A stretch of DNA of 64,000 nucleotides from Sulfurimonas sp. GTDB taxonomy: Bacteria; Campylobacterota; Campylobacteria; Campylobacterales; Sulfurimonadaceae. Where the stretch lies: positions 1-64,000 of the forward strand of contig NZ_JAPHUF010000007.1 in NCBI RefSeq assembly GCF_026196735.1. Direction: 5' to 3'. Positions 1 to 64,000 of this stretch are shown piece after piece; within the stretch, counting starts at the first letter, position 1; the number at the start of each line of letters is the position of its first letter. The notes under the pieces are model-generated. The model worked only from the letters and a program-made list of their open reading frames with translations, searched no databases and was not told the DNA's origin. A program made the position numbers and the translations under genes.

Positions 1-83
1 CCATTCCGAACCCAGAAGCTAAGCCTCTCATCGCTGATAATACTTGCCCTTGCAGGGTTGGAAATGTAGGTCGCTGCCTAGTT
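1..83 (+). rRNA. rrf: 5S ribosomal RNA, 3' part (cut by window edge)
   Basis: The first bases, CCATTCCGAACCCAGAAGCT, are the conserved loop B/helix III region of bacterial 5S rRNA. The closing stretch GGTCGCTGCCTAG matches the 3' arm. About the first 35 bases of the gene lie outside the window. The end is placed near base 83 from the arm that should pair with the missing 5' end, so it may be off by a few bases. A T-rich run follows at once (about 90-96), consistent with termination of an rRNA operon entering from the left. Confidence 0.93.
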
Positions 84-227
84 GATCAATTTTTTACTTC
101 AAATTTATTTTTTTAAACTTTACTCATGTACTTAGTGTACACTTCGCAATATTTAAAAAGATAACTTCTTCGAAGTAGATTTCTATCTTACAACTATATA
201 AATCAATTAAATTTAATCTTACTTTTA

Positions 228-233
228 TATAAT
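228..233 (+). promoter_or_regulatory. Probable -10 box for ung
   Basis: A TATAAT hexamer lies 30 bases before the ung ATG in the AT-rich spacer after 5S rRNA (84-263). No clear -35 box is visible, which is usual for the vegetative promoters of this phylum. I see nothing else in this spacer. Confidence 0.5.
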
Positions 234-263
234 GACTTTACAATTTAACCACTTAGGGCTATT

Positions 264-929
264 ATGCTTTTAAACAAAGAATGGTCTGATTTCTTAGACA
301 ATGAAATACACTCTAATTACTTTATAAAATTACAAAACTTTATAGATTATGAATATAAAACAAAAAATATTTTTCCAAAATATGAAAATATATTTAGAGC
401 TTTTAACCTTACTTCTCCAGATAAGGTTAAAGTAGTTATATTAGGACAAGACCCATATCACGGTATTAACCAAGCAAATGGCCTTGCTTTTTCTGTTTGT
501 GATGAGTGTAAAATACCTCCATCATTGAAAAATATTTTTAAAGAATTGCAAGAAGATATAGGTTGTAAAACACCGAGAAATGGTAATCTGGGTAAATGGG
601 CCCAGGAGGGTGTTTTACTTATCAATAGTGTATTGACTGTGGTTGAGTCAAAAGCTAATTCACATAAAAATATTGGTTGGGAGACTTTTACAGACAGTGT
701 GATAAATAAACTCTCTTGTAAGTGTGAAAATATAGTTTTTATACTTTGGGGTGCTCCATCACAAAAAAAAGAGTCTCTTATCGACCTTAATAAGCATCTT
801 ATTTTAAAAGCTCCACATCCATCACCCTTATCTTCATATAGAGGTTTTTTTGGCTCTAAGCCATTCTCACAGTCTAATAGATATTTAAATAAGAACAACA
901 AAATAGAGATAGACTGGTGTCTTAATTAG
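264..929 (+). CDS. ung: Uracil-DNA glycosylase, family 1
   Basis: This enzyme cuts uracil from DNA to start base-excision repair in the cytoplasm. The water-activating motif GQDPYHG is at residues 61-67 and the DNA-intercalation motif HPSPLS starts at residue 185, followed by the usual SYRGFFGSKPFS stretch. At 221 residues it is full length for the family. It stands alone behind the 5S gene and ends tail to tail with the next gene: the two stop regions overlap by 8 bases (922-929). The family call is secure because both signature motifs are intact. Confidence 0.97.
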   Translation: MLLNKEWSDFLDNEIHSNYFIKLQNFIDYEYKTKNIFPKYENIFRAFNLTSPDKVKVVILGQDPYHGINQANGLAFSVCDECKIPPSLKNIFKELQEDIGCKTPRNGNLGKWAQEGVLLINSVLTVVESKANSHKNIGWETFTDSVINKLSCKCENIVFILWGAPSQKKESLIDLNKHLILKAPHPSPLSSYRGFFGSKPFSQSNRYLNKNNKIEIDWCLN

Positions 930-1929
930 TTACTCTGAATTTTGCTAATACTGCTAAATGATCAGAATAACCTTTCCCTTTATGTTTTGGTATTCTAGCG
1001 CGTGAGACTTGCCATCTGAAAATTCGCTTTTTTTTAAACAAATACTCTTTATCAAAATTAGTTATGCTGTTATTTACATATGATATATCTTTTTTATTTA
1101 ACAGTGATTGAGATATAAGAATATTATCTAAAGACTCCTTTTTACCTTTATATATGTATGAGTATCTATCTTTTTCATTAGCATCATACCAAAGGTTGTA
1201 AAAATTGTTTTTTACATATTTAACTTCTGAAGCTTTTTGATTTTGTTTGAGAGTTTTTAGAACATGGTTTATCCCAGTTTTGCCATTAGTGTCATTATGT
1301 TCTCGTTTTCTTTTAAATTTTATGTGTTCTTCGTAGTGAGAATTAAAGTCTCCCAGAAGTATGATATTTTTATCATAACCTATAGTCTCCACCCTTTTTC
1401 TAAGGGCTTTTGCAGAGACTATCCTCATACTTTCAGGTCCGGCTTTTGATTTCCAGTGGTTTATAAATAAATATAAGTCTTTGTTATTAATTTTGAATTT
1501 TGATTCTAATATATTTCTATATTTGTATGATGAAGTAACAGCTAGCTCTTTTGAATATACAAATGGAATTTTACTAAGAAAAGCTACTTTAATTGCTGTA
1601 TCTTTTTTATCTGCAATAGAATAATACTGATAATACAAGCCTTTTTGCTTAAGTGCAAATCTTAAATCTTTTAATGCTTTAAGTGAATGTATCTCTTGCA
1701 GTGCAATAATATCCGCATCTATATCTTTAATGACTCGTGAAAGATTCTCTAGTTTAATTTTATAGTTTTTTTTATTCCAAAGAGATTTACCATTTGCTTT
1801 ATACTCTTTATATTTATAACCATTTTTTTCTAAATCAAAAAGATTTTCTACATTATATGTTGCTATTTTCAAAATTGTATCTCCATAAGCAAAAGTCATA
1901 AATAAAAATAAAAGAGTAAATATTTTCAC
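922..1929 (-). CDS. Exported endonuclease/exonuclease/phosphatase family protein
   Basis: This is a 335-residue member of the DNase I-like metal-dependent phosphoesterase fold. Visible motifs are YNVENLFD (about residue 25), IIALQEI (about 75), LLGDFNSHYEE (about 192) and SDHLAV near the C-terminus. These supply the metal-binding Glu/Asp and catalytic His/Asp residues. A hydrophobic N-terminus ending in AYG looks like a signal peptide, so it probably acts in the periplasm. The start is GTG, and its first G is shared with the TAG stop of the upstream peptidase gene, so the two are translationally coupled. The substrate (nucleic acid, inositol phosphate or lipid) cannot be told from sequence. 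Confidence 0.85.
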   Translation of the reverse strand: MKIFTLLFLFMTFAYGDTILKIATYNVENLFDLEKNGYKYKEYKANGKSLWNKKNYKIKLENLSRVIKDIDADIIALQEIHSLKALKDLRFALKQKGLYYQYYSIADKKDTAIKVAFLSKIPFVYSKELAVTSSYKYRNILESKFKINNKDLYLFINHWKSKAGPESMRIVSAKALRKRVETIGYDKNIILLGDFNSHYEEHIKFKRKREHNDTNGKTGINHVLKTLKQNQKASEVKYVKNNFYNLWYDANEKDRYSYIYKGKKESLDNILISQSLLNKKDISYVNNSITNFDKEYLFKKKRIFRWQVSRARIPKHKGKGYSDHLAVLAKFRVTN

Positions 1930-3878
1930 TATTGAATACCGTTTAATCTAAGTAAACTATCAGGATTAGGCTCCCTTCCAATTAGCTCTTTAAAAAGTTC
2001 ACTCATGCTTTTAGCTCCACCACCATTTAAAACTACATGTAAATATTTTTTTGCGGTATCTGAGTTAAATATTCCCTCATCAACTACATTAAAAAAAGCA
2101 TCTGCGCTTAATACTTCTGCCCATTTATAACTGTAATAACCTGCTGCATAGCCACCGGCAAATATATGTGCAAATCCATTTTGAAATTTGTTATAGCTTG
2201 GTGTTTTGATTAGTGCTGTGTCTTTTCTAATGCTATCAAGTAACTCTTGAACTTCGTCACCTTGATATACCTTGGTATGAAGTTTAAAATCAAATATTGA
2301 AAACTCAAGCTGTCTTAACATTGCTGAAGCAGACATAAAATTTTTACTTCGCACAAGTTTATCAATCATATCATCTGAAATAGTTTCTCCTGTTTTATAA
2401 TGGGTTGCAAATAATTTTAAAACACTCGGCTCATAAGCAAAATTTTCCAAAAACTGAGATGGAAATTCAACCGCATCCCACTCAACTCCATTAACGCCGC
2501 TGACTTCATTTTCGTTAACTGTGCTTAACATATGATGTATAGCATGGCCCATTTCATGAAAGAGTGTAACAACATCATCATGTCTGAGTAAAGATGGATT
2601 ATTTTGACTTGAAGGAGGAAAGTTACACACAATAAATGCTGAGGCTAACTGCTCAACACCATTTTCATCTGTGCAGTGAGTTTGAAAACTATCCATCCAT
2701 GCGCCACCGCGTTTACTTTCTCTTGCTTGCAAGTCTAAGTAAAGTCTAGCCCTAAGTTTATTATCTACATGTAGGTTATATGAGAATGCTTTTTCATCCC
2801 ATAATTTTTCATCAACCTTTTCAAATTTAATGCCAAATAGTTTGTTTAAAAAGTCAAACATTCCATTTACTACGCTGTTTTGTTCAAAATATGGTCTATA
2901 TAGCTCTTCATCTAGGTCATACTTCTCTTTTTTTAGAAGCTCACTATAATAAGCTGTGTCAAAACTCTCTAAGGGCTTATCTGCTATATCTTGAAGCTCT
3001 TTGATTTCCTTTTTTGCTTGAGTTTTTGAGTTTTCAACCAATGTTTCTAGAAAATTAAGTACATCACTCTCTTTTTTTGCCATCTTGCTTGCTATGGAAT
3101 ACTCAGCGTAGCTTTTAAATCCTAAAAGTTTACTCATCTCATTTTTAAGTAGTAACAGTTCATCAATTATACTAGCATTTTCAGGTGCTCTTGTAACATA
3201 AGCACGGTAAAGTTCTTCTCTAATTTTAGGATTTTTACCATAAGTCATATAGGCTATATATGAGGGCATTTGAAGAGTAAATTTATATTTTTCTACTCCA
3301 TCTTCTTCATATTTTGCATTTTGTAAATCACTCTGTGGTATGCCATCTACATCTTTTTTATCTGTGATTATATACTGATAAGCATTTGTCGCATCAAGAA
3401 GGTTTTGTGAGAAGTTATTTGATAGCTCACTCTTTTTTATATTAATTTCTTGAAGCCTCTGCTTAGTTTTCTCATCTAAGTGGGCACCGCTTAACTCAAA
3501 GTGCAAAATATTTAGATCTAAAACTCTGTTTTGCTCATAATTAAGAGTGCTTTTTTCTTTAGTTTGTATCTCTTTATAAGCTTTGTATATATCAATATTT
3601 TGAGATAGTGTTGTAGAGTATTCAGTGATAATTGGTAATGATTCAGCATATATCTCTTGTGTTTTATCAGAGTTATTTACTGAATTAAGGTGTGACATAG
3701 GGGTGAAAAACTGCTCTAAGCGCTCATCCATCATCTCTAAAGGCTTAACAAAGTTAGAAAAAGTTTTATCTTTTTTTTGTAGTAATTCATCGATTTTTTT
3801 ATTGTTATTTTCAACTCTTTTTTTTAATTCTTTTATAAAATTATCTAAATCAACTTTAAACTCTAAAAATTTTGACAT
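1929..3878 (-). CDS. M3 family oligopeptidase (oligopeptidase A-like)
   Basis: This is a cytoplasmic zinc metallopeptidase that degrades short peptides. The zinc site HEMGHAIHH begins at His441, and a downstream Glu-rich helix (WDAVEFPSQFLENF) supplies the third ligand, as in thimet oligopeptidase and PrlC. Its 649 residues are normal for the family and no signal peptide is visible. It is the third gene of a leftward run, 15 bases after a trypsin-like protease gene and coupled to the next gene by a one-base overlap. Two proteases in one run suggests shared peptide turnover, but that is inference. Confidence 0.93.
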   Translation of the reverse strand: MSKFLEFKVDLDNFIKELKKRVENNNKKIDELLQKKDKTFSNFVKPLEMMDERLEQFFTPMSHLNSVNNSDKTQEIYAESLPIITEYSTTLSQNIDIYKAYKEIQTKEKSTLNYEQNRVLDLNILHFELSGAHLDEKTKQRLQEINIKKSELSNNFSQNLLDATNAYQYIITDKKDVDGIPQSDLQNAKYEEDGVEKYKFTLQMPSYIAYMTYGKNPKIREELYRAYVTRAPENASIIDELLLLKNEMSKLLGFKSYAEYSIASKMAKKESDVLNFLETLVENSKTQAKKEIKELQDIADKPLESFDTAYYSELLKKEKYDLDEELYRPYFEQNSVVNGMFDFLNKLFGIKFEKVDEKLWDEKAFSYNLHVDNKLRARLYLDLQARESKRGGAWMDSFQTHCTDENGVEQLASAFIVCNFPPSSQNNPSLLRHDDVVTLFHEMGHAIHHMLSTVNENEVSGVNGVEWDAVEFPSQFLENFAYEPSVLKLFATHYKTGETISDDMIDKLVRSKNFMSASAMLRQLEFSIFDFKLHTKVYQGDEVQELLDSIRKDTALIKTPSYNKFQNGFAHIFAGGYAAGYYSYKWAEVLSADAFFNVVDEGIFNSDTAKKYLHVVLNGGGAKSMSELFKELIGREPNPDSLLRLNGIQ

Positions 3879-3893
3879 GTATATATTTCCTTT

Positions 3894-4988
3894 TTAATTA
3901 TCTTCATCGCGTTTTTGTTTTATAGCATTAAATTTGTTAATCAATATATCATCATACTTGTCTGAGTTTTTAAAGAGTCTTTCAAATGCAACTTTTCCCT
4001 CTTCTAGCGTCAGTGAAGAATCAACAATCAAATAAGATATATATATTATATTTTCATTGATTGAGAATTTTAAATAAGACAATTTTTTATTTTCTTCAAG
4101 TAAGTAATCGTAAATATCTGCTATCTTTTCTTGTGGAATAGTACATAATCTAGACTCTCCTATAATTATTCCGTTGTCATAATAAGATATTTCTATTCTT
4201 GCACTCCCATAATCTACTCTCCATGACGCCTGTGATCTTCTTGCCAATGTGACATCAATATTCAAAGAGGATAAAATCTCTTCAAGCAGTTTTGTCTTTC
4301 CTATTGGATTGTAACCTTTTCTTCTTAGCTTTGCAACTTCTAGTTTAATTCCACACACAGGGCAATAGTCATTAATTATATCTTTCTCATCTATTAAATT
4401 TTTACAAGAAGAGCATTTAATAATATTTTGAATATTTTTATTTTTATAGTTTTTCAGAGCTTCATCCACATAATAATATGGAAGTGAAAAACCTAAGTTG
4501 TTTGAATCTTGGATAATAAAAGTGTTTACACCGATTACATCTCCGCTTGCATTTAAAAGTGGACCACCGCTATTACCTGGGTTTATTGCTGCATCTATCT
4601 GTATATATTCCAACTCTCCTTGGAGTCTTGAAGCTTTTGAGACTATACCCTCTGTTGCTGTATAATTAAGACCATAGGGATGACCTATGGCTATAGCCGT
4701 ATCTCCATCTTCAACCAATTGTGCTGATAGTTTTAGTGGATTCTGGGGAGCTTTAAAATCAATACTTATAAATGCTAAATCATAATATGGGTCATCATAA
4801 ACTACCTTGGCGATAGTTCTTTTTATTTTTTTTGCACTGACAACTACCTCTTTAAGTCCAGATACCACATGAGAATTTGTAACTATCAAATCATCAATAA
4901 TAAATCCGGTACCACTTCCAAAAGGTGTCATTATCTGTATGATATTTTCTATATAAGTTTCTAGTATTGCTTGAGTGTTCATCTTCAT
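3894..4988 (-). CDS. Intracellular trypsin-like serine protease with zinc ribbon and YbjN-like C-terminal domain
   Basis: Residues 1-185 form a trypsin-fold S1C-type protease with a complete triad: His40 (TNSHVV), Asp70 (YYDLAF) and Ser140 (GNSGGP). It resembles DegP/HtrA but has no signal peptide, no membrane segment and no PDZ domain, so it should be cytoplasmic. Cys192, Cys195, Cys209 and Cys212 form a CxxC...CxxC zinc ribbon. Residues about 225-364 look like a YbjN/type III chaperone-like alpha-beta domain, judged by pattern only. The start codon overlaps the stop of the upstream unknown gene in an ATGA arrangement, so the two are likely made together. The substrate is unknown. Confidence 0.82.
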   Translation of the reverse strand: MKMNTQAILETYIENIIQIMTPFGSGTGFIIDDLIVTNSHVVSGLKEVVVSAKKIKRTIAKVVYDDPYYDLAFISIDFKAPQNPLKLSAQLVEDGDTAIAIGHPYGLNYTATEGIVSKASRLQGELEYIQIDAAINPGNSGGPLLNASGDVIGVNTFIIQDSNNLGFSLPYYYVDEALKNYKNKNIQNIIKCSSCKNLIDEKDIINDYCPVCGIKLEVAKLRRKGYNPIGKTKLLEEILSSLNIDVTLARRSQASWRVDYGSARIEISYYDNGIIIGESRLCTIPQEKIADIYDYLLEENKKLSYLKFSINENIIYISYLIVDSSLTLEEGKVAFERLFKNSDKYDDILINKFNAIKQKRDEDN

Positions 4989-6298
4989 ATCTCTTCAAAG
5001 TTTAGATTTTTTAGCTGTAGATAAAAACTGTTGCTAAATTCATTAAGCGTTGTATAGTTTAATTTATCTCCAAAAGGTTTTAGCAGTTTGAAACGACTTT
5101 GATACGGAGCTATAATATCTTCTATCCTCGAGATGATAGCTCTTTTAGAAAATGATTCATTTTTTTCATTATAAAGCGTGTCATAATTCAGTGTCCTGAA
5201 AAAAACCGGATTTTGAATCTCAACTAAAATGTGGAGTAATTGTTTCATAACTGGGGTAAGACCATAGTTAAATAGGAGGTACAGTGCAATATATTCATAA
5301 ATTATAGGGATAACCTGATTATATCTATTATTTTTATACCATCTGATTTTTGCAAGTGATTCTGATATAAAAATTTCAACTTCCTCGTGTAAAGTCTTTT
5401 CGGAAGGATTAAAGGTATATTTTGCATCATAAAATTTTGTAGCAAATTTGTCAAGATTTATATCTTTTAACTCTAAAATATAAGTTTCCAACTCTTCGTT
5501 TTTTGCCTCTACAGTAGACTCTTCGTCGATAAAATACTCTTGGACCTTTATGCTTATTTTATGGTATAAGTCATATTTTGGGACTATTAGATAATCTATT
5601 TTAAAAAGAAGATGAAGAAGAGTGAATGATTTCATTGCTGCATTATCATTAGATGGGAATGTAGATATTTTATGTGCCATCTCATCAATCCATTTATGCA
5701 AAAAATCATATTTTATAGACAACTCGTTTTCATCTATTGGTTTTATATGTTCTATATCTTCGATGACAACATCAGGGAACTCATATTTTGTGAACTCTTT
5801 GTCAAAATCAGCATTGAGAGCTATTTCTCTTAATGGAAAAAATATTTTCTGCGGTGTCATCGTAATATTATTGAAAAATAGTTTTAGTTTAATATACTCA
5901 TCATCACTAAAATAGTAAGCATAAGTTAGCAGGTAGTTTCTCTCCAAAAGATATCTTTTAAGTGCAACATTCGTAGATGACTGTTTTGTGAGTATAGATT
6001 CCGCGTAAAGATGGTCTTCAGTTATGTAACCTGTGATTCTTGCGGTACCTTGAAAAATTTCATAATTTAGTCTATCGCCTTCTTTTGTTAATATAATATT
6101 GTTGTTTGATTCACCATTTGAAAAGTTTTCAAGAGATTTAAAAAAATACTCATAAGCATTTAAAATGTCTTTTTTCTCAAAAGCTTCATAGGATTTATTG
6201 AAAAGTTCTTCTTCATTTTCGCAGAGGTTTGCATTTATTCCTCTTCCAAATTGATGTTTTAATTCTGTTTTTGCTTCAAAAAAATTTAGCCAGCTCAT
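4985..6298 (-). CDS. Protein of unknown function, partner of the trypsin-like protease
   Basis: I do not recognise this 437-residue protein. It has no signal peptide, membrane segment or metal-binding cluster. Residues about 65-170 read as a compact alpha-beta unit whose pattern resembles the YbjN-like tail of the protease encoded next to it. The rest is acidic and mostly helical. It is the first gene of the leftward run, and its stop overlaps the protease start by four bases. The likely roles, substrate or adaptor/regulator of the protease, come from context only. A 177-base gap separates it from divergent pyrH. Confidence 0.75.
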   Translation of the reverse strand: MSWLNFFEAKTELKHQFGRGINANLCENEEELFNKSYEAFEKKDILNAYEYFFKSLENFSNGESNNNIILTKEGDRLNYEIFQGTARITGYITEDHLYAESILTKQSSTNVALKRYLLERNYLLTYAYYFSDDEYIKLKLFFNNITMTPQKIFFPLREIALNADFDKEFTKYEFPDVVIEDIEHIKPIDENELSIKYDFLHKWIDEMAHKISTFPSNDNAAMKSFTLLHLLFKIDYLIVPKYDLYHKISIKVQEYFIDEESTVEAKNEELETYILELKDINLDKFATKFYDAKYTFNPSEKTLHEEVEIFISESLAKIRWYKNNRYNQVIPIIYEYIALYLLFNYGLTPVMKQLLHILVEIQNPVFFRTLNYDTLYNEKNESFSKRAIISRIEDIIAPYQSRFKLLKPFGDKLNYTTLNEFSNSFYLQLKNLNFEEI

Positions 6299-6444
6299 AA
6301 ATTCACTTTGTATATAGTTTATTGATTTTTATTATTATAATTAAATCACCCTTATAAAAAGCAATTTTAGCTTTATTCATATTTTGAAATCTACATGTCA
6401 AGATAGATATAAATTTTCAAAGCAAAACAAAAGACAATTTTAAG

Positions 6445-6450
6445 TATAAT
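6445..6450 (+). promoter_or_regulatory. Probable -10 box for pyrH
   Basis: TATAAT stands 26 bases before the pyrH ATG, after a run of alternating A and T tracts. The transcript should start near 6457. An AAGGA ribosome site is at 6466-6470. Confidence 0.6.
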
Positions 6451-6463
6451 TCGCGGATTATGA

Positions 6464-7186
<723 letters not shown>

Positions 7187-7210
7187 CGAAAAAAGAGGGT
7201 AAACTTTAGT

Positions 7211-7283
7211 CGCCACAGCGGCGCAAGCGGAGTAAAGGGAATTACTTTCCTTTACGGGATAAATGATAGGGAAAAGGTTCCCT
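7211..7283 (+). other. Structured leader with three hairpins before rpoZ
   Basis: The 128-base pyrH-rpoZ spacer holds three inverted repeats. CGCC/GGCG is at 7211-7223. GTAAAGG/CCTTTAC is at 7232-7255 (arms 7232-7238 and 7249-7255). AGGGAA/TTCCCT is at 7268-7283 with a four-base AAGG loop. None is followed by a clear T-run, so they look more like processing, attenuation or mRNA-stability elements than a simple terminator. The middle hairpin resembles the one at the end of trpC. Confidence 0.5.
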
Positions 7284-7314
7284 TAAATTTATGAAGTAAA
7301 TTAAAGGAAGACAA

Positions 7315-7533
7315 ATGAAAGTAGAAGTATTAACAGCAAAAATTTTAGACAATAACCCAAATATGGACCGTTATCAGTTAGCAATAGCTGTATCAAAAAG
7401 AACAGACGAACTCTTAAATGGTGCAACAAGTAAATTAAGCGTTTCAAAAAATGTTAAAGCAGCTGATTTAGCTTTAATGGAAATAGCCGAGGGCCTTGTG
7501 ACAGTTAAAGGCTTTGTTGATTTAGAAAAGTAA
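7315..7533 (+). CDS. rpoZ: RNA polymerase omega subunit
   Basis: This 72-residue protein is the small omega subunit that helps assemble RNA polymerase and, in proteobacteria, forms part of a ppGpp-binding site. The N-terminal half (residues 6-45, including NNPNMDRYQLAIAVSKRTDE and the following Leu-rich helix) fits the omega pattern. The AAGGAAGACAA leader gives a clear ribosome site. It lies four bases before spoT, a common arrangement that joins the ppGpp enzyme to its target. Confidence 0.92.
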   Translation: MKVEVLTAKILDNNPNMDRYQLAIAVSKRTDELLNGATSKLSVSKNVKAADLALMEIAEGLVTVKGFVDLEK

Positions 7534-7537
7534 TCAT

Positions 7538-9691
7538 TTGAGTCTGAGTCAAGTAGATATTGAAAAAGTCAAACATCTGCATGATGTTGACTCAGCAGTT
7601 TCCTATCTTTTTTCACAAATCCATCCAAGCTACACATTAAAAAAAGCACTTGATTATTCTATAAAAGCTCATCAAGAACAATTTCGAAAAAGTGGACACC
7701 CTTATGTAATTCATCCAATATTAGTTGCTAGTATTGTTGCATCAATTACGGATGATGAATCCATGGCAATTGCAGCACTTCTTCATGATATAGTTGAAGA
7801 TACTGAAGTGAGTATTGATGAGATAAAAGAGCTCTTTGGAATAGATGTCGCACATCTGGTTGAAGGCCTGACTAAGATTGATACCATAAGAGATTCTGAG
7901 CTTATCCCATCGAGTTCAAATGAGCGTTTAGTAGTATCTGCTCTTTCATTTAGAAAGATGCTTTTGGCAAGCATAAAAGATGTTAGAGTCTTAGTGGTAA
8001 AACTTTGTGACAGACTTCATAACATGCTTACTCTTGGTTCACTACCTGATCACAAACAACAACGAATCGCCGAAGAAACATTAGTTGTATATGGACCAAT
8101 TGCGCATCGACTCGGTATCTCTTTTTTGAAAAACATATTAGAAGATTTAAGCTTTTCATATCTTTTTAAAGAAGAAAAACACCATATAGATAATTATCTT
8201 CACACAAACTATCATGCAATTGAGATGAAGCTAGATGAATTCAAAGAAGAAATAAATAAAATATTAGTACAAAATGGCTTTTGTGAAGATGATTTTGAAA
8301 TACTTTCGCGTGTAAAACATAGATATTCTATTTACTTGAAAATGCAGAGAAAAGGGGCAGGGATAGAAGAAGTTCTAGACCTTTTAGCGGTTAGAATATT
8401 AACAGATGATCCTGTAAAATGCTACAATATTTTAGGTCTTATTCATCTGCATTTTCAGCCTCTTTCTTCAAGATTTAAAGATTACATAGCAGTTCCAAAA
8501 GATAATGGCTATCGTACTATTCACACAACAGTTTTTTATAATACTGCTATTTTTGAAGTACAGATAAGAACTTATGAAATGCATCAAACAGCAGAGCTTG
8601 GAGTTGCTGCTCATTGGAAATACAAAAGCGGTGGAAATAATAGCATTAAGCTTGATTGGCTAAACAATTTAGGATATCAAAATGAATCTGTCGAGGATTT
8701 TTATGATTTGATAAAAAATGATTTATATAGTGAGGACATATCTGTTTTTTCTCCTATTGGAGAAGTTTTCACTTTGCCTCGTGGTGCTGTTGTTCTTGAC
8801 TTTGCATATGCTGTTCATACACATGTGGGTAATTTTGCAAAGTCTGCTCTTGTGAATAAAACAAAAACATCATTGATTAATGAGCTTCATAATGGCGATA
8901 TTGTTAAAATAGAGGTGGATAAAAACAGTATTATTAGATGTAGTTGGATTGATACTGTAAAAACATCAAAAGCAAAAACAAATATGAGACACAACTGCAA
9001 CGCCAGAGTCAGAGAGATTAATTCAAAATCAAGTGTAAATATAGTTGCAACTGCAATGAACTTAAATCATACAAGAGTGGAAGAGTGGCTCGATCAGCAT
9101 AATTGTGATAAAAGAGCTTCTATTCCAACTGATATAGAGCACTTTCGTGATGTTATTCAAAAATACATCATGGAAATTAGTCAAAATAGTCGTTTTAAAA
9201 CATTTCTCAGTCGTCACAGGTTTAAACTTAAACAGTATAACTTTAGGGGAGTGGAAATATACAGCGCGTTAAGTATAACCGATGTTGTATTTGATTATTG
9301 TTGTCATCCAAAAACAGGTGATGAGATACTGGCATTTTTGGAAAAAAGTAAAGCACATGTGCATCATAAAATGTGTAAGAGTGCAGCTAAAAAACTTGAA
9401 GAAAAAAAGCCTATGGTCTTTGTAAAGTGGGAAAAGCTAAATATCTACAACTACAATATGATAGTTTCACTTCACAGTGGAATGGGTACCTTGGCAGAAT
9501 TTTTAAACTTTTTAGTAAAATTAAAAATTGATATAAACCAAATTGAACTTGGAAAAAACAAAAGTGAATCTACAAGGTATTGTGAGCTTGGATTTGAGTC
9601 TAAAGAAGCGGATATTAACTCACTTCGTGCTAAAATTGAGCAAAAAATAAAAGTAATACAGCTCATCAGAACAGATGATGCATATCGTTAA
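7538..9691 (+). CDS. spoT: Bifunctional (p)ppGpp synthetase/hydrolase
   Basis: This single Rel/SpoT protein makes and breaks the stringent-response alarmone (p)ppGpp. Its 717 residues show the hydrolase HD domain with an intact HDIVEDT motif at His83-Asp84 and Glu87-Asp88. The synthetase domain follows (YRTIHTTV and EVQIRT segments, about residues 240-380), then a TGS domain (FSPIGEVFTLPRGAVVLDFA, about 405-465) and a C-terminal ACT-like region from about 640. The start is TTG, four bases after the rpoZ stop. Both catalytic centres look intact. No second RelA is visible in the window. Confidence 0.95.
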   Translation: MSLSQVDIEKVKHLHDVDSAVSYLFSQIHPSYTLKKALDYSIKAHQEQFRKSGHPYVIHPILVASIVASITDDESMAIAALLHDIVEDTEVSIDEIKELFGIDVAHLVEGLTKIDTIRDSELIPSSSNERLVVSALSFRKMLLASIKDVRVLVVKLCDRLHNMLTLGSLPDHKQQRIAEETLVVYGPIAHRLGISFLKNILEDLSFSYLFKEEKHHIDNYLHTNYHAIEMKLDEFKEEINKILVQNGFCEDDFEILSRVKHRYSIYLKMQRKGAGIEEVLDLLAVRILTDDPVKCYNILGLIHLHFQPLSSRFKDYIAVPKDNGYRTIHTTVFYNTAIFEVQIRTYEMHQTAELGVAAHWKYKSGGNNSIKLDWLNNLGYQNESVEDFYDLIKNDLYSEDISVFSPIGEVFTLPRGAVVLDFAYAVHTHVGNFAKSALVNKTKTSLINELHNGDIVKIEVDKNSIIRCSWIDTVKTSKAKTNMRHNCNARVREINSKSSVNIVATAMNLNHTRVEEWLDQHNCDKRASIPTDIEHFRDVIQKYIMEISQNSRFKTFLSRHRFKLKQYNFRGVEIYSALSITDVVFDYCCHPKTGDEILAFLEKSKAHVHHKMCKSAAKKLEEKKPMVFVKWEKLNIYNYNMIVSLHSGMGTLAEFLNFLVKLKIDINQIELGKNKSESTRYCELGFESKEADINSLRAKIEQKIKVIQLIRTDDAYR

Positions 9692-9697
9692 TTTTAC

Positions 9698-9714
9698 TTA
9701 GCTCTTTGAGCTAA
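9698..9714 (+). terminator. Short hairpin between spoT and tyrS
   Basis: TTAGCTC (9698-9704) pairs with GAGCTAA (9708-9714) across a three-base loop, just after the spoT stop. The tail is A-rich rather than T-rich, so it is a weak terminator at best and transcription may run into tyrS. Confidence 0.35.
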
Positions 9715-9746
9715 AATAATTTATAAATTAAATAGGAAACTAATAC

Positions 9747-10946
9747 ATGTTACAAGAAGCTTTAAGAGAGATAAATAGAGGTATTGCTGAGATTATTGAT
9801 AGTGAGAGAATTGAAAAATTATTAAAAGAGTATTTTGACGAAGGTAAAACATATACGGTAAAAGCCGGTTTTGACCCAACTGCACCTGATTTGCACCTTG
9901 GTCATACGGTGCTTTTAAATAAACTTGCAACATTTCAAAAATACGGTGCAAAAATACAGTTTCTCATTGGAGACTTTACAGCACAGATAGGTGATCCAAC
10001 CGGTAAAAGTGCTACAAGAAAAACTTTAAGTGCAGCAGATATAGTAGAAAATGCAAAAAGTTATAAAGAGCAGGTTTTTAAAATTTTAGATGAATCTAAA
10101 ACAGAAGTTGTTTTTAATTCAGAGTGGATTAATCCACTCGGCGCTGCCGGCATGTTGTCCCTAACAACTACTTACAATGTTGCAAGAATGCTAGAGCGCG
10201 ATGACTTTGATAAGAGATATAAAAACGGAACATCAATCTCAATAAGTGAGTTTATCTATCCGCTGCTTCAAGGTTATGACAGTGTGCATCTTAAAAGTGA
10301 CATCGAAGTAGGCGGAACAGACCAAAAATTTAACCTTTTAATGGGTCGTCACCTTCAAAGAGCATATGAGATAGGAAAAGAGCAGTCAGTACTTATGATG
10401 CCAATCCTAGAGGGTTTAGACGGTGTACAAAAGATGAGTAAATCTCTAAATAACTATATCGGTGTTGCTGATGAGCCAAATGACATGTTTGGAAAAATAT
10501 TAAGTATTTCTGATGAGTTGATGTGGAGATATTATGAACTTTTAAGTACAGCATCATTAGATGAAATCGAAGCACTTAAAGCCGGTGTGCAAGATGGTTC
10601 TCTACATCCTAAAACTGTTAAAGAAAATTTAGCTTTAGAGATAACAGCAAGATTTCACTCTCAGAGTCAAGCAGATGATGCAAAAGCAGAATTTGAAAAA
10701 GTTCACTCAAAAAGTCAAATCCCGACAGAAATTGAAGAGTTTTCTTCTGATGAAGAGATTTGGATTGCTCAAGCCTTAGTGGATTGCAACTTAGAACCAT
10801 CTACTTCTCAAGCAAGGAGAGATATTAAGCAAGGTGCTGTTAAAATAGACCAAGTGAAAATCTCTGATATTCAATTACAGCTTTCAACAGGAGAATATAT
10901 ACTTCAAGTTGGAAAAAGAAAATTCGCAAAATTAAAGGTGAACTAA
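9747..10946 (+). CDS. tyrS: Tyrosyl-tRNA synthetase
   Basis: This class I enzyme charges tRNA-Tyr in the cytoplasm. The HIGH-type signature appears as HLGH in the [10 protein letters not shown] segment near residue 48, and the KMSKS loop is present as QKMSKSLNN near residue 230. A C-terminal S4-like RNA-binding domain covers about residues 335-399 ([17 protein letters not shown]). The length of 399 is typical of the TyrZ/TyrS form with an S4 domain. The last base of its stop is shared with the next start codon (TAATG), so the following gene is coupled to it. Confidence 0.97.
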
Positions 10947-12037
10947 TGGATCTTAAATCATTAAAAATAGGTAAATATATTATAGAGAAACCTATAGTTC
11001 AGGGTGGAATGGGCGTTGGTATATCTTGGGATCAACTTGCCGGTAATGTTTCAAAAGAGGGTGGACTCGGTGTTATCAGTGCTGTAGGTACCGGTTACTA
11101 CGAAGATAAGAAATATGCTTCAAAACTAGTAGCAGGAAGACCACTTGATGCACTGGGTTTTTACTCTAAAGAGGGTTTTAGTGCTATCATAAATAATGCT
11201 AGAAAAATATGTGCAGATAAGCCGCTTGCCGCAAATATCCTTTATGCAATAAATGACTATGGCCGTGTTGTAACCGATGCATGTGAAGCAGGTATTGATA
11301 TTATTATTACAGGTGCCGGACTTCCAACAAATATGCCGGAGTTTACTGAGGGTTATCCCGATGTTGCTCTAGTGCCAATTGTTTCATCTGCCAAAGCTCT
11401 TAAGATTATATGTAAAAGATGGCAAAAAAGATATGACAGACTGCCCGATGCAGTAGTTCTTGAAGGTCCAAAAAGCGGTGGACATCAAGGATTTACCTAT
11501 GAGCAGTGCTCAATGGAAGAAAATCAGTTAGAAAACCTTGTGAAGCCTGTAGTTGAAGAAGCTGCTTTGTGGGGAGATATCCCGGTTATTGCAGCTGGCG
11601 GTATTTGGGATAAAAATGATATAGAGGAAATGATGAATCTTGGTGCAAGTGGTGTTCAGATGGGAACACGCTTTATAGGAACTCATGAGTGTGATGCCCA
11701 CGAAAATCTAAAAAAAGTTCTGCTTGATGCAAAACAAGGCGATATCCAGCTTATGGGGTCTCCGGTAGGATATCCAGCTCAAGGAGTTAGAACAAATCTT
11801 ACAAAACTAGTAGAAAAAAGAGAAGGTCCTGCTATTAAATGTATCTCAAATTGTGTAGCACCTTGTAACCGTGGAGAAGAAGCAAAAGAAGTTGGTTTTT
11901 GTATTGCTGATAGACTTAGTGATGCCTATGAGGGTAACTTAGAAACCGGACTATTTTTCTCAGGTACTAATGGTTATAAATTAAATGAAATTATTTCTGT
12001 CAAAGAGTTAATGGACAAACTTACACAAGGCGAATAG
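10946..12037 (+). CDS. Nitronate monooxygenase / FabK-like FMN-dependent TIM-barrel protein
   Basis: This 363-residue flavoprotein belongs to the 2-nitropropane dioxygenase/enoyl-ACP reductase II superfamily. It begins with the family pattern PIVQGGMGVGIS and has GPKSGGHQG in the flavin-binding region, followed by IPVIAAGGIWD and ASGVQMGTRF. A cysteine-containing C-terminal part (CISNCVAPCNRG) is common in the epsilonproteobacterial branch. The reaction could be nitronate detoxification or an enoyl reductase step, and sequence alone does not decide. Overlap with the tyrS stop implies translation coupled to tyrS. Confidence 0.85.
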   Translation: MDLKSLKIGKYIIEKPIVQGGMGVGISWDQLAGNVSKEGGLGVISAVGTGYYEDKKYASKLVAGRPLDALGFYSKEGFSAIINNARKICADKPLAANILYAINDYGRVVTDACEAGIDIIITGAGLPTNMPEFTEGYPDVALVPIVSSAKALKIICKRWQKRYDRLPDAVVLEGPKSGGHQGFTYEQCSMEENQLENLVKPVVEEAALWGDIPVIAAGGIWDKNDIEEMMNLGASGVQMGTRFIGTHECDAHENLKKVLLDAKQGDIQLMGSPVGYPAQGVRTNLTKLVEKREGPAIKCISNCVAPCNRGEEAKEVGFCIADRLSDAYEGNLETGLFFSGTNGYKLNEIISVKELMDKLTQGE

Positions 12038-12042
12038 TTAGT

Positions 12043-13434
12043 TTGATACTTCGTTATTTATTTTTACTATTTATTATTATTGGATCTCTTTATGCGCTGA
12101 GTAACGAAGAGATTTTAAAACGAGCCGATAATTATATGCAGTCAGGTTCTCAGAGTGATCAATTTCGTGCATATGATGACTATAAAAACTTGTATCTTCG
12201 TGCTATGGTAGAAGATGACTCTGAACTTAAGTTAAATTCTTTGCGAGGCATCGTAAAAAGTGGAAATAAGCTTCATATAGATGTTTCTAGGTACTCAAAA
12301 GAACTTGATAAAATATCTCCAAAAAAAAGCTATAACAAACCTACATCAGTGCCTAATAAAAAAAGCAAGAGAGCTAAAGATATTCATATAAAATCTTCGC
12401 ATAAATTAACATCTATTGGATGGAAAGATGGTAGACTTGTTTTAGATTTTGACAAAAAACTTCGTGAGAATCAAGTTAATTATTTCACTCTTTATGATTC
12501 TAAAAAGAGAATCTACAAATATGTTTTTGATATACATGCTTCAATGTTAACAAAGTCACAAAACATTACAAAAGATGGTATTGACAGAATTAAATTAGCT
12601 CAATATAAACCAGATACTTTACGACTGGTTATTCAAAATAGCTCTAAGATAAAAGTTAATTTTAAAAAAGAGTATTCCGGACTAGTAATAAATATAAAAT
12701 CAGATAAAATAAAAAGTATTGCTAAAAAAATACTTCCTCCAAAAAGAGTTGACAGATCTAAAACAATAGTTATAGATGCAGGACATGGCGGCAGAGATCC
12801 CGGTGCAGTAGGCTACAAAAAGTATAGAGAAAAAATAGTTGTTTTTAAAATTGCTAAAGAATTAAAAAAGATTTTGATATCTCGTGGCTACAAAGTATAT
12901 ATGACTAGGGATCGTGACAAACATGTAAAATTGAGCAGACGAACAAAATTTGCCAATGAAAAAAATGCAGATATATTTATAAGTATACATGCAAATGCTG
13001 TAGGTAAAAAAAATGCTAATAAGGTAAATGGAATAGAGAGCTATTTTTTATCTCCGTCTCGTTCAAGTAGGGCAAAAAAAGTTGCTGCAAAAGAGAACTC
13101 TGCAGATATGAGCGACATGAACATGTACGGAAAAGATAGCTACTTAAATCTTTTAAACCATCATAATATTTTGGCATCAAATAAACTTGCGATAGATTTG
13201 CAAAGGGGAATGCTCGGTTCTTTAAATAAAAAATACAAAAATGTAAAAGACGGTGGAGTCCGTGAAGGTCCTTTTTGGGTTTTAGTAGGAGCGCAAATGC
13301 CTTCTGTGTTGGTTGAAGTGGGTTTTATTACTCATCCCATGGAAGCAAAGCGACTTGTAGATAGTAAGTACAGAAAAACAATGGCCAAAGGTATGGCTGA
13401 TGGTATTGAGAGATATTTTGCAAACTGTAATTAA
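12043..13434 (+). CDS. N-acetylmuramoyl-L-alanine amidase (AmiA/AmiC-like)
   Basis: This exported zinc amidase cleaves the bond between MurNAc and the stem peptide during cell separation. A signal peptide covers residues 1-20 (ending SLYA). Residues about 120-215 look like an AMIN-type domain. The catalytic Amidase_3 domain fills about 240-460, with the zinc motif IDAGHGGRDPGAVG, the Glu in YREKIVVFKIAK, the ISIHANA His, and the final Glu in VLVEVGFITH. The start is TTG, five bases after the previous stop. Full length for the family. Confidence 0.93.
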   Translation: MILRYLFLLFIIIGSLYALSNEEILKRADNYMQSGSQSDQFRAYDDYKNLYLRAMVEDDSELKLNSLRGIVKSGNKLHIDVSRYSKELDKISPKKSYNKPTSVPNKKSKRAKDIHIKSSHKLTSIGWKDGRLVLDFDKKLRENQVNYFTLYDSKKRIYKYVFDIHASMLTKSQNITKDGIDRIKLAQYKPDTLRLVIQNSSKIKVNFKKEYSGLVINIKSDKIKSIAKKILPPKRVDRSKTIVIDAGHGGRDPGAVGYKKYREKIVVFKIAKELKKILISRGYKVYMTRDRDKHVKLSRRTKFANEKNADIFISIHANAVGKKNANKVNGIESYFLSPSRSSRAKKVAAKENSADMSDMNMYGKDSYLNLLNHHNILASNKLAIDLQRGMLGSLNKKYKNVKDGGVREGPFWVLVGAQMPSVLVEVGFITHPMEAKRLVDSKYRKTMAKGMADGIERYFANCN

Positions 13435-13445
13435 TTCATTTAAGA

Positions 13446-14522
13446 CTATTGTTTATACTCCAAATCTCCAGCAACTGACTCTTTTTCATTTATGATTTTT
13501 TCTATCTGTTTTTTAACTTTGTCATAGCGGTACTGCTCTTTAAAACCTATTATACGGCCACCGGCTGCATTTGGATGTCCTCCACCATTAGCCCACTCTT
13601 TTGATATCTGTGAGACACTGACCTTATTATTTGCTCTTAAGCTCATGGTTCCACGGTAACTTACATCTACAATGAAGTCATACTCAGGATATGCGAGTAA
13701 AAAGCCATTTCCGACAATAGATGTGTTTCCTACCCCATAACTCAAAAAGCCTTTGTATCCTTTATAGTATATTGTTTTTTCATCTCTAGCTTCTCCTAAT
13801 AGTTTAACTATAAATGCAGTTGCTAGATTATCAAGAGTATTATCCTTGTCTCGTCTAAAAAACTCTTTTTTTATCTTATGAATATTTTCATCCAAAACTA
13901 TAGGAGCATTTTCTTTATCGATGTATTTTGTAGCTTCAAGTAAAAGAGATATCTTGTAGTCATTATCTACATCTGCAAACATTACTTTGTTTAACTCCCT
14001 AGTTTCTGTAATAAGACGCATACAAACTTTTCCATATTCAAAATTATCATGTTCTTCCATCTTCCATAAATCAACAGCATTTACAATATTTACAAATTTA
14101 TTCATCCAAGAGGGCTCGTCAAACTCAAAGTGCTCTTTTACATAGTCATAAGTTATCTTAGTAGCACAGCGCTCAGTATCAAGGAAATACCACTCATACT
14201 TGTTTGCACTATCTTCACCGCTTCCGTGATGATCTAGAAGAGTAATCGTTATATTTTTTTTATTTTCATTTAGTTTGTTTACTTCATTGTTTAACCATCT
14301 TGATTCATCAGCTGTTAGATTCAAGTCTGTAATTAAAATCGTAGCATTTGTATCATCACTCTTAACAATACTTTCTAAAATCATATCCAGTTTTTGTTTT
14401 ACTTCCGCGCCGTAGTTTGCATTGTAATTAAATAACTTGTAAGGAGTATATTTCATTATAAGTTGACAGCTATAGCCATCAAGGTCAGTATGTGATAGGT
14501 GGTAGATAGTTTTTTTGCTCAT
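13446..14522 (-). CDS. DHH family phosphoesterase
   Basis: This 358-residue protein has the DHH/DHHA1 fold: HTDLDGYSCQ near the N-terminus, ITDLNLTADES, the signature LDHHGSGED near residue 90, and a C-terminal GGGHPNAAGG substrate-binding motif. Relatives are oligoribonucleases (NrnA/NrnB) or cyclic dinucleotide phosphodiesterases. NrnB-like nano-RNase or c-di-nucleotide turnover are the main options. I chose the ATG at 14522 because AAGGA lies six bases before it. A start ten codons further upstream would run into flhA. It lies directly downstream of flhA on the same strand. Confidence 0.85.
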   Translation of the reverse strand: MSKKTIYHLSHTDLDGYSCQLIMKYTPYKLFNYNANYGAEVKQKLDMILESIVKSDDTNATILITDLNLTADESRWLNNEVNKLNENKKNITITLLDHHGSGEDSANKYEWYFLDTERCATKITYDYVKEHFEFDEPSWMNKFVNIVNAVDLWKMEEHDNFEYGKVCMRLITETRELNKVMFADVDNDYKISLLLEATKYIDKENAPIVLDENIHKIKKEFFRRDKDNTLDNLATAFIVKLLGEARDEKTIYYKGYKGFLSYGVGNTSIVGNGFLLAYPEYDFIVDVSYRGTMSLRANNKVSVSQISKEWANGGGHPNAAGGRIIGFKEQYRYDKVKKQIEKIINEKESVAGDLEYKQ

Positions 14523-14535
14523 TTGTTTCCTTAAA

Positions 14536-16707
14536 TTAATCAGTTTTTTCATTTATAGATATAGAGCCCATTACTTCAAAAGTGGCACTTGAATCTATTT
14601 CTGCATGAGAGAGTGTTACAACATCAAGAGAAAATCTCTCTAGTATCTCTGCCACTCCTCTTCTAAGTTGAGGGTCTACTATAACCACAACCGGAGATAT
14701 GCCTTTTTGCAGTAATTCTGCCGCTTTAGAACTAGTAGCTTGTATGAGAGAGTTTATCTCTGCAACATTTAACATAAGAGTTCTAGTTCCGTCTCTCTCT
14801 TGAGATTTTTCAAGCATTAACTGCTCGGAGGAAGTATCGAAAGTAAGCAGTCGAATAATACCATCTTCACCGGCATACATCTGAGTTATAATGCGAGAGA
14901 GTTTAGCGCGGACTTGCTCTGTAATAACATCTACATTTTTTGTATATTCAGCAACATCTGCAATTGTCTCAAGTATAGTCAACATATCTTTAAGAGGTAT
15001 TTTTTCATGTAAAAGTGATTTGAGTATTCTTTGGATAAGTCCAACAGATGCGACTTTTTGAACATCATCAATAATAACAGGAAAATCACTTTTAATTTTA
15101 TCGATTAAAGTTTGAACTTCTTGGCGAGTCAGAAGGTCTTCCGCATTTTTCTTAACCAGCTCACTCATGTGTGTTGATATGACAGTTGCCGGATCAACAA
15201 CAGTATAGCCATTTATGATAGCGTCTTCTTTTTGTTCAGGAAATATCCACATTGCTTCAAGTCCAAATGCAGGTTCTGTAGTTGCTTCTCCGGTTATTTC
15301 TCCAGTTGCCATACCGCTATCCATTGCCAAAAATTTATCAGGCATAATTGTGCCTTCGCCAATTGAGATACCTTTTAAAAGTATTTGGTATTGTTGAGGT
15401 TGCAGATGTAAATTATCTCGAATACGAACCTGAGGCATTAAAAAACCAAAATCGGATGCAATTTTTCGTCTCATTGAACGGATGCGTTCAAGCAAATCCC
15501 CGCCTTGTGATTTGTCGGCTAAGCGAATAAGTTGATAGCCAAGAGTTAGTTCAAGCATTTCAACTTTTAAAATATCTTCCAATGCTGTCTCTTCTTCTTT
15601 TGCAATCTCCTCATTAGATTTTTCAGACCTGACACTCTTTTTTTCTTTATCTTCTTGTTCTTTACTCAATATGCTGTCAACATTAAGAATTGTGAGTTCA
15701 CCTTTTTCAAATTTATAAATAGACCAACCAAGCAGGGCAAATAATATACCGACAAATCCCATAGAGGCTGTTGGAAGTCCTGGAACAAGGGCAAACATAA
15801 TCATGATAAAACCAACTATCATCAAAATTTTTGCATTTCCTATCATTTGGTTTATTGCGCCATCTGCAAAGTTGTCACCTTCTCCGGAAGAGCGAGTAAT
15901 CATAATACCCGTTGCTGTAGAAATGATAAGCGCAGGAATCTGACCGACTAAACCATCACCAATAGTTAAAAGTGTAAAAGTAGAGGCACTATCGCCAACA
16001 CTCATGTTATGTTGAAATACGCCGATTAAAAAACCACCAATAATATTTATGAGAGTAATGATGATACCGGCAACAGCATCGCCTTTTACAAATTTAGACG
16101 AACCATCCATGGCTCCGTAGAAGTTCGCATCTTGAAGAATTTCTGCACGACGCTGTTTCGCCTGGGCATCATCAATAAGTCCTGCATTAAGGTCAGCATC
16201 AACCGCCATCTGCTTACCGGGCATAGAGTCTAGTGTAAAACGAGCTGCAACTTCCGCAACCCTAGTAGAACCTTTTGTGATTACCATAAAGTTTATAAGG
16301 ACTAAAATAGAAAAAACTATAATACCTATGACATAGTTTCCGCCTACAACAAAGTTTCCAAAACTACTGATAATACTACTGACATTCTCAGGTCCTTCAT
16401 GACCGTGGCTTAAAATCATCCTTGTAGTAGCTATGTTTAGAGATAATCTAAATAGCGTCAAAATAAGGATGAGTGTTGGGAAGGTTGTTAAGTCAGTCGG
16501 CTTTGGAACATATAGAGAAATAAGTAAGATCAAAACAGCAAAAGCCATAGATACTGTAAGCAGTACATCAAGCATTTCAGATGGCAGCGGAACAATAATA
16601 ATTGCTAATATTGCCATTACAAAAACAACAACACTTAAATCTTTTTGGCCGAGCAAAAAGTTAAGAGCTGTACCGATTTGTTGTCTGTTATTGAGTTTTC
16701 TTGCCAA
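14536..16707 (-). CDS. flhA: Flagellar biosynthesis protein FlhA
   Basis: FlhA is the inner-membrane export-gate subunit of the flagellar type III secretion apparatus. Residues 25-330 carry the run of hydrophobic helices, with the conserved FHIPEP segment (TRVAEVAARFTLDSMPGKQM) and the AVDADLNAGLIDD loop. Residues from about 360 form the cytoplasmic domain that docks export substrates and chaperones. At 723 residues it is slightly longer than the enterobacterial protein and typical for Campylobacterota. Immediate flagellar neighbours are absent here; flgH is 8 kb away. No sigma-54 element was seen before it. Confidence 0.97.
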   Translation of the reverse strand: MARKLNNRQQIGTALNFLLGQKDLSVVVFVMAILAIIIVPLPSEMLDVLLTVSMAFAVLILLISLYVPKPTDLTTFPTLILILTLFRLSLNIATTRMILSHGHEGPENVSSIISSFGNFVVGGNYVIGIIVFSILVLINFMVITKGSTRVAEVAARFTLDSMPGKQMAVDADLNAGLIDDAQAKQRRAEILQDANFYGAMDGSSKFVKGDAVAGIIITLINIIGGFLIGVFQHNMSVGDSASTFTLLTIGDGLVGQIPALIISTATGIMITRSSGEGDNFADGAINQMIGNAKILMIVGFIMIMFALVPGLPTASMGFVGILFALLGWSIYKFEKGELTILNVDSILSKEQEDKEKKSVRSEKSNEEIAKEEETALEDILKVEMLELTLGYQLIRLADKSQGGDLLERIRSMRRKIASDFGFLMPQVRIRDNLHLQPQQYQILLKGISIGEGTIMPDKFLAMDSGMATGEITGEATTEPAFGLEAMWIFPEQKEDAIINGYTVVDPATVISTHMSELVKKNAEDLLTRQEVQTLIDKIKSDFPVIIDDVQKVASVGLIQRILKSLLHEKIPLKDMLTILETIADVAEYTKNVDVITEQVRAKLSRIITQMYAGEDGIIRLLTFDTSSEQLMLEKSQERDGTRTLMLNVAEINSLIQATSSKAAELLQKGISPVVVIVDPQLRRGVAEILERFSLDVVTLSHAEIDSSATFEVMGSISINEKTD

Positions 16708-16763
16708 GAACTAACTTCCTTTAGATGATGACATGTATATTATTATGAATGTGTTTAAAAGCA

Positions 16764-17165
16764 TTACTCTAATATATCTGCTAAAGTTAGTTCTGCTAAA
16801 AAAAGATCTATTTTCCCTTGAAGCTTATTTAAAAAAGGCCAAAGAGAACATAAATGAGCTTTATGTGATGGACAGTGATTTTCTGATGGGGCACAGTCAA
16901 AAACAGCAGGTGCCTTTCCCTCGACACATGACATCACAAACAACATGTTTATATCAGCAGGTTTTTGTAAAAGAAAAAAACCGCCATTAACACCTTTATA
17001 TGATTTTAAAATTCCATTTTTTGCTAATGCTTGTAAAATTTTTGCTAAAAAACTTTTTGGAATTGATAACTGATTTGAGAGTGTCTCACTGTCAACCGGA
17101 GACTTTGCTTTAGATAAAACTATTAGGGAAAGTATTGCATATTCACTTGCACGAGTTATTAACAT
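16764..17165 (-). CDS. Rrf2 family transcriptional regulator, probable Fe-S sensor
   Basis: This is a 133-residue winged-helix regulator of the Rrf2 family (IscR, NsrR, RsrR, CymR). The N-terminal part, ITRASEYAILSLIVLS, and the helix with IPKSFLAKILQALAKNG are characteristic. A cysteine-rich segment near residues 90-115 (CVEGKAPAVFDCAPSENHC, then a further Cys) could bind an iron-sulfur cluster, so iron, nitric oxide or redox sensing is likely. I chose the ATG at 17165 because the family begins with this ITRASEYA segment; an upstream in-frame start would add 12 unlike residues. Its targets are not visible. It is divergent from rpsO. Confidence 0.88.
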   Translation of the reverse strand: MLITRASEYAILSLIVLSKAKSPVDSETLSNQLSIPKSFLAKILQALAKNGILKSYKGVNGGFFLLQKPADINMLFVMSCVEGKAPAVFDCAPSENHCPSHKAHLCSLWPFLNKLQGKIDLFLAELTLADILE

Positions 17166-17386
17166 ATTATTACTTTCTATTTTTTTATAAATTATATCCA
17201 AAGAAATTGAAATCTGTAAGTAGTAAGAGACAATTAAATTATAAATTCAATTAAAATATAAATTATGGGATAAATTTTCTAGTTAGAACTATTATTTACT
17301 TTGAAGAAATATTTCGCTACTATGCCACTTCAACTTTATACACTCTTTGTGTAACTGTTAGATTATTATACCTTTTGGAGGCTATT

Positions 17387-17662
17387 ATGGCTTTAGATTC
17401 GGCTAAAAAACAAGAAATTGTAGCAAAGTACGGTCGTGGTGAAAACGACACAGGTTCAAGTGAAGTTCAAATTGCACTATTAACAACAAGAATCAGTGAA
17501 TTAACTGAGCACTTAAAAACTTTTAAGAAAGATCACGCATCAAGACTAGGTCTTTTAAAATTAGTAGGACAGCGTCGTCGTCTTATGAAATACTTTAAAA
17601 GAAAAGATAAAGATGCATATATTAAATTAGTAGAAGATTTAGGTATTCGCGATAACATTTAA
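17387..17662 (+). CDS. rpsO: 30S ribosomal protein S15
   Basis: S15 binds the central domain of 16S rRNA early in 30S assembly. The 91-residue protein has the S15 signature from [14 protein letters not shown] through the helical core ([20 protein letters not shown] and the Arg/Lys-rich [12 protein letters not shown] segment). A TTG twelve bases upstream is also open, but GGAGG at 17377-17381 sits six bases before the ATG at 17387 and decides the start. A strong hairpin follows the gene. Confidence 0.97.
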
Positions 17663-17681
17663 GTAATAAACTTACAACTTC

Positions 17682-17707
17682 ATTTAAGCCCTCTTTCGGG
17701 CTTAAAT
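17682..17707 (+). terminator. Hairpin terminator after rpsO
   Basis: ATTTAAGCCC (17682-17691) pairs perfectly with GGGCTTAAAT (17698-17707) around a six-base loop, 20 bases after the rpsO stop. The tail has few consecutive T bases, but the ten-base stem and its position support termination. Confidence 0.7.
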
Positions 17708-17839
17708 CTTCAACTAACTTATAAAAAACCAATTAAGTAATTTATGTACTATTCTAATATTTATTATTTTATATTAAAGTTATTTTTAATTAAACATAAT
17801 GTGAGTTTTGGCATAGATACTAAGTATTTTGGTAATCTT

Positions 17840-17845
17840 TATAAT
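17840..17845 (+). promoter_or_regulatory. Probable -10 box for the MASE3-GGDEF-EAL gene
   Basis: A TATAAT hexamer lies 27 bases before the ATG at 17873, followed by further AT repeats. A TTAAGGA ribosome site is just before the start. Confidence 0.5.
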
Positions 17846-17872
17846 ATAATAATTTAAATATTTAAGGACTAG

Positions 17873-20305
17873 ATGATGTATAAAAACATAAAATATACAT
17901 CCGTTGAGTTACTAATCCCATTATCACTAATTGGATTGCTAGTGTTTACAAGTTTTAATTTTCATTACCTTGTTTTTCACGAATTTGCTGAATATTTTGC
18001 TATTTTTGTAAGTTTAGGTATCTCATTAATCACATACTATACATACTCATTTACAAAAAATAGATATTTACTCTTTATAGGGCTTGGTTATTTTTGGGTG
18101 GCTATTTTGGATCTGCTACATACTCAAACTTACTCAGGAATGCCCCTTTATAATGTGGAAGGCTCTGATACATCAATAACATTCTGGATTTCTGCTCGTA
18201 TTTTTGAAGCATCAATACTGCTTATAGCTCCTTTTATGAGATATGTTGAGTATAAAAAATATAAAGTCACTCTGGTGTTTATGGTGATTTCATTTGCTAT
18301 TATAGTATTAGCGATGAACTATCCTCCTAAAATGTTAATTCCAGGAGAAGGATTAACAACTTTAAAAGTAGGTTTAGAGTACTTTGTAATTAGTATATTA
18401 CTTGTAACACTCTATGTTAATAAAAGACACGCAGGTGAGTTTACTGAAGTAATAGGTAATGCTGTAAAATATAGTATTATATTAACAATAGCTGCAGAAG
18501 CGTCATTTACATTATATATAGATGTTTATGGAGTTATGAATGTTGTAGGACACATTTTTAAATTTTTATCATTCTGGATATTACTACAGGCTATTATACG
18601 AACATCACTTAAAGATCCATTTAGGTTGATGCAAAAAGAAGCTACTACTTATAATGCTATACCGTATCCTGCAATTGTAGTGGATAAAGATGGAATTATT
18701 AGACAGGTGAACCGAGCTGCATGTAAAGAGGTTAATAAAGCAGAATCAGAAATTGTAGGCTTTAGAAATCATGATATTTATCATCCCAAAAATATTGATG
18801 AAAAGAGTTGTCCGATATGTGAATCAATCGAAGAGTTAGAAGATTGTATTTTGAGGGATGTTGATTTAGATACGGTCAAACAATATTCAATAAGTACTAT
18901 ACATAGTGATGAAAGCAGTGTAAGCGGAATGGTTCAAGTTATTGTTGATATGACAATAAAAACAGAATTAGAAAAGAAAGTAAAAGAGCAAAAAGAAGAA
19001 CTGACATATAAATCTTATTATGATTCATTAACAAAACTTCCAAATAGAATTTTGATACAAGATAGAATTGTTCATGCTATTACTAAAGCAAATTATCATA
19101 AGAAAGAGTTTGCTTTGTTGTTGATAGATCTTGATCAGTTTAAAGAGATTAATGATACATGGGGTCATCAAGTCGGAGATGCCGTACTTAAAAGATTTAC
19201 TACTATACTTCAAACATTAATTAGTGAAGAAGACACCTTGGGCAGACTCGGTGGAGACGAGTTTATTATAATAGTAGAAGAGCTGCAATCAAGGGAAGCA
19301 GCTTCTGAATTGGCACAAAAAATCCTTGATAATACAAAAGAGTCTATAAACATTGATGGACATGATTTGTATATATCTTCTAGTATAGGAATAAGTTTTT
19401 ATCCTAAAGATTCAGATACTATGAGTGATTTATTAAAATACTCTGATAGCGCTATGTATAAAGCAAAATCTGATGGAAGAAATAATTTTCAAATATATTA
19501 TCCAGAGATGACAGAACACACTATGCGTAAAGTTATTATGCAAAATGATTTAAGAAATGCAATAGAAAATAAAGAATTTGTTGTTTATTACCAACCACAA
19601 ATTGATGTATCTGGTGATAAAGATACTCTAATCGGATTAGAAGCTTTAGTGAGATGGGAGCATCCTGAATTAGGACAAATCCCGCCATTTAGTTTTATTC
19701 AAATAGCTGAAGAGACAGGCCTGATTGTTGAAATTGATAGATTGGTTATGATAATGGCAATTACTCAAGTGGTGCAATGGTTTAAAGAAGGCTTAAATCC
19801 TGGAAAATTATCTTTAAATCTTGCAATGAAGCAGCTTAAAGAAGATGATTTTATAGCAACGGTTCAAAAAATAATAAAAGATTCTGGGTGTAGTGATGAG
19901 AATGCTTTATCGTTTGAAATAACAGAAAGTGATTTGATGACAAACCCAGAATCATCTATTGAAAAGTTAAACATGCTCAAAGAGATGGGCATTAAAATAG
20001 CTATTGATGATTTTGGGACAGGTTACTCATCGCTCTCATATTTAAAACGCTTGCCAGTTAGTAAGTTGAAAATTGATCAATCATTTATAAGAGGTGTTCC
20101 AGATGATAAAGATGATGTGGCAATCGTAAAAACAATTATATCACTTGCAAAAAATTTGAATATAAAAATTATTGCTGAGGGTGTTGAAACACTAGAGCAA
20201 AAAGAGTTTATGTATGAAAATGGTTGTAGTGAAATTCAAGGTTATTTCTACTCAAAACCAATGTCTAGTGAAGATACAAAAAAATTTATAGCTTTATATC
20301 AATAG
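17873..20305 (+). CDS. Membrane c-di-GMP enzyme: MASE3-PAS-GGDEF-EAL
   Basis: This 810-residue sensor could make and/or degrade c-di-GMP. Residues 10-245 form a multi-helix membrane sensor resembling MASE3 (HYLVFHEFAEYFAIFVSLG and FWVAILDLLHTQTYSG). A PAS domain follows at about 255-370 and contains a CPIC motif plus another Cys, possibly redox- or metal-linked. The GGDEF domain (RLGGDEF near residue 460) has an intact active site without an RxxD inhibitory site. The EAL domain (GLEALVRW near 588, FEITES, IDDFGTGYSS, KLKIDQSFI, AEGVE) keeps the catalytic residues. It is a single-gene unit. Confidence 0.92.
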   Translation: MMYKNIKYTSVELLIPLSLIGLLVFTSFNFHYLVFHEFAEYFAIFVSLGISLITYYTYSFTKNRYLLFIGLGYFWVAILDLLHTQTYSGMPLYNVEGSDTSITFWISARIFEASILLIAPFMRYVEYKKYKVTLVFMVISFAIIVLAMNYPPKMLIPGEGLTTLKVGLEYFVISILLVTLYVNKRHAGEFTEVIGNAVKYSIILTIAAEASFTLYIDVYGVMNVVGHIFKFLSFWILLQAIIRTSLKDPFRLMQKEATTYNAIPYPAIVVDKDGIIRQVNRAACKEVNKAESEIVGFRNHDIYHPKNIDEKSCPICESIEELEDCILRDVDLDTVKQYSISTIHSDESSVSGMVQVIVDMTIKTELEKKVKEQKEELTYKSYYDSLTKLPNRILIQDRIVHAITKANYHKKEFALLLIDLDQFKEINDTWGHQVGDAVLKRFTTILQTLISEEDTLGRLGGDEFIIIVEELQSREAASELAQKILDNTKESINIDGHDLYISSSIGISFYPKDSDTMSDLLKYSDSAMYKAKSDGRNNFQIYYPEMTEHTMRKVIMQNDLRNAIENKEFVVYYQPQIDVSGDKDTLIGLEALVRWEHPELGQIPPFSFIQIAEETGLIVEIDRLVMIMAITQVVQWFKEGLNPGKLSLNLAMKQLKEDDFIATVQKIIKDSGCSDENALSFEITESDLMTNPESSIEKLNMLKEMGIKIAIDDFGTGYSSLSYLKRLPVSKLKIDQSFIRGVPDDKDDVAIVKTIISLAKNLNIKIIAEGVETLEQKEFMYENGCSEIQGYFYSKPMSSEDTKKFIALYQ

Positions 20306-20435
20306 TATAAATTAGAGTTTAGAGCATTATTTTAGTTTTAACATCTATTTCACTAAAATAAATTTATTTATAATATTATGATATAGTACTTAAAAGACAA
20401 ATAATTGTGTAAAAACTAAAATTCAGGAGAACTTC

Positions 20436-20702
20436 ATGGAACAAGATTTAGAGCTTAAAAGCAACAAAAAACGAATTGATGGAATAAAGTTATCTGTGCT
20501 TGGTGTAGCTTTGCTAGTCATAGCGGTATTTATGATATTGCAAAACATTATGCACATGATAAATACTCCTGAACAACAGGTTGTATTGATACAAGAAGGT
20601 AGTTCAATGATACCGATGTATGCAGTGTTTGGTATTGTATTTTTAGCAGGTGTTGTTATTTCAATTTTTGGTTTAAAAAAAATAACAAATACTACAGCAT
20701 AG
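20436..20702 (+). CDS. Small two-helix membrane protein, function unknown
   Basis: I do not recognise this 88-residue protein. It has a charged N-terminus and two hydrophobic helices, at about residues 19-41 and 60-82, joined by a short loop containing NTPEQQVVLIQEG. A CAGGAGA ribosome site precedes the ATG. It lies between the c-di-GMP enzyme and kdsB, and its context gives no functional clue. Confidence 0.65.
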   Translation: MEQDLELKSNKKRIDGIKLSVLGVALLVIAVFMILQNIMHMINTPEQQVVLIQEGSSMIPMYAVFGIVFLAGVVISIFGLKKITNTTA

Positions 20703-20728
20703 TGAGTGTATTGTTTAGGGCATAGAAA

Positions 20729-21445
20729 TTATAGAAATATTTCTATGGCTCTTTCTAAATCCTCTTTTGTATCTATTCCAAATCCTGTACTTGCAACTTT
20801 GACCATACTTATCTTTTTTTGATGATAAATGGCACGCAACTGTTCTAGCTTTTCTATATCTTCAATTGGAGCATCGCTAAGATTACAAAACTCTTTTAAA
20901 CTTTTTTTACTAAAGCCATAAACACCAATATGACCAAAGTACTTAGCTCCACCACCTTGGTTATAAGGTATGCGTGAACGAGAAAAATAAATGGCATTAT
21001 CTTCATCGTCCAATACGACTTTAACAAGGTTTGGGTCTTCAGCAGATTCTGCATTGATAGCATTAAAACAACTTCCCATTACGAACGGTTCATCTCTATT
21101 TTGCAAATCTTTAAGTCTGCTGATTAATGACTCTACAACTTCCGGTTCAATAAAGGGCTCATCAGCTTGAACATTTATGATAAGTTCGTTTTCATCTACA
21201 TGTAGAAGGTTAGCACACTCATTTATGCGGTCAGTCCCGCTTTTGTGAGTAGTAGATGTCAACATCGCTTCTATCCCATGCTCTTTACATGTAGCAATAA
21301 TCAGCTCATCATCTGCAGCTACAACAACTCTATCAAGATGAGCAACTCTTTTTGCAGTTCTTACAACCATAGGAAGACCACCGATATCTGCTAAAACTTT
21401 TTGTGGAAATCTTGTTGAAGCTAATCGCGCCGGAATAATTATCAT
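20729..21445 (-). CDS. kdsB: 3-deoxy-manno-octulosonate cytidylyltransferase (CMP-KDO synthetase)
   Basis: KdsB activates KDO with CTP for attachment to lipid A, an essential LPS step in the cytoplasm. The protein starts with the nucleotide-binding motif IIPARLASTRFPQKVL. It has the VQADEPFIEP segment near residue 90, then YFSRSRIP and a C-terminal GIDTKEDLERA. Its 238 residues are normal for the family. It is divergent from the methyltransferase gene; a GATATAAT-like -10 lies in the shared 60-base gap. Confidence 0.96.
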   Translation of the reverse strand: MIIIPARLASTRFPQKVLADIGGLPMVVRTAKRVAHLDRVVVAADDELIIATCKEHGIEAMLTSTTHKSGTDRINECANLLHVDENELIINVQADEPFIEPEVVESLISRLKDLQNRDEPFVMGSCFNAINAESAEDPNLVKVVLDDEDNAIYFSRSRIPYNQGGGAKYFGHIGVYGFSKKSLKEFCNLSDAPIEDIEKLEQLRAIYHQKKISMVKVASTGFGIDTKEDLERAIEIFL

Positions 21446-21505
21446 TTAAAGCCTTTAAGATATAATATCAAAATTATATCAAAACTCGTACAGGATACTT
21501 AATAA

Positions 21506-22201
21506 ATGCTTCTTTACCAACCAGAATCCGGTTATTGTTATAACAGTGATTCTGTTTTTTTGTATGATTTCATTTCTTTTTTTGAACCTCGTGGAAAGGT
21601 TCTGGATGTGGGAGCAGGGTGCGGAGTTGTAGGACTTTTGGTAGCCCGCGATAACCCAAAAGTAGAGCTTGAAGCAGTAGAAAAGCAAGATGTCTTTGTT
21701 GATTATGCTGCAACTAACGCAAGAGTAAATAAGATAGAGTACAAAATCCATAAAAAAGATTTTTTAGAACTTGATGAAGAAAATAAATACGACTATATCA
21801 TTTCTAATCCACCGTTTTACCATGATGGTGTTACAAAAAGTGAAAATGAGATGTTGTTTAATGCAAGGTATAATATCAACTTACCATTAAAAAGCTTTTT
21901 TAAAAAAGTCTCAAGGATTTTAAAACCGAGATCTCATTTTATATTTTGTTATGATGCTTCACAGTTTGGCGCTATTTGCTCTGAACTTGATAGAGTAAAG
22001 ATGAAAGTTGTAGATGTGCAGTTTATACATCCAAAAAAAGACAGAGTAGCTTCACTAGTTATGGTACATGCCCGAAACGGCTCTAAATCACTTATGAAAG
22101 TTTGGCCTCCGTTTATTAGTTTTGAGGGTGAAGAATTTTCACAAAAAGCTAAAGAAATTTATGCAAAAGCAAAGACACAAAGTATAAAATGTCAACTATA
22201 A
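21506..22201 (+). CDS. TrmN6-like tRNA1(Val) adenine-N6 methyltransferase
   Basis: This SAM-dependent methyltransferase is related to TrmN6 (YfiC), which methylates adenine 37 of a valine tRNA. The SAM-binding motif appears as VLDVGAGCGVVGLL near residue 33, and the N6-adenine motif NPPF as ISNPPFYHDG near 100. At 231 residues it is typical. The target is inferred from the family only; a related N6-methylase acting on rRNA cannot be excluded. It overlaps the next gene by 13 bases and begins a four-gene run to trpC. Confidence 0.85.
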   Translation: MLLYQPESGYCYNSDSVFLYDFISFFEPRGKVLDVGAGCGVVGLLVARDNPKVELEAVEKQDVFVDYAATNARVNKIEYKIHKKDFLELDEENKYDYIISNPPFYHDGVTKSENEMLFNARYNINLPLKSFFKKVSRILKPRSHFIFCYDASQFGAICSELDRVKMKVVDVQFIHPKKDRVASLVMVHARNGSKSLMKVWPPFISFEGEEFSQKAKEIYAKAKTQSIKCQL

Positions 22202-22569
22202 TAAAAAAAGAAGATTTTTCTTACTCATTTGATTATAGCGCATGCTCTACATGTCAAGCTAGATGCTGCACAGGTGAGAGTGGTTATATATATGTTACAA
22301 AAGTTGAGATTGAAAAAATTGCAGAATTGTTAAAACTAAAAGTTAAAGACTTTGCACAACAGTATCTTTTTAAAAAAGGGTATAAGTACTCTATTAAAGA
22401 GAGAAAATTTGGTGAGAGTTATGAGTGTATCTTTTATGACAGAGAGTCAAATGGCTGTACAATTTACGAAGCAAGACCTCTGCAGTGCAAAACATTCCCA
22501 TTTTGGGATTACTATAAAAATAGGATAGATGAATTGAAATTAGAATGCCCGGGAATTATAGATGTATGA
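22189..22569 (+). CDS. YkgJ family cysteine-cluster protein
   Basis: This 126-residue protein belongs to the UPF0153/YkgJ family of putative zinc- or iron-binding proteins. The cysteine pattern is CSTCQARCC near residue 18, a lone Cys in YECIFYD, CTIYEARPLQCKTFP and a final Cys. The RPLQC(K)TFP segment is the family hallmark. The molecular function is not established for the family. It overlaps the methyltransferase by 13 bases and the next lipoprotein gene by 8, so the three are translated as a unit. Confidence 0.85.
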   Translation: MSTIIKKEDFSYSFDYSACSTCQARCCTGESGYIYVTKVEIEKIAELLKLKVKDFAQQYLFKKGYKYSIKERKFGESYECIFYDRESNGCTIYEARPLQCKTFPFWDYYKNRIDELKLECPGIIDV

Positions 22570-23854
22570 CATAATAAAAATATTTATATCCATAGCATTA
22601 TTGATTACAATAACGGGTTGTACAGCTAGTACAAAATCTGTTGAAGTTAAAGGCCATGAAAAAGTTTTTGACAATGAGGATATATACATACTTACAGCAC
22701 TTCGTGCAGAACAATTAAAAGAATACGATGCATCATCAAGTATATTTAATACACTTTACAATAAGACAGATAAAAAAGAGTATCTTTATCGATCTTTACA
22801 AAATGATTTAGCAGATGATCAAAGTCAAAGAGTAATTGATAGAGTTGATGAGATTTTAAACAATACGCTAGACGATTTTGTTCTTGTGCGATTTAAGATT
22901 ATTGCACTTATAAAACAGGATAAACTGCTTAAAGCAAAAGAGTTGGCTATATCTTTGGTAGAAAGTTCTAAAGAAATGGATGACTACTTGTTGGTAAGTG
23001 AAATACATGTAAAACTTAAAGAGTTTAATACTGCAGTTAAGTACTTAGAGAGTGCTTATATTAAAGAATACAATGAAGAGATTCTTGATAAGATGTCAAT
23101 TGTCTTGTATGTTAATCTTCAAAGAAAAAAAGACGCTATTGCGCAGCTGGAGACGCATTCAAGAGTTTACGGTTGTTCAAAGCAAATATGTTCAAGACTA
23201 ATAGGTTTTTACAGTGATGAAAACAACATAGATGGACTCTTGTCAACCTACCTAAGATTGTATAAAATAGATTCAAATAAAAAAATTGCAAATAAAATAA
23301 TTCAAATTTACGGATACAAAAAAGATTATTTGAGTATGATAGAGTTTTTAGAAAAAAATGAAACAGATGATGATCTTTTACTACAACTATATATACAAAC
23401 AAAGAACTACAAAAAAGCAGCACCATTGGCGCATAAATTATACAAGTCCAATGGTGATCCTTCTTATCTTGGTCAGAGTGCTATATTTGAATATGAAGGC
23501 GCAGATGATAAGAATGATAAAAATATGCATGACAGCATAATCAAAAAACTTGAAGAAGTTATAGAAGCTCAAAAAGAAGGTATCTATTTAAACTATCTAG
23601 GATATATTCTTATTGACCATGATATAGATGCTAAAAAAGGGCTAGAGTATATTCATGAGGCATTAAAAATAGAACCAAACTCAATATACTATCTCGACTC
23701 TCTGGCATGGGGTTATTATAAGTTAGGTGAGTGCCAAAAGGCTAAAAAAATTATGGATAGAGTTAAAAATATGGATGGAAGTAGTAATCCTGAAGTTGTT
23801 AAGCACATAGAAATGATAAATAAATGTATAAAGATTAAAAAAGGTAAAAAGTAA
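22562..23854 (+). CDS. TPR-repeat lipoprotein
   Basis: This 430-residue protein has a lipoprotein signal ending in the lipobox ITGC (Cys20), so it should be anchored in the cell envelope. The rest is a helical solenoid of tetratricopeptide-like repeats, clearest near the C-terminus ([20 protein letters not shown] then [20 protein letters not shown]). Such proteins scaffold envelope assemblies, but no partner is indicated. It sits two bases before trpC and overlaps the YkgJ gene. Confidence 0.85.
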
Positions 23855-23855
23855 A

Positions 23856-24641
23856 ATGATTTTAGATGAGATAATTAAAAAAACCAAAGAAGATTTACTA
23901 AAGCGAGAAAAGGAGTTTTCACTTGACTGGCTTGGTCGTTCACTAGCTTTTAATGCAAGAGCTCCAAGAGATGTGTTTCCATACTTGCAAGCCACAGAGG
24001 AAGACCCGTATAGAATAATTTCAGAGGTTAAAAAAGCTTCACCTTCAAAGGGTGTGATTCGCGAAGATTTTGACCCGGTTGCAATTGCACAAAGTTACGA
24101 GAGAGGCGGGGCTAGCGCTATTTCTATCTTAACTGAGCCTCACTATTTTCAAGGGAGCCTAGATTACCTTGGTCAGATTAGAAGATATGTTGGGATTCCG
24201 CTTTTGAGAAAAGATTTTATAGTTTCAAAATATCAGATTTTAGAAGCAATGGTTCACGGCGCTGATTTTATTTTACTAATCGCAGCTGCACTTAGTAAAA
24301 AAGAGCTAAAAGAACTTTTAGGATATACAAGACATCTAGGTATGGAGGCTTTAGTTGAGGTTCATGATAAGACTGATTTGGTTAAGGCTATATATGCCGG
24401 TAGTGATATTATCGGAATCAATCACAGAAACCTGCAGACTTTTGAGATGAATATGAACCTCTCTTATGAACTTATACCTCTTATTCCTAACGGTAAGATT
24501 ATTGTAGCTGAGAGCGGTATATATGAACATGGTCAGCTAGAAGATTTAAGTAAAGCCGGTGTAGATGCATTTTTAGTCGGTGAGTCTTTAATGCGTCAAG
24601 ATAATGAGGAAGAGGCCCTAAGAAAGCTCAAATTTGGCTAA
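23856..24641 (+). CDS. trpC: Indole-3-glycerol phosphate synthase
   Basis: TrpC closes the indole ring of tryptophan synthesis in the cytoplasm. This TIM-barrel protein has the signature [18 protein letters not shown] (catalytic Lys and Ser region), [25 protein letters not shown] and IVAESGI. Its 261 residues are standard for a monofunctional enzyme. Other trp genes are not in the window, so the gene is split from the classical operon. Its stop codon lies inside a strong inverted repeat that probably ends transcription. Confidence 0.96.
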
Positions 24642-24660
24642 AGGAATTATTTCCTTTAGC
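24637..24660 (+). terminator. Bidirectional hairpin between trpC and yqeY
   Basis: GCTAAAGGAA (24637-24646) pairs perfectly with TTCCTTTAGC (24651-24660) across a four-base TTAT loop. It includes the trpC stop and ends four bases before the end of convergent yqeY. It closely resembles the middle hairpin before rpoZ. Confidence 0.65.
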
Positions 24661-24663
24661 GGA

Positions 24664-25107
24664 CTAACTCAATAGTGTTTTAACGCACTCGTTTATTCTT
24701 TTGCCGTCAGCTTTTCCTGCTAACTCTTTAGAAGCCACTCCCATGACTTTTCCCATATCTTTTATAGTAGATGCTCCAGTTTTAGAGATAATCTCTTGTA
24801 GCGCAGACGAAAGTTCATCATCGCTAAGTTGAACAGGTAAATATGGAGTATATATAGCAATTTCATCAAGTTCTATCTGCATCAAATCATCACGGCCTGC
24901 ATCTTTGTACTGAGTTGCAGCATCATTTCTTCTTTTGACCTGAGTCTGAATAATTTTAATAAGATCATCATCAGTCAGTTCTTTTCTCTCATCAACCTCT
25001 ATCTGCTTAAAAGCACTTGTGAGAAGCCTTAAAGCATCCCTTGTTTTTGTATCTTTAGCTTTCATAGCATTTTTTACATCTTGGTTTATTGTTTCGCGTA
25101 AGTTCAT
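24664..25107 (-). CDS. GatB/YqeY domain protein
   Basis: This 147-residue protein is of the YqeY type, equivalent to the tRNA-binding tail domain of GatB. Conserved stretches are DVKNAMKAKDTKTRDALRLL, IIQTQVKRRNDAATQYKDAG and the C-terminal DMGKVMGVASKELAGKADG. Family members are thought to bind tRNA, but a defined reaction is not known. It stands alone, convergent with trpC and divergent from flgH. Confidence 0.92.
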   Translation of the reverse strand: MNLRETINQDVKNAMKAKDTKTRDALRLLTSAFKQIEVDERKELTDDDLIKIIQTQVKRRNDAATQYKDAGRDDLMQIELDEIAIYTPYLPVQLSDDELSSALQEIISKTGASTIKDMGKVMGVASKELAGKADGKRINECVKTLLS

Positions 25108-25124
25108 TATTTATCTGCCTTTTC

Positions 25125-25143
25125 TTTGGAACTATTATTGCTA
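25125..25143 (+). promoter_or_regulatory. Sigma-54 (RpoN) promoter for flgH
   Basis: TTTGGAAC (25125-25132) and TTGCT (25138-25142) form the epsilonproteobacterial RpoN consensus GGAA-N6-TTGC. The GG and GC doublets are separated by the required ten bases. The transcript would start near 25153, 30 bases before the flgH ATG. Flagellar rod, ring and hook genes in this phylum are known RpoN targets controlled by FlgSR, which supports the call. Confidence 0.85.
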
Positions 25144-25182
25144 GCATTATAACTAATATATCTAAATCCTGAAGAGATAATA

Positions 25183-25902
25183 ATGAAACAACTTTTAATT
25201 TTGACAATTTCCTTTTGTACTATACTTTTTTTATCTGGGTGCACAGCAAACTTAACAGATCCTGAGATTAATTTTGAACCACCGGCATATGTTGAGCAGA
25301 TGCCATCAAAAGATGACAAGCAGGATTTTGCATCTATTGGCAGTATATTTGGACAAGGTGACAATCCTCTCTTTTCAGATCATAAAGCTATGCATGTAAA
25401 TGATATTGTCACAGTTGTTATTGCTGAAAATGCTCAAAGTTCTAGTAGCGGAAGCAAGAGTCTTAGTGAAAGCGATAAAATTGACTTTTTGGGTGGCGGC
25501 TTTGGCTCGACAGGTAATAGTGCAGCAATCAACTCAGCTTTAAAAAGTGCAAATAATGTAGCAGGTGTTAGTTTTGGAATGGAAAACGGCAGTGATTATT
25601 CAGGGCAGGGCAGCGCTACAAAAGATGCATCTTTTACAACTACAGTATCTGCTAGAATAGTAAAGGTAATGCAAAATGGAAACTACTTTATTGCCGGTAA
25701 AAGAGAGATATTAATAGATAATCAAAAACAAATCATACAAATTGGCGGTGTTATTCGCCCATATGATATAGATCAAAACAATAGAATAAGTTCTGCTAAG
25801 ATGAGCGAAGCAAAAATTCTTTATCAAACACAAGGAGATGTTGACCGTGCAACACAACAAGGTTGGGGAAGTAAAATTATTCAAGCAGCTTGGCCATTTT
25901 AG
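25183..25902 (+). CDS. flgH: Flagellar L-ring protein FlgH
   Basis: FlgH is the outer-membrane lipoprotein that forms the L-ring around the flagellar rod. The signal peptide ends in the lipobox LSGC (Cys20). The conserved domain includes GDNPLFSDHKAMHVNDIVTV near residue 65, the Ser/Gly-rich KSLSESDKID region, and the C-terminal GNYFIAGKREILIDNQKQ and VIRPYDIDQNN segments. Its 239 residues are normal. FlgI is not adjacent, unlike in enterobacteria. The 3' end contains the start and ribosome site of the next gene. Confidence 0.96.
   Translation: MKQLLILTISFCTILFLSGCTANLTDPEINFEPPAYVEQMPSKDDKQDFASIGSIFGQGDNPLFSDHKAMHVNDIVTVVIAENAQSSSSGSKSLSESDKIDFLGGGFGSTGNSAAINSALKSANNVAGVSFGMENGSDYSGQGSATKDASFTTTVSARIVKVMQNGNYFIAGKREILIDNQKQIIQIGGVIRPYDIDQNNRISSAKMSEAKILYQTQGDVDRATQQGWGSKIIQAAWPF
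25832..25837 (+). promoter_or_regulatory. Ribosome-binding site inside flgH that sets the next gene's start
   Basis: AAGGAG lies within the flgH coding sequence, nine bases before an in-frame GTG at 25847. An ATG directly touching this site at 25838 has no usable spacing, so GTG is the likelier start. Confidence 0.65.
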
Positions 25903-27307
25903 TTTAGCTCTAATCTTATGCATCTCTACACTTAATGCAGGAAGTTTTGAGGATTTTAAAAGATCTCAATCGGAGTCTTTTACTAAATTTCAAGATGAAA
26001 GAGACAATACTTTCAACACATATTTGCAAGAGCAGTTTAAGGCATATAGTGCACACTCAGAAATGCCACTATATGAAAAGCCAAAACCAAAAAACATTAC
26101 TCCGGCAATGCAAAAACAAACAAAGCCGGTCGGTCCCAAGATTTCAATAAAAATTGCAGAAGTTATAAAGCCTACTCCAATTGATAAGCCTGTTGAAGTT
26201 AAAGAAGCGGAACAAAAAAAAGATATCAATTTTGATTTTTATGGTTCAAATATTGGGTTTAATATTCCTCATAAAATTAAACAAGCTAACTTTTATCCTC
26301 AAAATCAAAAAGGAATATCTAACTTTTTTAGTAGTGCTGCATCAAGTGAATATAGTTATTTAATCCAAGATATAAAGCAAGTTTCAAAGTCAATGAATTT
26401 AAATGATTGGGGTGTTTATCAACTTGTTTTACAAATATCAAATAAAGTATATAAAAATCAGGACAATTCTAGACTTCTTAGTTGGTTTATATTTAACAAA
26501 TTGGGTTATGCAGTTAAGGTAGGGCTGGTTAAAAAGCATGTTGTACTGATGCATTACTCAAAAAAGACAATATATTCAACGCCAAATTATAGTTTTGATG
26601 ATAAAAAGTACTATGTTATCGCTGATTATGCAAAAGAAAGTACAAAAAGACTTTTTTCCTACAAGCAAGATTATCCAGGTTCAACTAAGCCGCTTGATTT
26701 ATCATTAAAAACACTCCCTCTGTTTGCATCCGATATAGACAGAAAAACTCTTAAATTTACCCAATTTGGAAATAGTTACAGTATCGCGTATGAATACAAC
26801 AAAAACCTCATAGAGTTTATGGCTACATACCCGCAAGCAGATTATGAAACATTTTTCAATGCTCCTCTTGATAGTATGACTTATCAGTCAATTGCATCAG
26901 CACTCAAAAAAGAGATTGATGGTAAAAAAGCAAGTGAAGCTATGAATTTTGTGTTAAGTTTTGTGCAAAAATCTTTTAAATACGAGGTTGACAATATACA
27001 GTTTGGCAGAGAAAAAGTCATGTTTGCGCAAGAGACTCTTTATTATGATAAATCAGACTGTGAAGATAGAGCAGTGCTTTATGCATACCTGATTAAAGAG
27101 TTATTTCATGTTCCTGTTGTTGGTGTTAAATACAAAGATCACATGGCAACAGCACTATATGTACCTATGGAAGGTGATAGTGTAAAAAAAGGAAGAAGAA
27201 AGTTTGTTATAGCAGATCCAACATATATGAATGCAAGTATCGGTATGAGCATGTCAAAGTATAAAGCTATAAAACCCGAGAGTTATATAGTCGTAAAGAG
27301 TAATTAG
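25847..27307 (+). CDS. Periplasmic transglutaminase-like protein coupled to flgH
   Basis: I infer a transglutaminase-like cysteine peptidase fold from SDCEDRAVLYAYLIKE (catalytic Cys region, about residue 405), then YKDHMATALYVP (His) and VIADPTYMNASIG (Asp), the usual Cys-His-Asp order. An N-terminal hydrophobic segment ending LNA reads as a signal peptide, so it is exported. A Pro/Lys-rich linker follows, and the middle (about 150-380) is unassigned. With the GTG start at 25847 the protein is 486 residues and overlaps flgH by 56 bases. Sharing the RpoN transcript suggests a flagellar or wall-opening role, which is inference. Confidence 0.75.
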   Translation: MQHNKVGEVKLFKQLGHFSLALILCISTLNAGSFEDFKRSQSESFTKFQDERDNTFNTYLQEQFKAYSAHSEMPLYEKPKPKNITPAMQKQTKPVGPKISIKIAEVIKPTPIDKPVEVKEAEQKKDINFDFYGSNIGFNIPHKIKQANFYPQNQKGISNFFSSAASSEYSYLIQDIKQVSKSMNLNDWGVYQLVLQISNKVYKNQDNSRLLSWFIFNKLGYAVKVGLVKKHVVLMHYSKKTIYSTPNYSFDDKKYYVIADYAKESTKRLFSYKQDYPGSTKPLDLSLKTLPLFASDIDRKTLKFTQFGNSYSIAYEYNKNLIEFMATYPQADYETFFNAPLDSMTYQSIASALKKEIDGKKASEAMNFVLSFVQKSFKYEVDNIQFGREKVMFAQETLYYDKSDCEDRAVLYAYLIKELFHVPVVGVKYKDHMATALYVPMEGDSVKKGRRKFVIADPTYMNASIGMSMSKYKAIKPESYIVVKSN

Positions 27308-28845
27308 TAGTTGTAAGCAACTTTATAGGTTGGATCATCCTCTTCATTGTGTGCACAGTGTGGACCAGCCTGTTTAAGTAGTGCTTTACAATCAGCCGAT
27401 AGATGGCGAAGAAGCAGGTTTTTACCGGCATCTTCATACTTTTTAGTGATAGCATCAATGGCTTCTACACCTGAACTGTCCATAACCCTTGCATTTTTAA
27501 AATCTATAACAACTTTTGGAGAGTCATTTGCTATATCGAAGTTGTCTCCAAATGTAGTAGCTGATCCAAAAAATAGAGGACCATCAAGCTCATAAACTTG
27601 AGTTCCATCTGCTTCTGCATATACTCTTGCTGTTATTCTTGCATGTTTCCAAGCAAAAGCAAGAGCCGATATGATTACACCTGCAATAACTGCAACTGCT
27701 AAATCCTCTACAACTGTAATAACAGTCACTGCAACCATGACAAAGGCATCTGTTCTTGGCATACGACTTATGCGCGAGAAGCTAGACCACTCAAATGTAC
27801 CGATACTTACCATAAACATTATTCCAACTAAAACAGCTACAGGTATAGCGTTTAAAACATTTGACATTGATACAACGAGGATGATAAGTCCAATAGCCGC
27901 GACAAATGATGAAAGTCTTCCGATGCCGCCTGATGTATAGTTAATGATACTTTGACCAATCATAGCACAACCTGCCATGCCACCAAAGAAACCACAAGTA
28001 ATGTTTCCAGTTCCTTGTGCTATACACTCTTTGTTTGCTGAACCACGAGTGTTACTAATCTCATCTAAAACACTAAGAGTAAGAAGTGATTCGATAATGC
28101 CCACAAGAGCTACAATGACTGCATAAGGAAGAACCATGATGATAGCATCCATGCTAAATATATATTCTGGGATTTCAAAGCTTGGGAGTTGTCCTGCATA
28201 TTTACTCATGTCATCAAGACCACCAAGTAAAAGAGTCTCAGCCTTTGTAAAATATACTCCAAGAGTTATAACAATTATAGCCACAAGTCCGGCAGGGATA
28301 GCTTTTGTTACTTTTGGAAGCAGATACATAATAGCCATAGTAACAAATGCTAAAACATACATCATGTAGCCTTGCCCTTCAAAAAATTTAAACTGTGAAG
28401 TAGCTATGACTATGGCAAGACCATTTACAAAACCGTGAATAGCAGGAGTTGGAACAAGGCGGATAAATTTACCAAGTTTTAAAAAACCAATAGATATTTG
28501 AATAAGACCGGCTACAACAGTTGCAAGAAGTATGTAGTGAAGCACGCCCATTGCAATGGCTTCTCTGTCTGCACCTTGCGCTTCTAGCAGAGCAGTAGCT
28601 TCAATCCCTAAACCTACAAAAACTATAGCAACTGCACCTGTAGCACCAGAAATCATACCTGGTTTTCCACCGATAAGTGAAGTAATAAGCCCTAGTATAA
28701 ATGCAGTGTATAAACCAACAATTGGGCTCACTCCCGCTATAAAACTAAATGCTATAGCCTCAGGAACTAATGCAACTGCAACAACTAAACCAGATAAAAT
28801 GTCGTTTTTGATATTTGTTGATGAGTATTTTTTTAAATCAAACAA
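27304..28845 (-). CDS. SulP family anion transporter with STAS domain
   Basis: This is a 513-residue SLC26/SulP membrane transporter, usually for sulfate, bicarbonate or dicarboxylates. The N-terminus DILSGLVVAVALVPEAIAFS is the family signature, about a dozen hydrophobic helices follow, and a C-terminal STAS domain starts near residue 410 with VVIDFKNARVMDSSGVEAI. The substrate cannot be read from sequence; bicarbonate uptake would suit an autotroph and sulfate a sulfur oxidiser. The stop overlaps the convergent transglutaminase-like gene by four bases. Confidence 0.93.
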   Translation of the reverse strand: MFDLKKYSSTNIKNDILSGLVVAVALVPEAIAFSFIAGVSPIVGLYTAFILGLITSLIGGKPGMISGATGAVAIVFVGLGIEATALLEAQGADREAIAMGVLHYILLATVVAGLIQISIGFLKLGKFIRLVPTPAIHGFVNGLAIVIATSQFKFFEGQGYMMYVLAFVTMAIMYLLPKVTKAIPAGLVAIIVITLGVYFTKAETLLLGGLDDMSKYAGQLPSFEIPEYIFSMDAIIMVLPYAVIVALVGIIESLLTLSVLDEISNTRGSANKECIAQGTGNITCGFFGGMAGCAMIGQSIINYTSGGIGRLSSFVAAIGLIILVVSMSNVLNAIPVAVLVGIMFMVSIGTFEWSSFSRISRMPRTDAFVMVAVTVITVVEDLAVAVIAGVIISALAFAWKHARITARVYAEADGTQVYELDGPLFFGSATTFGDNFDIANDSPKVVIDFKNARVMDSSGVEAIDAITKKYEDAGKNLLLRHLSADCKALLKQAGPHCAHNEEDDPTYKVAYNY

Positions 28846-28885
28846 TTGTACAGTGCCTTAAAAGTGGTATTTTTAAAATTTTGCG

Positions 28886-28891
28886 ATTATA
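28886..28891 (-). promoter_or_regulatory. Probable -10 box for the SulP gene
   Basis: On the minus strand TTTAGATATAATCGC holds a TATAAT hexamer 40 bases before the start codon. The same extended pattern recurs before valS, the csp gene and the aminotransferase gene. In the same 248-base divergent gap, ATTGCCA (28919-28925) and TGGCAAT (28946-28952) form an inverted repeat that could be an operator. Confidence 0.55.
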
Positions 28892-29093
28892 TCTAAAGTG
28901 TTATGAAGGTTTGCTTGAATTGCCATAATTATTGTTTAAATATATTGGCAATAATATGCAATACTGTTTTAAATGAAGTTTATTAACAAAGTGTCGATAA
29001 TATCGTATGAAAACTAACTAGAAATTAAATAATAAGTTCTGTTTGTGTTATATGTGATACAATTAATTTAAAAATACTGGAGCGCAAAAAAAT

Positions 29094-29969
29094 ATGGAAA
29101 ATTTTAGTGAAATAGTAGTGGGATTGGATATTTCAAATAATGCAAAAGAGGTTTTGAGCAGAGCTTTTTTACTAGCTAAAAGAAATGATTCAAATGTTAC
29201 TATAGCCCATGCAATAGATATTGGTTTTTTTGGTAATTTTATAAAAGATGAAAAAATTGAAAAATTAAAAACTAGTGCTATAAAAGGCATAAAAAAACTA
29301 TTGAACGGTGTTGATACTCAAGGTTTAAGCTACTCTATAGAAGTTCAAAAAGCTAAACCGTCTGTTTTTATCATGAATATAGCAAAAGATAGAGATGCCT
29401 GTATGATTGTAATAGGTGCAAATGAGAAAAAAAATTTTACAACTTCTGTGCTTGGCTCAACTGCACACAACATTGCACAAAAAAGTCATCTTCCACTTCA
29501 TTTGGTAAAAAATAACTCTAGTGAAGCATATAAAAATATAGTAGCTTTTACAGACCTCTCTGAGGTTTCAAAAAAGAGTATACTTTTCTCTAAAGAGTTC
29601 TTCCACCAAGGGAGTATCAAGTGTGTCTATGCCTATAAGTTAATGAGCGATACAGATTTTGCTTTGAAATATAATAATGATGCTGATAATGAGGTTAGAG
29701 TTGAGATAGAAAAAATGATACAGACACAAGAACAAAAAAAGTTTGATAAATTTGCAAAAGAGAACAACATAAGCGATGCAGAACTTATAGAAGATAGAGT
29801 AGGGGTTACAAATGCTCTTACAAATTATGTAAATACAAACGGCAATGACCTAGTTGTTTTAGGCTCAAGTGGAGTAAATAATACAGGTGCACTGCTTTAT
29901 GGTTCAACTGCATCGAGTTTAATGCAAAGCCTAAAATGTGATGTTTTAGTATATGTACCTAAAGAGTAA
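29094..29969 (+). CDS. Universal stress protein, tandem UspA domains
   Basis: Two UspA domains lie in tandem, at about residues 1-145 and 150-291. Each ends in the nucleotide-binding motif: VIGANEKKNFTTSVLGSTAH in the first and LGSSGVNNTGALLYGSTASS in the second, fitting the G-2x-G-9x-G(S/T) pattern for ATP binding. Such cytoplasmic proteins help survival under starvation or oxidative stress; the exact role is unknown. It is divergent from the SulP gene and convergent with valS. Confidence 0.93.
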   Translation: MENFSEIVVGLDISNNAKEVLSRAFLLAKRNDSNVTIAHAIDIGFFGNFIKDEKIEKLKTSAIKGIKKLLNGVDTQGLSYSIEVQKAKPSVFIMNIAKDRDACMIVIGANEKKNFTTSVLGSTAHNIAQKSHLPLHLVKNNSSEAYKNIVAFTDLSEVSKKSILFSKEFFHQGSIKCVYAYKLMSDTDFALKYNNDADNEVRVEIEKMIQTQEQKKFDKFAKENNISDAELIEDRVGVTNALTNYVNTNGNDLVVLGSSGVNNTGALLYGSTASSLMQSLKCDVLVYVPKE

Positions 29970-29990
29970 CTCTCTTAAGATTTAAGAGAG
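29970..29990. terminator. Hairpin between the universal stress gene and valS
   Basis: CTCTCTTAA (29970-29978) pairs with TTAAGAGAG (29982-29990) around a GAT loop. It starts at the base after the stress-protein stop and covers the valS stop, so it could end both convergent transcripts. Confidence 0.55.
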
Positions 29991-32602
29991 CCTAATTGTT
30001 CTTTTACTTTAGTTTGTTTAGTGGTGGCATCACTTAGAGCTTCGCGGTTTTTTACAAGTACATCCTCCGGCGCATTAGCCACAAATCTTTCATTGTTTAA
30101 CATACCATTTAGCTTGTCTATTTCTTTTTGAAGTTTTTCATCTTGTTTAGTAAGCTTAGAGATAATAGAACTTAAATCAATAGAATCAGTCGGTATAAAA
30201 GTCTCACATGTATCTGCGATATCGCTTACTGCGTTGTCAATTTTACTCTGGGTAAACTCGACAACTTCAACTTTAGCTAGCTTGGCGATGAATGGAAGCA
30301 TCATCTCTTTGTCTTTGTCACTGATATCATCGATTTTAACAAATGCTTTTTCGATTTTTTGATTTGCTAAGTCAACTAAAACTTTCGCGCGTCTTATAGA
30401 TACGATAGCATCCATAATAATCTCAAATTTTTTCTCTTCTTTGCGTTGTTTTATTTTAAAAGGATATTTTTTAATCATAATAGAGTCAGAATCTTTTAGT
30501 GATGTACCTGAAAGTTCATGATAAAGATACTCTGTAATAAAAGGCATAAATGGATGCAGAAGTTTCATAGCCTCTTTAAAAATGGCTCCAAGCTCAACGA
30601 TAGAAGCTTTATCTGCTTTACTAAGCTCGATTCCCCAGTCACAAAACTCATTCCAAAGAAAACGGTACATTACAGTAGCAGCGTCATTAAACTTATACTC
30701 ATCTAAAGCTGCACGGACTTCTTTTGTAGCGAGGTTTAGACGGCTCATCATATAACGACCTAAGTCACTCTCAACACAAAAACCAGCCATATCAGGAAAT
30801 GTATCAACATTCATTTGAAGGTATTTAGTAGCGTTGTAAAGTTTGTTTGTAAAGTTACGATTTAGTTCAAGTTTTTCTTGACTCATTCTAATGTCACGGC
30901 CTTGAGCTGCGCTTATTGCAAGAGTAAAACGCAAGATATCTGCACTGTACTTGTTTACCATATCCAGAGGGTCGATTACATTACCTTTGGACTTACTCAT
31001 CTTGTCACCTTTTTCATCACGAACAAGAGCGTGAAGATAAATGTGGTTAAACGGAAGTTGTCCGTTAAAACTCTCACCCATCATCATCATCCTAGCTACC
31101 CAGAAGAAAAGGATGTCAAAACCGGTAATAAGAAGAGTATTTGGATAAAAATCTTTCATATCGTCTGATTTGAAAAGTTTATCCATTTCAGCATCTCCAT
31201 TACCCCAGCCTAGAGTTGAAAAAGGCCATAGAGCAGAAGAGAACCAAGTATCAAGAACATCAGGGTCTTGAGTTACATTTTTACAAGAACATTTAGGGCA
31301 TGCATCTGGTGCATCTTCTTGACTTACAAATTCATGTTCACACTCATCACAATAAAATACCGGAATCTGATGCCCCCACCAAAGTTGTCGGCTTATACAC
31401 CAGTCACGAAGTTCACCCATCCAAGAGTTATAAGAATTTATCCAGTGTGGAGGAAAAAACTGAGCTTCACCGGCATTTGTTTTCTCAATTGACTCTCGTG
31501 CGACTTCTTTACGAACAAACCATTGTTTAGAGATGTAAGGTTCAACAATATTTTTACATCTGTAACAGTGTCCTACTTGGTGTTTATGGTCTTCAATCTT
31601 TACCATAAAACCTTCTTCTTCAAGTCTCTTTACAATGATTTCGCGTGCTTGTAATCTTTCAAGTCCTTTGAACTCTCCGGCATAGTCGTTTAAAATGCCC
31701 TTTTCATCAAATGTTGTGATAAATTCAAGGTCATGTCTTTTTCCTACTTCGTAGTCATTTTGGTCATGCGCAGGGGTTACTTTAACCACACCGGTTCCAA
31801 AATCCATATCTACATGTGAATCCGCAATAATGGCTACTTCACGCTCAATTAGGGGTAGTTTAATTTTTTTACCTATAAGGTCTTTGTATCTCTCATCATC
31901 TGGATGAACCATAACTGCAGTGTCGCCAAAGTATGTCTCAGGACGAGTAGTTGCTACTTCTACAAAGCCGCTTCCATCGGCAAATGGGTACTTGATATGG
32001 TAAAATTTACCATCATGATCTTCGTGCTCAACCTCGATATCACTAAGCGCACCATCATGCGTACACCAGTTAACCATGTAGTTGCCGCGAACTATAAGGC
32101 CTTGGTTATAAAGATGAACAAATGCCTCTTTAACAGACTTTTGAAGTCCTGCATCCATTGTAAAACGCTCGCGTTCCCAAGCAGGAGAGACGCCCATTTT
32201 GCGAAGTTGATCTGTCATAATTCCAGCAGACTCTGCTTTCCAAGCCCATGCTCTTTCTAAAAACTTCTCACGTCCTATGTCTTCTTTAGTTGTTCCTTCT
32301 GCTAGAAGCTGTTTCTCTACAACATTTTGAGTTGCAATACCTGCGTGGTCAGTTCCGGGTTGCCAAAGAGTTTTGTACCCATCCATTCTTTTATAGCGAG
32401 TTATGATATCTTGAAGTGTAAATGTTAGCGCATGACCTATATGTAAGCGCCCTGTAACATTTGGCGGTGGCATCATGATAGAGAAGTTTTTTCCCTCTTT
32501 TTGAATGGCAGCATTGCCGTCTATTTCAAAATATTTTCTATCTTCGCAAATTTTATAAAATTCATTTTCTACATTTTGCGGTTCGTAGCTTGTTGCTGAC
32601 AT
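29975..32602 (-). CDS. valS: Valyl-tRNA synthetase
   Basis: This class I enzyme charges tRNA-Val. The HIGH motif appears as GRLHIGHAL near residue 52 and the KMSKS loop as GDKMSKSKGN near 530. A zinc-binding CDECEHEF...CPKCSCKN insert lies near 420, and a C-terminal coiled-coil arm (about 810-875) binds the tRNA. At 875 residues it is full length. It is a single-gene unit with its own -10 box. Confidence 0.97.
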   Translation of the reverse strand: MSATSYEPQNVENEFYKICEDRKYFEIDGNAAIQKEGKNFSIMMPPPNVTGRLHIGHALTFTLQDIITRYKRMDGYKTLWQPGTDHAGIATQNVVEKQLLAEGTTKEDIGREKFLERAWAWKAESAGIMTDQLRKMGVSPAWERERFTMDAGLQKSVKEAFVHLYNQGLIVRGNYMVNWCTHDGALSDIEVEHEDHDGKFYHIKYPFADGSGFVEVATTRPETYFGDTAVMVHPDDERYKDLIGKKIKLPLIEREVAIIADSHVDMDFGTGVVKVTPAHDQNDYEVGKRHDLEFITTFDEKGILNDYAGEFKGLERLQAREIIVKRLEEEGFMVKIEDHKHQVGHCYRCKNIVEPYISKQWFVRKEVARESIEKTNAGEAQFFPPHWINSYNSWMGELRDWCISRQLWWGHQIPVFYCDECEHEFVSQEDAPDACPKCSCKNVTQDPDVLDTWFSSALWPFSTLGWGNGDAEMDKLFKSDDMKDFYPNTLLITGFDILFFWVARMMMMGESFNGQLPFNHIYLHALVRDEKGDKMSKSKGNVIDPLDMVNKYSADILRFTLAISAAQGRDIRMSQEKLELNRNFTNKLYNATKYLQMNVDTFPDMAGFCVESDLGRYMMSRLNLATKEVRAALDEYKFNDAATVMYRFLWNEFCDWGIELSKADKASIVELGAIFKEAMKLLHPFMPFITEYLYHELSGTSLKDSDSIMIKKYPFKIKQRKEEKKFEIIMDAIVSIRRAKVLVDLANQKIEKAFVKIDDISDKDKEMMLPFIAKLAKVEVVEFTQSKIDNAVSDIADTCETFIPTDSIDLSSIISKLTKQDEKLQKEIDKLNGMLNNERFVANAPEDVLVKNREALSDATTKQTKVKEQLGSLKS

Positions 32603-32639
32603 ATACTTAGCCTTAAATCGTTCTTTTATAATTTTTGCG

Positions 32640-32645
32640 ATTGTA
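32640..32645 (-). promoter_or_regulatory. Probable -10 box for valS
   Basis: The minus strand reads TTTAGATACAATCGC, nearly the same as the SulP promoter, 38 bases before the valS start codon. Confidence 0.5.
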
Positions 32646-32695
32646 TCTAAATTGAAGTGAGTGTTTGCTTATACAGTAGTATTTTGATGCTTTAT

Positions 32696-33124
32696 TTAAG
32701 CAGGCTCTTTGTCATTTTGGGCAATTTCAAAAAGATAAGAGTTTATAAAATTATAATGATTATATATTGCATTTTTTAAATTTTCAAAATAGTATAGATT
32801 TTTAATGTCTTGAAGTTTGTTTCGTTCAATATGTTTTATAAAAGAGTAAGCATTAGCTTCTTCTGTAAATGGCAAGTATATAAAATTGAAATAAGAATCG
32901 CCGATTTTAACCGAAAGTAGGGCATCTGTCAGCCTCATACACTCGCGTAGATGTTTTGACACATCCTCTTCCGTGTAAAATAAAACTAGAGCTACCGGTA
33001 CTTTGTAGCGTTTTACATTATAAGTCAGATAATCAAGTGAAGGTTTTAGTTTCTCAAGCAAAGCAGTAACCGTTAACCTTTGAGTTAGTCCTGTTTTTAA
33101 AAATAAATCATTTTGCATAACCAT
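32696..33124 (-). CDS. Degenerate GGDEF-like protein
   Basis: This 142-residue protein looks like a lone, worn GGDEF domain. VPVALVLFYTEED corresponds to the usual first strand and metal-binding loop. RLTDALLSVKIGDSYFNFIY corresponds to the RxxD-plus-GGDEF region, with the signature changed to IGDSYF but an RxxD-like RLTD kept. Activity as a diguanylate cyclase is unlikely; c-di-GMP binding is possible. I chose the ATG at 33124, six bases after AAGGAG, over a TTG two codons earlier. The assignment rests on pattern only. Confidence 0.55.
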   Translation of the reverse strand: MVMQNDLFLKTGLTQRLTVTALLEKLKPSLDYLTYNVKRYKVPVALVLFYTEEDVSKHLRECMRLTDALLSVKIGDSYFNFIYLPFTEEANAYSFIKHIERNKLQDIKNLYYFENLKNAIYNHYNFINSYLFEIAQNDKEPA

Positions 33125-33271
33125 ACTCAACTCCTTGAGATACTAAGACTTACACATGTATTTTACAACAAACTTTATTGTTAAATATTAAAGCTTATTA
33201 TTAAATATTAGACTACATAGAATTGTTTGGAGATTTTATAGGTTTGCAACTCTCTTTTTGTCTTGATGTAT

Positions 33272-33958
33272 CTATTTAATATGACACGAGTTACATACCG
33301 AACTTCCGACATTTGGTTTTCTTAAAAAAAGCCCATATTCAGGATCATGTACATCATGACATGTTGCGCATTCAACCTGTCCTCCAAATAGTTTCACATC
33401 AGAGTCCGGAACAGCTTTGAATTCACTTGGTCTTGCACTAGCAGCATCGTTGTAGCTTATGGAAACAGGATGATCATCAGAGAGAATAGGTCCTATTTGC
33501 CATACCTCAGATGGGTATAAACCTGCTTCGCCCCTACTAAATGGATGGCAAGCCTTACAGTTTGGACCCGCACTTCCTCCTGTACCAGAACCGGGAGGAT
33601 TAAGCACATTGTGACCATCATATGAACTAACAGCACTAACTCCCTGAGAACTTATTCCATCATGACAACTTAAACATAACATAGATGTATGAGAAGGCAT
33701 CTCAGGTGCTCCATTATACATCTCAAAAACTGATGTATCGGTTATTTTTCTGTTCCAGAGTGGACCATCTTTTAACTCTTGAGCATTTGATGAGTGCGGA
33801 GTGTGACAAAAAACACAAACTTCTGTACTTGTAGTACTACTACCCAGACCGTAATAGTTTGACATACTCAAATCATGTTTGGAACCCACAATACTTGCTC
33901 CATAAAGAGAGCAGCTAAAAAAAATATAGAAAAAGAAAATAAATTTACATTTTTTCAT
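33272..33958 (-). CDS. Periplasmic five-haem cytochrome c
   Basis: This 228-residue multihaem protein has five CXXCH haem-attachment motifs: CVFCH (48-52), CLSCH (95-99), CKACH (134-138), CATCH (197-201) and CNSCH (222-226). A signal peptide (residues 1-21, ending LYG/ASI) exports it. Its pairwise haem spacing and the CHTPHSS start resemble cytochrome c3/c554-type electron carriers. No oxidoreductase partner is adjacent, so the electron donor and acceptor are unknown. Confidence 0.88.
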   Translation of the reverse strand: MKKCKFIFFFYIFFSCSLYGASIVGSKHDLSMSNYYGLGSSTTSTEVCVFCHTPHSSNAQELKDGPLWNRKITDTSVFEMYNGAPEMPSHTSMLCLSCHDGISSQGVSAVSSYDGHNVLNPPGSGTGGSAGPNCKACHPFSRGEAGLYPSEVWQIGPILSDDHPVSISYNDAASARPSEFKAVPDSDVKLFGGQVECATCHDVHDPEYGLFLRKPNVGSSVCNSCHIK

Positions 33959-34275
33959 AGCAAAAAAACCTTTTTATGTGATAATCAAAACGATATATAA
34001 CATCTCAATTAAATATTATACAGTTGTATTCTTAAAACAGTATTAATTTAATCATGTATATTTGTTTATATAAAGTAAAGTGTTTTCTGTATAAGCACGC
34101 CAAATAGGGGTTTTTAGAAGGATAAAGTAAATAATGTAACTATTTGTATTATTAAAAAAAATAATAAACCTATATAGAAAGATAAATATTATTTTGTGAT
34201 AATATTTTTTATATTATAAAAAAGTTGTTCTAAATATAGAGCCATTTAATCACAAAATAACTTCATCAGAAGATT
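33959..34275. other. 317-base AT-rich gap without a gene
   Basis: I see no credible coding sequence or RNA gene here. It should hold the promoter of the five-haem cytochrome (divergent end) and the 3' end of the diguanylate cyclase gene. ATTTTGTGAT (34191-34200) and ATCACAAAAT (34249-34258) form a ten-base inverted repeat with a 48-base spacer. The same ATTTTGTGAT also occurs at 35118-35127, upstream of the cyclase. Confidence 0.6.
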
Positions 34276-35097
34276 TTATATGCCAGAAATTCTCTTTTTT
34301 ATCTCTTTTTTATCTTCATACATGTATTTATCAGCTTTTTCAATAGTATCATTAAGGCTATCACCTTTTTTAAACTCTTGCACACCAAATGAAAAACTAA
34401 TTTTAAAAGAAGTGTCTTTTACTTTGATATGTTTAGTTAAAAGATCTTCCCTGATAGCATTTAATTTTGAAAGAGCAGTCTTATGTGTGGTTCCCTCACA
34501 AAACATAACGATAAACTCATCTCCCCCATATCTCACAACAGTTTCTTTGGTTTTTTTAAGTTGGTTTGCAATAAAAACTAGAACTTTATCACCTATGTTG
34601 TGTCCATAAGTGTCATTAATGATTTTAAAATAATTTAAATCAATTATGGCAAGAGTACCGGAATCCTTAAGCTCTTGAGCATCCTCATTTAAAATATTAT
34701 CGTTCATCCATTTTCTGTTATAAGCACGAGTAAGTTCATCTTTGTACATTAACTCTTTTAGGCTGTTTATCTCTTGTCTTAATTCTTGTGTCTCTTGTAA
34801 AACTTCGTTAAGGATTTTTTCATCTTTGCCTTTTATAGCAAAAATAGCTCTATTTGTATTGTCGTTTAATCTTTTAGCATTATTAGATGTTTGATTTTGA
34901 ATATTTGTAAAAAAAGCAATTTTTTCGTCTAATAAATCATTAGTAATATTTTGCTCTTCACTAATGTCAGTGTTGTGTAAATTTGCATACTTAGAAAATA
35001 TGGAAGCATATATAGACGGAGTTACGACATCCATCATACCGATAGTATCTTTAGTCTCATGAGAAATAACTTCTAGTATTTTGTCATTAAGCTTCAT
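34276..35097 (-). CDS. Diguanylate cyclase (GGDEF)
   Basis: This cytoplasmic 273-residue protein makes c-di-GMP from GTP. Residues 1-120 are a helical, coiled-coil-like region without recognised sensor domain. Residues about 125-273 form a GGDEF domain with RAYNRKW, AIIDLNYFKIINDTYGHNIG and the intact active site RYGGDEF. The preceding residues KETV do not form the RxxD inhibitory site, so product feedback may be absent. It is a single gene, divergent from the helicase. Confidence 0.92.
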   Translation of the reverse strand: MKLNDKILEVISHETKDTIGMMDVVTPSIYASIFSKYANLHNTDISEEQNITNDLLDEKIAFFTNIQNQTSNNAKRLNDNTNRAIFAIKGKDEKILNEVLQETQELRQEINSLKELMYKDELTRAYNRKWMNDNILNEDAQELKDSGTLAIIDLNYFKIINDTYGHNIGDKVLVFIANQLKKTKETVVRYGGDEFIVMFCEGTTHKTALSKLNAIREDLLTKHIKVKDTSFKISFSFGVQEFKKGDSLNDTIEKADKYMYEDKKEIKKRISGI

Positions 35098-35268
35098 TAG
35101 CAGTACCCTAATTTATGATTTTGTGATATTTTAGCATTATAAAGTTTATTTTTGATTTAACCGATAGACATTATAAATACATTTATATCTTTATTAATCG
35201 CTTTTAGTTCAATTAAAATAAGCTTATCATTGTATAATCACACTCTTAATTTTTGTAGGAGCCAATCT

Positions 35269-37350
35269 TTGCCACTTTCTCGTTTAAATCCAGAACAGTA
35301 TAGCGCTGCAACTTCTAGCGATTCTCAAAACCTTATTATTGCATCCGCCGGAACTGGAAAAACTTCTACAATAGTCGGTAGAATAGGTTATCTCATAGGT
35401 TCTGGTGTTAAACCTCAAGAAATTTTGCTTTTAACTTTTACGAACAAAGCAGCCGCTGAAATGGTTGCAAGAGTCGCAGAATTTTTTGGAAAAGATGTAG
35501 CATCCAAGATTGATGCGGGCACTTTTCATGCTGTGAGTTACAGGTGGCTTAAAAAACAGAATAAAAAAGTTGTCTTAAAACAGCAAAGAGAGCTAAAAAC
35601 ACTATTTAGAAGTGTGTTTGAGAAGCGTTCATTTGAGCATATCGGTGCTGAGATAACTCCATACGGCGGAAATTACCTTTATGACTTGTACTCTTTTTAT
35701 CAAAATACAGAGTTGCAAAACAGCTTTGACACTTGGATAATAAATACATACCCAGAACATGAACTCTTTGCGATGATATATGCAGATATTGTTGATGAGT
35801 TTGAGAGACTTAAAAAAGAGTATGGCTTTGTAAACTTTAATGATTTGCTTATAAACTTTAGAGATATATGCAAAACAAAAGAGCTTGGATATAAAGAAGT
35901 TCTTGTAGATGAGTACCAAGACACAAATGCTCTTCAGGGCACACTTATAGATGCGATGAAACCGCCATCACTATTTTGTGTCGGTGATTATGACCAGAGT
36001 ATTTATGCCTTTAACGGTGCAGACATCTCAATAATTGGCTCATTTTCAACAAAGTTTCCAGATGCAAAAGTTCATACACTTACTAAAAACTATCGTTCTA
36101 CTCTTCCTATCCTCTCTTTGGCTACCAAAGTTATAGAGCATAACGAGAGGATATACCCAAAGCAGCTGGAGGTTACGAGAAGTCAAGATACACACAAGCC
36201 AAAACTTCTAGCTTATGATGAGCTGTTTGACCAGTACCATGCAATGGCAGCGCAAATAAGAGACTCTCAAACTCCAAGAGAAGAGATAGCTGTTATATTT
36301 AGAAACAACTCTTCTGCTGATGGCATAGAAGTTGGGCTGAGAGAGTTGGGAATCCCTTGTAAAAGAAAAGGCGGTACAAGCTTTTTTGATTCACGCGAGG
36401 TAAAAGCAGTTCTTGATTTTTATACACTCCTTGTAAATGAATCAGACATGATGAGTTTTATACACCTGTTTGAGTTTGCAAGAGGCATAGGAAGTGCAAT
36501 GGCAAAAGAGATATATATTGCACTTAAAACATTAGGACACGGAAGTATATTTTATGGTCTTTATGCACCTGATGAGTCTATAAAAAATCCTTTTGAAAAG
36601 AGAAAACTTAACCATCAGTTAGGACTCTTTGATGACTTTTTAGAACTAGGAGCTGTAGGTAAGTTTGCAAAGCTTGGATTTGAAGCTAAGTTTATGAAAA
36701 ATCCTATTTTAAAACACCCAAAACTTACAAAGGATTCGGCTACATTTTTACATGATTTTTATCTGCTTTATCGTGATTTAAAAGGGATAAAGCAACCAAA
36801 AACTATTGTAAAAAAGATAGCTCAATCTGCCGTATATAAATATATATCAGATATGTTAGCAAGTAAAAGAGCGCAACTTAAAGACGGAACAATTGATGAA
36901 AAGCAAAAAACTGAATCACTGACTAATATCAGCAGAAAAATGATTTTATTAGAAGAACTCTCAAAGCCGTATAGTGAACATGAGCGATTTTTAAATGCTA
37001 TGATTTTGGGTTCATCAGATTTAACACAGGGTGAGGGCGTAAACCTCTTAAGTGTGCATGCTTCTAAAGGACTTGAATACAAAGAAGTGTATGTAGTTGA
37101 CTTGATGGATGGAAGATTTCCAAATAGAAAACTTATGCAAAGAGGCGGTTCTCTTGATGAAGAGAGACGACTCTTTTATGTTGCAGTGACAAGAGCCAAA
37201 GACATACTTTATCTGAGTTATGCAAAGTATGACAAAATCAAAAAAATAAACTTTGTGCCCTCACAGTTTTTATATGAAGCCGGTTTAGTACCTAAAGATG
37301 AAGCGTATAAAGCTTTGGTTGAAAAAGAGACAGATAAAGAGGAAGACTAA
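35269..37350 (+). CDS. UvrD/Rep-type superfamily I DNA helicase
   Basis: This 693-residue ATP-dependent 3'-5' helicase has the motifs of the UvrD/PcrA/Rep group in order: ASAGTGKTSTI (Walker A), DEYQDTNALQ (Walker B), VGDYDQSIYAFNGAD (III), NYRS (IV), VHASKGLEYKEVYV (V) and RRLFYVAVTRAK (VI). It probably serves repair or replication restart. I chose the TTG at 35269 because AGGAG lies seven bases before it; a TTG 13 codons upstream lacks a site. It ends four bases inside the convergent EI24 gene. Confidence 0.93.
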   Translation: MPLSRLNPEQYSAATSSDSQNLIIASAGTGKTSTIVGRIGYLIGSGVKPQEILLLTFTNKAAAEMVARVAEFFGKDVASKIDAGTFHAVSYRWLKKQNKKVVLKQQRELKTLFRSVFEKRSFEHIGAEITPYGGNYLYDLYSFYQNTELQNSFDTWIINTYPEHELFAMIYADIVDEFERLKKEYGFVNFNDLLINFRDICKTKELGYKEVLVDEYQDTNALQGTLIDAMKPPSLFCVGDYDQSIYAFNGADISIIGSFSTKFPDAKVHTLTKNYRSTLPILSLATKVIEHNERIYPKQLEVTRSQDTHKPKLLAYDELFDQYHAMAAQIRDSQTPREEIAVIFRNNSSADGIEVGLRELGIPCKRKGGTSFFDSREVKAVLDFYTLLVNESDMMSFIHLFEFARGIGSAMAKEIYIALKTLGHGSIFYGLYAPDESIKNPFEKRKLNHQLGLFDDFLELGAVGKFAKLGFEAKFMKNPILKHPKLTKDSATFLHDFYLLYRDLKGIKQPKTIVKKIAQSAVYKYISDMLASKRAQLKDGTIDEKQKTESLTNISRKMILLEELSKPYSEHERFLNAMILGSSDLTQGEGVNLLSVHASKGLEYKEVYVVDLMDGRFPNRKLMQRGGSLDEERRLFYVAVTRAKDILYLSYAKYDKIKKINFVPSQFLYEAGLVPKDEAYKALVEKETDKEED

Positions 37351-38129
37351 GAGTTTTGTCTTAGTTTTCTAACTTCTATAAAGTAAGTGTGTCCTAAATA
37401 TATCACATAAAAAATAGCTCCAAAGAGTACAACAAACGGTATAAATGAGATAACATAGAGTAGTAATGTTTTAGCTCTTATACTATTTTTGTTAAAGTAC
37501 TTTATCTGCCTGTCTTCTTCCGCACTACAGAGGTTGGTTGAGACATCAAATGTCAGCATCTTATGAAAAAAGTAGTAAAGAGGAAGGTTAAAAGCAATTA
37601 TATTAACAAACGGTATGAAATAAAACGGAACCAATAATATAAAAAGCACAATCATTATAGCCGACCATTTTATGATAGAAAACAGGACCTCAAAAATATT
37701 AGAATGTCCTACTATTTCTACATCTCTATAGTGCCTTCTTTGCAGCTCTCTCATAACAAGCGGCGTTAAAAATCCTACAATTATTATGGCTACAAATATA
37801 GAAGCGTGCAGAGTCAAAAAACCGCCAATAGCATAGATGAGAAAAGTAACTACCCAAGAAGTCACTGCAAAACTCATCAGGTATTTTATAATATCAGAGC
37901 CTTGAAGTTGTGCTGTTAAACTTTCAGTATGGGGTATGCCATTTTGCATAGTCGTCTGAGTGCTTTGCACATCTAGGGTTGCTAGGTTGTCTATGCCAAT
38001 GCCGGCAATAACAAAAAACAAAAGATACATAATAATTATAGAGATAAGAAATGGCAAAAGTGCGTATTTGAGCATCTTGGGAGTTAAAAAGTCTTTTATG
38101 CTAAGTAGTAGTATATTTTTTTCATTCAT
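37347..38129 (-). CDS. EI24 (CysZ-like) membrane protein
   Basis: This 260-residue inner-membrane protein has about six hydrophobic helices and the EI24-family pattern, e.g. FIPFVNIIAFNLPLYYFFHK near residue 180 and FIPFVVLFGAIFYVIYLGH near the C-terminus. CysZ members of this family move sulfate, but others have no known role. I chose the ATG at 38129, which overlaps the stop of the DUF3137 gene in an ATGA arrangement and has GGAG six bases before it. Confidence 0.82.
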   Translation of the reverse strand: MNEKNILLLSIKDFLTPKMLKYALLPFLISIIIMYLLFFVIAGIGIDNLATLDVQSTQTTMQNGIPHTESLTAQLQGSDIIKYLMSFAVTSWVVTFLIYAIGGFLTLHASIFVAIIIVGFLTPLVMRELQRRHYRDVEIVGHSNIFEVLFSIIKWSAIMIVLFILLVPFYFIPFVNIIAFNLPLYYFFHKMLTFDVSTNLCSAEEDRQIKYFNKNSIRAKTLLLYVISFIPFVVLFGAIFYVIYLGHTYFIEVRKLRQNS

Positions 38130-39067
38130 TTTTTGCTCCAAAGTTTTTGATTTAGTTTTAGTTCTTGGACTATACCTATGGCTAAATGTAGAGTTTTAAC
38201 ATACTCCATCGCAACTTTATACTCTAGGAGTGAGCTAAATATTGCCGGTTCAAACAGATCTTTATTGTACTCAATAGCCATATGAATTTGACCGCCTATA
38301 AACGAGATATGCACAGGATGCTTGGATTTATGTTTAAATGCAAGCAGTTTTTTCATAAGTGAAGAAGACAGTATATATCTCGCTTCGACTTGATTTGTAG
38401 AGTAAACCACAAACTCTTTTTCAAACTCCGGATCATCCATCTTGACTAACTCATCTCTAGCCATATTTTTTGATTGCAGCCAGTTTCCTATAATATTTCC
38501 AAAAGTATTTTGAGCGGTATCAGGCAGAACAACTGTTTGACCTTGAAATTTTTTATTGAACTCTGAAATGATAAAGAGCCCTTTAAATATAGTACTCCAG
38601 CTGTCTTTTCCTTTTGAGTTTCTGTTTCTTTTCTCAGCATGAATATCGGAAAACTGAATATTTATATCATCAATTTTGCCTTTGACATAGTCGTTGCCGC
38701 TCATTCTGTCAGGTTTAGAAAACAAATCTGAATGGTTAAAAAGGTACTCTGAGACATGTGTTTTAGAAGAGTATAGCAGAGAGTTGTCAATAGCATGAAC
38801 AAGAGGTTTGATAACGCTCATTTTAAATTCATGTGTATAGTCATGGACTAAAAATTTGTATATAATCGCACCAAGAGCAATGTATGCAAAGAGTATAAAG
38901 TCTAAATAGCCACTTAGATTATAAGCGATAAAAGCAGTAATAAGGGTATAGATAACACCGATTATAATAACTTTTTCTTTAAGTTTTTTTCTATCAGCTT
39001 CTAATTTCTCTAAAGTAGGAAATAAGTTTTTATAATAAAAATCAGTTAAGTCGCTTATGCTTTTCAT
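38126..39067 (-). CDS. DUF3137 membrane protein
   Basis: This 313-residue protein matches the DUF3137 pattern: two close hydrophobic helices (about residues 33-75), then a soluble domain with IDDINIQFSDIHAEK, FKGLFIISEFNKKFQGQTVV and a C-terminal FIGGQIHMAIEYNKDLFEP. The function is unknown. It lies 12 bases after lemA and is coupled to the EI24 gene. LemA and DUF3137 genes often occur together, which suggests a joint membrane role. Confidence 0.85.
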   Translation of the reverse strand: MKSISDLTDFYYKNLFPTLEKLEADRKKLKEKVIIIGVIYTLITAFIAYNLSGYLDFILFAYIALGAIIYKFLVHDYTHEFKMSVIKPLVHAIDNSLLYSSKTHVSEYLFNHSDLFSKPDRMSGNDYVKGKIDDINIQFSDIHAEKRNRNSKGKDSWSTIFKGLFIISEFNKKFQGQTVVLPDTAQNTFGNIIGNWLQSKNMARDELVKMDDPEFEKEFVVYSTNQVEARYILSSSLMKKLLAFKHKSKHPVHISFIGGQIHMAIEYNKDLFEPAIFSSLLEYKVAMEYVKTLHLAIGIVQELKLNQKLWSKK

Positions 39068-39079
39068 CTACATGTAGTC

Positions 39080-39634
39080 TTAATTGAAAAGCTCTTTTAC
39101 ATCTACATTTTTGCGCTCAGTCTCAACGATTTCAAATACCTGTTTTCTTGTGTAGTTCATTGCCGAAGCCATAAAGTTTGTAGGTATCATCTCTATTGCG
39201 TTGTTATAGTCGGTAACAGCTTGATTGTATGCGCGCCTAGCTGCTGAAATCTGCTCTTCAACTTCATGAAGTGTATGTTGAAGGTGCATAACATTTTCAT
39301 TTGCTTTTAAATCAGGGTAATTTTCCACGGCAATCATAATAGAACCAAGAGCAGAGCTTACTTTTGCATCAAGAGCAATCTTCTGCTCATCACTTATATT
39401 TGGTTTGTTTGCCTCTGCACGAAGTTTTGTAACCTCTTGTAAAAGAGATTTTTCATGTTCCATATATTTGCTTACAGCTGCAACAAGATTTGGGATGAGA
39501 TCGTATCTTTTTTTAAGAACTGTGTCCACGCTTGCAAAGATATTTTCGACTTGATTTTTCTTTGCAACAAGCGAGTTATACATTAAAACTAAGATTAGAG
39601 CAATTACGATAAGAACAATAAGAGATGTTGACAT
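39080..39634 (-). CDS. lemA: LemA family protein
   Basis: This 184-residue protein has one N-terminal membrane helix (residues 3-18), then a four-helix bundle with the LemA signature: LVAKKNQVENIFASVDTVLK, RYDLIPNLV and ARRAYNQAVTDYNN. LemA proteins are widely conserved membrane proteins of unresolved function. It opens a three-gene leftward run with the DUF3137 and EI24 genes. Confidence 0.93.
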   Translation of the reverse strand: MSTSLIVLIVIALILVLMYNSLVAKKNQVENIFASVDTVLKKRYDLIPNLVAAVSKYMEHEKSLLQEVTKLRAEANKPNISDEQKIALDAKVSSALGSIMIAVENYPDLKANENVMHLQHTLHEVEEQISAARRAYNQAVTDYNNAIEMIPTNFMASAMNYTRKQVFEIVETERKNVDVKELFN

Positions 39635-39679
39635 GTAGGAATCCTTTATGTTGTATAAAAGTAGTTTATCTAAAAATAG

Positions 39680-40870
39680 TTAAGAGTTTATTATGTTTTT
39701 TGCCACAAGGTAACCGCTTGCCCATGCAAAGGCAAAGTTATATCCGCCTCGGCGTCCTACAACATCCAAGACTTCACCGCAAAAGTAAAGGTTTTTGTGT
39801 TTTAAAGATTCCATTGTTTTTGGATCTATCTCAGTGGTATCTACTCCACCGCCACAAACTTCTGCATGACGAAAACCGTGAGTATCACTCACTTCAAATC
39901 TCCAGTTCAACATGGTATTTGCAATTTTTTTGCTAAGTTTTGTACCGATATCAGCACTACATGTAGAGTTAGATATTTGTAAATCTTCTAAAAGACCTTG
40001 CGCTATTTTTAGAGGAACCAAACCGGCTAAAATATCAACTATTGTAAAGTTTGGCTGAGTTGAAGCTACTTTACTAATATGAGTTGAGAGTTTTTGTGCG
40101 TTAAAATTTGGAAGCAGGTTTATGGCTATATTAACCTTTGCATACTCCATCAAAGCGACACTTGCTCTTTGAGATATATCTAATATTGCAAAACCTGAAA
40201 CTCCGTAGTTTGTAAATAAAATATCTCCGCTACATGTAGAATCTTTTTTGTTGTTTATAAGAAGACTTACTTCACCGTTTAGCTTGGCTCCACTCATCTT
40301 ATGAGCGATTTTAGAATCAAGATGAAACTGTACTAAAGATGGATATGTAGGAATGATGTTGTGTTCAAAAGCTTGGGCAAACTCCAGACCGTCACGGTTA
40401 CCGCCAAGATGTGAGGCGGCCTCAGAGCCGGTAGCAACTACAACAGCGTCATAGTCATTTGTAAGCTTTTTAATATCAGTTATTTTATTATCTACATGTA
40501 GATTTACACCCAAGTTTTTTGCGTGATTAAGAAGTAGTGAGGCTACGCTTTTTGCTTCGTTACTAAGGGGGTAAGCTCGTCCGTCATCTTTAACATCAAG
40601 GATAAGCCCGATACTCTCACAAAATTTTTCAAACTCTTTAAAACCAAATTCTTTTAGTGCAAACTCGGTAAAAGATGGATTATCTGAAAAAAAGTCATTT
40701 GGACTTAAGTCTCTGTTTGTTATGTTGCAACGCCCGTTTCCTGAAACCAAAATCTTTTTAGCAGGTTTTGAGTTTTGTTCAAACAAATCTACATGTAAAG
40801 ACTTTTGTGCACAAAATATTGCACACAAAAGCCCTGAAGCTCCAGCTCCGATTATTGCTACTTTTTCCAT
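39680..40870 (-). CDS. BaiN/HI0933-like FAD-dependent oxidoreductase
   Basis: This 396-residue flavoprotein begins with a dinucleotide-binding fold (VAIIGAGASGLLCAIFCAQK). It contains the HI0933 family marker KILVSGNGRCNITNRD near residue 40, ATGSEAASHLGGNRDG near 150, and a C-terminal GGGVDTTEIDPKTMESL followed by CGEVLDVVGRRGGYNFAFAW. The substrate is unknown. The coding sequence holds three perfect CTACATGTAG palindromes within 545 bases, the densest cluster in the window. Confidence 0.92.
   Translation of the reverse strand: MEKVAIIGAGASGLLCAIFCAQKSLHVDLFEQNSKPAKKILVSGNGRCNITNRDLSPNDFFSDNPSFTEFALKEFGFKEFEKFCESIGLILDVKDDGRAYPLSNEAKSVASLLLNHAKNLGVNLHVDNKITDIKKLTNDYDAVVVATGSEAASHLGGNRDGLEFAQAFEHNIIPTYPSLVQFHLDSKIAHKMSGAKLNGEVSLLINNKKDSTCSGDILFTNYGVSGFAILDISQRASVALMEYAKVNIAINLLPNFNAQKLSTHISKVASTQPNFTIVDILAGLVPLKIAQGLLEDLQISNSTCSADIGTKLSKKIANTMLNWRFEVSDTHGFRHAEVCGGGVDTTEIDPKTMESLKHKNLYFCGEVLDVVGRRGGYNFAFAWASGYLVAKNIINS
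39957..40501. repeat. Cluster of the CTACATGTAG palindrome
   Basis: Perfect copies are at 39957-39966, 40230-40239 and 40492-40501, inside the flavoprotein gene. Further perfect copies are at 2765-2774, 21196-21205 and 39068-39077 (the last is between genes). One-base-shorter copies are at 2033-2041, 21286-21294, 40789-40797, 42700-42708, 53219-53227 and 60595-60603. Coding copies read as LHVD or STCS in different frames, so the repeat is kept at DNA level rather than protein level. Confidence 0.8.
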
Positions 40871-40900
40871 ATATAGATTTTATCTAAAATAAGCTAAATG

Positions 40901-41278
40901 CTATAAGCCCAAGTTACGCATAAAATTACCGGCTATTAAAGTCCCTCTATTTTTAAACTGCTCTGCAATATCAAGTTCATAAACCGTGTCAACTGTTTCA
41001 AAAAATAGTTTTAGCCATCTCTCAAAGGTCTCTCTTTTAAGACCATCTAGCTCAAGGTGCGGAGCAAAAGGACTCCCTCTGTATGCCATATCGCTGAGAT
41101 ATATAGATGCCCAAAAGTCTGTAAGTATATCTAGATGTTCACCCCAAGTTTGACCACCTAGATTAGGCCCCAATTTATCAATAAAAAATGGGCCTACAAG
41201 CTCATCTTCTAAAACTTTTGTGTAAAAACTTATAACCATAGTTCTTAAGTTTGCTTTTGTTATTTCATTTGCTAACAA
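40901..41278 (-). CDS. Group III truncated haemoglobin
   Basis: This 125-residue globin binds haem in the cytoplasm. FYTKVLEDELVGPFF and the LDILTDFWASIYL segment match the group III pattern; His in HLELDGL is a candidate proximal ligand. C. jejuni Ctb is the studied relative and affects oxygen handling and nitric oxide stress. The start is TTG behind AAGGA. It is a single-gene unit between the flavoprotein and mutS2. Confidence 0.88.
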   Translation of the reverse strand: MLANEITKANLRTMVISFYTKVLEDELVGPFFIDKLGPNLGGQTWGEHLDILTDFWASIYLSDMAYRGSPFAPHLELDGLKRETFERWLKLFFETVDTVYELDIAEQFKNRGTLIAGNFMRNLGL

Positions 41279-41392
41279 TTTAAATCCTTAAAATATATGA
41301 GAATTTATATCATAAAATGCTTAGTGCTTTATATATTATGTATATTAAAACATATTTCAAGGTTCAGTCCAAGTTTTTACTTGCAATTTAAC

Positions 41393-43612
41393 TTATAGAT
41401 AAACAACCTTAGCACCAAATCCGCCTAAGTGTTGCGGAGCATCATCGAAGCCTTTTACTTTTGGATGAGCTATAAGGAAGTTTTTGACGGCATATGAGAG
41501 TTTTCCGGTACCGATCCCATGATATATTATAACTTCATCCCAGCCGTTAATAAGTGCATCTGAGAGAAATTTATCCAGCACTTCTGTCGCCTCATCAGCT
41601 CTCATACCATGAAGGTCGCATTTAAGTCCAGCGCGCTTTTGAACCTGTACATTTACATCAGTTTTAGGCCTTGGTTTAACTATTTGAGTGTGTTTGAGTT
41701 GCTTTGTTTTAACATGAACTCTCATCCCATCAACTTCTATAGTTGCATCTTTTTTACCCTTCATTGAAACAATAGTGCCTTTTTGGCTGTGATATTTAAC
41801 GCTGTCACCAATTTTGAACTCTACATGCCGATTTTCTTGCTCTTTTTTCTCAGGTGGCAGTTTTTTATTTGCTTTGTCCATAGCTCTGTGTATAGCTTTT
41901 GTATCACCTGCTTTTGCTGCTGATTTTGCTTCGTTTATTGCAGCATCATAACTGTTTTTAAGAGCACTTCTTTGTTCTTCTAATTCGGCAAAAAGTTTCT
42001 CTCTTTGTTCTTTGAGATTTAACTCTTTTGCTTTTAGTTCATCAAGTTTTTCATCAACTTTTTGGTGTTTTTGTTTTAGTTCACGCTCCAGCTGAGAACC
42101 TCTCTCTATTAAAAGGCTCAGTTTTTCACTATTGTCTCCGTAAACAGCTTTGGCTTCGTTTACAATATTGTTTGAGATACCGTACCTGCTGGCCGTTTCA
42201 AAAGCATAACTCTTTCCGATGATTCCGTGCATAAACTCATAAGTAGGCATTCTGTTTGCCTCATCATATATGGCAGCCATCAGTTCAACATCATCACGGT
42301 CAGCCATAAGTGCAGCAAGTCGTTTATGGTGGGTTGTGACTACTACTTTTTGACCTTTTTTTATAAGGTCGTCAAGAATTACCTTAAATAGTGCCGCAGC
42401 TTCGTCGCTGTCAGTTCCGAGTTCTATTTCATCTACTCCGACAAGAGCAGACTTGTACTCAAATATACGAGAAAATTCCTGCATACGACCGGCAAATGTA
42501 GAGATGTCATTTTTGACATTTTGCGGGTCATCTATGATTGCCAAAATATTTTTAAAACTTCCTACATATGATTTGTTCTCATTGAGCTTCATAGGTATGA
42601 TATATTTTGCCATAAATGCAGCTGAGAGTATTGATTTTAAAAGCATAGTCTTACCACCTGCATTAACACCGGTTATCATAAGTATGTTTTTAGAAAAATC
42701 TACATGTATTGGTTTTGCATTATGTAGAGCAGGGTGTATAAAGCTGTCTAAAATTATTTTAGAATCTTTTTTTGATTTTACTATCTGAAGATTGCTCGAG
42801 CGTGCAAACAGGACCCTGGCCTGGTAGTTATCAAACTTTGTAAATTCTTTGTCAATAAAGTTTATAAATGGCTGTAGCTCAGCTAGTTTAGAAGAAAATT
42901 CTTTTGCATATGTATAAAATATAGCTTCTCTCTCTTGGTTTATATAGCGTATCTGCTCTTTTGATTTTAAAATAGAATCAGGAGAGACATAAAAACCACC
43001 ACTACTACTTCTGCCAATAACTGCGCCTTTTAGTACATGGTTAAAACCGCCGCGAACTAACAGACACTCTTCATCATTGATAAAATGAACCTGAGTGTCC
43101 ATAAGATATGAAGATAGTTTGGCACTTGACATAAGTCTCTTTAAGGAGCCGCTCATATTAGCTTTATGTTCTCTTATTCTTGTGCCTAAGCCAAAAAGTG
43201 TCTCATCAAGGTTCTCTTCAAATTTACCATCATGTGTGAAGTACTTCTCAACTTCATTGAATTTTTCTTCAACTATAAACTTACTCATCCATTCGCCAAT
43301 GATTCCATCTAGTTCACGGCTTTTAAAATAGCGAAAATATCTGACAATTTTTACAATCTCAAATATCTGTTCAAAGTTTAAAACACCGTGCTTTTTTAAA
43401 TGTGCTTTTACGGTAAATAAATCAGCTACTTTAGGAGGTGCTTTAAACTCAATGTTGTCTAATGCTTTTATGTAGCGATAGTGCAGCTCTTGGTCTCCTT
43501 CAATGTACAGAGAACTCTCTCTTGAGAAAAAGCTTTTAAATTGCTCAATATGGTCAGTTAAATCAAGTTGGTTGATAAGTAAATCTAGTTTAGAAGTTTT
43601 GTCTATTGCCAT
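41393..43612 (-). CDS. mutS2: MutS2 endonuclease/recombination suppressor
   Basis: MutS2 is a MutS-like ATPase with a nuclease tail that suppresses recombination, not a mismatch repair protein. The P-loop is GVNAGGKTMLLKS near residue 318, and the ABC signature and Walker B region follow (LVGVDEIELGTDSDEAAALF). A coiled-coil connector covers about 510-590. The C-terminal Smr domain reads KCDLHGMRADEATEVLD and IIYHGIGTGKL. Its 739 residues are normal. The first gene on its strand after csp, it has its own start after a 125-base gap. Confidence 0.95.
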   Translation of the reverse strand: MAIDKTSKLDLLINQLDLTDHIEQFKSFFSRESSLYIEGDQELHYRYIKALDNIEFKAPPKVADLFTVKAHLKKHGVLNFEQIFEIVKIVRYFRYFKSRELDGIIGEWMSKFIVEEKFNEVEKYFTHDGKFEENLDETLFGLGTRIREHKANMSGSLKRLMSSAKLSSYLMDTQVHFINDEECLLVRGGFNHVLKGAVIGRSSSGGFYVSPDSILKSKEQIRYINQEREAIFYTYAKEFSSKLAELQPFINFIDKEFTKFDNYQARVLFARSSNLQIVKSKKDSKIILDSFIHPALHNAKPIHVDFSKNILMITGVNAGGKTMLLKSILSAAFMAKYIIPMKLNENKSYVGSFKNILAIIDDPQNVKNDISTFAGRMQEFSRIFEYKSALVGVDEIELGTDSDEAAALFKVILDDLIKKGQKVVVTTHHKRLAALMADRDDVELMAAIYDEANRMPTYEFMHGIIGKSYAFETASRYGISNNIVNEAKAVYGDNSEKLSLLIERGSQLERELKQKHQKVDEKLDELKAKELNLKEQREKLFAELEEQRSALKNSYDAAINEAKSAAKAGDTKAIHRAMDKANKKLPPEKKEQENRHVEFKIGDSVKYHSQKGTIVSMKGKKDATIEVDGMRVHVKTKQLKHTQIVKPRPKTDVNVQVQKRAGLKCDLHGMRADEATEVLDKFLSDALINGWDEVIIYHGIGTGKLSYAVKNFLIAHPKVKGFDDAPQHLGGFGAKVVYL

Positions 43613-43706
43613 AATTTTTTTGTTATACCTAATTAATTACTTTATTAAAGAGATTTTAGCTGAATTTATATTATGTTGGGATTTAGAGGGAGTTTATATG
43701 AAGAAT

Positions 43707-43730
43707 ATTGAGCAGAAAAATCTGCTCAAT
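43707..43730 (-). terminator. Terminator after the cold-shock gene
   Basis: ATTGAGCAGA (43707-43716) pairs perfectly with TCTGCTCAAT (43721-43730) across a four-base loop, eight bases after the csp stop. The minus-strand tail reads ATTCTT. Confidence 0.7.
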
Positions 43731-43737
43731 GAAAAAA

Positions 43738-43956
43738 TTACAGACCTGTAACGTTTTCTGCTTGAGGGCCTTTTTCGCCTTCACCAATTTCGAAAGTTAC
43801 TTTTTGACCTTCGTCTAGTGATACACGACCGTGACCTGAGTTGTTAATTTGACGGAAATGTACGAATACATCTTTACCACCATCTTCTTGTTCGATAAAT
43901 CCGAAACCTTTTTCGCTGTTGAACCATTTAACTGTTCCGTTTACTAATGCTGCCAT
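43738..43956 (-). CDS. Cold-shock protein (CspA family)
   Basis: This 72-residue single-domain protein binds single-stranded RNA or DNA and acts as an RNA chaperone. The RNP1 motif KGFGFI and RNP2 motif DVFVHF are intact in the five-stranded beta-barrel sequence. An AAAAGGA ribosome site precedes the ATG. The candidate promoter leaves a leader of about 145 bases, as in cold-regulated csp genes. No chromosomal neighbour suggests a special role. Confidence 0.97.
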
Positions 43957-44107
43957 TGTAAATCCTTTTGTGTTTAATACACCTCATTGCTGAAGTGGTT
44001 GAAAATCTAATATGAAGCTTTATTTTTAGGTGAATTTTACTGGAAACCGGAGGTCGTCAATGCAAAGCAGTCTAAAGGTGTAACTTGAATCATCTTTCAT
44101 CGCAAAC

Positions 44108-44113
44108 ATTATA
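44108..44113 (-). promoter_or_regulatory. Probable -10 box for the cold-shock gene
   Basis: The minus strand reads TTTAGATATAATGTTTGCG. Transcription from here would give a 5' leader of about 145 bases before the csp ATG at 43956. Confidence 0.55.
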
Positions 44114-44154
44114 TCTAAATAATACAAAAAATGTTGTTAAATATTGAAATTTAA

Positions 44155-44484
44155 TCACTCACAAGTAGAAGCACTGATCATTCGTCCATAATTAGGAGTA
44201 TTTTCTTTGCCAATAAAAGTGTATGTTCCTATGCTTAAAGTATAATTTTCATTATTAACTTCAATGCCGTCACATATAATTGTTTTATTTTGATTATATT
44301 TCATAACAGCATTTAGCATCTTTTCTCTTTGAGAAGTAGAGTATATGTTATAGGCGATTGCAGATAATACAATTGCCAATACAACAGCAGTAATTAAACT
44401 TTTTTGATACTTTGTAAGTTCAGTAAAATAGTGTAGTGCTAAAAAGAAAAATCCAACAATTACAAACCCAGCGATATAAGCCAT
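44155..44484 (-). CDS. Small membrane protein of unknown function next to murC
   Basis: I do not recognise this 109-residue protein. It has two hydrophobic helices at about residues 2-20 and 30-48, then a short soluble region ending with two cysteines (CDGIEVNNENYT and STCE). The start codon touches the murC stop at base 44484, so it is probably translated with murC. Its role is not indicated. Confidence 0.65.
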   Translation of the reverse strand: MAYIAGFVIVGFFFLALHYFTELTKYQKSLITAVVLAIVLSAIAYNIYSTSQREKMLNAVMKYNQNKTIICDGIEVNNENYTLSIGTYTFIGKENTPNYGRMISASTCE

Positions 44485-45797
44485 TAAGCAATTCCTCTAA
44501 TTTGATAAGTAATATCTCCGGCACCAAAGCCTATGATAAGACCTTTGTCCAAAGTTTTAAGTGTTTCTTTGTCTTTTATGACAGTAATAGTGTTATTTGC
44601 TCTTGTAATATTGTCTGCCATTGTAAGATTATACCGTTTAAACTTCTCTTTAAAGTCAATATCTCTGCTAGCTTCACCGGCCGACCATACAGGCAGGATT
44701 ATTAACTCAGCCGCACCTTCAAAACACTTGATAAACTCTTCAAGATTATCTATAGTACGAGAATATTTATGCGGTTGCCAAATAGCTGTAATTTTATCAA
44801 AACCTTTTAAAAGTGCATACTCTTTAACTGACTCAAATGTTGCTTTTATCTCAGTTGGATGGTGCCCATAATCATCTATAATAACGCTGCCTTTTTCTGC
44901 TCCGACTATGTCAAATCGTTTTTTGATACCTTTAAACGAAAGCAGGTTCTTTCTGATTTTTTCTATATCCATAGACTCATTTGCAGCAAGAATCGCTAAC
45001 GAAGCATCAAGAGCGATATGCTTACCGAATCCCCAAACATCAAAATCACCTAAATCTTTGAGGGTAAACCTTGTATGGGGCTCATCATTTATGAGTATAA
45101 ACTCTATATTTGTAATATCTTTGCTCGGGTATAGCCAATTGGCATCTATCTCTTCTTTTAGTGTACTTAAAAATGGGTCTTCAGCATTTAAAACACGGCA
45201 TGGGGCAGACTTGATAAAAGTTTTATAAGAGTCATAAAAACGCTCATAGTTGTAATCATAATATTCCATATGCTCAGGCTCAGCATTTATTACGATTGCA
45301 CAGTGAGGATTTGAGTTAATAAAACTTCCATCACTCTCATCAGCTTCAAAAAGCATAACATCTGTTTCGGGATTGTATCTTACATTTGAACCAAAAGCTT
45401 TGGATTCTGCACCAATGATAGCAGAACCGCTCATTATAGATGTAAGTATGGCCGTTGTAGTACTTTTGCCATGAGCTCCGGCAACTGAGTAAACTTTTGA
45501 AGTGTCTAAAATTTGCAGTAGGGCTTCACGACGGGCAAGAACTTCAATGCCTTTGGCTTTTGCTTCTACAACTTCCGGATTATCAGGGCTGATAATAGCA
45601 GAGTGAACTACTAAATCTTGGTCAGTTATTGCAGATGCATTATGAGGAACTGTGACTTTTATACCTAAGTCACGAAGATTTTTGGTGATGATAGTATCAG
45701 ATATATCAGAACCGCTAACTTCATGCCCTTTATAATGCATGTATTGCGCTAATCCCGATATGCCTATTCCACCAATTCCTATAAAATGAATTTTCAT
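44484..45797 (-). CDS. murC: UDP-N-acetylmuramate-L-alanine ligase
   Basis: MurC adds the first amino acid, L-alanine, to UDP-MurNAc in wall synthesis. The N-terminal Rossmann motif HFIGIGGIGISGLA, the ATP-binding GAHGKSTTTAIL near residue 105, EADESDGSF near 165 and the C-terminal DDYGHHPTEIKAT are all present. I chose the ATG at 45797 because GGGGAG lies seven bases before it; an ATG five codons earlier is possible. It follows an unknown gene and the aminotransferase on the same strand. Confidence 0.96.
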   Translation of the reverse strand: MKIHFIGIGGIGISGLAQYMHYKGHEVSGSDISDTIITKNLRDLGIKVTVPHNASAITDQDLVVHSAIISPDNPEVVEAKAKGIEVLARREALLQILDTSKVYSVAGAHGKSTTTAILTSIMSGSAIIGAESKAFGSNVRYNPETDVMLFEADESDGSFINSNPHCAIVINAEPEHMEYYDYNYERFYDSYKTFIKSAPCRVLNAEDPFLSTLKEEIDANWLYPSKDITNIEFILINDEPHTRFTLKDLGDFDVWGFGKHIALDASLAILAANESMDIEKIRKNLLSFKGIKKRFDIVGAEKGSVIIDDYGHHPTEIKATFESVKEYALLKGFDKITAIWQPHKYSRTIDNLEEFIKCFEGAAELIILPVWSAGEASRDIDFKEKFKRYNLTMADNITRANNTITVIKDKETLKTLDKGLIIGFGAGDITYQIRGIA

Positions 45798-45801
45798 CCG
45801 C

Positions 45802-46308
45802 TTACTCCCCATCTATTTGGGATTTATCTAGCAATTTTTGTGCCTCTTTATTAAAACAACTTATGTAAAAAGTCCCTTCTTTTTGAGTAGATTCAATATC
45901 TGCTATATTGTCTATAAAATCGTCTAAAGATAGGTTTTCTTTAGAAGCAATCCAATGAAACTTAAGAGCGGATGAAAATTTTTCATCATTGCTAAGCCCG
46001 CTAAGTACTTCAAATAAGGCACTGGCATCTGCTATTTGCCCAGCACTATAGTGCTCTACAGCATACTCATATAGAGCACGAAGCGTTGCGAAGTCTTGGA
46101 CTTCATTCATATCCATAACTCTGTGAGCTTCTAAAGTATCAGTTAGCCTCTCTAATGCCAAATCAAGAATATTTGCATAAAAACCTTGAAGTGTATCTTC
46201 ATCAAAAAGATCATGTGCTTGTTGTTCGAGTACATAAAGTGAGGCTATGTCGGATTTTTGTTGAGCCTCTAATACTTTTGTTTTAAGTTCTTGAACTTTA
46301 TCGCTCAT
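45802..46308 (-). CDS. Unknown helical protein between aminotransferase and murC
   Basis: This 168-residue protein is acidic and helical throughout, with no signal peptide, membrane segment or motif I recognise. The helices read like short TPR-type repeats (AVEHYSAGQIADASALFEVL and similar). It overlaps the upstream aminotransferase gene by 11 bases and lies four bases before murC, so its expression is tied to both. Function unknown. Confidence 0.7.
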   Translation of the reverse strand: MSDKVQELKTKVLEAQQKSDIASLYVLEQQAHDLFDEDTLQGFYANILDLALERLTDTLEAHRVMDMNEVQDFATLRALYEYAVEHYSAGQIADASALFEVLSGLSNDEKFSSALKFHWIASKENLSLDDFIDNIADIESTQKEGTFYISCFNKEAQKLLDKSQIDGE

Positions 46309-47440
46309 CTAAACACTCCTTTATTCTTTGTAATGCATTTTTTGTTTTTTCTTCACTCTCAACTAAGGCTATTCTGATGAACTCTTTACCAGGATTTATT
46401 CCTTGTTCATTTTCTCTTGCCAAGTATTCACCTGGGAGTACTTTTACATTAAACTCTAAAAACAATTTCTTTGTAAACTCAATCGGGTTAGGAACTTTAA
46501 GCCACAGGTAAAAAGTAGCACTTGGTATTTCGACACCCAAAATCTCTTTTGCAATTTTAAAATTATTTTTGTAAGTCTCTCTAGCGGTCTTAACATGTTC
46601 TTCATCATTCCATGCTGCAGCTGCTGCACTTTGAAGCGGAAGCGGTGAAGCACAACCTATGTAAGTTCTGTATTTCATATACTCTTTTAAGATATTTTCA
46701 TCACCTGCAATAAATCCTGAACGAAGACCGGGAGCAGATGAGCGTTTTGAGATAGAGTTGATAACTAAAATATTTTTAAAATCTGTATTTTTGACATGTA
46801 CAGATGCTTCAAGAAGCGATGGAATAGGCTCGTTTGTATATATTTCACTGTAACACTCATCGTTTAAAAGAACAAAGTCATGTTTTAAAGCTAACAACAC
46901 CCACACTCCAAGCTCATCTAAAGTTAGAGTTGAAGTTGTCGGATTATTTGGAAAGTTTAAAATAACCAAGTCACATGTAGATAATTCTTCTTCATTAATC
47001 TCAGGCTTAAAATTATTTTTCTCATTTAGGTTGAGATGAATTGTTTTGGCTCTCGATGCTATTGCAGCACCTTCATAAATTTGATAAAAAGGGTTTGTGT
47101 AAGCTATTGTCGGTTTTTGTTTGTTAAAGAGCAAAAACTGAGGGAAGTTAAACAGTACTTCGCGAGTTCCAAATGTTGGAATTATCTGCTCATCGCTAAG
47201 GTCTACGCCAAATCTTTTTGAGATAAAATTTCTTTGAGCAACTCTTAGCTCATCTTCACCTGTAGTTTTTGGATATTTTTTAAGTAAAGCGGCATTGTCA
47301 CTAAGCGCCTTTTGTATAAAGTCAGGAGTTTCAAATTGTGGTTCACCAATAGTTAAAACTGAGGGTTCATAGTTTTTACTTGGCACTACATCTTTAAGTA
47401 AATTGTTTAGTTTTTCAAATGGATATGGTTCAAAATTCAT
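46298..47440 (-). CDS. PLP-dependent class I/II aminotransferase (possibly succinyl-diaminopimelate)
   Basis: This 380-residue fold-type I enzyme has the PLP lysine in NSISKRSSAPGLRSGF near residue 230, the NFPNNPTTST turn near 165 and the C-terminal FIRIALVESEE. Related genes in this phylum are annotated as aminotransferase or succinyl-diaminopimelate transaminase. Adjacency to murC suits a role in diaminopimelate supply for the wall, but this is inference. It opens the aminotransferase-unknown-murC run. Confidence 0.85.
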   Translation of the reverse strand: MNFEPYPFEKLNNLLKDVVPSKNYEPSVLTIGEPQFETPDFIQKALSDNAALLKKYPKTTGEDELRVAQRNFISKRFGVDLSDEQIIPTFGTREVLFNFPQFLLFNKQKPTIAYTNPFYQIYEGAAIASRAKTIHLNLNEKNNFKPEINEEELSTCDLVILNFPNNPTTSTLTLDELGVWVLLALKHDFVLLNDECYSEIYTNEPIPSLLEASVHVKNTDFKNILVINSISKRSSAPGLRSGFIAGDENILKEYMKYRTYIGCASPLPLQSAAAAAWNDEEHVKTARETYKNNFKIAKEILGVEIPSATFYLWLKVPNPIEFTKKLFLEFNVKVLPGEYLARENEQGINPGKEFIRIALVESEEKTKNALQRIKECLDER

Positions 47441-47469
47441 ACTTTTAATGCCCTTTATAATTATCGGAA

Positions 47470-47475
47470 TTATAT
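47470..47475 (-). promoter_or_regulatory. Probable -10 box for the aminotransferase-murC run
   Basis: The minus strand reads TTTAGATATAATTCCG, 30 bases before the start codon, matching the pattern seen before the SulP gene, valS and csp. Confidence 0.55.
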
Positions 47476-47642
47476 CTAAAAACTATTAGCATCAAGTTAA
47501 TGATGATTTGTAGAATGAATTTTACATATAATTTATGACTAATCTTATAAGTATATATATTGTAAAAAGTAGATTAATGTTTTTTATTGTACTTAATATA
47601 AATAAGAGTAAAATCCCCTCAATAAAAGAATTTAAGGACTTT

Positions 47643-48116
47643 ATGATGAAAATAGTAATACCAATAGCTTTAGCGCTGCTTTTAAGTGCATGTAGTGAGG
47701 AGAACAAAAGTTCTTCAAGTCAAGTAAAGACAGCAAAAGAGCCTACTCAAAAAGTAGAAGTTGTTGAAAAAAAAGTGCAAGAAACAGCAGTTGAAGAAGC
47801 TGTTGTCGAAGAAGTTGAAACAGTTGCCAAAGAAGTAGAAGCTGCTGCTGCAGAAGTTAAAGCTGCTGTTCCGGCTAGAACAGGTCAAACCATATTTACG
47901 GCATGCTCGGCTTGTCATGGCGCCGACGCTTCAAAAGTAGCACTTGGAAAATCTCAGGTTATAAAGGGTTGGGATAGTGCGAAAATCCAAAACGCTCTAA
48001 ATGGCTATAAAGACGGAACATATGGCGGAGCTATGAAGGGCATCATGAAAGGACAGGTAACGGCACTAAGCGATGAGGAGATAAAAGCCGTGTCTGAATA
48101 TATTTCTAAATTATAA
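47643..48116 (+). CDS. Lipoprotein cytochrome c (single haem)
   Basis: This 157-residue protein has a lipobox LSAC (Cys17) and is probably an envelope-anchored electron carrier. Residues 30-80 form a Val/Glu/Ala-rich spacer with repeated EEVET and AEVEA units. The class I cytochrome domain has CSACH at 88-92 and a Met in GAMKGIMKG as axial-ligand candidate. I chose the ATG at 47643, which is preceded by AAGGA; 36 codons further upstream are open but begin with no site. Partner oxidases are not in the window. Confidence 0.9.
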   Translation: MMKIVIPIALALLLSACSEENKSSSSQVKTAKEPTQKVEVVEKKVQETAVEEAVVEEVETVAKEVEAAAAEVKAAVPARTGQTIFTACSACHGADASKVALGKSQVIKGWDSAKIQNALNGYKDGTYGGAMKGIMKGQVTALSDEEIKAVSEYISKL

Positions 48117-48123
48117 TCTTCAG

Positions 48124-48148
48124 TTAGCCCAAGTATGGGCTAATTTTT
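48124..48148 (+). terminator. Rho-independent terminator after cytochrome c
   Basis: TTAGCCCA (48124-48131) pairs with TGGGCTAA (48136-48143) around AGTA, followed by five T bases (48144-48148). Confidence 0.85.
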
Positions 48149-48160
48149 AGTTTTTCAGAT

Positions 48161-48829
48161 TTATTTTGGAAGGCCGAACTTTTGAGTATTTAACTCACCC
48201 TCTTCATTGAAAAAAAGATAATAAAGGTAGTCTTTTTTAACGCTGAGACCAGCTAGAAACCTTAAAGCTAAATTCGCTTGAAGTGATGCTATATGCATAA
48301 CTATTGGAGCAGCTATACCAGCCGGAGTCTGCGTACTTATCTTAAATGCATCTGCAAATGAAGATTCATCAAAAAAACATACCTGTCCATGAAATGCTTC
48401 AACACTCCCATAAATCCAAGGCGTATTTTTAGTTTTTGTATATGTATCAATCTCTGCGCGAGTCGGTAGGTTATCAGTAGCATCGATGATAAGGTCTACA
48501 TCTACATTTTTTTTAGTAAACTCTTCAAAACTACACTCATGTGCAATAGCTTTAACATATGGACATCTCTGCTCAATTAATTCACAGTTTATAAGAGCCT
48601 TGTTTTTGCCTTCATCACCAATTTTAAAAGCAATTTGACGGTGAATATTGTGAAGTGATACTTCATCAAAATCAATCATATGAATTTCACCGATGCCGCT
48701 GGCACCAAGTGCAAAGCTTAAAGAACTGCCCAGTCCACCAGAACCAACAATAGCTATCTTTTTATTTTGCAGCAAAGATTGTGTCTCTTCTCCCCACAGT
48801 TGCACCTGACGGTGAAAATAATTCATCAT
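48161..48829 (-). CDS. ThiF/MoeB/HesA-family adenylyltransferase-like protein without zinc cysteines
   Basis: This 222-residue E1-like protein has the ATP-binding motif IVGSGGLGSSLSFALGASGI, the MIDFDEVSLHNIHRQIAF segment and DATDNLPTRAEID. The part that carries the CxxC zinc pair in MoeB reads SSFADAFKISTQTPAGIA and has no cysteine. It could adenylate a ThiS- or MoaD-like carrier, but none is adjacent. It overlaps the nitrilase-like gene by four bases and is the last gene of that run. Confidence 0.85.
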   Translation of the reverse strand: MMNYFHRQVQLWGEETQSLLQNKKIAIVGSGGLGSSLSFALGASGIGEIHMIDFDEVSLHNIHRQIAFKIGDEGKNKALINCELIEQRCPYVKAIAHECSFEEFTKKNVDVDLIIDATDNLPTRAEIDTYTKTKNTPWIYGSVEAFHGQVCFFDESSFADAFKISTQTPAGIAAPIVMHIASLQANLALRFLAGLSVKKDYLYYLFFNEEGELNTQKFGLPK

Positions 48830-49623
48830 AATATACTCCTTTTATTTATTGAGTCTTTAAAGCCCCAAGCCCTTCTTGAGTGAACTACATCAGTGTGACT
48901 CATGTCAACTATCATAAGTTCTTCTTTGTTTCCTAAATGCTCTAATAGTTCTCCGTTTGGTGAGGCTAAAAGAGAATCACCATAAAATTGCCAGTCATAA
49001 TCTTTGTCTGTATATGCGCCAATGCGATTTGCTCTCAAGATGTAGCAGTTATGCGTAAATGCACGGGATAGTATAAGTGCTTTCCATCTTTCATATGAAT
49101 CAAATGTTGAAACACTCGGAAGCAAAACACAATCTATGTTTTTTGGAGATATTTGTGCCCAAATATTATCAAAATGAAGTTCAAATCCACTCATGACAGC
49201 GAACTTAAACCCATCTATTTTGAAAACTAGAGGTGACACGATAGCTTTCATCTCGTTGTCAAAAAATTTCTCTTCATTCCAGTGAGAATAGTTTATAAGC
49301 AATTGTTGTTGGTAGTAAGATGTAGAACTTGGAGAAAATTTAGCTATTGTTTTATAGACTTTTTGTTTTTTTACAAGAACAAGAGGTGCGATTATTGTCA
49401 TATTGTATGTTGATGCCAACTCTTTTAAAGTATTGCTCTGATGAGCAGCTTGTTCTTGTATCATGCTTGTAGATAAAGTTTGCAGCTCTTTAAAAAAAGG
49501 ATTTAAGATGTACTCCCCCAAAAGCAAAACTTTTACACCTTGCTTGTTAGCAATTCTGATGTAGTTGTATAGTTTTGTAGAGCTCATTCCCTGAGCGCTG
49601 AGTTGAAGTACGGCAGCTTTCAC
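48826..49623 (-). CDS. Nitrilase-superfamily protein lacking the catalytic cysteine
   Basis: This 265-residue protein has the carbon-nitrogen hydrolase fold and the first catalytic residue, Glu37 (LLLGEYIL). At the position of the catalytic cysteine, in the VMSGFELHF segment, residues 145-146 are Ser-Gly, and the usual catalytic lysine is replaced by Gln in YYQQQLL. The downstream THNCYILRANRIG segment is typical. It probably cannot hydrolyse amides in the usual way. It sits between xseB and the MoeB-like gene in a tight overlapping run. Confidence 0.8.
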   Translation of the reverse strand: MKAAVLQLSAQGMSSTKLYNYIRIANKQGVKVLLLGEYILNPFFKELQTLSTSMIQEQAAHQSNTLKELASTYNMTIIAPLVLVKKQKVYKTIAKFSPSSTSYYQQQLLINYSHWNEEKFFDNEMKAIVSPLVFKIDGFKFAVMSGFELHFDNIWAQISPKNIDCVLLPSVSTFDSYERWKALILSRAFTHNCYILRANRIGAYTDKDYDWQFYGDSLLASPNGELLEHLGNKEELMIVDMSHTDVVHSRRAWGFKDSINKRSIL

Positions 49624-49808
49624 TATTTAGCCTTAATCTCATTGATTTTAATTACTGCATCTTCTAGTATTTTTTGTGCTTTGGTGAGTTCACTCATACC
49701 TTTTTCATAAGCCTTGACACTATCTTGAAGAGTTATCTCCGGATTCATAAGTGTCTCTAAAATTTCTTTGGCACTGTCTAGTTTTGATTCAAAATCTTCT
49801 TTAGCCAT
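49623..49808 (-). CDS. xseB: Exodeoxyribonuclease VII small subunit
   Basis: XseB pairs with XseA to degrade single-stranded DNA from either end. The 61-residue protein matches the short helical hairpin pattern: FESKLDSAKEILETLMNPEI, then LQDSVKAYEKGMSELTKAQKIL. The length and pattern are typical. XseA is not in the window. Its stop shares one base with the start of the nitrilase-like gene. Confidence 0.9.
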   Translation of the reverse strand: MAKEDFESKLDSAKEILETLMNPEITLQDSVKAYEKGMSELTKAQKILEDAVIKINEIKAK

Positions 49809-49837
49809 CTCTTCTTCCTATTGATTGATTTGGGTTT

Positions 49838-50278
49838 TTATTCATTATCATCTCCATAAGCTGTCAAAAATTGACATGTTAAAAAGTCTATCGCTTCAAG
49901 AGTGTCTTCGTATGGATCTTCTGATTCTATAAGAGTGTCTGCCATATAAGTAAAGGCATAAGTCTCAATTTTATCGATTCTTTTTGTAGTTACATCCTCA
50001 GCTAAACCGATAAAAACAGTTATTACATGTACTTCATCAATTTCTATAGATTTAACTTTTACAACAAAGGTAATTGGATCAACTTCCCCAAATACAAAAC
50101 CTGCTTTTTGAAGCTTGTTTTTGATAAATTTTTCAATTTCTTGTTTTTCATCTTTTTCCATAAAGTATGTGTTGTTTGTAAAGTGAAATTTTAGATTTTT
50201 AATATTGTCAAGAGTAAATACCGATGAGCTAAATAGTGAACTAGACAACAGCAGTAATATAAATAATTTTTTAGTCAT
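49838..50278 (-). CDS. Exported protein of unknown function
   Basis: This 146-residue protein has a signal peptide (residues 1-18, ending LFSSS) and a small alpha-beta domain. I recognise no motif. It overlaps the upstream thioredoxin-like gene by eight bases, so the two are translated together and probably both act in the periplasm. Confidence 0.7.
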   Translation of the reverse strand: MTKKLFILLLLSSSLFSSSVFTLDNIKNLKFHFTNNTYFMEKDEKQEIEKFIKNKLQKAGFVFGEVDPITFVVKVKSIEIDEVHVITVFIGLAEDVTTKRIDKIETYAFTYMADTLIESEDPYEDTLEAIDFLTCQFLTAYGDDNE

Positions 50279-50708
50279 TTTGTTTTACTTTAAAGAGTTT
50301 AATCGCTTCATCAATAGTATAGATAAGTTCTCTTTTTTTTGTGTACGATAATGATTTATGTACACTTTGTTCACTGCTTGGATCTATAAAAAATATAGCA
50401 GGGATTAACGGGCTTTTATACATTTTTGGATAACTGCCCTCATCTCTATGTTTGTCTATAATGACAGGTATAAAATTTTCATTGATTAAAGTAGATACAG
50501 AGTCGTTTTTTAGTGTTTTATTTTCAAATTTTTTAGACCAAGGACAATAATCTGCGACAACAACCAACATTAACATCTTATTTTCTTGTTTTGCAATTTT
50601 TAAAGCAGTGTTATAATCTCTCTTGTAATCGACAGTAGAGGCAAAATCGTCAATTTGCGCGCTCCAAAGAGAAGCTAAAAAGATAAAGAGTAATATAAAA
50701 ATTTTCAT
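50271..50708 (-). CDS. Periplasmic thioredoxin-like protein with CxxS active site
   Basis: This 145-residue protein has a signal peptide ending SLWSA and a thioredoxin fold. The active site reads DYCPWSKKFE, with Cys55 but Ser58 in place of the second cysteine. The cis-Pro loop is IPAIFFID. CxxS proteins usually act as monothiol isomerase-like or disulfide-holding proteins rather than oxidants. It overlaps the unknown exported protein gene by eight bases. No CcdA or SoxW partner is adjacent. Confidence 0.85.
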   Translation of the reverse strand: MKIFILLFIFLASLWSAQIDDFASTVDYKRDYNTALKIAKQENKMLMLVVVADYCPWSKKFENKTLKNDSVSTLINENFIPVIIDKHRDEGSYPKMYKSPLIPAIFFIDPSSEQSVHKSLSYTKKRELIYTIDEAIKLFKVKQND

Positions 50709-50728
50709 CTTAGCTTCCTATGTTTTTT

Positions 50729-51838
50729 TTAAGTTTTATTTAGAACATCTGTTACATAATCTTTAAAATTATCAAGTTCAACTAAAAATGCGTCATGTCC
50801 ATAATCACTATCAATATTTTTATAGTAGTGATTTTTATTTCCAACTTTAGTCAATGCATCACTTAACTCTTTCATTTCCGAGCTTTTAAATAGTAGATCA
50901 TTACTAAAGCTTATTAGATGTAACTCGGTACTTATCTTTTGTAAAGCTTCTTCTAACGAATCAAATCCACGGGATAAATCGTAGATATTGATAGCTTTTG
51001 TTATGTATAAATAAGATAAAGGGTCAAACCATTTTGTAAAGTTGTAGCCATTATACTCTAAGTATGACTCAATCTGAAACTTACCAAACAGTTCATAAAG
51101 ACCATCAGTCCTTTTATACTCTCTGCCAAATTTTTTATTCATTGATTCATGTGATAAAAAGCTTATATGTCCAGCCATACGACCTACCGCCATGCCTGCT
51201 AAACCTTGCTCTTTTATGACTTCTCTGTCGTAGTAGCCTTGTTTAAAATCAGGGTCTTTTAGTATAGATTCTTGAGCAACTTTATTAAAAGCAATAGCCC
51301 AAGGCTGAGTAGCGTATGTTGTTGCCATAGCAATTATTTTTGTTGCAAACTTAGGATAGTGAACAGCAAATTGAAGTGCTTGCATACCACCCATAGAGCC
51401 ACCAATAATTGCATGAACATTATGAATGTTTAGTCTGTCAAAAAGGATTCTTTGTGCTTTAACCATATCTTTAACCGTGACAACCGGAAACTTATAGCGA
51501 TACTCGTTGTGATGTGGAAGCCGTGGACTCATCGGACCGGTTGAACCAAAACAACTTCCGATTACATTTGTACAAATAACAAAGTATTTATCTGTATCTA
51601 TAGCTTTGCCCGGACCGATTAAACCATCCCACCATCCGGCTTTTGTTTCACCTTCATAAGTTCCCGCACAATGGTGTGAACCTGTAAGAGCATGGCAGAT
51701 GACAACGACATTGCTTTTATCATCATTTAAAAAACCATATGTTTCATAGGTTATGTCGTAAGGCTCTAATATACGACCGCTTTCTAGGTAGAGTGGATTG
51801 GTAAAGTGCTCAGTGTGTGTTTTTAAGTTTAATGACAA
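50729..51838 (-). CDS. metX: Homoserine O-acetyltransferase
   Basis: MetX transfers acetyl from acetyl-CoA to homoserine, the entry step of methionine synthesis. This 369-residue alpha/beta-hydrolase has the nucleophile Ser148 in IGGSMGGMQALQ, the Asp in FSNDLLF, and the His in DSDYGHDAFLVE. These distinguish it from MetA-type enzymes, which are not hydrolase-fold proteins. It lies three bases after metY on the same strand. Confidence 0.95.
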   Translation of the reverse strand: MSLNLKTHTEHFTNPLYLESGRILEPYDITYETYGFLNDDKSNVVVICHALTGSHHCAGTYEGETKAGWWDGLIGPGKAIDTDKYFVICTNVIGSCFGSTGPMSPRLPHHNEYRYKFPVVTVKDMVKAQRILFDRLNIHNVHAIIGGSMGGMQALQFAVHYPKFATKIIAMATTYATQPWAIAFNKVAQESILKDPDFKQGYYDREVIKEQGLAGMAVGRMAGHISFLSHESMNKKFGREYKRTDGLYELFGKFQIESYLEYNGYNFTKWFDPLSYLYITKAINIYDLSRGFDSLEEALQKISTELHLISFSNDLLFKSSEMKELSDALTKVGNKNHYYKNIDSDYGHDAFLVELDNFKDYVTDVLNKT

Positions 51839-51841
51839 TTA

Positions 51842-53107
51842 TTACGCCTCTAATGCCTGTTTTATATCAGCAATAAGATCTGCTGAACTTTCTAATCCGC
51901 AAGAAATTCTGATGAGTCCGGCAGGAACACCGCAAGCATTTAACTCTTCTTCATTTAATTGTTGATGAGTTGTAGAAGCAGGGTGGGTGATGATAGATTT
52001 TGAATCACCGATATTTACAACCAAGGAGTAAAGTTCTGTTGCGTCTACTATTTTGATTGCCTCTTGTAAAGTATCTACTTCAAAACTAAGCAGTCCGCTA
52101 CAAGCTCCATCGTCAAAATATTTCTGTGCATTTTCATAGTTTGAATTGCTTTTTAGTCCAGGATAATTTACTTTTTTAACCTTAGGATGAGACTCTAAAA
52201 ACTCAGCAAGTTCAAGAGCATTTTTGGAGTGTTCTCTCATGCGAAGTGAAAGTGTCTCAATACCTTGGATAAACAGCCATGAATTAAAGGGAGAAACTAC
52301 AGCTCCTAAATCACGAAGCAGTGAAAGTCTAGCTCTTAGAGTAAAGGGAGGAAGAGGTACATCAACATATACTAAACCATGGTAAGAAGCATCCGGCTCA
52401 TTAAAGTGAGCATAACGAGGGTTTGCTTTTAGTTTTTCAACTAGACCTTTTCTCTCTACTAATATCCCGCCAATTGCCAAGCCTTGACCGGTCGTGTATT
52501 TACTTGCACTGTGAACAGTTATGTCAGCGCCAAACTCAAAAGGACGACATAAAACAGGAGTTGCTACAGTATTGTCTACAACAGTTAATATTCCATGCTT
52601 GTTCGCAATTTTTGTAATTGCTTCTATGTCAGCAACATCAATACTAGGGTTTGTAAGAGATTCAAAAAAGATAACTTTTGTTTTGTCATCTACTAAGTTG
52701 TTGATTTGCTCAGGTTTATGAACATCAAAAAATCTTGCTTGGATGCCAAATCTTTTAAGCGTATGAGCAGTTTGAGTAAGACTTCCGCCATATAACTGTC
52801 TTGCACATACGATATTGTCTCCGGACTCAGCAGCATTGGCAATAGCGAAAAAGATAGCACTCATACCACTTGAAGTGGCCAAAGCTGCTTCTCCACCCTC
52901 AATCTCTGCGAATCTTTTTTCAAATACATCTGTTGTAGGGTTGTTAAGACGTGTATAGATAAAACCTAACTCTTTTAGGGCAAATAGATTAGCTGCATGC
53001 TCAGAATCACGAAACTCATAAGCAGTAGTCTGGTAGATTGGAACTGCCATTGTTCCATGGGAATCTTTTTCGTAGCCTGCATGAAGAGCTTTAGTCTGTA
53101 AGTTCAT
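51842..53107 (-). CDS. metY: O-acetylhomoserine sulfhydrylase
   Basis: This PLP enzyme joins O-acetylhomoserine with sulfide to make homocysteine, using the product of adjacent metX. It has the PLP lysine in HSASKYTTGQGLAIGG near residue 205 and GFIYTRLNNPTTDVFEKRFA near 48. Its 421 residues are typical of MetY rather than the shorter cystathionine synthases. The pair gives direct sulfhydrylation, reasonable for a sulfide-rich habitat. Confidence 0.95.
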   Translation of the reverse strand: MNLQTKALHAGYEKDSHGTMAVPIYQTTAYEFRDSEHAANLFALKELGFIYTRLNNPTTDVFEKRFAEIEGGEAALATSSGMSAIFFAIANAAESGDNIVCARQLYGGSLTQTAHTLKRFGIQARFFDVHKPEQINNLVDDKTKVIFFESLTNPSIDVADIEAITKIANKHGILTVVDNTVATPVLCRPFEFGADITVHSASKYTTGQGLAIGGILVERKGLVEKLKANPRYAHFNEPDASYHGLVYVDVPLPPFTLRARLSLLRDLGAVVSPFNSWLFIQGIETLSLRMREHSKNALELAEFLESHPKVKKVNYPGLKSNSNYENAQKYFDDGACSGLLSFEVDTLQEAIKIVDATELYSLVVNIGDSKSIITHPASTTHQQLNEEELNACGVPAGLIRISCGLESSADLIADIKQALEA

Positions 53108-53183
53108 CTATATTTTCCTGTTTTTAAAATAAGTATTGCTATTTTATCCAAAATGGTTTAATGTTAGTTTTAATAAGCAATAT

Positions 53184-53570
53184 TTATCTTTTTAAGCTCT
53201 TTACCCAACCCTCCATAACTACATGTAAATCTTCTTTTGGCGCTTCTAAAAAGTCAATAACAATTTTATCTTTAAACTCGCATATACCTATGCTTCTTGG
53301 TCTGGCTGCTAAAATTCTGGTATCTGGTATCGCCTGTCCGAAACAAAAAATAATATTTTTGGCATCTATCAACCCATCTATAATCTCTCCGCCAAGATTT
53401 TTTGTATGTGTAAAGTGATCAAAAACTGATATAAATACAGCAACTGGGTGATTGTTTATTATTTGCTTAAGGTACTCAATAATTTCATCCGTGCTTGAGA
53501 TTTTCATCTCATCTTTTAATAATTCTAAGCTGTAAACTGGGTACTTTTTCATAAAAACTGTTTTTTTCAT
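53184..53570 (-). CDS. Unknown protein paired with the TDT transporter
   Basis: I do not recognise a characterised family for this 128-residue protein. It has no signal peptide. The middle reads as an alpha-beta unit with an AVFISVFDHFTHTKNLGG segment, FCFGQAIPDTRILAARPRSI and a C-terminal DLHVVMEGWVKSLKR. The start lies one base after the transporter stop, so it is translated with it. A role linked to transport or to its substrate is possible. Confidence 0.7.
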   Translation of the reverse strand: MKKTVFMKKYPVYSLELLKDEMKISSTDEIIEYLKQIINNHPVAVFISVFDHFTHTKNLGGEIIDGLIDAKNIIFCFGQAIPDTRILAARPRSIGICEFKDKIVIDFLEAPKEDLHVVMEGWVKSLKR

Positions 53571-53571
53571 T

Positions 53572-54534
53572 TTATTCCTTAATACAAATTTCTTCTTTTT
53601 TTATGTGTAACAATGTCTGATATGTTACTATAAATACGATAATTGTGACTATGGCTATCATAAAATATGAAAAAAGCAGCAAAGAAGTAGAACCATTTTG
53701 GTTGTACATAAGCATAGTACTTATTGCCATAGCAGCTATTGGAAAAACAAAAGCCCACCAAGAGATAAAAAACTTTATTTTTATAAAGTTTTTATACATA
53801 AAAGCAACTAAAATTGTAAAAAATATAGCCATATTAAAAAGCATAAGAGCAAACACATCTATAACCTCAAACATTTTGAAGTATGCTATAAAGCCCACAG
53901 CAGGAGGCGCAATTAAAATAAATAGAGTAGGCATAAACTTAACAGCCATCTGATTATGAAATATAATTCTATTTAGTATTACGGCAAAAAGAATTATCCA
54001 AAAAAATATTCCAACGCTAAAGAAGTAAACTAATATTCCCAAATCTACAAATCCGACACCGGCAACTGGAACTAAAACATTTCCTACTATGGGTATAAAC
54101 CAAGCAGGATTTGAATGATCCATATGCTGATTTTCATTTATCCAAAAAGAAATAGTATGCATAGTTAGATAAAAATGAAGCAAAGTCCCTGGATACCAAA
54201 CAATTGCGCTTATTACAGGGTAACTCTCCTTGTAGATGATTGCCAACATTAGCATAGAGATAGAAATAGCGGCAAAAAAATTAATTCTTACAGGATGTGA
54301 AAACTCATTTTTAACAGCTGCTTTGTATTTAAAAAATTTCTTTAGATAAATAAAAGATACAATCACAAAAACAGCTGTAGTGATGTACATTAGAACTTCT
54401 CCAATTAAAAAAGGAAAATCAAGCCAAAGAGCAGCTTTTTGGTATGTGATAGTCAGTCCGCTTAGTCCCATCACAATAGCGTACATCATAACGGGGAAAA
54501 ATTTTAGTCTGTTATGCTCTTGTGCTACTTCCAT
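53572..54534 (-). CDS. TDT/SLAC1-family transporter (TehA-like)
   Basis: This 320-residue inner-membrane protein has about ten hydrophobic helices and the TDT family start RLKFFPVMMYAIVMGLSGL. Members move C4-dicarboxylates, sulfite or tellurite-related anions; the substrate is not clear. Helices are very rich in Phe and Ile. It forms a pair with the unknown gene downstream and is divergent from the calcium-binding protein gene. Confidence 0.85.
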   Translation of the reverse strand: MEVAQEHNRLKFFPVMMYAIVMGLSGLTITYQKAALWLDFPFLIGEVLMYITTAVFVIVSFIYLKKFFKYKAAVKNEFSHPVRINFFAAISISMLMLAIIYKESYPVISAIVWYPGTLLHFYLTMHTISFWINENQHMDHSNPAWFIPIVGNVLVPVAGVGFVDLGILVYFFSVGIFFWIILFAVILNRIIFHNQMAVKFMPTLFILIAPPAVGFIAYFKMFEVIDVFALMLFNMAIFFTILVAFMYKNFIKIKFFISWWAFVFPIAAMAISTMLMYNQNGSTSLLLFSYFMIAIVTIIVFIVTYQTLLHIKKEEICIKE

Positions 54535-54642
54535 ATTAAAGCCTTTATTATTATCTGTAATTATAATTATAATAAATTTTACTATATTTTAGGAAAAAAG
54601 TCAATCAAAGCAGCAAAAGCCAGTTATTATGTGAATGTCGCT

Positions 54643-54668
54643 TAAAAATATTTGCAATTTACCGATTT
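54643..54668 (+). promoter_or_regulatory. FliA (sigma-28)-like promoter before the calcium-binding gene
   Basis: TAAA (54643-54646) is followed after 15 bases by CCGATTT (54662-54668), close to the flagellar sigma-28 pattern TAAA-N15/16-CCGATAA. The start site would be near 54678. The spacing is one base shorter than ideal and the -10 is imperfect at its end. Confidence 0.5.
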
Positions 54669-54700
54669 AAAAGAAAAGCACTTAAAGCAAGGAGTGTATT

Positions 54701-55723
54701 ATGAAGATACAACACTCGGATGTTTCACTTTTTTCTTCTCACCATAAATATCATGAGATTAAAGAAGAAGAAAATTTAAATATATGGAATAGAGATGAAG
54801 ATGCTCCAGAGCGACTTCAGAGAAACGACAGATTTGAGCCTTCGGATAATTTAAAAAAATTAGAACATACAAAAAAAGCTGATTATCTGCAAGAAGATAT
54901 GTTTGACATGCCGCTTGATTCTAAGACGCTAAGCATTTTGCGGGCTCTTGAAGCCTTGATTGGCAAAAAAATAAACATATCTTTTTATCGTAAAGCTGAA
55001 ACTGCAGAGATAGAAGTTCCAAAACAACATGTACAAGATAGTGAAGTAGAGCGACTTGGATGGGGAGTAGAGTACAGCTATAGTCGTACTGAGATTCGCG
55101 AGGAGATGTTAAAATTTTCTGCAAAAGGAAGTGTAAGCACTGAAGATGGCAAAGAGATAGATTTTAAACTCGCACTTAAAATGCAAAAAAGTTCAATAAT
55201 GCAAGAAAACATCTCATTTAAAGCTGGAGATGCTCTAATCGACCCGCTTGTACTAAATTTTGGCAATAATACAGTAACTATGAGCGATATTAAACACAAC
55301 TTTGACCTTGACCTTGATGGCAAAGAAGATGAGTTTTCTTTTGTTGGTAAAGGAAGCGGTTTTTTGGCTCTTGATAAAAACAGTGATGGCATTATTAATG
55401 ATGGGAGTGAACTATTTGGTCCTACTCTTGGAAATGGTTTTGAAGAACTTTTAGCATATGATAGTGACAAGAATAACTGGATTGATGAAAATGATGCAGT
55501 ATTTGAAAAGCTATTGATTTGGACTAAGGATGAAGATGGCAATGAGCAACTCTTTAGACTAAAAGACAAAGATGTGGGAGCGCTTTATCTCGATAGAGTT
55601 AATACAGATTTTGAGTTACAAAACAGCGATAATTTTATGATAGCAAAGATGCGAGAGAGTTCCATATATCTTAATGAAAATGGCGGAGTAGGGACACTTC
55701 AAGAGATAGATTTAGTAATATAA
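54701..55723 (+). CDS. Protein with EF-hand-like calcium-binding repeats
   Basis: This 340-residue protein has no signal peptide or membrane helix. Residues 60-170 are an unassigned region with LDSKTLSILRALEALIGKK. From residue 200 it has three Asp-rich calcium-loop motifs: DLDLDGKEDE (202-211), DKNSDGIINDGSELFG (225-240) and DSDKNNWIDEND (254-265). This C-terminal pattern is common in cytoplasmic or secreted proteins of unknown role. AAGGAG precedes the ATG, and a FliA-like promoter lies upstream. Secretion by the flagellar or a type I system is conceivable but not shown. Confidence 0.78.
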   Translation: MKIQHSDVSLFSSHHKYHEIKEEENLNIWNRDEDAPERLQRNDRFEPSDNLKKLEHTKKADYLQEDMFDMPLDSKTLSILRALEALIGKKINISFYRKAETAEIEVPKQHVQDSEVERLGWGVEYSYSRTEIREEMLKFSAKGSVSTEDGKEIDFKLALKMQKSSIMQENISFKAGDALIDPLVLNFGNNTVTMSDIKHNFDLDLDGKEDEFSFVGKGSGFLALDKNSDGIINDGSELFGPTLGNGFEELLAYDSDKNNWIDENDAVFEKLLIWTKDEDGNEQLFRLKDKDVGALYLDRVNTDFELQNSDNFMIAKMRESSIYLNENGGVGTLQEIDLVI

Positions 55724-55734
55724 AATAAGTTGCT

Positions 55735-56247
55735 TTAAGTATCTGGATTTTCTTGAAATTCATCATAAATAACCACTGTTCCGGCAAGTAAGTCGTGAAG
55801 TCCTCTTTTGTCTTTTCTAAAACCTATCATGATGAAACCTATAAGAAATGCAAGAGTAGATACTATGTATCCAAATGAACGAGTTAAAGCTTGAGTGTTG
55901 TTTATATCTTCAAATGTTTTTGCATCAACAATTTTAACATGTACAAATTTTTTCCCGGGAGTAGCACCTTTATATTTTTTCCAAAATATCATATAGACAG
56001 TAAGAAGCACTATAATATTGATTAGTTCCCATGTTCTATCCATTTTAGGTAAATTCGATAAAGCTTTATTTGCGTTTCCACTCATAGCATATTGTATATT
56101 TTGTTGATATTGTGAGAAATCAAACCAGCTTCCATCACTTAAAATGTAGATAACGATAGCCACCGGCAGAGCTAAAAAAAGAGTATCTGCAAGAGATGCA
56201 ATAAAGCGAACCCAAAAGCCGGCATACCTTACTTCATTTTTTGACAT
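55735..56247 (-). CDS. RDD family membrane protein
   Basis: This 170-residue protein has the RDD pattern AGFWVRFIASLADTLFLALP at the start, three to four hydrophobic helices, GATPGKKFVHVKIVDAKTFE in the middle and RKDKRGLHDLLAGTVVIYDE near the end. The Arg-Asp-Asp motif is present in the variant form R-ASLAD. Its role is unknown, though related proteins act in ion exchange. It lies five bases after guaB. Confidence 0.87.
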   Translation of the reverse strand: MSKNEVRYAGFWVRFIASLADTLFLALPVAIVIYILSDGSWFDFSQYQQNIQYAMSGNANKALSNLPKMDRTWELINIIVLLTVYMIFWKKYKGATPGKKFVHVKIVDAKTFEDINNTQALTRSFGYIVSTLAFLIGFIMIGFRKDKRGLHDLLAGTVVIYDEFQENPDT

Positions 56248-56252
56248 ATAAA

Positions 56253-57761
<1,509 letters not shown>

Positions 57762-57780
57762 TTAAAAAGAGGTTAATAAA

Positions 57781-57813
57781 AGCCCTTAGCCTGCAACACC
57801 GTTGCAATCGGGC
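57781..57813 (-). terminator. Terminator of the tlpA-dsb run
   Basis: On the minus strand GCCC (57813-57810) pairs with GGGC across a nested TGCAAC/GTTGCA hairpin, and the RNA then reads TTTTATT. It lies about 35-70 bases after the TlpA-like gene's stop. Confidence 0.65.
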
Positions 57814-57834
57814 GGTACAAAATTGTACCTTTTT
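57814..57834 (+). other. GGTACAA inverted repeat with T-run
   Basis: GGTACAA (57814-57820) and TTGTACC (57823-57829) form a perfect seven-base stem with a two-base centre, followed by TTTTT on the plus strand. No plus-strand gene precedes it, so it may stabilise the adjoining minus-strand terminator or be an operator. Confidence 0.4.
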
Positions 57835-57848
57835 AAACAACCTTAAAT

Positions 57849-58469
57849 CTAATTTTGGGGTTGTTCAAAAATCTTTTTTAAATCTTTCTCAATTACACTA
57901 CTGCTAATGGCACCTAAATAAAAATTATTATTTGGATTATTGCCATAAATATCTGTCAATTTTTGATACTTTGTATCTTTGAGAATAACTTTAAAAGGAA
58001 TTTGCATAGACGGTTCGTATTTTATATCTTTTAAGATTGTGTCTATAATTATATTGTTATGCTTGGAATTACTTATAAAATAAAAAGCACCGTATGAATA
58101 TCTAAACTTGTCATCAATGTATGTATCGCTAACATCTTCAAAAGTATTAAGTGCTATGATCAAAAGTTTATCTAAATATTTTACCTGCAAATCTGTTAAG
58201 TGCGGTGCTTCTTTTCGACATGGCGGACAATAAGTAGCATACATGTCAAACATAATAACTTTATCTTCGTGTCCCTCTACAACAAAACCGCCATTTTCTC
58301 TTTTTAACACAAACTTCTCTCCACTACTAATATCTTCAATAGTGTATGATGATTGTGCTACAGTTGTATGTTCTTTTACGGGAGGAGTGTTCTCTTGTTC
58401 AGGTTTGTCATTACACCCTGTAAAAACTAAAATAGTAAAAAGCGCAAATAATGTGTAAATAAATTTCAT
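57849..58469 (-). CDS. TlpA-like thioredoxin lipoprotein
   Basis: This 206-residue protein has a lipobox FTGC (Cys19) and a thioredoxin fold with active site CPPC at residues 81-84 and the family lead-in IMFDMYATYCPPCRKEAPHL. TlpA/ResA-type proteins reduce cysteines for cytochrome c maturation. It is the last gene of a redox run with DsbA-like and DsbB-like genes. Reductase function would contrast with those oxidants, and its partner electron donor is not visible. Confidence 0.88.
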   Translation of the reverse strand: MKFIYTLFALFTILVFTGCNDKPEQENTPPVKEHTTVAQSSYTIEDISSGEKFVLKRENGGFVVEGHEDKVIMFDMYATYCPPCRKEAPHLTDLQVKYLDKLLIIALNTFEDVSDTYIDDKFRYSYGAFYFISNSKHNNIIIDTILKDIKYEPSMQIPFKVILKDTKYQKLTDIYGNNPNNNFYLGAISSSVIEKDLKKIFEQPQN

Positions 58470-58482
58470 TTAAAATCCTTTT

Positions 58483-59121
58483 TTAAAGTTCTGATTCTAT
58501 CAATCTAATGAGCTGTTTTTGCCCAAATTCTTGTAACATTTTGCCATTTACAAAAAATTGAGGTGTTTTTTTAACACCTAGTGCTTTTGCATCAGACACC
58601 TCTTGCTTGATTAGCTCATCTAGTTTAGGGTCATTAAAATCTTTTTTAAGCTGCTCAATATCTAAACCTAAATGTGCCATAAGTTTCCATACCACTTGTT
58701 TATTTGGAACATGATGAACTACCCATTGATTTTGATACCTAAAAAGTGCTTCCAATGTTTCTAGGTATTTACCCTGTTTTTTAGTTGCCTCTAAAAGTTT
58801 TACTACATAATCTGAATCTTGATGAAAAGGAGCATATCTGATAACATGTTTTATTTTACCTTCGTAATTAGCCATTATTTCCTGTACAATGGGATAAAAA
58901 GCTCTACAAGTTTCACAAGAAGGATCTAGAAATTCCACTAAGGTTACTTCAGCATCCTTATTGCCAACAACGGTTGAGTAATCTCTAATGAATTTTTCTT
59001 CATTTGTTTTAGCAATTAAAGCGGCTTCGTCCGATTTGTTGTTGTTATATGCGAAAGTTCCAAATGCGAATAAAATCAGTAGTGATACCACCGACAACAG
59101 TATGATTTTTTGTTTGTTCAT
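58483..59121 (-). CDS. DsbA/DsbG-like thiol:disulfide oxidoreductase
   Basis: This 212-residue membrane-anchored thioredoxin-fold protein has one N-terminal helix (residues 7-24) and the active site CETC at residues 69-72 (DPSCETCRAFYP). The helical insert and C-terminal VKKTPQFFVNGK with cis-Pro region are typical of the DsbA group. It would introduce or isomerise disulfides in the periplasm. Its start overlaps the dsbB stop by four bases, so the two form a pair. Confidence 0.88.
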   Translation of the reverse strand: MNKQKIILLSVVSLLILFAFGTFAYNNNKSDEAALIAKTNEEKFIRDYSTVVGNKDAEVTLVEFLDPSCETCRAFYPIVQEIMANYEGKIKHVIRYAPFHQDSDYVVKLLEATKKQGKYLETLEALFRYQNQWVVHHVPNKQVVWKLMAHLGLDIEQLKKDFNDPKLDELIKQEVSDAKALGVKKTPQFFVNGKMLQEFGQKQLIRLIESEL

Positions 59122-59555
59122 GAGTTTTTCCTTTTTAAAAATAAAAATAATAGAGCTAATATAATAGAAAATGCGATAAATGAAAGCATTGGTATTGATA
59201 TAAAACCGAAAAAATTAATATATTTAGTCGAGCATGGTATTCCCTTAGCGCATGGTGTTATGCTCTTTGAAATAATTCCATACTGCAAAAGATTATGATA
59301 AAGTGCAGTTAACCATCCTATCACAACAAAAGGTGCAGAGTATTTAAGTATGTTTTTATCAAGCGGAAAGAGTCCAACAAGCAATATAATAACTAATGGA
59401 TACATTAAAATTCTTTGATACCAGCAAAGAATGCAAGGCGGATACTCCATTACTTCACTAAAAAATAAACTTCCAAGAGTTGCAATAGTTGCAACCAGCC
59501 AAGCAAAAAAGATAATATTCCAATCTCTGCTGGATTCTATGCTATCATTTTTCAT
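59118..59555 (-). CDS. dsbB: DsbB/DsbI disulfide-bond formation membrane protein
   Basis: DsbB re-oxidises DsbA and passes electrons to quinone. This 145-residue protein has four hydrophobic helices, the first cysteine pair Cys41/Cys44 in PPCILCWYQR and a second pair Cys102/Cys108 in the periplasmic loop. All four catalytic cysteines are intact. It is coupled by a four-base overlap to the DsbA-like gene, forming a complete oxidative pair. Confidence 0.92.
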   Translation of the reverse strand: MKNDSIESSRDWNIIFFAWLVATIATLGSLFFSEVMEYPPCILCWYQRILMYPLVIILLVGLFPLDKNILKYSAPFVVIGWLTALYHNLLQYGIISKSITPCAKGIPCSTKYINFFGFISIPMLSFIAFSIILALLFLFLKRKNS

Positions 59556-59628
59556 ATAATAAATATCCTAATAATTATATTTTGAGTGAATAGTAGCATA
59601 TTTTTTTTATGTAAAATTAACAAGAAGT

Positions 59629-60477
59629 TTATTTGAGCATATATTCTATTTTTTGAATCTCATTTATATCATCCACTAACTCTTGAATATTTTCAAACCC
59701 ATCTTGAGAACCAAGTATCTGTGCAACGACCATAAAGCGTGCAGAACTGTCTCCTCCGGCTTTTGAATTGTTTATCATAAGAGTTTTAAAATCATCATCT
59801 ATTGACAGCAGATGTATTACACCACTAAAGCCACCGTCAATTCCACAAGCTGGACCAAAACCTCTAATGGCATCAAATGTATCTATATCTTTAGAATTGA
59901 CACCTTCATCTATCCACTCTGCAAGTTTTGGGTACTTAATCTTTAGTGTTTGAATATTGTTTTTTATATCTTGATTCTCTTTTGATTCCCAAAGTAGTTC
60001 GGCGAAAAACTGCGAAGCTAAATGAGCAAGCTCAGAGTTGTGAGTTATAGAAGTGAAATCTTTCACACGCGATAAAAACTCCTCTTTTGAATATACATGT
60101 ATAAGTAGCGGGGCAATGCGGCCACAAATGCTCAAGTCACTTGATGTTGAACCCATCTCAACTAATGCATTGCGTGTAGCTCCATCAATATATCCATCAT
60201 ACTTAGACATTTTTTCTTTCCAAAATGAGTAATAATCCTCTTGATTGAACTCTCTGTTTTTTGACATGTACTCTAAAAGATAAAGAGCCTGATCGCCGTA
60301 ATGAGTAAAATCACCTTTTGTCTTGCCTTTATGCCAGATTGATTGTGCATCATTAAGTGTTTGCCAGTCTATTGGTAAATTATCTAAGTCTTCTTCATCA
60401 TAAATCCAATGAGCACCAAGAGCATAAGCATCCGCGGTTAATGAAGCGAGTATAGAGTTTTTAATTTTAGCATCCAT
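59629..60477 (-). CDS. ADP-ribosylglycohydrolase-like protein with altered metal site
   Basis: This 282-residue protein is built like the DraG/ARH family: an early ASLTADAYALGAHWIYD segment and a C-terminal GGDS motif at 241-244. The canonical GGDTDT metal-binding motif reads GGDSSA, so the second Asp is missing, and the first TDDT-type motif is also changed (HYGDQAL). It may have lost hydrolase activity or bind a different ligand. It stands alone with no toxin or nitrogenase gene nearby. Confidence 0.75.
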   Translation of the reverse strand: MDAKIKNSILASLTADAYALGAHWIYDEEDLDNLPIDWQTLNDAQSIWHKGKTKGDFTHYGDQALYLLEYMSKNREFNQEDYYSFWKEKMSKYDGYIDGATRNALVEMGSTSSDLSICGRIAPLLIHVYSKEEFLSRVKDFTSITHNSELAHLASQFFAELLWESKENQDIKNNIQTLKIKYPKLAEWIDEGVNSKDIDTFDAIRGFGPACGIDGGFSGVIHLLSIDDDFKTLMINNSKAGGDSSARFMVVAQILGSQDGFENIQELVDDINEIQKIEYMLK

Positions 60478-60605
60478 TTTTTATGCCTTTTTGCAAATAT
60501 TTTTTTTTATTTATATTATCAGTATAGTCTAAAATAGAGTGCTTTATTTATTTATGAAGCAATAAAATAAGTTGTAATTAAATATGTTTATTTATACATG
60601 TAGGA

Positions 60606-60860
60606 TTAGATTTCTTCGTTTTTCCAGGCTTTTATAGCATCAGGAAGTGTTTCAAAACCGCTAACTCTTCCGATAATAAACACTTCATCAAAGACATAAC
60701 AGCAGATATTGCCGTTTGGCTCCAACATAAAGACGGCATACTCATCTTCGCGTACATCTTTTGAGATAACCCTCATGCCGTCAACAGTATCATTTATCTC
60801 TACAATGTCATCATACTCTACATCAAGAAGTTCTTTGCCGTTACTAATATATGTAGCCAT
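60606..60860 (-). CDS. Small unknown acidic protein
   Basis: I do not recognise this 84-residue protein. It has no signal peptide, and its strand-rich pattern includes DIVEINDTVDGMRVISKDV and a Cys pair (NICCYVFDE). It ends with WKNEE. It lies ten bases after the HPP gene and could share its transcript. Confidence 0.6.
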   Translation of the reverse strand: MATYISNGKELLDVEYDDIVEINDTVDGMRVISKDVREDEYAVFMLEPNGNICCYVFDEVFIIGRVSGFETLPDAIKAWKNEEI

Positions 60861-60870
60861 TTTTGCCTCT

Positions 60871-61422
60871 TTAAAACCAACTTCTTGGATAGTGTCTTTT
60901 TGGATTATTCGAAAGGTTATTTATTACTAAAGCTATAATGAGTAATATAAACGCCCCGACTGCAATAGGAGATATAACATACATGTAATCCAAACCATGG
61001 ATTGTATCGCCTCCAATTACTGCAATAAGTGCAGTTGCTCCGCCTGGAGGATGCATTGTACATGTGTATTGCATTGCTATTATTGAGAGTGATACGGCAA
61101 TGGCTCCTAACATAGAGATGTCAAGGTTGATGTATTTGTAAACTGTTATACCAATAATGGCAGATATAACATGACCGCCTATCAAGTTTCTAGGTTGTGA
61201 AAAATCAGCTTGGGGAGCACCGTAAAGGAGCACTGCAGATGCTCCAAAAGAACCCACAAGTAACATGCTGTTGAGTATATCTATTTGCATAAGTTTAGGA
61301 ATAATTGAAACAAGATAAATTCCTATAAATGAACCGATTCCAGACCACATAATTTTACTAAATGGCTTTCTAGGTAAAGATCTCTCATGTCCTTTCATTC
61401 TGCTAAAATATGATTTAATCAT
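60871..61422 (-). CDS. HPP family membrane protein
   Basis: This 183-residue protein has about four membrane helices and the HPP signature in TCTMHPPGGATALIAVIGG, with a typical ASAVLLYGAP segment near residue 60. A plant HPP protein carries nitrite; for this bacterial form the substrate is unknown. It lies between the globin-PsiE gene and the small acidic gene on one strand. The context suggests nitrogen-oxide or gas-related use, which is inference. Confidence 0.88.
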   Translation of the reverse strand: MIKSYFSRMKGHERSLPRKPFSKIMWSGIGSFIGIYLVSIIPKLMQIDILNSMLLVGSFGASAVLLYGAPQADFSQPRNLIGGHVISAIIGITVYKYINLDISMLGAIAVSLSIIAMQYTCTMHPPGGATALIAVIGGDTIHGLDYMYVISPIAVGAFILLIIALVINNLSNNPKRHYPRSWF

Positions 61423-61505
61423 TGTTAAATAATTCCTTGAAAAATATTAAAGTATTATAGCTATTTATAATACGAAAAATTACGATTTAAATCAAGATTT
61501 TGTTT

Positions 61506-62411
61506 TTAGACTGAGTTAGCCTTCTTTTTTACACCAACAAGCCAATATGCGATTGCTAAACTAACTATAACAAAACCGATAATTAAAAGATCATCTACTT
61601 TTTCGGAAGAGAGAGAATAAATCAATACCTTTCTAATAAGTGCCGCCATCGCCAACATAATAAAAGCACCAATGGCAAAGCCTTTGCCTTGAAGATGATT
61701 TATCTCTTCATGAATCAATTCAATAGCTGCCCATAAAACCAGCAAACTTCCTAAAACAGTTAATATGCCTTTTTCTATGCCGATATCGGAGAAAAACAGC
61801 AGATAAATGTCATAAACAAACAAACCAATTGCAAAAAAGGCAACAAGAGCCAATGCACCGGCAAGAAATAAATTTACATAAGAATTGAATTTTTTTAGAC
61901 CGGATAAAATTGTTTTTTCAAATGAAGATAATGATAAAAATTTACTCAACTCCTCTTCTCTGTAAGAACTTGTGAGAACATCAAGGTTCATATCTATTAT
62001 TTTCTCTACAGCATTGATTTCTTTAAGATGTTGCTCTTTATTATGAAAATGTACCTCTATGCTGTTTAAAACAAAAGTTCTTACAAAAGTGAAAGCTGAA
62101 TTAACATAGTGAGTAGGCAGTCCAATCTTTACATGTATCTCACCAATTTTATATAGATACATAAAATACGGCATATCATATTTGCCGCAAAACAGGTTAA
62201 TAAACCACTCTTTGATTTTTTTGCGATGGTGTGCAATAATATCTTTGTTCTTTAAAAATTGAGCAGTTTGTCCAAACCCCCAGATGTAATCATAAAACTC
62301 ATCTATAAACTGATCTGCAAGTTCTTCCATTCTAGGTTGCAGATCTTTTAGTATTTTAGCTTCTTCTTCTGTGAACTTGTAGTCTGCTCTTAAAGAGTTA
62401 TATTGTTGCAT
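61506..62411 (-). CDS. Globin sensor domain fused to a PsiE-like membrane domain
   Basis: Residues 1-160 read as a globin-sensor/protoglobin domain with the likely proximal haem ligand His93 in IGEIHVKIGLPTHYV. After a helical linker (about 160-185), residues 188-300 hold four membrane helices resembling the PsiE family, ending in a short basic tail. It has no methyl-acceptor or GGDEF output, unlike most globin-coupled sensors. Oxygen or nitric oxide binding at the membrane is the likely input. The output is unknown. Confidence 0.8.
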   Translation of the reverse strand: MQQYNSLRADYKFTEEEAKILKDLQPRMEELADQFIDEFYDYIWGFGQTAQFLKNKDIIAHHRKKIKEWFINLFCGKYDMPYFMYLYKIGEIHVKIGLPTHYVNSAFTFVRTFVLNSIEVHFHNKEQHLKEINAVEKIIDMNLDVLTSSYREEELSKFLSLSSFEKTILSGLKKFNSYVNLFLAGALALVAFFAIGLFVYDIYLLFFSDIGIEKGILTVLGSLLVLWAAIELIHEEINHLQGKGFAIGAFIMLAMAALIRKVLIYSLSSEKVDDLLIIGFVIVSLAIAYWLVGVKKKANSV

Positions 62412-62435
62412 TGTTAATCCTTAGAATTTGATTGT

Positions 62436-63773
62436 CTAATAATTGATCTGTTTTTCCAAACTTAGCGCACCATCAAAGAGTGTCTGCTCATCATAAGCTT
62501 TAGCTATGAGCTGAAGTCCCACAGGCATGCTGTTTTTACCTTTGTTGATAGGAAGAGAAATAGCCGGAAGACCTGCTAGATTTACACTGATAGAGTAGAG
62601 ATCACTCAGGTACATGTCCATCGGGTTTTTAAGCTCACCAAATTTAGGCGCAGTACCCGGTGCAATAGGTGAAAGTATCAAATTTACATCTTCAAAAATC
62701 TTAGCGTATTGGTCTTTGATGATGTGTCTAGTCTTTTGTGCTTTTACATAGTAGGCTTCATAGTATCCGCTTGAAAGTACAAAGTTTCCAAGCAGTATTC
62801 GGCGCTTGACTTCATCGCCAAAACCATTGCTACGAGTCTGGATAAAAGTATCTTCAAGATTTTTGCCCACTACACGGTTACCATAACGAACACCGTCATA
62901 ACGAGCAAGGTTTGTAGTAGCTTCAGCAGTTGCCGTGATGTAGTAAGCTGAGATATCAAACTTAGCGTCCATTAACTCGCGTTCTACTATCGTATGACCT
63001 GCATTTAGAAGCTCATCTACCGCTAATTCATAAGCTTTTTTTACATCTTCACTAGCATTTTGTATGTGCTTGGGAAGTACAGCAATAGTGAGTTTTCTAG
63101 AAGAGTCTAATTTGTCTGAAACTTTGTCGTTCATATTTGCAGAAGTTGAGTCTTTTTCATCATGACCGCTGATGATGTCATATAAGATTGCTGCATCTTC
63201 AACATTTTGAGTCATCGGACCAATTTGATCTAGTGAAGAAGCATAAGCACCTAATCCATAGCGGCTCACACGACCGTAAGTCGGCTTCATCCCAACGATA
63301 CCACAAAATGAAGCTGGTTGGCGGATAGAACCACCGGTATCACTTCCTAGAGCAGCAATAGCTAAACCTGCACCAACAGCAGCAGCACTCCCACCAGAAC
63401 TTCCCCCCGGTACATGGTCTGCATTGTGAGGGTTTTGAGTCTTACCGTAAAAGCTAGACTCTGTAGTTGAGCCCATAGCAAACTCATCCATATTTGTTCT
63501 ACCAAATGGGCTTAGTCCCGCTTTAGTCATCTTCTCTATTACTGTAGCGTTATATGGAGCTATATAGCCTTGAAGTATGTTTGACCCAGAAGTTACTGAC
63601 CAGTCTTTTACTTGGATGTTGTCTTTTATAGCGATAGGCACGCCTTCGCCGACATTGTTTACATCTATGTAAGCATTTAATTCTGGTCTTGCTTGTATCT
63701 TTGCTTTTAATTCATCTTTAAATTTGTTTAATTCATCTTTATTTAATTTTAATGCTTCTTTTAGGGTAATCAC
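62436..63773 (-). CDS. gatA: Glutamyl-tRNA(Gln)/aspartyl-tRNA(Asn) amidotransferase subunit A
   Basis: GatA releases ammonia from glutamine so that GatCAB can amidate misacylated Glu-tRNA(Gln) or Asp-tRNA(Asn). This 445-residue amidase-signature protein has the Ser-cisSer-Lys triad: Lys in [10 protein letters not shown], cis-Ser in [11 protein letters not shown] and Ser in [11 protein letters not shown]. The start is GTG, with AAGGA seven bases before it. GatB and GatC are not in the window. Confidence 0.96.
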
Positions 63774-63782
63774 AAAATTTCC

Positions 63783-63914
63783 TTATTTGAATTTTTTTAC
63801 TAAGAGTATTCCAACAGCTACGAGAGCAAATATTGCGGCAATACTAGCTACGATAAATGAACTCTCAACAGGTTGTGAAAAATCAGGCAAGTGTTTTCCT
63901 GTCAGTATCTGCAT
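63783..63914 (-). CDS. Small single-helix membrane protein
   Basis: A 43-residue frame ends ten bases before the gatA start and has one clear hydrophobic helix at residues 19-39 (SFIVASIAAIFALVAVGILL) and a basic end. Its ATG lies inside the upstream Zn-ribbon gene (overlap of 32 bases), so translation could be coupled to it. I found it by reading the minus strand. No family is recognised. Confidence 0.5.
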   Translation of the reverse strand: MQILTGKHLPDFSQPVESSFIVASIAAIFALVAVGILLVKKFK

Positions 63915-64000
63915 TCTTAGAGTCTGAGTCTGTAGATGCAATTACTCTCTCACATCTTTGACATGTAGATTCTTCGTTTGGAGCTTGGTATTTCCAACAT
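63883..64000 (-). CDS. C-terminal end of a Zn-ribbon-like protein (cut by window edge)
   Basis: The last 38 residues of a minus-strand frame read in from the right edge. They include Cys-Trp then CQRCE, a CxxC pair typical of a zinc-ribbon tail, and a Ser/Asp-rich end. The rest is outside the window, so function cannot be assigned. It overlaps the 43-residue membrane protein frame and leads toward gatA on the same strand. Confidence 0.45.
   Translation of the reverse strand, partial: CWKYQAPNEESTCQRCERVIASTDSDSKNADTDRKTLA

Follow-up and report, generated by a model that had tools for sequence, protein, structure and literature searches.

Several periplasmic cysteine hydrolases of the transglutaminase fold have been described. 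LapG is reported to cleave the LapA adhesin at its N-terminus, an activity that depends on residue C135 of LapG (PMC3032545). The Caulobacter BTLCP protein HvyA is reported as an exported transglutaminase-like cysteine protease for which C192, H226 and D241 are required (PMC4241560). Two points of comparison on the flagellar side come from a study of Campylobacter jejuni: FlgP, which has an Lpp20 SHS2-like fold, makes up the basal disk, and a protease-fold protein of the medial disk, PflC, serves as a motor scaffold (PMC12222027). Transglutaminase-fold periplasmic cysteine hydrolases are already known, and what is new here is a larger, two-part form whose gene overlaps flgH; no report of this gene pair was found in the open-access PMC literature, mostly judged by title. 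To our knowledge, it is not settled how the wall and the outer membrane of Campylobacterota are opened and sealed to accommodate their large motors. A conserved enzyme whose expression apparently goes, in one lineage, with that of the L ring offers a direct candidate.

The stretch of DNA analysed, called the window below, is 64,000 nucleotides long and comes from a Sulfurimonas-type genome (G000). Its flgH gene (Table 1) was identified both by the Pfam profile PF02107 (170.8 bits for a cut-off of 27, E=2.7e-50) and by the NCBIfam equivalog NF001303 (320.1 bits for a cut-off of 288, E=8.1e-96). The gene that follows, hereafter the second gene, overlaps flgH by 56 nt. Since the gene 5′ of flgH (24664-25107, minus strand) is divergent, and the gene 3′ of the second gene (27304-28845, minus strand) is convergent, their stop codons overlapping, flgH and the second gene form by their geometry a two-gene unit. 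A scan of 25050-27450 revealed no terminator-like site, and the sigma-70 sites of this interval (7 found for 10.4 expected) are uninformative. The sequence supports a two-gene unit that would be driven by RpoN, and given the overlap both products are very likely made together.

Table 1. Features of the flgH locus, in coordinates of the window.
Feature	Position	Strand	Basis or remark
RpoN (sigma-54) -24/-12 element TGGAAC-TATTA-TTGCT	25127..25142	+	56 nt upstream of flgH ATG 25183
flgH, flagellar L-ring lipoprotein, 239 aa	25183..25902	+	PF02107, NF001303
AAGGAG ribosome-binding sequence, within flgH	25832..25837	+	best spaced for GTG 25847
GTG start codon of the second gene, within flgH	25847..25849	+	start codon kept in relatives
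Second gene, putative LapG-like (transglutaminase-fold) cysteine hydrolase, 486 aa, export predicted	25847..27307, GTG to TAG	+	
Predicted N-terminal signal-sequence region, about residues 1-32; first 18 codons overprint the 3′ end of flgH	25847..25942	+	by eye
Helical stretch and Pro/Lys-rich linker of variable length, about residues 34-122	25946..26212	+	alignment, model
First module, residues 124-300, possibly transglutaminase-like without catalytic residues	26216..26746	+	model
Predicted catalytic module, about residues 319-486	26801..27304	+	AlphaFold2 model, LapG chains Z 9.8-9.1
Cys405 codon, in SDCEDR	27059..27061	+	invariant, 58/58
His432 codon	27140..27142	+	invariant, 58/58
Asp457 codon, in ADPT	27215..27217	+	invariant, 58/58

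The original prediction placed an RpoN promoter ahead of flgH. It is the position of this site which is significant, and not its mere occurrence: two sites with at most one mismatch to TGGCACN5TTGCW were found in the 64-kb window, for 1.85 expected by chance, and a lone RpoN-like site in the window was rejected as evidence, chance yielding as many. Conservation was scored as a site with at most one mismatch to TGGMAYN5TTGCW upstream of flgH, with block-shuffled upstream stretches as control. Such a site was present in 72 of the 78 Sulfurimonas-set loci with the second gene (5/1,560 after shuffling), in all 12 sister-genus loci (0/240 after shuffling) and in 27 of 33 flgH loci devoid of the second gene (2/660 after shuffling); for some of the loci that failed the scan, the script had apparently picked a wrong flgH start. 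Conserved placement thus confirmed the RpoN site. From the same counts, a site before flgH is general in the sampled loci, and the second gene shares it. Upstream of copies located away from flgH (13 stretches of unequal length, from 9 loci), no RpoN site was found at up to 2 mismatches, and one RpoN-like site appeared at 3 mismatches.

Three in-frame codons that could serve as start precede the hydrophobic stretch of the second open reading frame, ATG 25838, TTG 25841 and GTG 25847. In several relatives an in-frame stop lies just 5′ of the GTG position and leaves the GTG as the sole remaining start. At this position, a start codon was found in 73 of 78 relatives (GTG in 69, ATG in 4), and five had none, one of these reading GTA. 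Control flgH genes without a second gene had a start codon there in 1 case out of 29, a difference with a Fisher p of 1.4e-19, uncorrected for relatedness; 3 of 81 and 4 of 33 loci, respectively, were left out of these counts, their flgH tail being unreadable. The FlgH residues read at the start position are Arg-Ala with GTG, and Asn-Ala or His-Ala with ATG. Among the sister genera, GTG was present in 8 of 12 loci, namely all 7 in which the genes overlap and 1 of the 5 from genus g78, in which the second gene follows flgH without overlap, after a gap of 42-127 nt. The predicted start of the second gene within flgH, from its own AAGGAG and GTG, is thus supported by conservation. The overprinting of a conserved part of FlgH by this start codon is a clean example of how one gene can restrict the protein that the adjacent gene encodes. 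With an RpoN-driven unit and a second start inside flgH, the enzyme would be made when the L ring is made.

The product of the second gene is predicted to be exported, as its N-terminal hydrophobic stretch, read by eye, has an AxA-like end. An AlphaFold2 model computed from a 58-row alignment had a mean pLDDT of 85.3. The linker region contains helices at residues 34-44 and 51-61, and its pLDDT falls below 50 at residues 113-122. Further on in the model, C405 starts a helix (405-420), H432 starts a strand (432-437) and D457 comes after a strand (451-456). Both the Cys-His-Asp order and this placement on helix and strands agree with the LapG/BTLCP pattern. Each of the three residues was found in all 58 aligned copies, and the Cys-His-Asp transglutaminase-like region that had been proposed from the sequence alone was upheld. 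Judging from the model, the C-terminal module is probably an active-looking LapG-like cysteine hydrolase, for which hydrolase activity would be expected.

The first module, when folded alone, reached a pLDDT of 90.5, and its best structural match a Z of 4.7, which is weak by the tool's own standard. The first nine matches were headed by 3kd4, LapG, Rad4, menin, a transglutaminase and vasohibins, two rows being of other kinds; Rad4, menin and vasohibin we take to be members of the transglutaminase/papain superfamily, the copies in Rad4 and menin being inactive ones. On these weak matches, the first module may be a catalytically dead twin of the catalytic module. Sequence profile comparisons gave no support to such a twin, and the comparison of the profiles of the two modules for an internal repeat gave no signal (probability 0.2%). 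Foldseek searches with the models of the whole protein and of the first module returned nothing at E<=0.001.

Re-alignment of the structural matches with VIA-align put LapG chains at ranks 1-4 (Z 9.8-9.1, rmsd 3.5-4.3 A over 132-149 residues), followed by Streptococcus TglA, transglutaminase 2 and factor XIII with Z about 8, values which are only slightly above those of chance-like lists. The top chain, 4u65_E, belongs to an entry that is a LapD complex by its title, and chain E was taken as LapG. In the Foldseek order, a putative cysteine protease from Cytophaga (3isr) came first, with an E of 5.7e-3, and LapG (4fgo) fourth, with an E of 0.039. At the level of profiles, hhalign against 29 PF06035 relatives laid SDCEDRA on GDCEDYA, with a P of 0.004-0.005 and a probability of only 7-8.5%. 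PF06035 (Peptidase_C93) itself gave no match, either with the window protein at E<=10 or with any of 24 members at E<=1, in searches where the HMMER filters drop most matches above about 0.1. The window protein scored 14.0 bits with PF01841 (Transglut_core), below the cut-off of 23 (E 0.062), and reached an E of 0.0047, also below the curated cut-off, with DUF553 (PF04473); the best member reached 3.1e-4 and 4.3e-5 with these two families. When the PDB was searched by sequence, the window protein had no match, and the profile one chance-like match.

The protein resembles LapG as a predicted periplasmic cysteine protease with a C-H-D triad, and D-C-E-D surrounds the Cys in both. It differs from it in size, LapG having about 210 aa, against 486 aa with an extra module and a linker for the flgH-linked protein. 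Because G000 carries four separate PF06035 genes elsewhere, the flgH-linked protein is not the LapG orthologue. HvyA, to which it can be likened by published description only, has a role in capsulation. Proteins of the Transglut_core and DUF553 families share the same catalytic core, to which the flgH-linked protein adds a further module.

The spread of the gene was followed in three samples. The locus set included 80 loci from named records, mostly Sulfurimonas, the rest being Sulfurimonadaceae, Sulfuricurvum, Helicobacteraceae, Campylobacterales and Campylobacterota. Among 41 relatives, 25 genomes had the second gene and 37 had FlgH. Among 228 genomes of the family, a profile match was found in 147 and FlgH in 189, and among 397 genomes of the phylum 42 had a match, in 7 of 68 genera, some over the N-terminal stretch only. 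Both the 42/397 and the 147/228 tallies are overcounts, as they include weak matches restricted to the N-terminus (E 1e-6 to 1e-3, about residues 9-155 only). Those weak matches that were inspected fall in MltC-like lytic transglycosylases, two according to Pfam (L179 and L183) and two by eye (L184 and L185). Some genomes, for example G092, G325, G501 and G443, have weak matches only.

Linkage was assessed by comparing 146 rows for the gene with 150 rows for FlgH, among the matches listed. A FlgH row from the same genome was available for 121 gene rows, and in 113 of these, among the matches listed, the gene comes immediately after flgH, in the same orientation. Of the eight unlinked rows, again among the matches listed, five are broken, truncated or fragmentary: the G353 copy, located beside flgH, is split and contains an undetermined base, those of G564, G491 and G008 are cut by contig ends, and that of G426 is a fragment. 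The other three (G470, G460 and G486) are divergent copies of another genus, located away from flgH. Copies linked to flgH occur, among the matches listed, in eight of the 18 sampled genera (g1, g18, g20, g76, g78, g80, g82 and g85), all of one family.

The pairing has exceptions. No match to the second gene was found in three Sulfurimonas genomes that have FlgH and FlgI, G020 (99% complete), G538 (64%) and G550 (75%). In all three another gene directly follows flgH, so the local absence is real, and the second gene is not essential for carrying flgH. G561 has an intact flgH, followed by a copy that is broken up into three frames; as the gene after this copy is also frame-split, a sequencing fault is as likely as decay. 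Thirteen Sulfurimonas genomes lacked a FlgH match, and 10 of them still had FlgI. Co-loss of the second gene with flagella was set aside as support: ten genomes lack both FlgH and the gene, and since FlgI is present in seven, most of these absences are local gaps or losses. FlgH, the second gene and FlgI are all missing only from G012 (100% complete), G536 (84%) and G565 (79%).

Outside the flgH lineage, eleven loci were examined (G031, G035, G233, G247, G375, G381, G405, G460, G470, G486 and G569). An LPP20 neighbour scoring over the Pfam cut-off was present in seven of them (G031, G233, G247, G405, G470, G486 and G569). As for the others, G460 resembles G470 by eye, G035 has as neighbour a CsgG-like lipoprotein at 19.8 bits, just under the cut-off of 20.8, no LPP20-type neighbour was seen by eye in G375, and the neighbours of the G381 copy, carried by a 4-kb contig, were left out. 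Three of the eleven (G035, G247 and G405) come from genomes that carry relatives of the gene and lack both FlgH and FlgI. A 43-row tree places the copies linked to flgH on one side of a branch with a support of 83/52, and in 86% of 200 bootstrap trees a single change suffices to account for the linkage. Tree and context together point to what was probably a single recruitment, by which the ancestor of the Sulfurimonas lineage would have joined to flgH a gene of a family otherwise mostly associated with LPP20 or CsgG-like lipoproteins; the direction of capture can only be presumed, because the root was placed by midpoint. The linkage with flgH that had been put forward thus holds inside one family, and gives way outside it, in the loci examined, to mostly LPP20 neighbours. 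We also note that the three FlgH+FlgI genomes lacking the gene, together with the copies found in genomes without flagellar rings, speak against a strict flagellar role.

A role in wall or ring assembly, perhaps by trimming of peptidoglycan, had been suggested for the second gene. Of the original interpretation, the RpoN site, the GTG within flgH, the intact Cys-His-Asp set and the linkage within the family were supported, and peptidoglycan trimming was not specifically supported. The reading that we prefer, tentatively, is that of a LapG-like protease recruited to the flgH transcript, whose substrate would be an envelope protein and whose site of action would be the basal body, on its outer-membrane side. 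The second gene would be translated from the GTG within flgH, so that the enzyme would accompany L-ring production. Once exported, it would hydrolyse a peptide or amide bond of an envelope protein near the outer-membrane rings; the target might for instance be a component of the L ring or of the basal disk, trimmed or cleared from the path. A more detailed version seems quite unlikely to be right in all its parts: a flagellum-dedicated, RpoN-timed cysteine protease, captured from LPP20/CsgG-like systems, would process a subunit of the L ring or an LPP20-type (FlgP) subunit of the basal disk during motor assembly, and the inactive twin would act as a substrate clamp.

The enzyme might instead be a hydrolase of peptidoglycan peptides, opening or trimming the wall at the point crossed by the rod and the P and L rings; we consider this somewhat unlikely. 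The FlgJ-like rod-binding open frame of G000, beside flgI, has 123 codons and leaves no room for a wall-cutting (muramidase) domain. Against this reading, four SLT-domain genes elsewhere in G000 could serve. Lytic transglycosylases are also found near some relatives: in G233 an MltC-like one stands between the LPP20 gene and the copy, and in G035 an SLT protein is encoded four genes upstream of the copy. Among transglutaminase-fold enzymes, PeiW and PeiP cut pseudomurein cross-links. LapG, however, the best match after structural re-alignment, cuts protein, and no peptidoglycan-binding or hydrolase domain was found by Pfam, in the window protein and 24 members, or by NCBIfam, in the window protein.

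In our view the protein is unlikely to be a mere hitch-hiker on the flgH transcript, a general envelope factor that belongs to LPP20/CsgG-like lipoprotein systems and has no direct flagellar role. The LPP20 neighbours of seven of the eleven loci away from flgH would suit such a factor, as would the three loci from genomes without FlgH and FlgI, and the three genomes (G020, G538 and G550) in which flgH and FlgI do without the gene. A linkage maintained through eight genera, with a start codon laid over flgH, nevertheless exceeds what is expected of a passenger.

A non-enzymatic scaffold or chaperone, comparable in idea to PflC, is improbable: the C. jejuni study offers this precedent of a protease-fold protein in the motor (PMC12222027) and the first module may be inactive, but a pure scaffold would hardly retain C, H and D in 58 of 58 copies. 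Least probable is a true transglutaminase cross-linking subunits of the ring or disk, since LapG ranks first by VIA-align, even though the fold matches include transglutaminases with Z about 8; in chemical terms, the observations fit hydrolysis and cross-linking alike.

To return to the preferred reading of a protease acting on an envelope protein, the FlgP and Lpp20 lipoproteins are non-homologous to the enzyme and would be a partner or a substrate at best. Three observations bear on the basal disk as such: LPP20 genes neighbour the relatives outside the flgH lineage, FlgP has an Lpp20-like fold, and in G000 an LPP20-family gene lies one gene away from a sigma-54 activator, an arrangement that is FlgP/FlgR-like.

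The own genome of the window (G000) carries four matches over the cut-off to PF06035, the LapG-type family, all of them elsewhere than the gene of the LapG-like enzyme, and two of the four adjoin each other. It also holds a FlgJ-like rod-binding open frame adjoining flgI which, with only 123 codons, leaves no room for a muramidase domain. At one locus of this genome, genes for an LPP20-family protein and a sigma-54 activator flank a 136-aa ORF, a row that resembles the flgP-flgQ-flgR order of Campylobacter. Another locus is a lipoprotein gene cluster with two LPP20 matches and, by eye, an LpoB-like gene; it is of much the same type as those carrying the enzyme in other genomes.

The N-terminal stretch of the enzyme is matched by that of MltC-like lytic transglycosylases (E 2e-6 to 1e-3), a likeness that may reflect either shared descent or just similar helices.

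Location of the genes and copies discussed
Feature	Location	Basis
PF06035 match	G000:C5:23969-24295	over cut-off
PF06035 matches, two	G000:C11:146061-147114	over cut-off
PF06035 match	G000:C12:9257-9574	over cut-off
FlgJ-like frame, beside flgI	G000:C6:10871-12141	
LPP20, 136-aa ORF, sigma-54 activator	L235 (G000:C12:15001-23000), 2286-4374	
Lipoprotein gene cluster	L234 (G000:C18:7001-16000), 1268-6594	
MltC-like	L179:10014-11180	Pfam
MltC-like	L183:8118-9284	Pfam
MltC-like	L185:8663-9877	by eye
MltC-like	L184:3101-4258	by eye
Three-frame enzyme copy	G561:C1:2029579-2031126 (L271)	
LPP20-linked enzyme copy	L226 (G569:C34:65000-76000), 4741-6821	

At its 3′ end, the stop of the enzyme gene overlaps by four bases (window 27304-27307) that of a convergent transporter-like gene, SulP-like by eye. 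At the start position, which in most neighbours reads GTG or ATG, genome G016 (L014 / L154) has GTA closely preceded by an in-frame stop, so that its enzyme gene, unless untranslated, has to initiate at an unusual start or further downstream. Another unusual copy, in G561, is spread over three frames 3′ of an intact flgH; as the following gene is frame-split as well, this represents decay or a sequencing fault. Finally, G569 has, besides another full-length copy, a second, LPP20-linked one, which may be foreign because contamination of this genome is 6%.
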